Of a DNA stretch of 35,951 nt, positions 1 to 35,951 are shown in pieces (position 1 is the first letter of the stretch; each line of letters begins with the position of its first letter). The notes beneath the pieces were generated by a model. It had not been told where the DNA came from and did no database searches. It saw nothing but the letters and a program-made list of their open reading frames with translations. The position numbers were made by a program, and so were the translations under genes. This DNA comes from Planctomycetota bacterium (GTDB taxonomy: Bacteria; Planctomycetota; Brocadiia; Brocadiales; Brocadiaceae). The DNA is taken from assembly GCA_023261485.1 (NCBI GenBank), contig JAHFOY010000013.1, positions 1-35,951 on the forward strand, read 5' to 3'.

Positions 1-789
1 CTTAACACGGCTATTAACGAGATAAGCGGCAGCAGCAAACAAATAGCAAATATCATCAAGGTAATTGATGAAATTGCATTCCAGACCAATTTATTGGCCC
101 TGAATGCAGCCGTAGAGGCGGCCAGGGCGGGTGAACACGGGAAAGGGTTTGCCGTGGTTGCCGAAGAGGTAAGAAACCTGGCTCAACGAAGCGCCAGCGC
201 TGCAAGGGATACGGCACAGCTTATAGAAGATAGCGTAAAGAAGGTAGACGTTGGTGTAGATTTAACCAAAAAGGTAGAAACATCCCTTAAAGAAATTGTG
301 AAAAATGTCAAGAAGGTAACCGATTTGGTGAATGAGATATCCAATGCCTCACAAGAACAGTCTGAAGGCGTTGGACAGGTAGGAAAAGCCATATCTCAGA
401 TGGATCAGGTCATCCAGCAAAATGCCGCAAATGCAGAGGAAACAGCAGCAGCCAGTGAGGAGTTATCGGCGCAGGCACAAAGTTTACTCTCCCTCGTAGA
501 TAGGATTGCCGGTGAAGTTGGGAATAAAGAAGCACAGGAAATGAAAGAAGAAACAAAAGTAAACAAGCCGCTGATAACCAAAAAGACTGCGGTGAAGAAT
601 GAAATGATATATAGTAAATCCGGTGTAACCGATAAAAAGATATCACACAATAGATTGAATAATGAACATATCGTTCACATGAAAAAAAATGGTAACGGAA
701 ATGGTCGTGGGAACGGTAAAAAAAGCTTGGCCATGTCGGACACTGACGAGATTTTCCCCATGAATGATGAGGCTTTCAAGGATTTCTAA
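1..789 (+). CDS. Methyl-accepting chemotaxis protein, C-terminal part (5' end outside window)
   Basis: The reading frame is open from base 1, so the gene starts upstream of the window and only the cytoplasmic signalling end is visible. It carries the conserved receptor hairpin tip ([20 protein letters not shown], then [20 protein letters not shown], about bases 64-180), which binds CheA and CheW. Helical heptads with Gln/Glu-rich methylation-type segments follow ([33 protein letters not shown]). After the coiled coil comes a flexible Lys- and Gly/Asn-rich linker (GNGNGRGNG) and the C-terminus DEAFKDF. That ending resembles the aromatic-x-x-Phe tether that recruits CheR/CheB in other receptors; this role is inferred. 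The ligand-binding domain is not in the window, so the sensed signal is unknown. Confidence 0.96.
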
Positions 790-821
790 AAACGCTCAGG
801 TAAAATATGTCTAAAATGTAT

Positions 822-872
822 TGATGGTCTCTTGGGGTGCAGATCCTCCCTTCTGTGCCTCAAAGACCATCA
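822..872. other. Long imperfect hairpin between convergent genes
   Basis: TGATGGTCT (822-830) pairs perfectly with AGACCATCA (864-872). After one bulged C (831), 832-843 pairs with 852-863 over 12 positions, three of them G-U, leaving an 8-nt loop (844-851). It lies 33 nt after the chemotaxis receptor stop and 27 nt after the stop of the converging minus-strand VWA gene. Neither side has a strong U-tract, so it is not a standard intrinsic terminator. It could be a bidirectional mRNA-end structure or a copy of a dispersed palindromic repeat. Confidence 0.6.
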
Positions 873-898
873 AAACATTTTGGATTTACACCATTTTG

Positions 899-1909
899 TT
901 ACAGAATAAAATACGATGCAAGCAGCGCCAGCGCACCTCCCAAAAAATATTGCGAAACATCTCTAATAATAGTCTTCTTTTCGACCCCTATGATATTTTT
1001 GTGCTTTTCAATAACCTGCGCGAAGATGTGTTTGAGTTCGTCACCCGTGGCATCATGCTGATAAGTTCCGCCAACCACATCTGCAATCTCTCTTAGAAAT
1101 GCCGGATTAGGTTTGGTATAAATGGTTTCTCCGTCTTCCGTAACTTCATAACCTGCAATATTCCCATCTTTGTCTCTCCTGGGTATCGGCGATGCCTTCC
1201 TGGTGTTTCCAATTCCAACTACATAGATAGCAATATCCCTCCTTTCCAACAGCAGCTTTACAGCCTCTGCAACCTGGCTCCGTGTGATGATCTGCTCCTC
1301 GCCATCAGTGAGAAGTATCATTACCTTTTTTGCCTTATCCTTGCTGAAGGAATTCATTGCCAGAATAAATGCATTGCCTATATTCGTCCCGTAAGGCACA
1401 AAACGCACATAATTTTCATTGACCATATTCAGGATGCGCAGGAAGACCCTGTCATAATCATTCGTCGGATAAGGGAGCAGAGAAAATGCCCGTGCTGCGA
1501 AGACCACCAAGCCGACACGATCTTCTTCCAATCCATGAACAAGATTGGCTATTTCCATTTTCGCCCGCAGCAGTCGGTTGGGTTTTACATCCTCTGCAAG
1601 CATGCTAATCGAAACATCGAGCACAAATACAATCTCCAACCCTTCTTTTTCATATTGATCGCGTGTTGTTTGCCATTTTGGCTGCAAAACCACTAAACTT
1701 AAAACACAACAGGCAGCGCTGATACTCATACCTTTCAAAATATTTCGGTAGATTTTAGGAATTTTACTAAATCTGTTTACGAAAGACTTTTGCCCAAAGG
1801 TCTTCAACCACACTGCTTTTCTCCAGTAAAGAAACAGGTACAAGAGAAAGATTAGACCGGAAACGGCATAAACAACAATTTTATATTCTTCGTAATTGAA
1901 AAATAACAT
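899..1909 (-). CDS. VWA-domain membrane protein, BatB-like; last gene of the MoxR/Bat operon
   Basis: A 336-residue integral membrane protein. There are two hydrophobic segments near the N-terminus (about residues 11-28 and 61-77), a von Willebrand factor A domain facing one side of the membrane, and a final hydrophobic segment at the extreme C-terminus (about 318-336). The metal-ion site is intact: D98-x-S100-x-S102 (DVSIS), a Thr in the GTN loop near 175, and the LLTDGEEQ strand with Asp near 202. This layout is typical of BatA/BatB of the aerotolerance-type operons, where VWA proteins are thought to form a periplasmic complex activated by a MoxR ATPase. It lies 8 nt downstream of the TPR gene. 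The true substrate is unknown; BatA and BatB are distinguished here only by operon position. Confidence 0.88.
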   Translation of the reverse strand: MLFFNYEEYKIVVYAVSGLIFLLYLFLYWRKAVWLKTFGQKSFVNRFSKIPKIYRNILKGMSISAACCVLSLVVLQPKWQTTRDQYEKEGLEIVFVLDVSISMLAEDVKPNRLLRAKMEIANLVHGLEEDRVGLVVFAARAFSLLPYPTNDYDRVFLRILNMVNENYVRFVPYGTNIGNAFILAMNSFSKDKAKKVMILLTDGEEQIITRSQVAEAVKLLLERRDIAIYVVGIGNTRKASPIPRRDKDGNIAGYEVTEDGETIYTKPNPAFLREIADVVGGTYQHDATGDELKHIFAQVIEKHKNIIGVEKKTIIRDVSQYFLGGALALLASYFIL

Positions 1910-1917
1910 ATTTAAAA

Positions 1918-2502
1918 TTACCAGCGAATTTTCTGTTCTCCGCTATATTTGTACTTCGTTCCCCACGGAATGAGTTTCAATGCCTCTATCCTGTCTTCCC
2001 GCTCCTGTTGTTCAGGGGTAAACATTGTGCTAAACTGCTGTTCACCCAGTCTCATCCTCTCTAAATTTTTCTTCGCCTGGAAGTCATTCGCATCAATCTT
2101 CAACACCTCGGCGTATTGCATGGCAGCAGTAGAAAAATCCATATCTGCTGCGATAAGGTTCGCATTGTTATAAATTGCCCTCGCCTTCAACGCAGGATCA
2201 TTTGTTTCCATGGCCTTCCGGTACTCGGCGCCCGCCTTTTTCCTGTTTTCCATCAGGGCATACACTACCCCTTTGTTGTATGCAATTACCGGGTCTTCCT
2301 TGGCTATTTTGCTTGAAATCCTGAATGTGAGGGAATTCTCCAATCGCTGGATGGCGCTCAGGGCGTCTTTATATCTCCCCATTTTAATCTTTTCCTCCAG
2401 TAGTGTCACCGTATTGTATTTTTTATAATATCCATAGCCATAAAACATCAAGCCGCAGGCCAGAAACAGAAGAAATAACTTTGTAAGATTTTTTAAAGAC
2501 AT
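1918..2502 (-). CDS. Membrane-anchored TPR protein, BatC-like
   Basis: A 194-residue protein with one N-terminal hydrophobic anchor (about residues 6-25) followed by tetratricopeptide-type helical repeats from about residue 70 to 155 (PVIAYNKGVVYALMENRKKA, then AIYNNANLIAADMDFSTAAM). The tail EQQFSTMFTPEQQEREDRIE resembles the short conserved region after the TPRs in BatC/BatE proteins that co-occur with VWA partners. It sits between two VWA-protein genes, 52 nt after the upstream one and 8 nt before the downstream one. It probably acts as a periplasmic scaffold for the VWA pair. No enzymatic motif is present. Confidence 0.82.
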   Translation of the reverse strand: MSLKNLTKLFLLFLACGLMFYGYGYYKKYNTVTLLEEKIKMGRYKDALSAIQRLENSLTFRISSKIAKEDPVIAYNKGVVYALMENRKKAGAEYRKAMETNDPALKARAIYNNANLIAADMDFSTAAMQYAEVLKIDANDFQAKKNLERMRLGEQQFSTMFTPEQQEREDRIEALKLIPWGTKYKYSGEQKIRW

Positions 2503-2554
2503 AACTACCTCCTATAAAAACTTAATTTTGAATTTGAATCTTTAATCTTTAGTT

Positions 2555-3574
2555 CTATGGAATCCGCACCCATACGTTTTCGATAAAAATAGAAATTACC
2601 AGGAAAAAAAGACTCGCATACACAGGATAAACCAAAAGGTCTTTTTTCTTTGAAACGGTTTCTATGACGATCTTGTCCTTTTCTGTCGTATCAATTTCAT
2701 CATAAAATCCGGCGACTTCTTCAAAATTCTCTGCATGAAAATACTTTCCGCCCGTTGACTCAACAGCCTCTTTCAATTCCTCTATATGTTGTGCGGCGAC
2801 CTCTGGATCTACACCAGTGACATCGGACGCCTTTACCGCCACTACATACGCCTTTATTCCCATCCTTCTCAACAAACGCAGCGGCCTGTCGGGCGAGATA
2901 CCGATGTTATAAATCCCATCGGTAAACAGGATAATGAGTTTATTTTTCAGCACCCCCCTCTTTTCCATTTCTTTGACAAAGGAGACGGCATAGTCGCCAA
3001 GATATTGCTTATTAATGCTGTTTCTTAACTCTGTAAAGGTAAACTTCCTTCCCATCTCTTCTTCAAACATTGCGGTAATGGAGGTAAAAAGGCCTTCCCC
3101 TATCGAAGTCTGATAACCAACCTGGGATGCCTGAACACGCTCCAAAGACCTTTCAAGTAATTGAGTTTCCATCGTGGGTATAACAATGAGGGCTGCATCA
3201 GTGCCAAAGATGGTAATACCGATAAGGTCATTCGGCCTTTTCTTTATAAAATCTCCAACGATCTTTTTGATGGTTTCAATGGCCGTCCCCGTCATACTGA
3301 AAGAGGTGTCTATGGAAAGGACTATCTCCCGTCCGCGCAACGTCGTTTCTTCTTTGTAATATTTTGTCTGAGGGTGTGAAATAGCGACGATTGCAAAAAA
3401 TACGGCTCCAAAAAATACGGGTTTAGGCAGTTTAGTCACAATCTTCTTGAATCCAGCCGGTTCTCTCACATGGTAGAGACTCGAATACCCAAGGAACTTC
3501 TTCTCTCTCCAAAAAAAGCATAATATACCAAAAGGTACGAGAAGCAAAAGCATCCATGGGTTTGCAAAGATCAT
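2555..3574 (-). CDS. VWA-domain membrane protein, BatA-like
   Basis: A 339-residue protein with hydrophobic segments at about residues 6-22 and 53-67, then a VWA domain and a C-terminal membrane segment (about 313-332). The metal-ion-dependent adhesion site is present as D89-T-S91-F-S93, with a supporting Asp in ILFTDGIYNIG near residue 217. N- and C-terminal anchors with the VWA domain between them match BatA. Its start codon overlaps the stop of the upstream BatD-like gene by 4 nt (ATGA), so translation is probably coupled. Compared with the other VWA protein in the operon it carries a longer insertion before the last MIDAS strand (FTFTELRNSINKQYLGDYAV). Confidence 0.88.
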   Translation of the reverse strand: MIFANPWMLLLLVPFGILCFFWREKKFLGYSSLYHVREPAGFKKIVTKLPKPVFFGAVFFAIVAISHPQTKYYKEETTLRGREIVLSIDTSFSMTGTAIETIKKIVGDFIKKRPNDLIGITIFGTDAALIVIPTMETQLLERSLERVQASQVGYQTSIGEGLFTSITAMFEEEMGRKFTFTELRNSINKQYLGDYAVSFVKEMEKRGVLKNKLIILFTDGIYNIGISPDRPLRLLRRMGIKAYVVAVKASDVTGVDPEVAAQHIEELKEAVESTGGKYFHAENFEEVAGFYDEIDTTEKDKIVIETVSKKKDLLVYPVYASLFFLVISIFIENVWVRIP

Positions 3575-4962
3575 TTATTTCTACCGACTGTGGTTAATTT
3601 TATAATTTCTTCTATTCCCAGCAGCATTTTGTCAACCGCTTCTTTTAAGACACGCCTTCCATAGATAAGGTTATCGAGTTGTTTTAGCACAGTTTGGGTA
3701 AAGGTTGAAGTTTCCGCAGACAATCGTTTTTGTGTATTGTGGTTCAGAAAACCCGAAGTTGTGGAAGATTGCGCAGTTTCGTTTGAAATGCCCATGAGTG
3801 TTCCTAAGTATGTTCTGAAAGCCTTGTCTATATTGTGGATATTCTTCCGATCCTCCGTATCCTCGTTTGTAAATTGAAATGACTTTGTAATATTTTTCAA
3901 TCTTTCCAGCGCAATTTGGGGCGTTTCAATTACGGGTTTTGGTGAAACCGGTGATATTTTTCCTGCCATTGAACGCAAGGCTGCTATACCTAAAAAGAGT
4001 ACTATAATGGCGCCTAAACCCATAAATAAGTACCCTTTTAAAAAGACATCCTTTTCCGAATAATACACGGGACCTTTGATCCCCTCCAGGGGTACGTCTA
4101 CAGCCTTTAAAAGGCTGTTTATGACAACAGGAATGGAGTCAACCTTAGATTCCTTTGTCTCAATGAGAGAAGCATCGCCCTTTGGTTCGCCTGGCTGCGG
4201 TTTTGATTCTTTGTAATATAAAATTGTCAGTTCGGGGATTTCGGATGTCTTTTTTTTCCCCCCCGTTTCATACAAAGAAAGGGTATAGTTTATTAATATC
4301 TTTTCGATATTTCCTTCTGTCCGTTTTTCTACGTCCCTTTCCAAAATATCAAATGGGGAAAAATTCAGCTTTTCTATGTTTTCCCATACTAACTTCACAT
4401 TATTTTCGTGGCGGATTGTAAGGGCGTAATTAATGCGATCACCGATTGTGATGACGTCTTTATCTACCTTTCCTTCAACAAGTATCGGCACTTTTTTAAT
4501 TGCAACAGGCGAGGAAGCCGCCTTTCCTTCGGTCTTGTCAACTTCATTCCTGTATGGAAGTGTGAAAGCAGGAAGAGAATAAATGCCTTCCCCGACATTC
4601 GGAGGTAACGAGAGTGTATAGGTAATTACGATATAATCATGCTCATTATCAAATATCTGGCGCTCCCCAATAGTTATACCTTCAATCTTAAATGGAGACA
4701 GATCGGTTTTATCAACCCCTTCCAGATTTACCGTTATTCCCAACTTCCATATTACCTGAACAGTCAGATGAAGTGTCCTGCCCGTGATTGCCCTGTAATC
4801 ATCAATAAACGTCCAGATTTCGAGCGGCTTGTCGGTCAGAACAAGCTCCTGGCTCTCCTCAGCCTGCTCCTGGGACTGGGATTGCTCTTGTGCACTTAAA
4901 TGAATAGAACCGCTTCCTAAAAAGACAGCAATAATGAATAAGCTAATAAAAGTATATCTCAT
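3571..4962 (-). CDS. Secreted/membrane BatD-like protein
   Basis: A 463-residue protein with an N-terminal signal peptide (about residues 1-24), a Gln/Glu-rich stretch (QEQSQSQEQAEESQE), and a large beta-rich extracytoplasmic region with two similar segments (around 46-160 and 162-290). Both segments contain the phrase INY/ITYTLSL, suggesting duplicated Ig-like folds. One transmembrane helix follows at about 308-330, then a charged helical cytoplasmic tail. BatD proteins (oxygen-tolerance family) have this architecture and the same operon company, but no catalytic motif is visible, so the name rests on layout and context. Start and stop overlap the flanking genes by 4 nt on each side. Confidence 0.72.
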   Translation of the reverse strand: MRYTFISLFIIAVFLGSGSIHLSAQEQSQSQEQAEESQELVLTDKPLEIWTFIDDYRAITGRTLHLTVQVIWKLGITVNLEGVDKTDLSPFKIEGITIGERQIFDNEHDYIVITYTLSLPPNVGEGIYSLPAFTLPYRNEVDKTEGKAASSPVAIKKVPILVEGKVDKDVITIGDRINYALTIRHENNVKLVWENIEKLNFSPFDILERDVEKRTEGNIEKILINYTLSLYETGGKKKTSEIPELTILYYKESKPQPGEPKGDASLIETKESKVDSIPVVINSLLKAVDVPLEGIKGPVYYSEKDVFLKGYLFMGLGAIIVLFLGIAALRSMAGKISPVSPKPVIETPQIALERLKNITKSFQFTNEDTEDRKNIHNIDKAFRTYLGTLMGISNETAQSSTTSGFLNHNTQKRLSAETSTFTQTVLKQLDNLIYGRRVLKEAVDKMLLGIEEIIKLTTVGRNK

Positions 4963-5813
4963 CGCCTCCTTCTCCCCCCTCTCCTGATACGTCTATCGAA
5001 AAATTCCGAGATTTTTTTTATCCAGATTTCCTCATCTTCATCGTTGTATAACGCAAGGTAATCCAAGTTCAATCTCCTAAATAAACCCAGGTATGGATTA
5101 GTTTTCTTTAGTGTTGTTGAAATGTCCAGAGATTTTATAGTCCCGGTTTCTATATCCTGAACGGTCAGAAATCCCGGTGCGTCAGGCAAGTTCGTTTCCA
5201 TTTTATCTGTAATAACAATAGGAATTACTTCATGCAAATAGGATAGCGTCTTCAGCGATTGCTCACAATTATAAGGCGCTAAAAAATCCGACAGGATAAA
5301 CACCAGCGCCGTAGGAGGAATTTTTTCGTTTAAAAATTTAAATGCACTATTTAAATCGGTACGGCTACTTGCCGGCGTCTCGAGTAAAATATTTTTTATA
5401 TTTTTCAATGCCTCTTTTTCTCCGGCCTTGGGTTGAATATAGTTCTCTATCTTATCCGTAAAGGTAATAAATCCTATCTCATTGCCAGTTTCAGATGCAG
5501 CATTAACGAGAATCGAAAGGACGCCTGATTGAATATCTTCTTTGGTATTTAGAAAAGAACCAAACTTCTCTGATTTGCTTTTGTCTATAAGAAAAATGAT
5601 AGTTACCCGTTTATCCACCAATTTCATGCGTACATGGAGTTTCCCAGTCCTTGCCGTTGCCTTCCAATCAACAGACCTGAGATCGTCACCGGGTTGGTAT
5701 TGCCGTAGTTCGTCAAGTTCCAGGCCATGCGGGGCGTTTAAATAGCTGGAAAACGTGCCATCAAAGAAGTTGCCAATCAATCGCTGTAAATAGAGCCTTA
5801 TCCGCCTCTTCAT
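4959..5813 (-). CDS. DUF58-domain protein, MoxR partner
   Basis: A 284-residue protein with the DUF58 signature YQPGDDLRSVDWKATARTGK (about residues 39-58). A VWA-like fold with a MIDAS-type D77-K-S79-K-S81 follows, and then VFILSDFLAP. DUF58 proteins nearly always neighbour MoxR ATPases and VWA proteins, and are thought to link the ATPase to the membrane complex. This one has no membrane segment of its own, so it is probably cytoplasmic. It begins 5 nt after the MoxR stop and overlaps the next gene by 4 nt. The C-terminus is strongly basic (RRIRRGGRRRR), which could bind membrane phospholipid or nucleic acid; this is a guess. Confidence 0.9.
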   Translation of the reverse strand: MKRRIRLYLQRLIGNFFDGTFSSYLNAPHGLELDELRQYQPGDDLRSVDWKATARTGKLHVRMKLVDKRVTIIFLIDKSKSEKFGSFLNTKEDIQSGVLSILVNAASETGNEIGFITFTDKIENYIQPKAGEKEALKNIKNILLETPASSRTDLNSAFKFLNEKIPPTALVFILSDFLAPYNCEQSLKTLSYLHEVIPIVITDKMETNLPDAPGFLTVQDIETGTIKSLDISTTLKKTNPYLGLFRRLNLDYLALYNDEDEEIWIKKISEFFDRRIRRGGRRRR

Positions 5814-5818
5814 TTGGT

Positions 5819-6820
5819 CTATTCCAATATTGGGACACGATGAAGTATTTTATCTATGATAGCATCAGCATCAATGCCCTGAGATTCAGCCTCATGGGTA
5901 AGGATAATCCTATGCCGAAGGACGGGATAAGCCATTTTGTGGACATGTTCGGGTAAGACCATATCTTCTCCATGAATAAAGGCATATACGCGCGATGCCT
6001 TCGCTAAAGCAATAGACGCCCTGGGCGACGCCCCATACATTACGAGATTTCTTAGCTCCCCATTACCTTCTTCCGGTCTTGTGGTTCTGACCAATCGTGT
6101 TATATATTTTACGATGGCAGATTCTTCATGCAAAGGCAGCCATTCTGCAATAGTATGTCTTAATGAGAGCAATTCTTTCTGAGTCAAGACAACGTCTAAT
6201 TCAGCCTCGTCGTCCCGAATTTGCCTTTCTGTAATCTCCCTTTCATCTCCATACGTCGGGTAACATACTTTCAGTTTAAACATAAACTGGTCTATTTCAG
6301 CCTCTGGTAACAAATACGTTCCCGATATTTCAATGGGATTCTGCGTTGCCAGTACGAGAAATAATTTCTCTAAATGATAAGTTTCCCGGCCAATAGTTAC
6401 TTGTTTTTCCTGCATCGCCTCAAGAAGGGCGCTTTGAACCTTTGCGGGCGCACGGTTAATTTCATCTGCAAGTAATAAATTGGTAAACACAGGGCCTTTT
6501 TGTATCCTGCTCTTCCTTGATTCCGGATCCCACATTTCAAATCCTGTAATATCGCCGGGAATAAGGTCTGGCGTAAATTGTACCCTTTGAAATTTTGCAT
6601 CCAATACACGGGCAACAGTTTTTACGGTAACTGTCTTGCCTAGTCCCGGATAACCTTCTAATAGAATATGCCCATCTGATAGAAGCGCAACAATAATACT
6701 CTCGATCATTTCTTCCTGACCTACAATAACCTTCCCTACTTCCCTCTTTATCTTCCCAACCTTTTCTTTAATAGACGCACCATCGTTCTTTATTTTTATT
6801 TGTGGTTTAGCAATTTTCAT
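5819..6820 (-). CDS. MoxR-family AAA+ ATPase
   Basis: A 333-residue AAA_3/MoxR ATPase. Walker A is GYPGLGKT (about residues 56-63) and Walker B is LLLADEINRAP (D119-E120). The sensor-1 region reads LVLATQNPIE, and a helical lid domain follows with GASPRASIALAKASR. MoxR proteins act as chaperone-like ATPases that activate VWA-protein complexes. This is the first gene of the operon, consistent with its usual position. A purine-rich ribosome-binding site (AAAGGGGGG) lies 4 nt before the ATG, and a matching promoter is seen further upstream (6901-6929). Confidence in the family is high; the client is presumably the Bat-like complex encoded next to it. Confidence 0.96.
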   Translation of the reverse strand: MKIAKPQIKIKNDGASIKEKVGKIKREVGKVIVGQEEMIESIIVALLSDGHILLEGYPGLGKTVTVKTVARVLDAKFQRVQFTPDLIPGDITGFEMWDPESRKSRIQKGPVFTNLLLADEINRAPAKVQSALLEAMQEKQVTIGRETYHLEKLFLVLATQNPIEISGTYLLPEAEIDQFMFKLKVCYPTYGDEREITERQIRDDEAELDVVLTQKELLSLRHTIAEWLPLHEESAIVKYITRLVRTTRPEEGNGELRNLVMYGASPRASIALAKASRVYAFIHGEDMVLPEHVHKMAYPVLRHRIILTHEAESQGIDADAIIDKILHRVPILE

Positions 6821-6900
6821 TTAACCCCCCTTTGTGCGAGAACAAACTACCGCTCTATAGGTTATTTTCAGCCAATGCTTTACTTTGAAATTTGAAATAA

Positions 6901-6929
6901 ATTATATATTTTCCTTTTTTTGTTTACAA
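6901..6929 (-). promoter_or_regulatory. Predicted sigma-70-type promoter of the MoxR/Bat operon
   Basis: Read on the minus strand: a TTGTAA -35 box (6929-6924), 17 nt, then a perfect TATAAT -10 box (6906-6901). This predicts a start near 6894 and a leader of about 74 nt before the moxR ATG at 6820. Confidence 0.55.
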
Positions 6930-7102
6930 ATAAATTATAATTCTTTTTATTGCAAGTAAATGCAATTTCATTAAGATACAACAATGGAAGAAAATACATT
7001 CTCAGTAATAAAAAACCGGCTTTTTTATCTTAAGAACATATTGGCATGCCTTATGCTACATTTTGTCTGGTTACAAGGAGTTTTACTTCTTATAAAATTA
7101 TA

Positions 7103-7131
7103 TTGACAGTAAATTTGAAAATGTGTATATA
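7103..7131 (+). promoter_or_regulatory. Predicted sigma-70-type promoter of the glutamate-synthase-like gene
   Basis: A consensus TTGACA -35 box (7103-7108), 17 nt, then TATATA (7126-7131). The predicted start near 7139 gives a leader of about 70 nt before ATG 7212. Confidence 0.65.
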
Positions 7132-7195
7132 TTCAAAGTTTGAAACCGTAAATAAACTATAAAGTTAAAATTATATTCATTATAACTAATTCATA

Positions 7196-7204
7196 AGAAA
7201 GGGG
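7196..7204 (+). promoter_or_regulatory. Ribosome-binding site that fixes the start at 7212
   Basis: AGAAAGGGG ends 7 nt before ATG 7212. The in-frame TTG at 7206 would be only 1 nt from this site, so the ATG is the better start. Confidence 0.65.
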
Positions 7205-7211
7205 TTTGAAA

Positions 7212-8894
7212 ATGTCGTTTTCAAAACCAAATGCATCAGCAGCGACACGTACAAAAAACAGAACACCCAATGACAGAACACCCGCTAGCGGTATGTGTTC
7301 GGTTTGCGTGGATGATTGTCCGGGTTTTTGCGAGATTGGAAAATCTGCCTTTAGGGCTTCGGAAAATTTGTATCCACAACCCTTTGGAACTATTACAGCC
7401 GGGGCAGACAAGGAATATCCCGTAGATTTTTCACACTTAAATATCATGGGTACGGCTGTTGGAGCAGTTGGAATTGAGGCTGACAGCGACAAGGCAATTT
7501 TTGAGAACGTAAACGCGGAAACAAGGCTGGGGAAAGACAAGGGAATTAAATTAAGATTACCAATAATGATTCCCGGTCTGGGTTCGACAAACGTTGCAAA
7601 AACGCATTGGGACGGACTGGCTATTGGTTCTGCAATTTCTGGTACCGGATTGACTATTGGTGAAAACGTAGGCGGCATGGACGTTAATACCAAGTTGGAA
7701 AATGGAAAAATAACCCACTGCCCCGATATCGAATATCGTGTAAAAACCTTTCAGAATTGGCAGAAGGACGGTTATGGAATCATTGTAATGCAAGAAAACG
7801 TCGAGGACAGCCGATTAGGCGTACTTGAGTACGGTATAAATAAATTAGGCGTCCAGGCGGTAGAAATGAAGTGGGGGCAAGGCGCCAAGGATATTGGCGG
7901 AGAAGTTAAGATTAATAATCTCGAAAAGGCAAGATTGTTAAGAGACCGCGGCTATATTGTGCTCCCTGATCCGTATGACAATGCAGTAGCTTCTGTCTTT
8001 GGCAAGGCATTCAAGGAATTCGAAAGACACTCCAGGGTTGGAATGGTCAATGAAGAGGGATTTGTAAAGAGGGTCGAAGCGTTAAGGAAGGCAGGCGCAA
8101 AATATGTTTTCCTGAAGACGGGTGCTTACAGACCCGCTGACCTTGCAAGGGCGGTTCGTTATTGTTCTATTGCCGGAGTCGATGTATTAACAGTAGATGG
8201 CGCTGGCGGTGGAACAGGCATGAGCCCCTGGCATATGATGAATGAATGGGGAGTGCCAACCTTGTACATCGCCGCTCTTACTTATAATTATGTGCATAAA
8301 TTAGCATCAAAGGGGCAGTACGTTCCGGATATTATCCTTGCAGGCGGTTTTGCCTTTGAGGATGACATCTTTAAGGCTATGGCACTCGGCGCCCCTTACG
8401 TCAAGGCCGTTGGTATGGCACGCTCGCCGCTATGTGCCGCACATGTCGGGAAACTAGTCTCCGAGCAAATTAATAAAAATGCAGTAGATAAGACTATCGA
8501 ACCTTATGGCAGGACAATGGACGAGATATTCGTTTTGGCCTCCAGGGCAAAGAGGCTATTCGGTTCTAACGGCAAGGAAGTCCCGGCAGGAGCGCTTGGA
8601 GTTTATTCATATTATCAACGTTTATCACAGGGACTGCGACAATTGATGTGCGGTTCAAGAAAGTTTGCATTGGAACATTTAACAAGAAATGATATTGTAA
8701 CTCTGACACGCGAGGCCGCGGAAGTAACTGGTATAAAATATATTATGGATGCAGACAGTGAAGAGGCTGAGCAGATTCTGGCTGGAAAGGGAAAAACAGC
8801 TAAAGCGAAAACAGTTGTAAAGTCAACACCAAAGCAAAAATCAAAGCCAAAAGCAACTCCGAAACCTAAGGCAAAGGGCAAGGCGAAAAAATAG
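7212..8894 (+). CDS. Glutamate-synthase-like FMN-binding oxidoreductase with N-terminal Cys cluster and Lys-rich tail
   Basis: A 560-residue protein. From about residue 45 to 500 it matches the FMN/synthase domain of glutamate synthase (TIM barrel). Phosphate- and FMN-binding signatures are VDGAGGGTGMSPW, IILAGGFAFEDDIFKAMALG and VKAVGMARSPL. It lacks the amidotransferase domain and the usual Cys triad of the synthase 3Fe-4S cluster. Instead it has a compact N-terminal motif C29-x2-C32-x3-C36-x3-C40 (CSVCVDDCPGFC), a plausible iron-sulfur ligand set. The last 30 or so residues are almost only Lys, Pro, Ala, Thr and Ser. Stand-alone proteins of this type are often annotated as glutamate synthase, but the substrate is unproven. 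No small-subunit gene is adjacent, and it has its own promoter. Confidence 0.88.
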   Translation: MSFSKPNASAATRTKNRTPNDRTPASGMCSVCVDDCPGFCEIGKSAFRASENLYPQPFGTITAGADKEYPVDFSHLNIMGTAVGAVGIEADSDKAIFENVNAETRLGKDKGIKLRLPIMIPGLGSTNVAKTHWDGLAIGSAISGTGLTIGENVGGMDVNTKLENGKITHCPDIEYRVKTFQNWQKDGYGIIVMQENVEDSRLGVLEYGINKLGVQAVEMKWGQGAKDIGGEVKINNLEKARLLRDRGYIVLPDPYDNAVASVFGKAFKEFERHSRVGMVNEEGFVKRVEALRKAGAKYVFLKTGAYRPADLARAVRYCSIAGVDVLTVDGAGGGTGMSPWHMMNEWGVPTLYIAALTYNYVHKLASKGQYVPDIILAGGFAFEDDIFKAMALGAPYVKAVGMARSPLCAAHVGKLVSEQINKNAVDKTIEPYGRTMDEIFVLASRAKRLFGSNGKEVPAGALGVYSYYQRLSQGLRQLMCGSRKFALEHLTRNDIVTLTREAAEVTGIKYIMDADSEEAEQILAGKGKTAKAKTVVKSTPKQKSKPKATPKPKAKGKAKK

Positions 8895-8918
8895 GTACAT
8901 TTATTTCTAATTCTCTGG

Positions 8919-8946
8919 TTGAAAAAAAATACAAAGAGAATATAAT
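8919..8946 (+). promoter_or_regulatory. Predicted sigma-70-type promoter of the small secreted protein gene
   Basis: TTGAAA (8919-8924), 16 nt, then perfect TATAAT (8941-8946). The predicted start is near 8953, giving a leader of about 45 nt. A strong ribosome site AAAGGAG (8985-8991) lies 6 nt before ATG 8998. Confidence 0.65.
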
Positions 8947-8997
8947 GATTTAACTTTAATGATGCAGTCGGCACACATTTAAAGAAAGGAGATAGCT

Positions 8998-9414
8998 ATG
9001 AGTAAGAAATGGATTACGCTATGTTTGGCGGGATGTTTTGGCGTAGTGTTAGGAATAGCAGGAATGGGTTCATCTTCTGCGTATGCAGCGGAAGGTAAAA
9101 AATTGGCTATGGAGGGTGCGGTTTTTGATCTTAAAGCCTCATCATCACTAACAGTTTATGGATATGTATCGGATAAGGCATTTCATCCTGTTTCTGATGC
9201 GAAAGTAACGGCAAAGCCTTTAAAAGGCGCATCGCAGTCAGCTACATCTGAAAGTAACGGTGGTTATATTCTTAACGTTGAGCCTGGCCAGACCTATACT
9301 TTAAGCGCCAGCAAGGTCGGGTTGGGGAGCTCCAAGAGAATAAAACTTAATATAAAGAAAGGCGAAGAAAGCGATTTCATTGTCAATTTCCAGTTTAAAA
9401 AGATAGAGAGATAA
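8998..9414 (+). CDS. Small secreted protein with carboxypeptidase-regulatory-like domain
   Basis: A 138-residue exported protein. It has a signal peptide (MSKKWITLCLAGCFGVVLGI, cleavage probably after AYA-A near residue 31), then a single beta-sandwich of the carboxypeptidase regulatory-like type (about 50-135). Hallmarks are LTVYGYVSDKAFHPVSDAKV, SNGGYILNVEPGQTYTLSAS and a closing basic strand. Such domains are usually extracellular binding or structural modules without catalysis. The gene stands alone with its own promoter (8919-8946) and terminator (9452-9496), so it may be well expressed. No partner can be assigned. Confidence 0.82.
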   Translation: MSKKWITLCLAGCFGVVLGIAGMGSSSAYAAEGKKLAMEGAVFDLKASSSLTVYGYVSDKAFHPVSDAKVTAKPLKGASQSATSESNGGYILNVEPGQTYTLSASKVGLGSSKRIKLNIKKGEESDFIVNFQFKKIER

Positions 9415-9451
9415 AATTTCTAATAAATAATTGTCTCAGAATTTTTCATTT

Positions 9452-9496
9452 AAAGGGTTTTTCGGTATCTTTCAGGGTATAGAAAAACCCTTTTTT
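9452..9496 (+). terminator. Intrinsic terminator
   Basis: A perfect 12-bp stem: AAAGGGTTTTTC (9452-9463) pairs with GAAAAACCCTTT (9482-9493) across an 18-nt loop, and the descending arm runs into six T (9491-9496). It is 37 nt after the stop of the small secreted protein and ends only 7 nt before the next start codon. Confidence 0.85.
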
Positions 9497-9503
9497 ATTC
9501 ATT

Positions 9504-10892
9504 ATGGAATATAAAAAAACTATCCCAAAGGTTGCGGTATTTCTGCTGGTTTGCCTGCTGGCGACTTTTTCTTATGCTTCAGAAACAAATGGTCCAACAA
9601 CTAAAAAGATCCCCCCGTCATTTCTCCTCATAACCGTAGATACTCTGAGCGTCTACCGTCTGCCGTTTTACGGTTACAAAAGGAGTACCGCTCCTTTTTT
9701 AGGAAAGCTGGCCGAGCATGGAATTGTTTTCAACAATGCTTACAGTACCTCATCATGGACAGTTCCTGCGGTGACTTCTTTGGTAACCGGTGTATATCCA
9801 TCCTCGCATGGAATAATGCGAGGATCCGTTAAAAATGGGCATATTTACAAACAAGCACCTGTTCCAAAAAAATTACCTAATTTACCGGAACAACTGAAAG
9901 CGCTGGGATATCGTACATACGCTGTAACTGCCAACTATCATCTTACGAAAGAACTTGGCTTTGGACGCGGGTTTGACCGATATGCCTGTGTCGGGTTTTG
10001 TGCCGCAGAAAAAGTCAATAGCTTCTTTCTAAAATGGAAGCGCGAAATCGAATCACAAAAGGGACCTGTTTTTATCTGGCTACATTACTTTGATCCTCAT
10101 ATCCCTTACATAGGACGGCAACCATGGCTGAAACAATATCAAAACGACGAAACGGAAGAGGAGTCCGGTATGGTTAGTTCTTTATTACGCCCCGTACAGA
10201 TGCGCCAGACGATCAAAAATAAAGGGCAGCGCATTCTGACATTGGCTAAATCACATTACGATTCGGAAATTAACTATTGTGACGAGCAAATCAATAAACT
10301 GTTCCAGGAATTCCCGTCGCTGGAACAATATGTCATGGTTTTCACTGCCGACCATGGGGAAGAATTCATGGAACACGGCAGGCTCGGCCATGCCAGAAAT
10401 CTCTACAATAATACCGTACGCATTCCACTCTTCATACGGCTGCCTGGCATAACATCCATCGCGAATTCCAAAGAAGTGGCTAGCCTTATAGATGTTGCTC
10501 CTACCTTGCTGGGCATTGCAGGAGGCAAAGCGCCTCTATCCTGGCAGGGACGTGCATTGATTGATCAGAAAGGACAAGTTTCTCCGCGAGAAGAAAGATA
10601 TGTACTTGCCCAACTCAATAATGGCATTGCTCCTCCATTGAATGCCCTTATTGGGTCAAACTGGAAACTGGTTATTAATGATAAAACCCAGTCCAAAGAA
10701 CTTTACAATCTCACGAATGACCCCGCGGAACGGAACAACCTGGTGACTTTACAACCCGAAAAAACCCAGCAGCAGAATGAAATCCTTCAGAAACTTGTTC
10801 TTTCCTTACCACCAGCTCCCAAGACAGGCGAGAAAAAACCACTTCAGAAAGACAAAGAAGAAATGCTGCGAAGCCTCGGTTATATACAGTAG
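9504..10892 (+). CDS. Secreted sulfatase-fold (alkaline phosphatase superfamily) hydrolase
   Basis: A 462-residue protein with a signal peptide (about residues 1-26) and a sulfatase/phosphotransferase fold. Visible landmarks are TVDTLS (D46, metal ligand), SSWTVPAVTSLVTGVYPSSHG (about 83-103), FTADHGEEFMEHG (D283, H284), a further His in RLGHARN (H296), and the C-terminal LYNLTNDPAERNNL typical of sulfatases. The position of the formylglycine precursor Cys/Ser in C/S-x-P-x-R is Thr86 here, and the Arg is Val, so conventional activation is unlikely. Thr is the nucleophile in related phosphotransferases, so phosphate-ester or phosphoglycol chemistry is possible. It opens the glycan gene cluster. 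There is no clear ribosome site, because the start sits directly behind a terminator. Confidence 0.85.
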   Translation: MEYKKTIPKVAVFLLVCLLATFSYASETNGPTTKKIPPSFLLITVDTLSVYRLPFYGYKRSTAPFLGKLAEHGIVFNNAYSTSSWTVPAVTSLVTGVYPSSHGIMRGSVKNGHIYKQAPVPKKLPNLPEQLKALGYRTYAVTANYHLTKELGFGRGFDRYACVGFCAAEKVNSFFLKWKREIESQKGPVFIWLHYFDPHIPYIGRQPWLKQYQNDETEEESGMVSSLLRPVQMRQTIKNKGQRILTLAKSHYDSEINYCDEQINKLFQEFPSLEQYVMVFTADHGEEFMEHGRLGHARNLYNNTVRIPLFIRLPGITSIANSKEVASLIDVAPTLLGIAGGKAPLSWQGRALIDQKGQVSPREERYVLAQLNNGIAPPLNALIGSNWKLVINDKTQSKELYNLTNDPAERNNLVTLQPEKTQQQNEILQKLVLSLPPAPKTGEKKPLQKDKEEMLRSLGYIQ

Positions 10893-10937
10893 AAAACTGT
10901 TTTTTCCCTTTGGCAGAAGTTTCTAATATTCAAAAAC

Positions 10938-12656
10938 GTGTGCAATAATCAGCCATCTCTTCCATACTTCATTTACTTAACGAAATTCCGCACCCTGCTC
11001 TTTTCCCTGATTGTTTTCTCTTCCTTTACTATTTTTTATAATCTGGGCAGTAACAGCCTTCATAATGGAGACGAAGCGCTTTATGCCATTATTTCGCGGG
11101 AAATGTTAATTACAGGAGATTGGCTCACTCCACATGTCCAGGGAAAACCCTGTTTTAACAAACCTCCTTTGAAATTCTGGATGACGGCATTGTGCTTTCG
11201 TTTCTTTGGAACTTCCGAATGGGTAATCCGGTTTTGGTCAGCCTCATCTGCCGTAGCATGTGTCTTCTTTACTGTTTTGCTGGCAAAAGAACTATTCGGT
11301 GAGAAGGCGGCTCTATGGTCGGGGTTTTCTCTCGCAACATGTTTTCATTTTATTTATGAACATTGCGCCAAAACTGGCGAAATGGATGCCATTCTGTTAT
11401 TTTTCCTGGTAAGCAGTTTGTACCTGTTGATTCGCAGTGAGAAAAAACCCCATTTATTATTGATAAGCTTATCCATTATGGGGTTAGCATCGCTTACTAA
11501 GAATTTTGCCGGCTTTTTGCCATTTGGAATTGGTTTCCTGTATCTGCTAGTCACCGGGAAATGGAGGAATTACAGCGCCTCCAGCATCATTCAATCTATT
11601 CTCTCGTTCCTGGTTATTTCTGCCGGCTGGATTATTGCAATGATACTGATACACAAGCAGGTATTTTTTAATGAATTTTTTATCCAACAGGTTTATAACC
11701 GGGCAACTTCAACAGAATACGGTATGGGAGTAAATGAGGCGCGGAGTTTAACCGGTGGAATTCTCTTTGTCGGAAAAACAATGCTAAAAGGTTTTTATCC
11801 CTGGTCATTACTGATGCTGCCGTGTTTGGTCTGGGCATTTTTTCAAATCCCGCAATGGAGGAAAGACCGTCGAATTCTCCCGTTTATATGGCTGGTAAGT
11901 TTCGGAACTATACTTCTTTTTTTTAAAAACAAACTACACTGGTATTTATTGCCGATGTACCCGGCTGCTTCTGTCCTGATAGGGAAATTCTTCACGGAGG
12001 CATTCTCTGAAACCAAAATTAGCTGGAAGAACACACTATCTTGTGTATTCCTGTCTTACGGATTTTTTCTCTTGCTTCCAAACTGCTGTTACGATCTCTT
12101 TTCTCTCAGGGCAGTAGATTCAAGGGTTTCCACATTGATACTAAATCCACATCCTGTAATCGCCCTCTTATTGGCTGTAAGCAGTATCGTAATCTGGATA
12201 GTTATCGCCGGAAGATATTCTCGTCTGGTTCAATATGCTATTCCCATAGTATTGCTGGTTTACGCTATGGCATTCGTCATACTCCCCTTACGATATGCCT
12301 CACATCGGTCAGAAATCCAAAAATTAACTATGGCAATTGCGCAACAGACTCGAACCTCCGAACGCACACTTTATTTTTGGGGTATACCTGAAACTGTTTT
12401 TGAACGCTCGGATTTACTTTGGAATCCCTCAAAAATAGCAAAATGGTACTTCAGTATCATACCAAATATACACATTTCTTTTTTAACAACCGACAAACAA
12501 GATATATGCCAACGGTTGAAAATGGAAGACGACAACCTGTTTCTTATGACCGCTCAGTATTACCAACAAATCCAATCTGCTTGTTCCCATCAGGTTCTGG
12601 CAACCCAGGCTGTCCGTGGGAAAACTTACGTCCTTGTAAGTCCCGTAAAAAAATGA
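10938..12656 (+). CDS. ArnT/PMT-family membrane glycosyltransferase
   Basis: A 572-residue polytopic protein (about ten or more hydrophobic segments) starting at GTG. The first extracytoplasmic loop has the family signature GDEALYAIISREMLITGDWL followed by GKPCFNKPPLKFW, where the acidic residues after the first helix are catalytic in ArnT/PMT-type GT-C enzymes. These enzymes transfer a sugar from a polyprenyl phosphate carrier to lipid A, protein or glycan on the periplasmic side. Aminoarabinose itself cannot be assumed, because no arn pathway genes are nearby. It lies 45 nt after the sulfatase-fold gene and probably modifies the surface glycan made by the downstream genes. Confidence 0.88.
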   Translation: MCNNQPSLPYFIYLTKFRTLLFSLIVFSSFTIFYNLGSNSLHNGDEALYAIISREMLITGDWLTPHVQGKPCFNKPPLKFWMTALCFRFFGTSEWVIRFWSASSAVACVFFTVLLAKELFGEKAALWSGFSLATCFHFIYEHCAKTGEMDAILLFFLVSSLYLLIRSEKKPHLLLISLSIMGLASLTKNFAGFLPFGIGFLYLLVTGKWRNYSASSIIQSILSFLVISAGWIIAMILIHKQVFFNEFFIQQVYNRATSTEYGMGVNEARSLTGGILFVGKTMLKGFYPWSLLMLPCLVWAFFQIPQWRKDRRILPFIWLVSFGTILLFFKNKLHWYLLPMYPAASVLIGKFFTEAFSETKISWKNTLSCVFLSYGFFLLLPNCCYDLFSLRAVDSRVSTLILNPHPVIALLLAVSSIVIWIVIAGRYSRLVQYAIPIVLLVYAMAFVILPLRYASHRSEIQKLTMAIAQQTRTSERTLYFWGIPETVFERSDLLWNPSKIAKWYFSIIPNIHISFLTTDKQDICQRLKMEDDNLFLMTAQYYQQIQSACSHQVLATQAVRGKTYVLVSPVKK

Positions 12657-12739
12657 GAAAAAGGAGTACTGTTTCCTTCATGATTCTTTCAGTTTCTTGA
12701 AAAATTTCAACTAAGGCTGGAGATACATCCTGATTTATC

Positions 12740-12768
12740 TTGAGAATATGCCATGAAAGACTTATATT
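12740..12768 (+). promoter_or_regulatory. Predicted promoter placing the start at or next to an ATG (leaderless candidate)
   Basis: TTGAGA (12740-12745), 17 nt, then TATATT (12763-12768). Transcription would begin about 12774-12777, and the gene's ATG is at 12777 with no ribosome-binding site before it. This implies a leaderless or nearly leaderless mRNA. Confidence 0.55.
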
Positions 12769-12776
12769 TATTATAA

Positions 12777-14588
12777 ATGATGACCAAAATACGCCATTAT
12801 TTTCCCATCCTTTCTATTGTTTCAATCTCTTTCCTGGTTTACCTGAATGCCTTAAGTAACGGCTTTGTCTGGGACGATATGGTTTTGATTGTTGATAACG
12901 AAGGTGTCGGGAAATGGGGTTGTTTCTGGGAAAATTTTGTAAGGGATTTCTTTGATACAACTGACGATACCATTGAATTCAAATATGGTTACTACCGTCC
13001 CATTATAAGCCTCAGCTATATGATTGATTATGCCCTATGGGGAATAAAACCGTGGGGTTTTCATCTTTCAAATATGATTTTTCATACCATTAGCTGCATT
13101 TTTGTTTATTTGATATTTAATGCATTATTTCGCAATCGTTATGCCTCTGTCGTTACTTCTCTACTGTTTGCCTGCCACCCCATTCATACCGAATCAGTAA
13201 CGTGGATATCCGGCCGTACTGATGTCACTGCGGGCATGTTTTTTTTATCTGCTTTTTACTTATACCAAAGAACAATAAAGCCTCTGCTAACAAACGAAAA
13301 TACTCGTCTCTTGAACAGCCCGGAAGCGCTAAAACTGGTTTTTAAACAAGGCAAGGTTTTTTATGCATGTTCTGTCGTTTTATTTGTAATCGCTATGCTT
13401 TGTAAAGAGATGGCAGCAACGCTACCCTTTCTAATAATTGCTTATACTTATTACTTTGCAGGATTGAGGAACGGAAGGCAATATAAAATATCATTGCTCT
13501 TAAGTACGCCTTATTTTTTTATCATCCTTTTATACGGCCTCATCCGGTTTTTTATTTTAGGGATCCATACCGTTGTCAATCCGGGCGGGGAGGAAATGAC
13601 AGGCTTTTATCCAACGGCAATTTCATTTATAAAAACTATCTTGCTTTACTTATTCAAACTCGCTTACCCCGTCCGCCTGAGCGCATATATTCAGAATCCC
13701 ATGTCTTTTTCCGTATCCGAACCTACAGTTATTTTATCCATCTTTGGCGTCGCTTTTCTTATTTTTTTGATTGTGTGGTTGAAAAAACGATGGGCTACTA
13801 TGTCTTTTTTAATACTTTTTTATTTGGTAACGTTGTTGCCGCTATCCAATTTCGTTCGTATCTCGGCGCCGTGGGATATGGGTTTTGTTACCGCAGAAAG
13901 GTTTTTATATATCCCTTCCCTTGCATTTTGTGGAATAACTTCGGCATTGCTGTCCCGGGGATGGGAAATTGGGAGGCTAAAATATATAACTATCCCAATT
14001 CTCATCGTACTCCTGGTTTTTTATTCAGGCAAAACTCTTCTCCGAAATAATGACTGGGTGGACGAAAAGACCTTCTTCATAAAAACACTTACTGATGCGC
14101 CGAAGGCGGCATTGCTTCACCATGCATTAGGAAATGTATACGTCAGAGAAGAAAAATATGAAAAAGCGCTGGATTACTACAAAGAATCACTCAGATTGTA
14201 TCCCTTATATCATGCAGCATATAATAATATTGGCACGATATACAGCAAAAGTGGACTTTTTGATCAGGCAATAACCGCATTTAAAGAAGCTATAAAGATA
14301 AACCCCGATTATGTCCAGTCCCATTTTAACCTTGGAACAATGTATTACCAAAAAGGGATGATACAGAACGCCTCCGATGAATTTAAAAAAGTTCTCAAAC
14401 TTAACAAAAATTATGTAAAGGCGCATAATAATTTAGGTATAATTTATGCAGAAAACGGGCAGTTAAACGAAGCCATTTCTGAATTCGAAGAAGTACTTAG
14501 GCTTGACCCCCACAACGAAAAGGCAAGAAACAATCTGGCAATAATCAAAGAAGAACTGGCAAACAATTCTCCCGATAAAAATTTATAA
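12777..14588 (+). CDS. TMTC-like membrane transferase with C-terminal TPR repeats
   Basis: A 603-residue protein. The first 430 or so residues are polytopic GT-C-type membrane sequence, with the early loop GFVWDDMVLIVDNEG carrying the paired Asp residues expected for catalysis and YYRPIISLSYMIDYALWG soon after. Residues from about 440 to the end form four or five tetratricopeptide repeats (ALLHHALGNVYVREEKYEKA, AAYNNIGTIYSKSGLFDQAI, SHFNLGTMYYQKGMIQNASD, AHNNLGIIYAENGQLNEAIS). This layout matches TMTC-type O-mannosyltransferases and their bacterial relatives. Substrate and sugar are unknown. The TPR part probably docks an acceptor protein or partner enzyme in the periplasm. The gene has its own predicted promoter within the cluster. 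Confidence 0.85.
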   Translation: MMTKIRHYFPILSIVSISFLVYLNALSNGFVWDDMVLIVDNEGVGKWGCFWENFVRDFFDTTDDTIEFKYGYYRPIISLSYMIDYALWGIKPWGFHLSNMIFHTISCIFVYLIFNALFRNRYASVVTSLLFACHPIHTESVTWISGRTDVTAGMFFLSAFYLYQRTIKPLLTNENTRLLNSPEALKLVFKQGKVFYACSVVLFVIAMLCKEMAATLPFLIIAYTYYFAGLRNGRQYKISLLLSTPYFFIILLYGLIRFFILGIHTVVNPGGEEMTGFYPTAISFIKTILLYLFKLAYPVRLSAYIQNPMSFSVSEPTVILSIFGVAFLIFLIVWLKKRWATMSFLILFYLVTLLPLSNFVRISAPWDMGFVTAERFLYIPSLAFCGITSALLSRGWEIGRLKYITIPILIVLLVFYSGKTLLRNNDWVDEKTFFIKTLTDAPKAALLHHALGNVYVREEKYEKALDYYKESLRLYPLYHAAYNNIGTIYSKSGLFDQAITAFKEAIKINPDYVQSHFNLGTMYYQKGMIQNASDEFKKVLKLNKNYVKAHNNLGIIYAENGQLNEAISEFEEVLRLDPHNEKARNNLAIIKEELANNSPDKNL

Positions 14589-14600
14589 CGTTGGTTTTCA

Positions 14601-15755
14601 ATGAAGATTGCACTGGTAGTATATCAGTTTATAAGGGAAAAGGGCGGCGTAGAAAGTTATGTATTCAACCTATCCGGCCATCTGCTTAACCAAGGACACG
14701 AAGTTCATATATTTGCACATAAATTCACACAAGATCAGGATAAAAGGTTGCTTCTTCACCCTGTGCCTGCCGTATCCTTCTGGTCACCCTTAAAATACTG
14801 GTCGTTTGCACTAAATGCCCCTAAAATCATTAAAAAAGCGGGAATAAAATTTGATATCGTCCATGGATTTACACAAACACTATTTCAGGATATTTACCGG
14901 GTGGGAGGCGGATGCCATTGGGATTATATGATGCATACCTACCCCTTGATGCACTCTGTATTTGGCAAGATTATCATGTGCCTTAATCCCAGACATATGA
15001 GCATCCTCCTTCTTGAAAAGATCATTTTTAAAAGAAAACTCTATAAACAAGTTACTTGCATATCAGAACAATGTAAGAAAGAAATCATACATCATTACAA
15101 ATTACCTGCAAATGATATAGAGGTTGTTTATAATGGAGTTAATACTATGGTATTTACTCCTCAAAACAGGCTAAAATACAGAACCGCTATACGAGCAAAA
15201 TATAACGTAGCGCCGGATGAAATTCTTTTGCTGTTTGTTGGTTCCGGATTTAAGAGAAAAGGTTTAAAATATGTCATAGATGCATTCCCTTTGATTGACG
15301 AAGATAAAAAACTAAAACTGCTCGTCGTAGGGAAAGGAAAAGTAAGAAAGTACCAGAAACTTGCAAAAGATAATGGCATTGCCGATAAGATAATCTTTGC
15401 CGGCGTATACAAAAATATCCAGGAAATATATGCGGCAGGCGATATTTTCGTTTTTCCAAGTGAGTACGATGCCTTCGGCACTGCATGTCTGGAGGCAATG
15501 GCATCAGGACTCCCGGTTATTGCAAGCAGGGCCAGCGGCGTTTCAGAGGTCATTACACACGGCAAAGACGGTTTTGTTATTAATTACCCCATCGATGCGA
15601 AAGAAATAGCACACTATATTAATTTACTTTTAGAGGAAGGCAAAAGAAACCAAATGGGTTCTGCTGCAAGGCAAAAATCAGAGACGTATTCCTTCGAAGC
15701 TAACGTTGAAAAAACACTTCGTATCTATCAAAAGGTCATAAATATTAATTCGTAA
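14601..15755 (+). CDS. Glycosyltransferase family 4, WaaG-like
   Basis: A 384-residue GT-B enzyme starting 12 nt after the preceding gene. The N-terminal domain has GGVESYVFNLSGHLLNQGHE and the phrase IYRVGGGCHWDYM, which resembles the VYRAGDGVH segment of LPS-core transferase WaaG. The C-terminal domain binds the nucleotide sugar: LLFVGSGFKRKGLKYVIDAF, then SEYDAFGTACLEAMASGLPV, where Asp occupies the first position of the E-x7-E motif, as in many LPS-core members. It is cytoplasmic or membrane-peripheral. Together with the next gene, a WaaP-like kinase, it suggests synthesis and decoration of an LPS inner core or similar glycolipid. The exact donor sugar is not visible. Confidence 0.9.
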   Translation: MKIALVVYQFIREKGGVESYVFNLSGHLLNQGHEVHIFAHKFTQDQDKRLLLHPVPAVSFWSPLKYWSFALNAPKIIKKAGIKFDIVHGFTQTLFQDIYRVGGGCHWDYMMHTYPLMHSVFGKIIMCLNPRHMSILLLEKIIFKRKLYKQVTCISEQCKKEIIHHYKLPANDIEVVYNGVNTMVFTPQNRLKYRTAIRAKYNVAPDEILLLFVGSGFKRKGLKYVIDAFPLIDEDKKLKLLVVGKGKVRKYQKLAKDNGIADKIIFAGVYKNIQEIYAAGDIFVFPSEYDAFGTACLEAMASGLPVIASRASGVSEVITHGKDGFVINYPIDAKEIAHYINLLLEEGKRNQMGSAARQKSETYSFEANVEKTLRIYQKVININS

Positions 15756-15761
15756 AAATCC

Positions 15762-17435
15762 GTGGTAAATATTTATTTTAACTTAACACAAAAAGATGCT
15801 CACCGTCACACCATAAACAACATTCATTGGCTGGTAAAAGGTGTCTCATTGGACATTTTGGAAGAAATCTTAGACTCGATGGCTAATGGAAAAAACTGCG
15901 AAATAATTCACAGCGGATATTTTAAAAAAGTATCAAAATATACAAACAATAACCGGTCATTCTATATAAAGCAGTATACAACAAGACAACTACCGGACGC
16001 CCTCAAATCGTTATTTTCCACATCCAAGGCGCAAAGAGAATGGGAAAATAGTCATTTATTGCTCGCGAAAAACCTGCTTACAGCCGAACCTGTCGCAGTT
16101 GGAGAAAGGAGACGTTTGGGAATGCTGAAAGACTGTTACATAATTTCAAAGGCAATACCCAATAGTATACCGGTGAAGGAACTGTTATTTGATTCACAGC
16201 AAACCTCAGCCAATCCCGATTTCTCAAAGAAAAACAATATAATCAAACACCTCGCCTTTTCCGTCAAAACGATACACGATTGTGGAATTGTCCATGGCGA
16301 GCTTCATGCAGAAAACATACTTGTTAACAAGGACAACACAACCGAATTTTATCTGCTCGATACCGGACGTACTAAATTTACGAGGGAAATACCTCTGACA
16401 TGGAAGATTCGGGAATTATCACGATTAATCTATTCTCTTATTGATACCTGTACAAGTGAAGAAATAGAAGAATTGATAGATAGTTATACAAACCAACTAT
16501 CAGAATCCAAAAACAGGGCAATTTTTCGCAGGGCAGTTTTTGAAGAAGTCCTCAGGATCAAGCGCAGGCTCTGGAACAGCAGGACAAAAAAATGTTTAAA
16601 AAATAACAATGTGTTTAAAATTGTCAGGCACAACAATTATACAATAAATATGAGAAATGAGTGGAACGCCGGTTCATTATCAGAACTAATCAATAAACAC
16701 ACTGCATTCATAAAGGAAGGATTAAACAGTGTCATAAAAAAATCCCCTAAAACAGCCATCACTATTGTGCCGGTATCCAGCGGAAGTATTAAAAGTGTGT
16801 GCATCAAAGAATATAAATATCCATCTTTAATTAAGAGATTTTTCTATTTTTTCAGCGCCTCTCCTGCACGAAAGGCGTGGCTGGCTGCACATGGTTTAAT
16901 GGCATTAAATCTTCGAACACCTAAGCCCTTCGCTTTACTTGAAGAAAAAAAGCTGGCCAGGATAGAAAAGAGCTTCATCATTATGGAGGATATTTCTGCC
17001 TGCCTTCCTTGCAACAAATACGTCAGTGAGAGGTTTTCTAATCCTTCCGACCCGGGTATTTTTGGGGAAAAAAAGCTGTTTATCTCCTGTCTGGCGCAAT
17101 CTTTTAAACAACTGCACCACTCCAGCGTTTATCATGCTGATTTAAAGGCAAATAATATTATGATTATGGAATTGCCGGATACGTGGGATTTTTTTTATCT
17201 GGATTTAGACCGGGTATGTTTTAACAAAAAAATCACTCTCAAAAAGAAGATCAAAAATTTGTCACAATTAAACGCATCTTTACCTAACTGTATTACTTAC
17301 ACTGATAGGTTGCGATTTTATCGAGCGTATTCAGGAATGGAACACCTTGATAGCGAAAACAAACGAACGTTACAAGCAATTATACAGTTAAGCATACAGC
17401 GAAAACACGTATGGAATCCAAAAGTTTCACCATGA
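15762..17435 (+). CDS. Tandem WaaP/Kdo-kinase-like protein (two kinase domains)
   Basis: A 557-residue protein with two lipopolysaccharide-kinase-like domains. Domain 1 (about residues 50-275): K70 in FYIKQY, REWENSHLL, the loop HGE180LHAEN185IL, D200 in YLLDTGR, ending RIKRRLWN. Domain 2 (about 340-553): K349 in VCIKEY, RKAWLAAHGL, the loop HAD460LKANN465IM, DLDRV, ending IQRKHVWN. The shared end motif argues for internal duplication. Domain 1 has Glu in place of the catalytic Asp and may be weak or regulatory; domain 2 keeps all key residues. WaaP-type enzymes phosphorylate core heptose. The gene follows the WaaG-like gene by 6 nt, starts at GTG, and its stop overlaps the next start. Confidence 0.85.
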   Translation: MVNIYFNLTQKDAHRHTINNIHWLVKGVSLDILEEILDSMANGKNCEIIHSGYFKKVSKYTNNNRSFYIKQYTTRQLPDALKSLFSTSKAQREWENSHLLLAKNLLTAEPVAVGERRRLGMLKDCYIISKAIPNSIPVKELLFDSQQTSANPDFSKKNNIIKHLAFSVKTIHDCGIVHGELHAENILVNKDNTTEFYLLDTGRTKFTREIPLTWKIRELSRLIYSLIDTCTSEEIEELIDSYTNQLSESKNRAIFRRAVFEEVLRIKRRLWNSRTKKCLKNNNVFKIVRHNNYTINMRNEWNAGSLSELINKHTAFIKEGLNSVIKKSPKTAITIVPVSSGSIKSVCIKEYKYPSLIKRFFYFFSASPARKAWLAAHGLMALNLRTPKPFALLEEKKLARIEKSFIIMEDISACLPCNKYVSERFSNPSDPGIFGEKKLFISCLAQSFKQLHHSSVYHADLKANNIMIMELPDTWDFFYLDLDRVCFNKKITLKKKIKNLSQLNASLPNCITYTDRLRFYRAYSGMEHLDSENKRTLQAIIQLSIQRKHVWNPKVSP

Positions 17436-18418
17436 AGAAAGTCTATTTTCTCATTCAGGAGTGGGAACACCCTGCAAGCAGATACAGGGTATTACAATAC
17501 ATTCCTTACCTCAAGGAATCTCAAATAGAGTCAAAGGTTGCGCTCTTTCCGGATTCTTTCTGGAAGTGGATGAAATTATTCTCTGAGATTCAGGATTACG
17601 ATATACTCTTTGTTCAAAAGAAACGGCTGTGGCAGTGGCAACTCTGGTATCTTAAGAGGAAAGGCATCAAGATCATTTACGACTTTGACGATGCCGTTAT
17701 GTATAAGAGTCCTGTGGATGGCGGAGGACGATCTTTCAAGCGGAGAAGGACATTTGCCAGAATGATACGATACAGTGAACAGATTATAGCCGGTAATCAA
17801 TATTTAAAAATGCAGGCATTACCTTACAATAAAAATATAATCGTAATACCTACTGCAATTGATACGAGTAAATACACAATGAAAGATTATAGCAGGAATA
17901 AAGAAAAGGTTACTATCGGGTGGATCGGCAGCAAATCTTCGCTTCCGTTCTTAAAGGAATTGACCCCTGCCTTTGATCATTTAGCAAGCCAACGTGAAGC
18001 TATAGAACTAAAGATTATCTGTAACGATTTTTTTGAGTGTGAGAAGATGCCCGTTATCAAAAAGCCCTGGACAATGGTGGACGAAAACTCAGATTTACAG
18101 GATATTGACATAGGTCTGGCGCCTTTACCCAATCACGAATGGACAAAAGGCAAATGTGCAACAAAGTTACTACAATATCTCTCTGTAGGAATTCCCGTTG
18201 TCTGTTCTCCTGTAGGCGTACACAATGAAATCATACAGGAAGGTGTTAATGGTTTATTTGCGTCGTCCAATCAGGAATGGACTGAAAAGATAAACCTCCT
18301 TGCACACGACAAGACCCTTCGGGAACGCATAGGACTTGAAGGCAAAAGAACGGTAGAATCACACTATTCATTAAAGGCAAATGTCCCAAAATTCATTAAC
18401 GCCATCAAAGGAATTTAA
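17432..18418 (+). CDS. Glycosyltransferase, GT-B (family 4-like)
   Basis: About 328 residues from the chosen start. The N-terminus MKKVYFLIQEWEHPASRYRV, the IIYDFDDAVMYKSP segment, and the C-terminal GWIGSKSSLPFLKELTPAFD, DIGLAPLPNHEWTKGKCATKLL and VGIPVVCSPVGVHNEII identify a GT-B glycosyltransferase of a type common in surface polysaccharide loci. The ATG at 17432 overlaps the stop of the kinase gene (ATGA), which indicates coupled translation. An in-frame ATG at 17411 would add seven residues (MESKSFT) and is less likely. Donor and acceptor are not predictable from sequence. It probably adds a sugar to the same oligosaccharide as its neighbours. Confidence 0.85.
   Translation: MKKVYFLIQEWEHPASRYRVLQYIPYLKESQIESKVALFPDSFWKWMKLFSEIQDYDILFVQKKRLWQWQLWYLKRKGIKIIYDFDDAVMYKSPVDGGGRSFKRRRTFARMIRYSEQIIAGNQYLKMQALPYNKNIIVIPTAIDTSKYTMKDYSRNKEKVTIGWIGSKSSLPFLKELTPAFDHLASQREAIELKIICNDFFECEKMPVIKKPWTMVDENSDLQDIDIGLAPLPNHEWTKGKCATKLLQYLSVGIPVVCSPVGVHNEIIQEGVNGLFASSNQEWTEKINLLAHDKTLRERIGLEGKRTVESHYSLKANVPKFINAIKGI
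18407..18413 (+). promoter_or_regulatory. Ribosome-binding site that fixes the start at 18423
   Basis: AAAGGAA (18407-18413) lies 9 nt before GTG 18423, and the GTG is 4 nt after the previous stop. The alternative ATG at 18381 has AAAGG only 3 nt upstream, which is too close. Confidence 0.5.
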
Positions 18419-18422
18419 TATC

Positions 18423-19325
18423 GTGCCTGATAACTTACCTCTTGTAAGCATAATATTACCTGCATACAATTGTGCAGCTTTTTTACCCCATTCAATCGGA
18501 TCAATTCTTGCTCAGACCTACAATTCTTATGAAATTATCGTAATAGATGACGGATCCACAGACAACACAAAAGAGGTATTAGAACCATTTTCCCAAAGGA
18601 TAAAATACATTCAATTTGAACAAAACAGAGGATTACCTATAGCAAGAAACGCCGGAATTCGATCCGCACAAGGCAAGTATATAGCTTTTATTGATGCGGA
18701 CGACCTCTGGCTGCCGGAAAAATTACAGACTGACGTGGGGTACTTTCAGCAACACCCGGAAGTAAGCATGGTCTTCTCAAAGCATATAAACATAGACGAC
18801 AGGGGTTGTGAGCTTAACGGAAGCACAAAGAAACAATTGCCATCAGGTAACATTTTTATACAATTATTTTACGAACAGAACTTTATAATTTCCTCATCCG
18901 TAGTTGTACGAAAAGAGGTATTCGAAACAACGGGATTGTTCGATGAACAACTCGTCAACTGTCAGGACTGGGATATGTGGTTAAGAATTGCATTTCACTT
19001 CAAAGTCGCAGGGATTAATACACCGCTCGTCAAGTACAGGCACAATCCGCATTCTTTAAGCAAGAACAGAAATAATGTTTTGAAATATCAAAAAATAGTT
19101 ATCGATAAAATATATAATAAGTTTAAAAACTCCGAAAATAGTATTACCGAAAAACTTTATAAAAAGCGGCTAGCTTCACACTATGCAAAGATTGGCCGAC
19201 ATTATTTAAGAATAGGGGATAAAAAACGCGCGAACGAAAATTTTGGCCTGTCCTTAAAGAACGATCCTTTAAATTTTAGGTCGATAAGATATTACTTATG
19301 CACGTTTTTTCATAAATCAAAATGA
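18423..19325 (+). CDS. Glycosyltransferase family 2
   Basis: About 300 residues from GTG 18423 (an upstream ATG at 18381 would add 14 residues and overlap the preceding gene). GT-A fold: VSIILPAYNCAAFLPHSIGS, EIIVIDDGSTDNTKEVLEPF, NRGLPIARNAGIRSAQGKYI, then the metal-binding FIDADDLW (DxD) and CQDWDMWLRIAF, which carries the catalytic acidic residues. The C-terminus is basic and helical (KRLASHYAKIGRHYLRIGDK), resembling a TPR-like helical pair. It is a cytoplasmic inverting transferase working on an activated sugar. It sits directly behind another glycosyltransferase and in front of a third, so it belongs to the same assembly line. The sugar specificity is unknown. Confidence 0.9.
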   Translation: MPDNLPLVSIILPAYNCAAFLPHSIGSILAQTYNSYEIIVIDDGSTDNTKEVLEPFSQRIKYIQFEQNRGLPIARNAGIRSAQGKYIAFIDADDLWLPEKLQTDVGYFQQHPEVSMVFSKHINIDDRGCELNGSTKKQLPSGNIFIQLFYEQNFIISSSVVVRKEVFETTGLFDEQLVNCQDWDMWLRIAFHFKVAGINTPLVKYRHNPHSLSKNRNNVLKYQKIVIDKIYNKFKNSENSITEKLYKKRLASHYAKIGRHYLRIGDKKRANENFGLSLKNDPLNFRSIRYYLCTFFHKSK

Positions 19326-19342
19326 TTTGATATTACCATATT

Positions 19343-20299
19343 ATGGTTGACCTGTGCTTTATTATTGTAAACTGGAATACAAGGCAGTTATTGCTCGATT
19401 GCATAGATTCTATTAATACAACCGTTATTGGACTTCATTACCAAATATATGTTGTGGATAACGGTTCTGTGGATGATAGCGTTAAGGTCGTCCGTGAACG
19501 ATTCCCAAAGGTTATTGTCCTGGAGAACCTGGAAAACAGGGGGTTTGCCGCCGCTGTAAATCAGGCACTGGGAAGAGACGCAGCAACGTATAGCATATTA
19601 ATAAATACAGATACACTCTTACATAAAGACGCCATTCGCGTAATGTATTCATTTATGGAACGGCACAAAGAGGTCGGGATTGCCGGGGCTCAACTTGAAA
19701 AACCGGATGGTACACGGCAACATAGTTACGATAACTATCCGACTTTAGCAACAGAGCTTTTGAACAAAAGTTTATTGAAATGGATTTTTCCCCAAAAGTA
19801 TCCAAGCAAGAAGCAACAAATCATACAACCTATGGAAGTTGAATCAGTTATTGGGGCATGTGTAATGATAAGAAATGCGGCTATAAGAAATGTTGGAAAA
19901 TTAGATGAAGATTATTTCTTCTTTCTGGAGGAAACCGATTGGTGCTACCGTATGCAAAAGGCGGGTTGGAAGGTGTATCACCTGCCCAAAGCCAGGATTG
20001 TCCACCTTGGCGGGCAAAGCAAGAAGCTGGCGCCCTGGCAGTCGCAGATCGAGTATTGCCGTTCGCTCTACATCTTTTTTAAAAAGAATAGGCCTACCGC
20101 ATCGTACCTGCTGCTCAGGATATTTTATCCTGTAAAAATTCTGATAAACTTTATCGCAAACTTTACAGTCAATTTAGCCGTCTTTTTTCAGCATCGAAAA
20201 CTGCGCTACCGGCTCTCTACCTATGCCATGCTTTTATGGTGGCACGTTTTATTATGCCCTGACTGGCTGGGTTTAAAACCGGCAAAAAATAAGGAGTAA
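19343..20299 (+). CDS. Glycosyltransferase family 2, rhamnosyltransferase-like
   Basis: A 318-residue GT-A enzyme. Signatures are LCFIIVNWNTRQLLLDCIDS, YVVDNGSVDDSVKVVRERFP, NRGFAAAVNQALGRDAATYS, the ILINTDT metal site, VIGACVMIRNAAIRNVGKLD and DYFFFLEETDWCYRMQKAGW. The last two are typical of the WcaA/RfbF-like branch often annotated as rhamnosyltransferases. A hydrophobic C-terminal region (about residues 260-300) may attach it to the inner membrane. It is the last gene of the glycan cluster, 17 nt after the preceding gene. No clear terminator follows; the next 206 nt hold only a weak 6-bp hairpin (20378-20397) and the promoter of the next gene. Confidence 0.9.
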   Translation: MVDLCFIIVNWNTRQLLLDCIDSINTTVIGLHYQIYVVDNGSVDDSVKVVRERFPKVIVLENLENRGFAAAVNQALGRDAATYSILINTDTLLHKDAIRVMYSFMERHKEVGIAGAQLEKPDGTRQHSYDNYPTLATELLNKSLLKWIFPQKYPSKKQQIIQPMEVESVIGACVMIRNAAIRNVGKLDEDYFFFLEETDWCYRMQKAGWKVYHLPKARIVHLGGQSKKLAPWQSQIEYCRSLYIFFKKNRPTASYLLLRIFYPVKILINFIANFTVNLAVFFQHRKLRYRLSTYAMLLWWHVLLCPDWLGLKPAKNKE

Positions 20300-20425
20300 A
20301 CACGAAGGTAATCTTAAGAAAACAACCTGCCAGAAATAATACCGGAAATACTATCATCCGCCAACCAGCTAAAGAAGACAGCCGAAAGCCGGGCTGTAAC
20401 CGATACTGCAGGAACCAGATAATGT

Positions 20426-20454
20426 TTGAAATGTTTTGATAAACAGATTATACT
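20426..20454 (+). promoter_or_regulatory. Predicted sigma-70-type promoter of the coiled-coil gene
   Basis: TTGAAA (20426-20431), 17 nt, then TATACT (20449-20454). The predicted start near 20461 gives a leader of about 45 nt containing an AGGGAGA ribosome site. Confidence 0.6.
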
Positions 20455-20505
20455 TGTTTACAAGCAAAGAACCACAACACCAACAACTTCTATAGGGAGA
20501 ATGGC

Positions 20506-20883
20506 ATGGTAAAAGGACTTATCACATCAGCCATAAAGAAAGTAACGCTTGAGCTGATATACCAGGTGGTCAATGAGCGGACAGAAGAAATAATAACTAA
20601 AATTGATGAAGTCAAAAAGAGGCAAGAAGACGATTTCAGGTATCTCGTCCAAAAGATAGATACGGATATCGGAAATGTAAGGGGCGAACTGGGACAACTA
20701 AGAAACGAAGTAAAGAGCGAGATAGGGAGTGTAAGGACCGAGATAGGGCAATTGCGAAGCGAAATGAAGAGCGAGATAGGAAGTGTAAGAGGTGAAATAG
20801 CCCAGTTGCGAAACGAAATAAGCCAGCTAAACCAGCGCATTGACACTATAATTCAAATGCTTATGAATCTGAAAAATAATTAA
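20506..20883 (+). CDS. Small coiled-coil protein with 18-residue repeats
   Basis: A 125-residue protein with no signal peptide and no membrane helix. Residues 1-54 form a charged amphipathic helix. Three consecutive 18-residue units follow, encoded by 54-nt units at 20668-20721, 20722-20775 and 20776-20829, each close to IGSVRxEIGQLRxEMKSE. A short coil (QLNQRIDTIIQMLMNLKNN) ends the protein. Eighteen residues equal a heptad plus a hendecad (five helical turns), so the segment should form a long continuous oligomeric helix. The family is not recognised with certainty; similar short coiled-coil proteins are usually unnamed. Its own promoter (20426-20454) and ribosome site argue that it is expressed on its own. 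Confidence 0.8.
   Translation: MVKGLITSAIKKVTLELIYQVVNERTEEIITKIDEVKKRQEDDFRYLVQKIDTDIGNVRGELGQLRNEVKSEIGSVRTEIGQLRSEMKSEIGSVRGEIAQLRNEISQLNQRIDTIIQMLMNLKNN
20668..20829 (+). repeat. Three tandem 54-nt in-frame repeats
   Basis: Units at 20668-20721, 20722-20775 and 20776-20829 each encode 18 residues of the coiled-coil protein. The units diverge at many third codon positions, so the repeat appears old and kept by selection on the protein. Confidence 0.85.
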
Positions 20884-20904
20884 AGAACGGTTATAATGCT
20901 GCAA

Positions 20905-21912
20905 TTAGAACTGATCTAATAATTCCTTCTTCTTTTCATTATAATCGTCTTCTGTAATGAGTCCTTCGGATTTCAGGTCTTTTATCTCCCGTAACTGGTC
21001 TTTTAAGCTCATGTCGTTCATACCTTCCCTGAGCATTTTAGCCTTTTTGTAATCATAATCTTCTTCAGAAATAATTCCATCGTTGACCAATTCACGCAGG
21101 ACAGTGAGCTTGTTTTTTATTTTGCTCTCACTGCTGACTTCTCTTGCAGGACTTGCCGGTTTAAGCTCTTTTGGCGCGCCTGTATTGCTCAGCCGCTCCT
21201 CTAATCTCTTTAAACGAGTATCCAGTTCGGATGTACCCATCTTTATCCTTTCGTCAACCGTCCCCACCCTTTGGGCTACGGGCTGCTGGTACATTTCATC
21301 AGACAAATCTATGACAAGCCAGTTTTCATGATCGGGTTCCCATCGTTGTCCCGATGACGGAACCAATTTCCAAAAACGGCTGTGGTTTATTGTAGCAGGA
21401 TTCTCCTTCAACACCGTATTTATTTTTTTCTCTGACATGGCGTCGTTATACGTTTGAAACATATGAATGCGGCTGAAGGCGATGTTTAAACTATGGTCCG
21501 AGATGAACAAAATGCAGTAATTCTGCTGGTCAGTTAAAAGCATGCGTTCAGAATATGACGAGACGACAACCACTTGCGCAGGCGTTGCAACTGAGAATGC
21601 CTGCACAATCAAAGGGACTAATTTTTTTATTTCATCATCCTGGAAAACCCTTAGAGATCCCTTCTTTTTTAACAACCCTCTTTCTTCGTAATAAATATAA
21701 GATAATGCATTCGTGATGACATTTCCCACTATTTCATAAGGATGGTTAAACTGGATACGGCTGCCGTTCCTTTTGACAGGCAATTCTTCGTGTCTTACGG
21801 TAATCATGCCATCCTTATACGTGTCTGCATAAATATTCCATACCGTGCAGGCAAACATCATGCATATAAATCCTGCAATCAAAATCGTCCGTTTTAATAT
21901 TTGTTTTTTCAC
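20905..21912 (-). CDS. Exported protein with two C-terminal SHOCT domains
   Basis: A 335-residue protein starting at GTG. It has a hydrophobic N-terminal signal or anchor (about residues 8-28), an unassigned 200-residue central region and a short coiled coil (ELDTRLKRLEERL). Two consecutive SHOCT-type modules end the protein: LRELVNDGIISEEDYDYKKA (about 281-300) and IKDLKSEGLITEDDYNEKKK (about 312-331). SHOCT modules are short helical hairpins that often mediate oligomerisation. The central region matches no family I recognise. The start lies 4 nt after the radA stop with AGGA 7 nt upstream, so it is probably co-transcribed with radA. A functional link to DNA repair is not implied by its export signal. 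Confidence 0.75.
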   Translation of the reverse strand: MKKQILKRTILIAGFICMMFACTVWNIYADTYKDGMITVRHEELPVKRNGSRIQFNHPYEIVGNVITNALSYIYYEERGLLKKKGSLRVFQDDEIKKLVPLIVQAFSVATPAQVVVVSSYSERMLLTDQQNYCILFISDHSLNIAFSRIHMFQTYNDAMSEKKINTVLKENPATINHSRFWKLVPSSGQRWEPDHENWLVIDLSDEMYQQPVAQRVGTVDERIKMGTSELDTRLKRLEERLSNTGAPKELKPASPAREVSSESKIKNKLTVLRELVNDGIISEEDYDYKKAKMLREGMNDMSLKDQLREIKDLKSEGLITEDDYNEKKKELLDQF

Positions 21913-21916
21913 AAAT

Positions 21917-23275
21917 TTATCCTATAATTTCAACAGCCTCGGAAAGATAACATACCTCGACCAACTCTATCTCAAAGTCCTTACCAATACCTTTTGCGTT
22001 GTCTTTTGGAATAACCGCCTTTTTGAAACCCAATCTTTGCGCCTCTTTTAACCGGATTTCAATCTGGTTTACACTGCGAACCTCCCCGCCAAGCCCTACT
22101 TCTCCAACAAATACAGTGTCCGGAGATATTGCCTTCTCCTTAAAACTCGATGCAATCGTCATGGCAATACCGAGATCGGCTGCGGGTTCATCTACCTGAA
22201 CACCGCCTACGATATTCACAAAAATATCCTGCCCTCCCAGTTTCAGTCCTATCCGCTTTTCGAGAATGGCCAGGATCATCGAGACCCGATTATAATCAAC
22301 CCCGCTAACCTTTCGTTCCGGCATGCCAAAGTTTGCCCTTGTTACAAGCGCCTGTATCTCGACCAATAATGCACGAGTGCCTTCCATACACGAAATAATA
22401 GCTGAGCCTGCGCTGATCCTTCTCCCCTGTGAAATAAAGATTTCAGAAGGATTGTCTACCGGCTGCAACCCATTTTTTCGCATCTCGAAAATGCCAATTT
22501 CATCGGTGGAACCGAACCTGTTCTTGACCACCCGCAAGATGCGATAGCACTGGAATTTCTCTCCTTCGAAATACAAAACCGTGTCGGCCATGTGTTCCAA
22601 TACTTTGGGACCCGCAATGATCCCCTCCTTGGTTACATGCCCTACCAGGAAAATAGCCGATCCTGTAGACTTGGCATTAAAGATCAACTCATTGGCACAT
22701 TGCCGTACCTGTGCAACCGTCCCGGGAGAAGACTCCAATTGTGGTTTATAAATCATCTGAATGGAATCAATCACAACCAGGGTTGGATGAGTGTTGTGAA
22801 TATTTTCCAGGATAAAATCCAGATTCGTTTCTGCAACAACGAGCAAATTATCCGACAGGATGGATAACCTCTCAGCCCGAAGTTTTGTTTGCGCTACAGA
22901 CTCTTCTCCGGTCACATAAAGGGTGGTATATCCTTTATTACTGATATACTGACACACCTGCAAAAGGAGCGTAGATTTGCCTATTCCAGGCGTCCCCCCG
23001 ATCAATACTGCCGAACCTACAATCAGCCCCCCGCCTAAAATTCTATCGAATTCTTCCATCCCTGTCTCTATACAGGGACATTCCAGCAATTTTACATTCG
23101 TTATCGGCTGCGGTAGCTCACGATTGAGGGTAACTGATTTACAACCTAAACCAGCGCCCGCATTAATTTCTTCTACCGTCGAGTCCCATTCTCCGCAACC
23201 GCCACAGCGCCCGACCCATTTGAGACTTTTCCAACCACAATGCTGGCAAACATAAACCACACCTGTTTTGGCCAT
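21917..23275 (-). CDS. radA: DNA repair protein RadA
   Basis: A 452-residue protein of the normal RadA/Sms length. The N-terminal zinc finger is C10-x2-C13 and C24-x2-C27 (CQHCGWKSLKWVGRCGGCGEW spans it). The ATPase core has Walker A GGTPGIGKST (about 93-102) and Walker B LVVIDSIQ, followed by the RadA-specific KNRFG motif (VKNRFGSTDEIG). The C-terminal Lon-protease-like domain contains VNIVGGVQVDEPAADLGIAM and VFVGEVGLGGEVR. RadA is a hexameric DnaB-like helicase that processes recombination intermediates at D-loops. It starts downstream of the clpC terminator and is closely followed by the SHOCT-domain gene. Confidence 0.97.
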   Translation of the reverse strand: MAKTGVVYVCQHCGWKSLKWVGRCGGCGEWDSTVEEINAGAGLGCKSVTLNRELPQPITNVKLLECPCIETGMEEFDRILGGGLIVGSAVLIGGTPGIGKSTLLLQVCQYISNKGYTTLYVTGEESVAQTKLRAERLSILSDNLLVVAETNLDFILENIHNTHPTLVVIDSIQMIYKPQLESSPGTVAQVRQCANELIFNAKSTGSAIFLVGHVTKEGIIAGPKVLEHMADTVLYFEGEKFQCYRILRVVKNRFGSTDEIGIFEMRKNGLQPVDNPSEIFISQGRRISAGSAIISCMEGTRALLVEIQALVTRANFGMPERKVSGVDYNRVSMILAILEKRIGLKLGGQDIFVNIVGGVQVDEPAADLGIAMTIASSFKEKAISPDTVFVGEVGLGGEVRSVNQIEIRLKEAQRLGFKKAVIPKDNAKGIGKDFEIELVEVCYLSEAVEIIG

Positions 23276-23322
23276 ATCTATGAATGGTAAGAATTGTTAT
23301 ATTACCACTATCCCATAAAATA

Positions 23323-23351
23323 AAAAAGGGAAGAGTTGGACTCTCCCCTTT
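23323..23351 (-). terminator. Intrinsic terminator after clpC
   Basis: On the minus strand AAAGGGGAGAGT pairs with ACTCTTCCCTTT around a CCA loop with one internal mismatch, and is followed by a run of six T. It begins 26 nt after the clpC stop. Confidence 0.8.
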
Positions 23352-23377
23352 ATTTATCTTTATTTGTTTTGTCTCAT

Positions 23378-25858
23378 TTACAGGCTACTTTCAGCATTCG
23401 CCAGCACAGGTTCCGGACTCTCAACTACCTCATCAAAGACCAATTTACCCTCATGTACCCTTGCCTTTACATGTTTCTTCCCTTCAAATCTACCCTGTAG
23501 TATTTCTTCGGAGAGAGGGTCTTCTAAATAATTTTCTATCGCCCTTCGAAGTGGACGCGCCCCAAAATTTTGGTTGTACCCCTTCTCTATGAGAAAATCC
23601 AATACCTCATCCGTAAGCGTAATGCTGATGTTGTAATTATCCAGCCTCTTTTTCACGCTCTTCAATTCGATCTCGATAATCTTCTTCAAATCCTCTTTAT
23701 TCAATGGTTTGAAGACGATGATATTATCCACCCTGTTTATAAACTCCGGACGGAAGTGCTTGTCAACTTCTTTCTTCAGTTGCTCCTTCATCACCTCATA
23801 TGTATGCTCATCGGTGGTCTTTTTAAAGCCCAAAGATGCCTGGTTTTTAATAACGTCCGCTCCAATGTTCGAAGTCATGATAATGACCACGTTGCGGAAA
23901 TCCACGTGACGACCAAAACTGTCCGTCAATTTCCCGTCTTCCATAATCTGTAACAACATGTTGAACACATCAGGATGCGCCTTCTCGATTTCATCCAGCA
24001 ATACAACGGCGTAAGGACGACGGCGAATCTTCTCTGTCAGTTGCCCCCCTTCTTCATAGCCGATATAGCCTGGAGGAGCGCCAATCAATCGTGAAATATT
24101 ATGTTTTTCCATGTATTCCGACATGTCTATCTGTATAAGCGCTTCCTCTTCTCCAAACATGAATTTTGCCAGCGACCTTGCGAGGTGCGTCTTTCCTACA
24201 CCGGATGGCCCTACAAATATAAAAGACGCAACAGGGCGATTCGGGTTCTTTAACCCTGCGCGAGAGCGCCGTATCGCCTTGGCAATCGCCTTTGTAGCTT
24301 CCTCCTGGCTGACCACCATCTTATGAAGTTCCTCTTCCATACGAAGCAGCTTTTTGGCTTCTGCAGATTCTATGCGTGTGATGGGAATTCCCGTCATTTT
24401 AGAAACAACCTCGGCGACAATTTCACCATTCACGACACCTTCAACTTCTGCGCGGGTTTCACGCCATTCTTTCTCAATTGTTTCCTTTTTCTTTTTCAAT
24501 TTGTCGGCCTTGTCTCTTAACCTGGCGGCCCTTTCAAAATCCTGAATTGCAACAGACTCGTCCTTGTCTTTTTCAAGTTTATTGATTTCTTCTTCTATAT
24601 GTCTCAAGTCAGGCGGCTGCGTGGTCGCCTTGAGTCGTATCCTTGCACATGACTCATCAATCACGTCAATCGCCTTGTCCGGAAGGTATCTTCCCGTAAT
24701 GTAGCGAATCGATAGTTCAGTTGCCGCCTCTAATGCGTCATCCGTAATTTGAACCTTGTGGTGCGCCTCGTACCTGTCGCGCAGCCCTTTTAATATTTCA
24801 ATGGTCTCCGTCTTTGAAGGAGGTTCGACGACAATCGTTTGGAACCTTCTTTCGAGTGCGCCGTCTTTTTCAATATATTTCCTGTATTCATCCAACGTAG
24901 TAGCGCCAATACACTGGATTTCACCCCGTGATAATGCAGGTTTCAAGACATTAGACGCATCAATGGCGCCTTCAGCGCCGCCTGCACCCACAAGGGTATG
25001 CAGCTCATCAATAAACAGGATAATGTTCTTTGCTCTTTTTACTTCTGACATTACCGCTTTAATACGCTCTTCGAACTGACCTCTGTATTTTGTGCCAGCC
25101 ACCATCATTGCAAGGTCTAACGCCACAATCCTGCGGTCTCTTAACAGTTCCGGGATATTCCCCTGAACTACAGCCTGCGCAAGGCCTTCAACGATTGCCG
25201 TTTTTCCTACCCCAGCCTCACCCAGCAAAACAGGGTTATTCTTGGTTCGGCGGCACAATACCTGAATGACGCGTTCGATCACATCCTGTCGTCCGATGAC
25301 CGGGTCAAGCTCATGTTCCCGGGCTTGCTGTGTGAGATCCCTGCCGAAAGAGTCCAACGCAGGAGTCTTCGACTTCCCCTTCTTTTCTTCTTTCTCCTGA
25401 TTGACGCCTCCCTGAACAGCTTCCGAACCTAACAGGCCGATAACTTCCTCCCGTACGTCTTCGAGTTTTACCCCCAGATTTAACAATACCTGGGCAGCAA
25501 CACCTTCCTGCTCTCTCAGTAATCCCAATAACAGATGTTCCGTTCCAATATAATTATGACCTAAAGCCCGCGCCTCCTCCATCGCATATTCCAGCACCTT
25601 TTTAACGCGCGGGGTAAATGGCAACTGCCCAACTGAAACCAGGTCTGATCCACTCTGTACAATTTTTTCTACCTCCAGGCGTATTTTTTTCAACTCTATA
25701 TCCAGGTTTTGTAAAACATTGGCAGCAACGCCGCTGCCTTCTTTCACCAACCCTAACAGGATATGTTCCGTTCCGATATATTCGTGGTTAAATCGCCGGG
25801 CCTCTTCTCGTGCAAGCGCCATAACCTTTCTAGCACGGTCAGTAAATCGATCAAACAT
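23378..25858 (-). CDS. clpC: ATP-dependent unfoldase ClpC
   Basis: An 826-residue class I Clp/Hsp100 ATPase. Two N-terminal Clp-N repeats (about residues 1-145, each with YIGTEHxLLGL) form the substrate- and adaptor-binding domain. D1 has Walker A GEAGVGKT (213-220) and the middle domain carries a UVR-like stretch ([18 protein letters not shown]), typical of ClpC rather than ClpA or ClpB. D2 has GPSGVGKT and the [13 protein letters not shown] Walker B region. It unfolds substrates for ClpP. In organisms with McsB it recognises phosphoarginine-tagged proteins. It is encoded 7 nt downstream of mcsB, so the tagging kinase and its reader are co-transcribed. A terminator follows at 23323-23351. 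Confidence 0.97.
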
Positions 25859-25865
25859 AATACAC

Positions 25866-26954
25866 CTATCCTTTCAAACTTTTTATCTTTTCCAGGCGTT
25901 TTCTTACATATGATGCGCGAATAATATTCCTCTGTGTGGAATTAAGCTCGCGTCCTTCCAGCTTTTGTAAGTGTCCCGGCAGCGTGAGAATGAAAAGCTC
26001 ATTTAACGTTTTCATTTCAATGTCATTAATTATTCCCAAATTGACTCCCATTCTGACTTGAGAGAGCAGATGCATAATCTCTTCCGAAGAAATCAGTCTC
26101 GCCACCTTGAGCATACCATAAGACCGCCATACCCGGTCCTCTAACTGTTCGCGGCTTTCAGAAACGAGCGCCTTTCTAGCCATCCGCTCATAACTGGTAA
26201 TCCTGGGAATCACACTTTCAATAATCTCAATAATTTCCACTTCCGATTTGCCAAGGGTAAACTGGTTGGAGATTTGATATAAGTCCCCTGAAACTTGCGT
26301 CCCTTCACCATATAGCCCCCTGACCACCAATCCGAGCTTCATAACGGCAGTAAACACCTTCTCAATATGGTGAGTCATCCCTAAGGCCGGCAAATGTAAC
26401 ATGACTGACGCCCTCATCCCCGTACCTACATTTGTAGGGCAGGCCGTTAGATATCCAAACCGTGAAGAATAAGCATAATTTAATTTTCTCTCCAATTTAT
26501 TATCTATATCATCTATCGTTTTCCATGCCTCTTTTAGTTCAAATCCTGAGCGAATCACCTGTATCCTTAAATGATCTTCTTCGTTAACCATCAGACTGAC
26601 GGTTTCCGATTTACCAAAGGCCACGCCCCTTTCACCCTCTCCCCCTGCATGTTCCCTGCTGATAAGGTGTCGTTCTACCAAAAAAAGCCTGTCCACAGGC
26701 GTAATATCCGCAAGGTTCAAATAACAAAGATCCTGTGAAATATCGGAGTCCTTAATCCTCTCCCTGATAATCTCTTCGAGTTCCTTTTTTTGCTTTACAT
26801 TGGCCCTTGAAAGAAAGGGAAATCGCGCCACATTCCTGGCCAAACGAATCCTGCTGCTAATGACGATGTCTGACTCAGGACCTGTTCCTCTGAGCCATTC
26901 ACCAGTATTATCGGCAAGATCACTAATCTTCATCGTTGTCGCCTGAAAGCTCAT
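25866..26954 (-). CDS. mcsB: Protein-arginine kinase McsB
   Basis: A 362-residue ATP:guanido phosphotransferase-fold kinase. Key segments are DIVISSRIRLARNVARFPF (about residues 29-47), ERHLISREHAGGEGERGVAF, and the catalytic loop ACPTNVGTGMRASVMLHLP with C172. The C-terminal part has the arginine-phosphate-binding region of bacterial McsB (SYERMARKALVSESREQLED). McsB phosphorylates arginine on misfolded proteins, marking them for ClpCP. The start at 26954 has GAGGG 8 nt upstream and overlaps mcsA by 32 nt; a later ATG at 26933 would still overlap. The length is normal and no key residue is missing. Confidence 0.96.
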   Translation of the reverse strand: MSFQATTMKISDLADNTGEWLRGTGPESDIVISSRIRLARNVARFPFLSRANVKQKKELEEIIRERIKDSDISQDLCYLNLADITPVDRLFLVERHLISREHAGGEGERGVAFGKSETVSLMVNEEDHLRIQVIRSGFELKEAWKTIDDIDNKLERKLNYAYSSRFGYLTACPTNVGTGMRASVMLHLPALGMTHHIEKVFTAVMKLGLVVRGLYGEGTQVSGDLYQISNQFTLGKSEVEIIEIIESVIPRITSYERMARKALVSESREQLEDRVWRSYGMLKVARLISSEEIMHLLSQVRMGVNLGIINDIEMKTLNELFILTLPGHLQKLEGRELNSTQRNIIRASYVRKRLEKIKSLKG

Positions 26955-27420
26955 AAATTTTATCCCTCAATTCAGCAGCCCTTTCGTAATCTTCTTTTTC
27001 TACGGCCTTATTCAGTTCATTCCGTAACTGCATGAGTTCATTCTTCTTTATTAATTCTTTCCCTGCCCTTGAAGGCACTTTTCCGACATGCTGGGTACTG
27101 CTGTGCATCTTTTCCAACAAAGGGATTAGCCCTTTTCTAAAAATGGTATAATCCATCGGGCAGCCCAAACGGCCATTGGAGCGGAATTCCAAATAAGACA
27201 GTCCGCACACGGGACAAACGATCTTGGACATCTCATTTATTTCAGGCGCTACCTGATTAATGAGGCTTGTTAATATTTCAGTGGGTGATGGTATTTTTGT
27301 TAGATGTGTATTGATGCTCTGCGCACACTCTTCACATAGATGTCGTTCCTTCTTTGCAGTACCGACGATCTCCGTTAAATGCACCGTCGCATGCTTTTTA
27401 TTACAAGATTCGCATTTCAT
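26923..27420 (-). CDS. mcsA: McsA, UVR-motif activator of McsB
   Basis: A 165-residue protein with an N-terminal zinc-binding region: CESCNKKHATVHL with a following CEEC (about residues 3-34), then CPVCGLSYLEFRSNGRLGCP (about 89-108). In place of a fourth CxxC it has GCPMDY, a form I associate with non-Firmicute members. The C-terminal UVR motif is LRNELNKAVEKEDYERAAEL (about 132-151). McsA activates the arginine kinase McsB and helps control ClpC substrates. The stop overlaps mcsB by 32 nt, so the two are translationally coupled. AGGGG lies 9 nt before the ATG. Confidence 0.93.
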   Translation of the reverse strand: MKCESCNKKHATVHLTEIVGTAKKERHLCEECAQSINTHLTKIPSPTEILTSLINQVAPEINEMSKIVCPVCGLSYLEFRSNGRLGCPMDYTIFRKGLIPLLEKMHSSTQHVGKVPSRAGKELIKKNELMQLRNELNKAVEKEDYERAAELRDKIYELSGDNDED

Positions 27421-27457
27421 TGTTCATTACCCCTATGGAACCCAAGACTAAATCTAA

Positions 27458-28747
27458 TTACCGTTTTTCCCATTTTAACACATCCATAACTTTTCCTAAA
27501 GAACTTTTTTCAGATAATATTTCCTCTCGAATCCTGTTTTCTCTTTCCAAACAATCCATACCGTAATTAACCCTTACATCGGCCTCCGCCAAAGGTATCA
27601 CCATCAACCCATCGTCATCTCCGATAATCCAATCCCCCGGATTAATTCTAATCCCTGATATCTGAATTGGCACATTAATTTCCCCAAACCCTTTTGGCTC
27701 GCCGGCGGTTGGCATCACCATTTTTGTAAAGGCAGGAAAATTTAATTCCCTAATCTCTGCAATATCCCGTATTGCTCCGTTAATTACCACCCCGCTTATT
27801 TTTTTTTGCAACGCACTGTGAGTTGCCAATTCCCCCCAAATTGCAGGACCGACTCCCCCGGCATCAATCACAACGACGTCTCCTTCTTTTGCAATATCTA
27901 TAGCCTCAACCGGTTTAGCCCAATCACCGGGCAACGTCCTTACAGTAACCGCATTCCCTATTAATTTAATATTTTGATATATCGGATATAAACCTGTGAT
28001 ACTTTCCGCACGATGCCCGGCATCAGAAATATTTGCCGTCGAAAGTTTCGTTAACGCTTCCCGCACGCCTTCACTTGTTACCCTTTTAAACAGGGCTGTA
28101 TCAACTCTTCTATTTTCTTTGATAGCAGTTTTAATGCTTTCTGCTGCGATTTTCGCATCCTTTGATTTGCTGATATAACCACCCACTATAACGATACTTG
28201 CCCCGGCGTTTACCGCATCTATCACATTCTCAGAATTAATACCGCCCGCAACCGCAACAGGGATTTTTACCTTACTGCAAATGCGCTGCAAGACGCTGAA
28301 AGGCGTTTTTCCACTCATTTGATCGTCTATTGCGGTATGGATGGCTATATAGTCTGCGCCTAACCTTTCTATATCGGCAATACGTTCCTCAACTTTAGCG
28401 CTATTTATAAAGTCTACGCAGACCTTTATACCGTAATTTTTCCCTGCCTGTATGCATTCTCTAATGGTTGAATCAGGGGCATCTCCCATCACAACGGCAA
28501 TATTCGCGCCCGCTTTGGCAGCCATTTCCATTTCCATACGACCAGCATCCATTGTCTTCATGTCTGCAAGCAAGATTATGCCGGGAAACAATTTTCTCAA
28601 ATGCCGTACCGCATTCATCCCCTCGCTTTTAATAAGAGGTGTGCCAATTTCCAGCCAGTCAGCGCCACCTTCAATCGCCTCCCCGGCAACCTTTACAGCC
28701 CTGTGAAGATCAACAAAATCGAGGGCTACTTGGAATATTACTGCCAT
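27458..28747 (-). CDS. Bifunctional 3-hexulose-6-phosphate synthase / RraA-like fusion
   Basis: A 429-residue two-domain protein. Residues 1-210 match 3-hexulose-6-phosphate synthase, an OMP-decarboxylase-family barrel: ALDFVDL, GADWLEIGTPLIKSEG, the catalytic D62-M-K64-T-M-D67, IAIHTAIDDQ and AVAGGINSENV. Residues 225-429 match the RraA / HMG-aldolase fold: WGELATHSALQKKISG, VVINGAIRDIAEI (R327, D328) and GDWIIGDDDGLMVIP. HPS condenses formaldehyde with ribulose 5-phosphate, or runs backwards to make ribulose 5-phosphate. The RraA-like half could be an aldolase or decarboxylase. Such fusions are known mainly from archaea. No phospho-3-hexuloisomerase is encoded in the window. It lies 27 nt after queD and 37 nt before mcsA. 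Confidence 0.9.
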   Translation of the reverse strand: MAVIFQVALDFVDLHRAVKVAGEAIEGGADWLEIGTPLIKSEGMNAVRHLRKLFPGIILLADMKTMDAGRMEMEMAAKAGANIAVVMGDAPDSTIRECIQAGKNYGIKVCVDFINSAKVEERIADIERLGADYIAIHTAIDDQMSGKTPFSVLQRICSKVKIPVAVAGGINSENVIDAVNAGASIVIVGGYISKSKDAKIAAESIKTAIKENRRVDTALFKRVTSEGVREALTKLSTANISDAGHRAESITGLYPIYQNIKLIGNAVTVRTLPGDWAKPVEAIDIAKEGDVVVIDAGGVGPAIWGELATHSALQKKISGVVINGAIRDIAEIRELNFPAFTKMVMPTAGEPKGFGEINVPIQISGIRINPGDWIIGDDDGLMVIPLAEADVRVNYGMDCLERENRIREEILSEKSSLGKVMDVLKWEKR

Positions 28748-28774
28748 TATCTGTACTCAATTGTAAAAGAACCT

Positions 28775-29140
28775 TTATTCGAAATATGTAGCTCCACAAC
28801 GCTCAGATTCCCAGGTTGTGACCTTAAAAACCTTCACCCCTGATGGTAATGCATTGCTTAATTCGTCGTAAAGTATTTTAGAAAGATTTTCAGTGGTAGG
28901 ATTTAAAACCTTAAAATCTGCAAGTTCATTCAAATAGGCATGGTCAAATTTATTCACGATTTCTCCAATAACTTTTTTCACTTCTCTAAAATCCATAACC
29001 ATACCTAACTTGTCCAGTTTTTCAGCCTTCAAAACAACCTGGACCTTCCAGTTGTGACCATGGAGCTTCTCGCATTGACCCTTATATTCACGCAGGTTAT
29101 GCGCCGCAGAGAAATCCGTTTCAACGATAAGTTCAAACAC
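28775..29140 (-). CDS. queD: 6-carboxytetrahydropterin synthase QueD / PTPS family
   Basis: A 121-residue tunnelling-fold protein of normal QueD length, starting at GTG. Zinc ligands are H14 (DFSAAHNLR), H27 and H29 (C23-x3-H27-G-H29 in CEKLHGHNW). C23 is the catalytic cysteine, and FDHAYLNEL gives the Asp-His pair (D66, H67). The C-terminal TTWESERCGATYFE supplies the pterin-binding Glu. The reaction converts dihydroneopterin triphosphate to 6-carboxytetrahydropterin for queuosine, but other PTPS activities cannot be excluded, because queC, queE and queF are not in the window. It is first in the closely spaced run queD, HPS-RraA, mcsA, mcsB, clpC. Confidence 0.9.
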   Translation of the reverse strand: MFELIVETDFSAAHNLREYKGQCEKLHGHNWKVQVVLKAEKLDKLGMVMDFREVKKVIGEIVNKFDHAYLNELADFKVLNPTTENLSKILYDELSNALPSGVKVFKVTTWESERCGATYFE

Positions 29141-29312
29141 ACATATGTACCGAAAGATGCCTTATTTTACTATACGACAGGATACCGCAATGAAATTATC
29201 AACAAAATGTTATCACTCACAAAAATAAAAGTCAAGGGATTTCTGATTGTTCATATAGGCTTAAACGCTCATTATAAAAAAACATAGGATAGTTTTATAC
29301 CCACGGAACTCC

Positions 29313-31088
29313 CTATTTTCTCTTGAATTGTTTTTGTAACTCATCCAGAGAAAAATACAGGGTCGTTGGTCTGCCATGCGGGCAATTATTTGTATATGCA
29401 TTTATGCTCTTTTTCTTTTCCAGGAGTTCTTCTATCTCTTGCGGTTCTAACCTTTGTCCAGCCTTGACAGCACCCCTGCATGCCATGATATTGATTAGTT
29501 TGTTTAAAATCTTATCTTTACCCTTCAGAGAATCTTCTGCGCCCAGTTCTGCCAATAAGTTCTCTACAAAATCCTTTGCATTTAAATGCTTCAGAATCTG
29601 CGGAAAAGCACGGATCACTATCGTATGCTGTCCAAACTCCTCAACCTCAAGTCCCAGTGTTCCTAAATATTCCTTCAAACTGATAATGCTAAAGAAGTCT
29701 TTGGGACTCAACTCTACCATTTCCGGTATCAGTAACCGTTGACTCAGTGATTTTGAAGCGTGCAAGCTCCTTTCTATTTCATGATATAAAATTATTTCAT
29801 GCAAGGCGTGTTGATCTATGATGTTCAACCCGTTATCCGTCTCCTCAATTATAAAGGCATTGTGAATTTGGAAACACGTCCTCCTGTTTTTGTTACTACC
29901 TTCAACGGCAAAGGCCTCTTCTTTCTTATCCGCTTTAATATTTGTCTGAATTTCACCATATCTCCCCGGCATTTCCCCTTCTGCTTTCTCCGCAGAAAAT
30001 CGTTCCCATAAAGTCTTTTTTATAAGATCGACCTCTTCTGTCTTTGCCGTTTCTCTCTCTAACCTAGGCAGGGTAGTTGGTACGCTGATAGTTTTAATTG
30101 TTGATTTATTCAAACCCTCTCTTACCGCTGAAAGGACATAATTATAGATTGCGCTGGTATTTCGAAAACGCACCTCGATCTTTGTTGGATGAACATTCAC
30201 GTCTACCTCGGACGGTTCCATCTGTAAAAATAAGAAGACAATCGGATACCGCTTATGCATCAATTTCCCATGATAAGCTTCGCTAATAGCACGAAAGATA
30301 GCATTGTCCTTGATATAGCGGCCATTTAAAACTATAAACTGCATCCTTGCATTACTCTTATCAAAAAAAGGCGGCGCAATATATCCTGAAAGGGTGAACA
30401 TCTCTTCCCTGAGAAATATGGGGATAAGATGCTTTCTCATCTCTTCTCCAAAAAATGTAACAATCCGTTCTGCTGTGTCCTGAACGGCCGGGAGATTAAA
30501 CACGGTTCTGTTGTTATGCATAAGCGTAAAATGAATTGCCGGATAGGACAGCGAAAATTTTGTCAGCACCTCTGAAATATAAGCCATTTCCGTAGGTATT
30601 GTCCTCAAAAATTTCTTACGGACAGGGGTATTAAAAAACAGATCGCGCACGTCAACTTGCGTACCTTCAGGCGCACCCCGTTCCTTAACTTCCGACAAAA
30701 CTCCCCCATCAATCTTTATTTCTGCCCCATTCATAGCCCCTTTTACCCTGGAGATGATACTGGCGTGTGAAACGGCTCCAATACTCGGCAGCGCCTCTCC
30801 CCGAAAACCCAGTGTGTGGATTGCAAACAACTCGTCTGCATCGTGAAGTTTACTGGTTGCGTGGCTTTGAAATGCGAGGGCAAGGTCTTCTGCATCCATT
30901 CCAACGCCATCGTCCGAGACCCTAATCAATTTTCGGCCCCCGTCTTCCAAATAGGTATCGATTCTCGTTGCCTTAGCGTCAATCGCATTCTCAATCAACT
31001 CTTTTACGACAGATGCCGGACGGTCTATCACCTCACCCGCTGCAATTTTATTAATTACGGATACCGGAAGGATCTTAATTTGCGACAT
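29313..31088 (-). CDS. mutL: DNA mismatch repair protein MutL
   Basis: A 591-residue MutL. The N-terminal GHKL ATPase has AAGEVIDRPASVVKELIENA (E30, N34), SDDGVGM, and THTLGFRGEALPSIG-type motif III (about residues 90-104). The middle contains a variable linker (about 335-400). The C-terminal dimerisation and endonuclease domain has DQHALHEIILYHE (425-437), ACRGAVKAGQRL and CPHGRPT, so it belongs to the endonuclease-active MutL group used by bacteria lacking MutH. The first motif deviates from DQHA-x2-E-x4-E: His436 sits where the final Glu is expected, with Glu one residue later. It is transcribed toward queD with 172 nt between. No mutS is in the window. Confidence 0.96.
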   Translation of the reverse strand: MSQIKILPVSVINKIAAGEVIDRPASVVKELIENAIDAKATRIDTYLEDGGRKLIRVSDDGVGMDAEDLALAFQSHATSKLHDADELFAIHTLGFRGEALPSIGAVSHASIISRVKGAMNGAEIKIDGGVLSEVKERGAPEGTQVDVRDLFFNTPVRKKFLRTIPTEMAYISEVLTKFSLSYPAIHFTLMHNNRTVFNLPAVQDTAERIVTFFGEEMRKHLIPIFLREEMFTLSGYIAPPFFDKSNARMQFIVLNGRYIKDNAIFRAISEAYHGKLMHKRYPIVFLFLQMEPSEVDVNVHPTKIEVRFRNTSAIYNYVLSAVREGLNKSTIKTISVPTTLPRLERETAKTEEVDLIKKTLWERFSAEKAEGEMPGRYGEIQTNIKADKKEEAFAVEGSNKNRRTCFQIHNAFIIEETDNGLNIIDQHALHEIILYHEIERSLHASKSLSQRLLIPEMVELSPKDFFSIISLKEYLGTLGLEVEEFGQHTIVIRAFPQILKHLNAKDFVENLLAELGAEDSLKGKDKILNKLINIMACRGAVKAGQRLEPQEIEELLEKKKSINAYTNNCPHGRPTTLYFSLDELQKQFKRK

Positions 31089-31150
31089 GTACCACTTTTC
31101 TTAAATAATTCCTGTTTTTTAAATTTGTGACTTAGTATTGAATATTTCAG

Positions 31151-31180
31151 TTGCAAAAAACAAAATATATGTCATAGAAT
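31151..31180 (+). promoter_or_regulatory. Possible promoter of the Thr/Pro-rich secreted protein gene
   Basis: TTGCAA (31151-31156), 18 nt, then TAGAAT (31175-31180), in the 198-nt AT-rich gap between divergent mutL and the secreted protein gene. A strong ribosome site AAGGAGG (31271-31277) lies 9 nt before ATG 31287. The boxes are weak and the region is AT-rich. Confidence 0.3.
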
Positions 31181-31286
31181 AAACTATTATACATTCTGTA
31201 ACAAAACAAATAGTTAATTCTGAATAAATTTTAAACATTTCTGAAAATTATATCATATAACATTTTTAATAAGGAGGAGAAAAACA

Positions 31287-32351
31287 ATGAAAAAATATTT
31301 TAGCGTATTGGGAATAATTTTATCTGTAATAAGCCTGTCAATACTGTCAGCTACAAAAGGATATAGTGACGATTTGTATAAAGCAAGTTTAACTGGTGCT
31401 TCTTCGTTATCTTATAACAAAGAAGTTGAAGCAAAGATCAGCATAAAAGACAATGGTAAAGTGGAATTATCCATAAAGGGATTACGATCTACTGATGATC
31501 AACTAATCAATCAAAGCAGTATCCTTGTCATTGAAACAGAGATCAATGACAGTCCCAAAACATATTCAAAATCATTCACTATTACCGATGGAAAAGCAGA
31601 AGAAGAATTTACTCTTGAAGACCTAAGTAAAGATGACAAACTTGAAATCACCAGTGTCGTAATCAATAAAGCGACAGCTACAACCCCTACTCCGACGGCA
31701 ACTGCTTCACCAACGAGTTCTCCAACTGCCACCCCAACAGCAACCGCATCACCGATACCGACCAGTTCGCCAACAGGTACGACAACAGCCTCCGTAGCTG
31801 CGGTACAAATATTTAATGCATCTACGAGCACAAGCGATGCAATTATGGTACCCGGAGGTATAATTTCAGAGTCCACGACAACAGCAACACCTACGCCGGT
31901 TACTACCGCTTCACCTACTCCAGGAGCGACAGCTACACCTGTGTCATCCCCTGCAGTTATTGAGGCAGAAGTATCAATAAAACCAGAAACCATCAACCTG
32001 AAAAGCAAAGGCAAATTCAAGGCATTTATTGAACTTCCATCGCCTTACAGTGTTGAAGACATTGATCCGGAGACCGTCGAATGCAATGGGGCACAGGCTA
32101 TTGATGGAAAGACCGACAAACACGGCCGATTTATTGCAACATTTAATGTACAAGACCTGGATTTAGGGTTTGATAGCAACGCTCGCAAGGGTCGTGACGA
32201 TAAAAAAGTAAAAGTAACACTTACTGTATCTGGTGAATTAAAAGACGGTACAAGATTCGAGGGAAGCGATACGGTAAGCATAAAGGGTAAGAAACATGAT
32301 GGCGAAGGCGATAACGGTGATAATGATAACCATGGAAAGAAGCATAATTAG
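31287..32351 (+). CDS. Secreted protein with Thr/Pro/Ser-rich linkers
   Basis: A 354-residue exported protein. A signal peptide (about residues 1-28) is followed by a beta-rich N-terminal domain (about 30-130). A low-complexity Thr/Pro/Ser/Ala linker comes next (about 131-172, TPTPTATASPTSSPTATPT), then a short unique island, a second similar linker (about 198-226), and a C-terminal beta domain starting EAEVSIKPETINLKSKGKFK with EGSDTVSIKG near its end. The last 20 or so residues are charged and Asp/His/Asn-rich (DGEGDNGDNDNHGKKHN), possibly metal-binding. The KPETINLKSKGK-type domain recurs in secreted archaeal and bacterial proteins. The linkers look suitable for O-glycosylation; function is unknown. 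It is monocistronic, with a terminator at 32372-32402. Confidence 0.82.
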   Translation: MKKYFSVLGIILSVISLSILSATKGYSDDLYKASLTGASSLSYNKEVEAKISIKDNGKVELSIKGLRSTDDQLINQSSILVIETEINDSPKTYSKSFTITDGKAEEEFTLEDLSKDDKLEITSVVINKATATTPTPTATASPTSSPTATPTATASPIPTSSPTGTTTASVAAVQIFNASTSTSDAIMVPGGIISESTTTATPTPVTTASPTPGATATPVSSPAVIEAEVSIKPETINLKSKGKFKAFIELPSPYSVEDIDPETVECNGAQAIDGKTDKHGRFIATFNVQDLDLGFDSNARKGRDDKKVKVTLTVSGELKDGTRFEGSDTVSIKGKKHDGEGDNGDNDNHGKKHN

Positions 32352-32371
32352 GCATTAATAATGCTGTTTAC

Positions 32372-32402
32372 AAAAAGGGAGGCACAAAAGCCTCCCTTTT
32401 TT
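32372..32402 (+). terminator. Intrinsic terminator
   Basis: AAAAAGGGAGGC (32372-32383) pairs with GCCTCCCTTTTT (32390-32401) around a 6-nt loop, followed by a T-tract. It is 20 nt after the stop of the secreted protein gene. Confidence 0.9.
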
Positions 32403-32486
32403 GTTTTCCATTCTCTGGAATTATCCAGCATTTCTGAATACATTTCAAAAAATCTTTTTCTTTGAAATTAATGACATAAAAATAGC

Positions 32487-33722
32487 ATGATCGCTCCGGC
32501 ATTTGAAACTGAAATTAATAAGTGCGCCAAGTGCGGCAAATGCCGCTCGATCTGCCCTGTTTTTATAGAAACCGGCAACGAATCTATGGTGGCAAGAGGC
32601 CGCATCAGTCTGGCCGAGTCATTACGAAGCGGTGAAATTTTTCACACCGAATTGTTGAGGGACTACCTCCTCTCCTGCAAGAAATGCCTTCGATGTTCCA
32701 GCATCTGTCCCTCGGGTGTTGACTACGATTTCATCATCCAGACCATGCTCGATGATATGACAAAGCACATCGGGATATGGTTTATACCACGGATAATCTT
32801 CAGGTTGTTTTTGACCAGAAGATGGCTGTTCAACATACTCCTGAAAGCTGCCGCTTCATTTCAACGCTTAGTACCATTAAAACGACAAGGCACCATGAGA
32901 CATCTGCCCTTTATGCTTATGGGCGGCAGATGGATCCCGCCTTTAGCAAAAAGAACGGTACTAAACAAATATCGTAATCCAGGAAAAATACCACATCCCA
33001 GGATGAGAGTGGGATTTTATGTGGGATGCCTCATCAACTACGTCTATACCGACATTGCCGATGCGGTAATTGAGGTTTTAAACCATCTGGAGGTAGAGGT
33101 AATAGTTCCGCCAAAACAGTTGTGTTGCGGTATTCCCGCACGATCACTGGGTGATGTAAAAACAGCGCAGAAACTGGCTGAAGTAAATTTACAGGTGTTT
33201 GAGGAAGCCAATGTCGATTTTATCATCAATGCCTGTGCCACTTGCGGAAGGACACTGAAAAGGGATTATCCCCGCATCCTGGGTAATCGTGCCTTAAAAT
33301 TTTCAGGCAAATTATATGATATATCCGAGTTTATTGAAAAATATTTTGCCCACGAAACAAAGGCACTGAAAATACTGAATACAAAGATTACCTACCATGA
33401 TCCGTGCCATCTCTATTGGGGTCAAAACATCTCAAAACAACCCAGAGATATTTTGAGGCGTTCTGCCAGGCTTCAAGAGATGGAAACGCCGGAACGATGC
33501 TGTGGCGGAGGCGGGGTGTTTAATTTATTACACTACGACCTCTCCATGAAGATTGGAGAGTACAAGGCAAGGGCTATTGAAAAAAGCGGCGCGGAGGTCG
33601 TGGCAACGGGCTGTCCTGGATGCCGGCTCCAAATCGAAGACCTGCTTGCCGCAAGGGGTTCTGAGGTAAAATGTACCCACACCATACAGGTGTTACGCGA
33701 CGCACTATTAACGACTCCTTGA
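32487..33722 (+). CDS. GlcF-like iron-sulfur oxidoreductase subunit
   Basis: A 411-residue protein with two N-terminal [4Fe-4S] motifs: C13-x2-C16-x2-C19-x3-C23 (CAKCGKCRSICP) and C64-x2-C67-x2-C70-x3-C74 (CKKCLRCSSICP). Two CCG domains follow, one with KQLCCGIPARSLGD and NACATCGRTL, the other with YHDPCHLYWGQN, ERCCGGGGVFN and ATGCPGCRLQIE. This is the architecture of GlcF, the iron-sulfur subunit of glycolate oxidase, and of related lactate or heterodisulfide-type electron carriers. No FAD-containing GlcD partner is adjacent, so the substrate is open. A weak hairpin (33721-33757, GAGTAA paired with TTACTC) overlaps the stop codon. No clear ribosome site or promoter was seen. Confidence 0.9.
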   Translation: MIAPAFETEINKCAKCGKCRSICPVFIETGNESMVARGRISLAESLRSGEIFHTELLRDYLLSCKKCLRCSSICPSGVDYDFIIQTMLDDMTKHIGIWFIPRIIFRLFLTRRWLFNILLKAAASFQRLVPLKRQGTMRHLPFMLMGGRWIPPLAKRTVLNKYRNPGKIPHPRMRVGFYVGCLINYVYTDIADAVIEVLNHLEVEVIVPPKQLCCGIPARSLGDVKTAQKLAEVNLQVFEEANVDFIINACATCGRTLKRDYPRILGNRALKFSGKLYDISEFIEKYFAHETKALKILNTKITYHDPCHLYWGQNISKQPRDILRRSARLQEMETPERCCGGGGVFNLLHYDLSMKIGEYKARAIEKSGAEVVATGCPGCRLQIEDLLAARGSEVKCTHTIQVLRDALLTTP

Positions 33723-33759
33723 GTAAAGGCTGTTGAGAATGCGCCGTGTCCTTACTCTG

Positions 33760-34767
33760 TTACAATAACTTCTCTGCAATCTGGACGGCATTGAGGGCGG
33801 CGCCCTTTCGAATATTATCGCTCACAATCCACATATTTATGCCGTTATCAATGGATTCATCTTCACGGATACGCCCTACAAAGACTTCATCTTTTCCCGC
33901 AGCCACGGTGGCTAGCGGGTACAATTGATTGGCAGGATCGTCCAACAACTTAACCCCCGGCGCTGCTGAAAGAAGCTTTTTTACTGCTGCTGCCGTAATT
34001 TTCTTCTCTGTTTCTATATTCACAGACTCGCTGTGGCTGCGAATAACGGGTACACGGACGGTTGTTGCAGTTACCCGGATGTTGTTATCACCCATGATTT
34101 TTTTTGTCTCGCTCACCATCTTCATTTCTTCGGATGTATATCCGTTTGGCAAAAACGCATTGCTCTGTGGAATCTGAGGTAAAACGTTAAAGGCTATCTG
34201 ATGCGGAAATAAGTTTCTCTGAAAATTCCCTTTCCCCGAAAGAATACTGGAACTCTCCTTTTGAAGTTCGTCAATGGCCTTAAGCCCGGCGCCAGATACC
34301 GCCTGGTACGTTGAAACGACAACCCGTTTTATCCTTGCCACATCATGTATCGGTTTTAAGGCAACCACCATCTGAATGGTTGAACAATTGGGATTGGCAA
34401 TTACGCCGTGATGCTTCGCGATATCCTGCGGATTCACCTCAGGCACTACAAGAGGCACATCGTCATCCATCCTGAAGGCGCTTGAATTGTCCACACAGAC
34501 AGCTCCGCTTTCAATCGCATAAGGCACATATTCCCTGCTGATACTCGCACCCGCGCTAAAGAGGGCAATCTTAATCCCCTGGAATGAATGTTTGGTTAAT
34601 TCATGCACCGTATGATCTGCCCCACAAAATCGCATCTTCTTCCCGGCAGAACGTTTTGAGGCCAGTAATCTCAATTCCTTTATGGGAAACTTTCTCTCTT
34701 CAAGTATCCTGAGAAATTCCTCACCGACAGCGCCCGTCGCACCCACCACCGCTACATTTACAGCCAT
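33760..34767 (-). CDS. asd: Aspartate-semialdehyde dehydrogenase
   Basis: About 335 residues from the chosen ATG at 34767. The NADP-binding motif is VAVVGATGAVGEEF (GATGAVG at residues 9-15) and the catalytic cysteine is C128 in ANPNCSTIQ. TYQAVSGAGLKAIDEL and VRVPVIRSHSESVNIE follow, both typical of bacterial Asd. It reduces aspartyl phosphate to aspartate semialdehyde for lysine/diaminopimelate, threonine and methionine synthesis. The frame stays open to 34809, but the extra 14 residues (VKGFFKRKEFLVK after a start codon) run into the inverted repeat at 34802. The chosen start is preceded by AAAGGAG 12 nt upstream and gives the usual N-terminus. No other lysine-pathway gene is adjacent. Confidence 0.95.
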   Translation of the reverse strand: MAVNVAVVGATGAVGEEFLRILEERKFPIKELRLLASKRSAGKKMRFCGADHTVHELTKHSFQGIKIALFSAGASISREYVPYAIESGAVCVDNSSAFRMDDDVPLVVPEVNPQDIAKHHGVIANPNCSTIQMVVALKPIHDVARIKRVVVSTYQAVSGAGLKAIDELQKESSSILSGKGNFQRNLFPHQIAFNVLPQIPQSNAFLPNGYTSEEMKMVSETKKIMGDNNIRVTATTVRVPVIRSHSESVNIETEKKITAAAVKKLLSAAPGVKLLDDPANQLYPLATVAAGKDEVFVGRIREDESIDNGINMWIVSDNIRKGAALNAVQIAEKLL

Positions 34768-34801
34768 TTTTACCAAAAACTCCTTTCGTTTAAAAAACCC
34801 T

Positions 34802-34864
34802 TTAACCACAAAGGCGCTAAGGACACAAAGGAAAATTTTCTTTTCTTCGCGCCTTTGTGGTTAA
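34802..34864. repeat. Perfect 16-bp inverted repeat, probable dispersed palindromic element
   Basis: TTAACCACAAAGGCGC (34802-34817) is exactly matched by GCGCCTTTGTGGTTAA (34849-34864). Inside the 31-nt loop is a second palindrome, GAAAATTTTC (34831-34840), extended by AAAG/TTTT. The direct sub-repeat CACAAAGG occurs at 34807-34814 and 34824-34831. The element sits between the RNase HII-like gene and asd. On the plus strand the hairpin is followed by seven T. Confidence 0.85.
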
Positions 34865-34901
34865 TTTTTTTCCACTTTGCTTACCCAGGGGTTTTCATTA
34901 A

Positions 34902-35861
34902 TTATTTCATACGTATTAAAATATTATCCTGAATAGCTTCTTTCTTCCGAACGTCAGCAACCTGTGACAAAAACCGCAGGGCGTCCTGATAATATCCTGC
35001 CGTTGGCTTCAGATCCGGCACAAAATGAAGCCAATACTGATTTTCTAAATGCATAAACAATTCCCGAATGTATTTGCTGAAAATTGATGCCAGCGCCACC
35101 GCCATACATGTGTCTTCGCCCTTTTCCACAAAGGATATGTTCATCTTCCTTTGATTATTTACCACTTCGTACGCTGACACCTCAGCGCCTTCCTTTAAAA
35201 TTTTTACGTCTGCTTCAGGCAAACAACCTTTCAGTAGTTCGGAATAATTGTTTCTGCCGCCCTGCTTGTCAACAATCAGCCTTATATCGCCCCTAAAATT
35301 ATTCCACAACCTGAAGATAAGCGCTGCACAATTATTAAACAAGACAACGGACTTGTTATCCGTTGCTTTTACCCACTCATTAAACTCCCGAACCGTTACC
35401 ACACAACTGCTTGCATAACAAAACTGCACCCCCTGCTTATCAAACGCGTACTTTAACAAATCAGCATAATTTAAGACGGCAGAAACGTTCGTGGTTAAAG
35501 GTAAGGGATAATCCCTTTCGGCATACCACGGGTATCCGGCAATAGTCTCGGCATGGTAACACAACAAATTCTTCAGCAGTTGATAAAACGACGTGGTTTT
35601 TAAATCCTTTGACCAGAGGAACGAAAGAGCGGCATTTTCCAATGGTTTTAAGCCTTTTTGGGCGCTATACAATTTTTTACTATCGCGAACGGTCAGCCGC
35701 TGTCCCTTGCCTTTCATGTCATTTGAAATGGCGTCGTTCAGTAAATCCCACAAAGAACAATCGGCCTTTTCTTCCGGCACATCAAAGGCAGTGATGGAAA
35801 TCACCATCGGTCCGAGCAAAGGACCATATCCCGCTTCATCTATACCTGCTATGATAGTCAT
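34902..35861 (-). CDS. RNase HII-like protein, long divergent form
   Basis: A 319-residue protein with the ribonuclease HII signature near its start: AGIDEAGYGPLLGPMV (D8, E9), then RDSKKL (about 59-64). The third acidic site is LIVDKQGGRNNY (D198), and the last lies in ALASIFSKYIRELF, where E267 replaces the usual Asp. RNase HII cleaves RNA in RNA-DNA hybrids and removes single ribonucleotides from DNA. It is about 100 residues longer than typical bacterial RNase HII, through an insertion between about 65 and 190. It may be a lineage-specific paralogue rather than the main RNase HII. A clear promoter lies just upstream (35886-35913). Confidence 0.82.
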   Translation of the reverse strand: MTIIAGIDEAGYGPLLGPMVISITAFDVPEEKADCSLWDLLNDAISNDMKGKGQRLTVRDSKKLYSAQKGLKPLENAALSFLWSKDLKTTSFYQLLKNLLCYHAETIAGYPWYAERDYPLPLTTNVSAVLNYADLLKYAFDKQGVQFCYASSCVVTVREFNEWVKATDNKSVVLFNNCAALIFRLWNNFRGDIRLIVDKQGGRNNYSELLKGCLPEADVKILKEGAEVSAYEVVNNQRKMNISFVEKGEDTCMAVALASIFSKYIRELFMHLENQYWLHFVPDLKPTAGYYQDALRFLSQVADVRKKEAIQDNILIRMK

Positions 35862-35885
35862 ATTAAAGCCATTTAAAACAGGTGT

Positions 35886-35913
35886 ATTATATCGCTTTAT
35901 GAATGAAAGTCAA
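35886..35913 (-). promoter_or_regulatory. Predicted sigma-70-type promoter of the RNase HII-like gene
   Basis: On the minus strand TTGACT (35913-35908), 16 nt, then perfect TATAAT (35891-35886). The predicted start near 35879 leaves a leader of about 18 nt before ATG 35861. Confidence 0.65.
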
Positions 35914-35951
35914 AGTGAAACTAGGGGGGGACTTGTCAAATTCCCCTCTTG

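Follow-up and report, generated by a model that had tools for sequence, protein, structure and literature searches.

A two-domain kinase of the lipopolysaccharide kinase family in anammox bacteria, with a clade-specific glutamate in its first catalytic loop

The gene and its two kinase domains

The window, i.e., the whole stretch of 35,951 nucleotides that was analysed, contains a gene for a protein of 557 amino acids, situated in a run of glycosyltransferase genes (Table 1). Orthologues do not share the first ~14 of these residues. The window comes from Brocadiaceae, and its relatives are anammox bacteria of the Planctomycetota, namely Ca. Brocadia, Ca. Loosdrechtia, further Brocadiaceae and, at the level of the order, Ca. 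Scalindua.

Table 1. Coordinates of the two-domain kinase gene, its active-site residues and its neighbours in the window
Feature	Position	Strand	Remarks
GT4 glycosyltransferase, directly upstream	14601..15755	+	neighbour kept in most Brocadiaceae
Two-domain LPS-kinase-family gene	15762..17435	+	GTG start, 557 aa
N-terminal kinase domain, aa 45-278, WaaP-like type	15894..16595	+	PF06293
Beta-3 Lys70 (ATP), YIKQY	15969..15971	+	invariant in 42-sequence alignment; matches WaaP K51 by motif
Alpha-C Glu93	16038..16040	+	invariant in 42-sequence alignment; matches WaaP E78
N-half catalytic loop HGELHAEN, aa 178-185	16293..16316	+	near-invariant across Brocadiaceae
Glu180 (GAG) replacing catalytic Asp	16299..16301	+	Asp in f2, f4, f5 orthologues
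N-half D-x-G (LLDTGR): Asp200, Gly202	16359..16367	+	Asp200 invariant; His at 202 in sister families
C-terminal kinase domain, aa 285-555	16614..17426	+	PF06293, own AF2 model
Beta-3 Lys349 (CIKEY), C half	16806..16808	+	invariant in 42-sequence alignment
Ala372 at alpha-C Glu position	16875..16877	+	aligns with Glu93 and WaaP E78
C-half catalytic loop HADLKANN, aa 458-465	17133..17156	+	H458, D460, K462, N465 invariant
C-half DLD (DLDRV): Asp481, Asp483	17202..17210	+	both invariant; covariation; POMK precedent
Glycosyltransferase	17411..18418	+	overlaps kinase stop by 25 bases
GT2 glycosyltransferase, same run	18381..19325	+	
GT2 glycosyltransferase	19343..20299	+	double kinase's most widely conserved partner

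The Pfam family PF06293 (Kdo/WaaP; curated cut-off 21.3 bits) matches the N half with 64.0 bits (E=1.7e-17) and the C half with 42.4 bits (E=7e-11). The original prediction had placed two WaaP-family kinase domains in one protein and proposed that its halves be aligned; they align with 29% identity over 216 amino acids (BLASTP, E=2.8e-20; 75 bits by phmmer). An AlphaFold2 (AF2) model of the whole protein, built from an alignment of 42 sequences, has a mean pLDDT of 89 and the secondary structure of two successive bilobal kinase folds; the C half modelled alone has a pLDDT of 91 and a pTM of 0.87. The alternatives of a single kinase fold, or of two unrelated families, are thus not borne out, both halves being members of the same superfamily.

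By profile, the best solved structure for the N half is Pseudomonas aeruginosa WaaP (6dfl, E=8e-22), which also matches the C half (E=1e-12) and is the top fold match in the PDB for the C-half model (E=1.2e-12, TM 0.63/0.70). The likeness to WaaP (RfaP, the LPS core heptose(I) kinase) lies in the fold and in the Lys/Glu/HxD/DxH layout of the N half, in which the signature residues are Lys70, the alpha-C Glu93, HGELHAEN and DxGR. Unlike WaaP, the protein has two domains rather than one, Glu for Asp in the N half, no alpha-C Glu in the C half and, in both halves, Asn instead of His as the second metal residue. The Lys strands (Lys70 and Lys349), catalytic loops (residues 178–185 and 458–465) and Asp strands (Asp200 and Asp481) lie where they had been predicted. 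A closing basic-x-x-Trp-Asn motif, also predicted, is present in both halves (RRLWN and KHVWN, respectively) and its Trp is conserved in the alignment consensus, but its Asn is less so.

Against the WaaP equivalog model (NF011703, cut-off 170 bits), the whole protein scores 98.1 bits and the C half 44.9 bits; KdkA, the Kdo kinase (NF002475, cut-off 142 bits), is the second-best match for both halves, with 71.5 bits for the whole protein and 35.6 bits for the C half, far below its cut-off, and KdkA has one domain. Since both halves fall below the WaaP and KdkA cut-offs, the scores do not point to a particular acceptor sugar. There are also weaker matches to Pkinase, Bud32/PRPK and defence kinases, which could speak for a role in signalling, as a protein kinase or otherwise, with no relation to LPS; however, LPS kinases are the best matches both by family and by fold, and the glycosyltransferase context is conserved and includes glycosyltransferase–kinase fusions, so such a role is improbable. 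An antiphage kinase was considered and rejected, as the defence-kinase matches are confined to the catalytic loop.

Gene neighbourhood, distribution and ancestry

The kinase gene and the GT2 gene that begins at 19343 remain neighbours in Scalindua and even in MAGs of Pseudomonadota and Thermodesulfobacteriota. In several deltaproteobacteria the homologue of this GT2 carries a third PF06293 domain as a fusion, near the double kinase (L138:12391-14223, in which the domain was tested with Pfam; L134:12165-14126; L147:11457-13418). Other fusions were observed: a C-type LPS kinase domain with an O-antigen ligase (Wzy_C) on a Ca. Jettenia ecosi contig (L126:9884-11893, also L036:10250-12259), and a GT4 glycosyltransferase with a C-type LPS kinase domain (L125:3-1880).

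The original prediction suggested looking for the fusion beside waaG-like genes in related genomes, and such a fusion was found beside a waaG-type gene in an Oceanospirillales genome. This locus (L180), the one gammaproteobacterial example that was read completely, runs GT9, GT9, GT4, WaaP (374.7 bits, over the equivalog cut-off), a second kinase and the double kinase, i.e., a core-LPS operon waaF-waaC-waaG-waaP-(wapP-like)-double. The corresponding place in Pseudomonas is occupied by wapQ and PA5006, the latter labelled ‘Kinase’ in a core-LPS cluster with wapQ, wapP and waaP (PMC8005017). The gammaproteobacterial two-domain kinases, of ~480 amino acids, have waaP-type genes next to them at the loci found, keep the same N-type/C-type order and resemble PA5006 by locus; unlike those of Brocadiaceae, the N halves found among them all have Asp rather than Glu. 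PA5006 is presumably a two-domain protein too, judging from its position and length.

The window's genome encodes LpxC, a Kdo transferase, six GT9 proteins and an HldE-like protein of 506 amino acids that scores just under its cut-off, in keeping with a published genomic case that the outer membrane of anammox bacteria bears LPS (PMC3422733). The double kinase thus lies in a setting that fits core-LPS biosynthesis, and from the glycosyltransferase context and the LPS genes, a core-LPS sugar is the best inference for its acceptor. The same genome has a single-domain KdkA-like kinase (L042:4680-5720, G000:C110; 94.6 bits against the cut-off of 142) that adjoins a GT9 heptosyltransferase. In the cluster of the double kinase there is also a membrane protein with C-terminal TPR repeats (12777-14588), adjoining an ArnT/PMT-like transferase (10938-12656) and a sulfatase-family protein (9504-10892). 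Further along the window (23378-27420) are consecutive genes for ClpC, an McsB-like guanido kinase and an McsA-like protein, named by eye; in an anammox bacterium this row may be compared with the arginine-phosphorylation system of Firmicutes.

A full-length orthologue, about 50–90% identical, is present in nearly all Brocadiaceae genomes; in the order's other families, most genomes have a more distant one (~30%). The gene was absent from some Brocadiaceae genomes (three g6 genomes, G010 and G016); thus, the double kinase is not essential to all members of the family. The gene of Ca. Brocadia carolinensis has a frame change near the C-half DLD (L037:5086-6582 and L083), which is either a sequencing error or a recent loss.

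The original prediction read the two halves as an internal duplication. In a maximum-likelihood tree of 107 kinase domains, 30 N halves group together (SH-aLRT 89), the C halves group with related single-domain proteins (SH-aLRT 89–90; core 98), and no N half pairs with the C half of its own protein. Both lineages are common to Planctomycetota, Desulfobacterota-like bacteria and Tritonobacter. A recent duplication within this gene might be suspected from the 29% identity of its halves, but the tree and the occurrence of the same two types in other phyla argue against it so strongly that it is rejected as highly improbable, unless gene conversion were shown. What survives of the internal duplication is a very old homology between the halves: since these are separate lineages across several phyla, the two-domain form is ancient. 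The six N halves from gammaproteobacteria are placed on a long branch away from the N group; this position may be an artefact or reflect a separate fusion. The single-domain C-type proteins of Desulfomonile nest inside the C group, which suggests that the N half was lost there.

The two active sites

In alignments, residue 180 of the N half corresponds to Asp460 in the C half and to Asp163 of Pseudomonas WaaP (6dfl). Thus, within the HxD loop of PF06293 the C half keeps the catalytic Asp and the N half does not, as had been predicted from the single sequence. At the codon level, Glu180 is present in 26 of 26 Brocadiaceae orthologues (15 GAA, 11 GAG), varying silently but never to Asp, which is one base away; this rules out chance or a mis-call. 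The loop reads HGELHxEN, or HGELHADN once, in all Brocadiaceae orthologues, and H178, G179, E180, L181, H182, E184 and N185, together with K70, E93 and D200, are invariant in 25 of them. Coded as a DNA pattern and run against 392 Planctomycetota genomes, HGELHxEN matched 22, of which 18 were Brocadiaceae; in the other four no match was a kinase (one, although an exact HGELHAEN, belonged to an unrelated frame of low complexity), so that among these genomes the motif occurs as a kinase loop only in the double-kinase gene.

Outside Brocadiaceae, the N halves have the full canonical set of residues. Position 180 is Asp in the sister families f2, f4 and f5, which carry DLHR as WaaP does, and in N halves from Desulfobacterota-like bacteria, Pseudomonadota (the gammaproteobacterial ones read by motif) and Tritonobacter. 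Among the sequences examined, the change of Asp180 to Glu occurs in all Brocadiaceae orthologues and nowhere else, accompanied by Gly184Glu and, in nearly all, by His202Gly. These comparisons argue for a single remodelling of the active site in the ancestor of Brocadiaceae, under strong constraint since.

The site of the N half is remodelled rather than decaying. Its dN/dS is 0.17, against 0.18 for the C half (Nei–Gojobori, 51 pairs), and the ratio of N-half to C-half divergence in Brocadiaceae (1.25) is not above that of the Asp-bearing f2 (1.28), so no relaxation is visible; it exceeds that of f4 (1.05). Decay is excluded because the N half keeps all nucleotide and metal residues under purifying selection. 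A second two-domain kinase of 484 amino acids in the same genome (L043:4476-5927; G000:C39:16543-17262 region) has a C half without the ATP Lys and the DFG Asp (INNF, NYASF) and looks like a kinase–pseudokinase pair with decay in the opposite half; L047 and L063:15977-17566 resemble it.

A remodelled N half could nevertheless be a true pseudokinase that binds ATP without transfer of phosphate; its part would then be to activate the C half allosterically, to position it, or to dock the core substrate. The base residue of the superfamily is replaced, WaaP with D163A fails to support growth (PMC6147952, which reports no D163E), there are fewer invariant positions in the N half (26 of 234) than in the C half (42 of 230), and bacterial pseudokinases that retain ATP binding have been described (PMC12599244). 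Against this, residue 180 is always Glu and never a neutral residue in more than 25 orthologues that are ~55% identical, the loop is nearly invariant, and neither dN/dS nor the divergence ratio sets the N half apart. A pseudokinase in Brocadiaceae is therefore a serious contender, to which we give somewhat less than an even chance.

The C half keeps Lys349, Asp460, Asn465 and Asp481, but it is also off-canon, having Ala372 in place of the alpha-C Glu, which the original prediction overlooked. In nearly all C-type domains, in all phyla, this position is Ala, Ser, Thr, Cys or Asn. Among 192 domains, the residue two after the DFG Asp is acidic in 101 and not acidic in two of those in which the alpha-C Glu is absent, whereas it is acidic in eight and not acidic in 81 of those in which the Glu is present. 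After thinning to 47 domains of <40% identity, these counts are 21 versus two and five versus 19, respectively (Fisher p=1e-6). The covariation does not represent many independent events and is support rather than proof, because it is largely one deep and old lineage split.

There is a precedent in POMK (SgK196, protein O-mannose kinase), a glycan kinase of the same fold formerly termed a pseudokinase, which has no alpha-C Glu and in which the second Asp of a DLD motif pairs with the ATP Lys, although this ion pair is dispensable (PMC5142810). By analogy, it is proposed that Asp483 stands in for the absent alpha-C Glu. Unlike POMK, which has no beta-3 Lys, the C half keeps this residue, and the two are not close homologues. 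In Pseudomonas WaaP, E78A is strongly impaired (PMC6147952); thus, given the D163A and E78A phenotypes, either half could be crippled.

Proposed function and significance

The anatomy and distribution of the double kinase are held with high confidence, its function in the LPS core with moderate confidence, and the catalytic state of its N half, as read from sequence, with low confidence. Probably, the protein is an LPS-core kinase in which the C half is the main phosphotransferase and the N half binds Mg-ATP. It would be cytoplasmic, comprising two anciently fused domains of the WaaP/KdkA superfamily and encoded in a core-glycosyltransferase operon. The C half would most likely transfer phosphate by means of Lys349, Asp460, Asn465 and Asp481, with the second Asp of DLD in the role that the alpha-C Glu has in canonical kinases. 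The N half, a WaaP-like domain, would still bind Mg-ATP, its active site having been rebuilt in the Brocadiaceae ancestor (Asp180Glu, Gly184Glu, His202Gly) and then fixed. We infer, rather than observe, the LPS-core substrate, the binding of ATP and the catalysis by each half.

Both halves may be active, so that the core would receive two phosphates, each at a position of its own. The remaining ATP and Mg residues are intact in both, the N half is canonical, including its Asp, outside Brocadiaceae, and separate WaaP and WapP-type kinases adjoin one another in gammaproteobacteria; however, Asp is replaced by Glu in Brocadiaceae and the two acceptor sites are hypothetical, which makes this reading rather doubtful. 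For the N half taken by itself, we slightly favour a modified phosphotransfer, with Glu as the base and an acceptor of its own, over a regulatory pseudokinase. A stronger version, in which the N domain is naturally active (or performs other nucleotide chemistry) with Glu for the near-universal Asp, compensated by Gly184Glu and His202Gly, is unlikely, though conceivable. If true, there would be, with the DxD-type C domain, two differently non-canonical kinase sites in one polypeptide.

In sum, the double kinase is an LPS kinase of ancient two-domain form, one half of which has a catalytic loop with a clade-specific Glu and the other a DxD-type site. A literature search turned up nothing on LPS kinases with two domains or on kinases with a natural Asp-to-Glu exchange; the two-domain LPS kinase, described here as widespread, appears to be uncharacterised. 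The single clade-wide switch from Asp to Glu, the Asp-bearing sister families and the second kinase domain as an internal control together make this a clean experiment of nature on whether Glu can serve as the base in a working kinase. The double kinase also points to a phosphorylated core LPS in anammox bacteria, the outer membrane of which is still poorly known.
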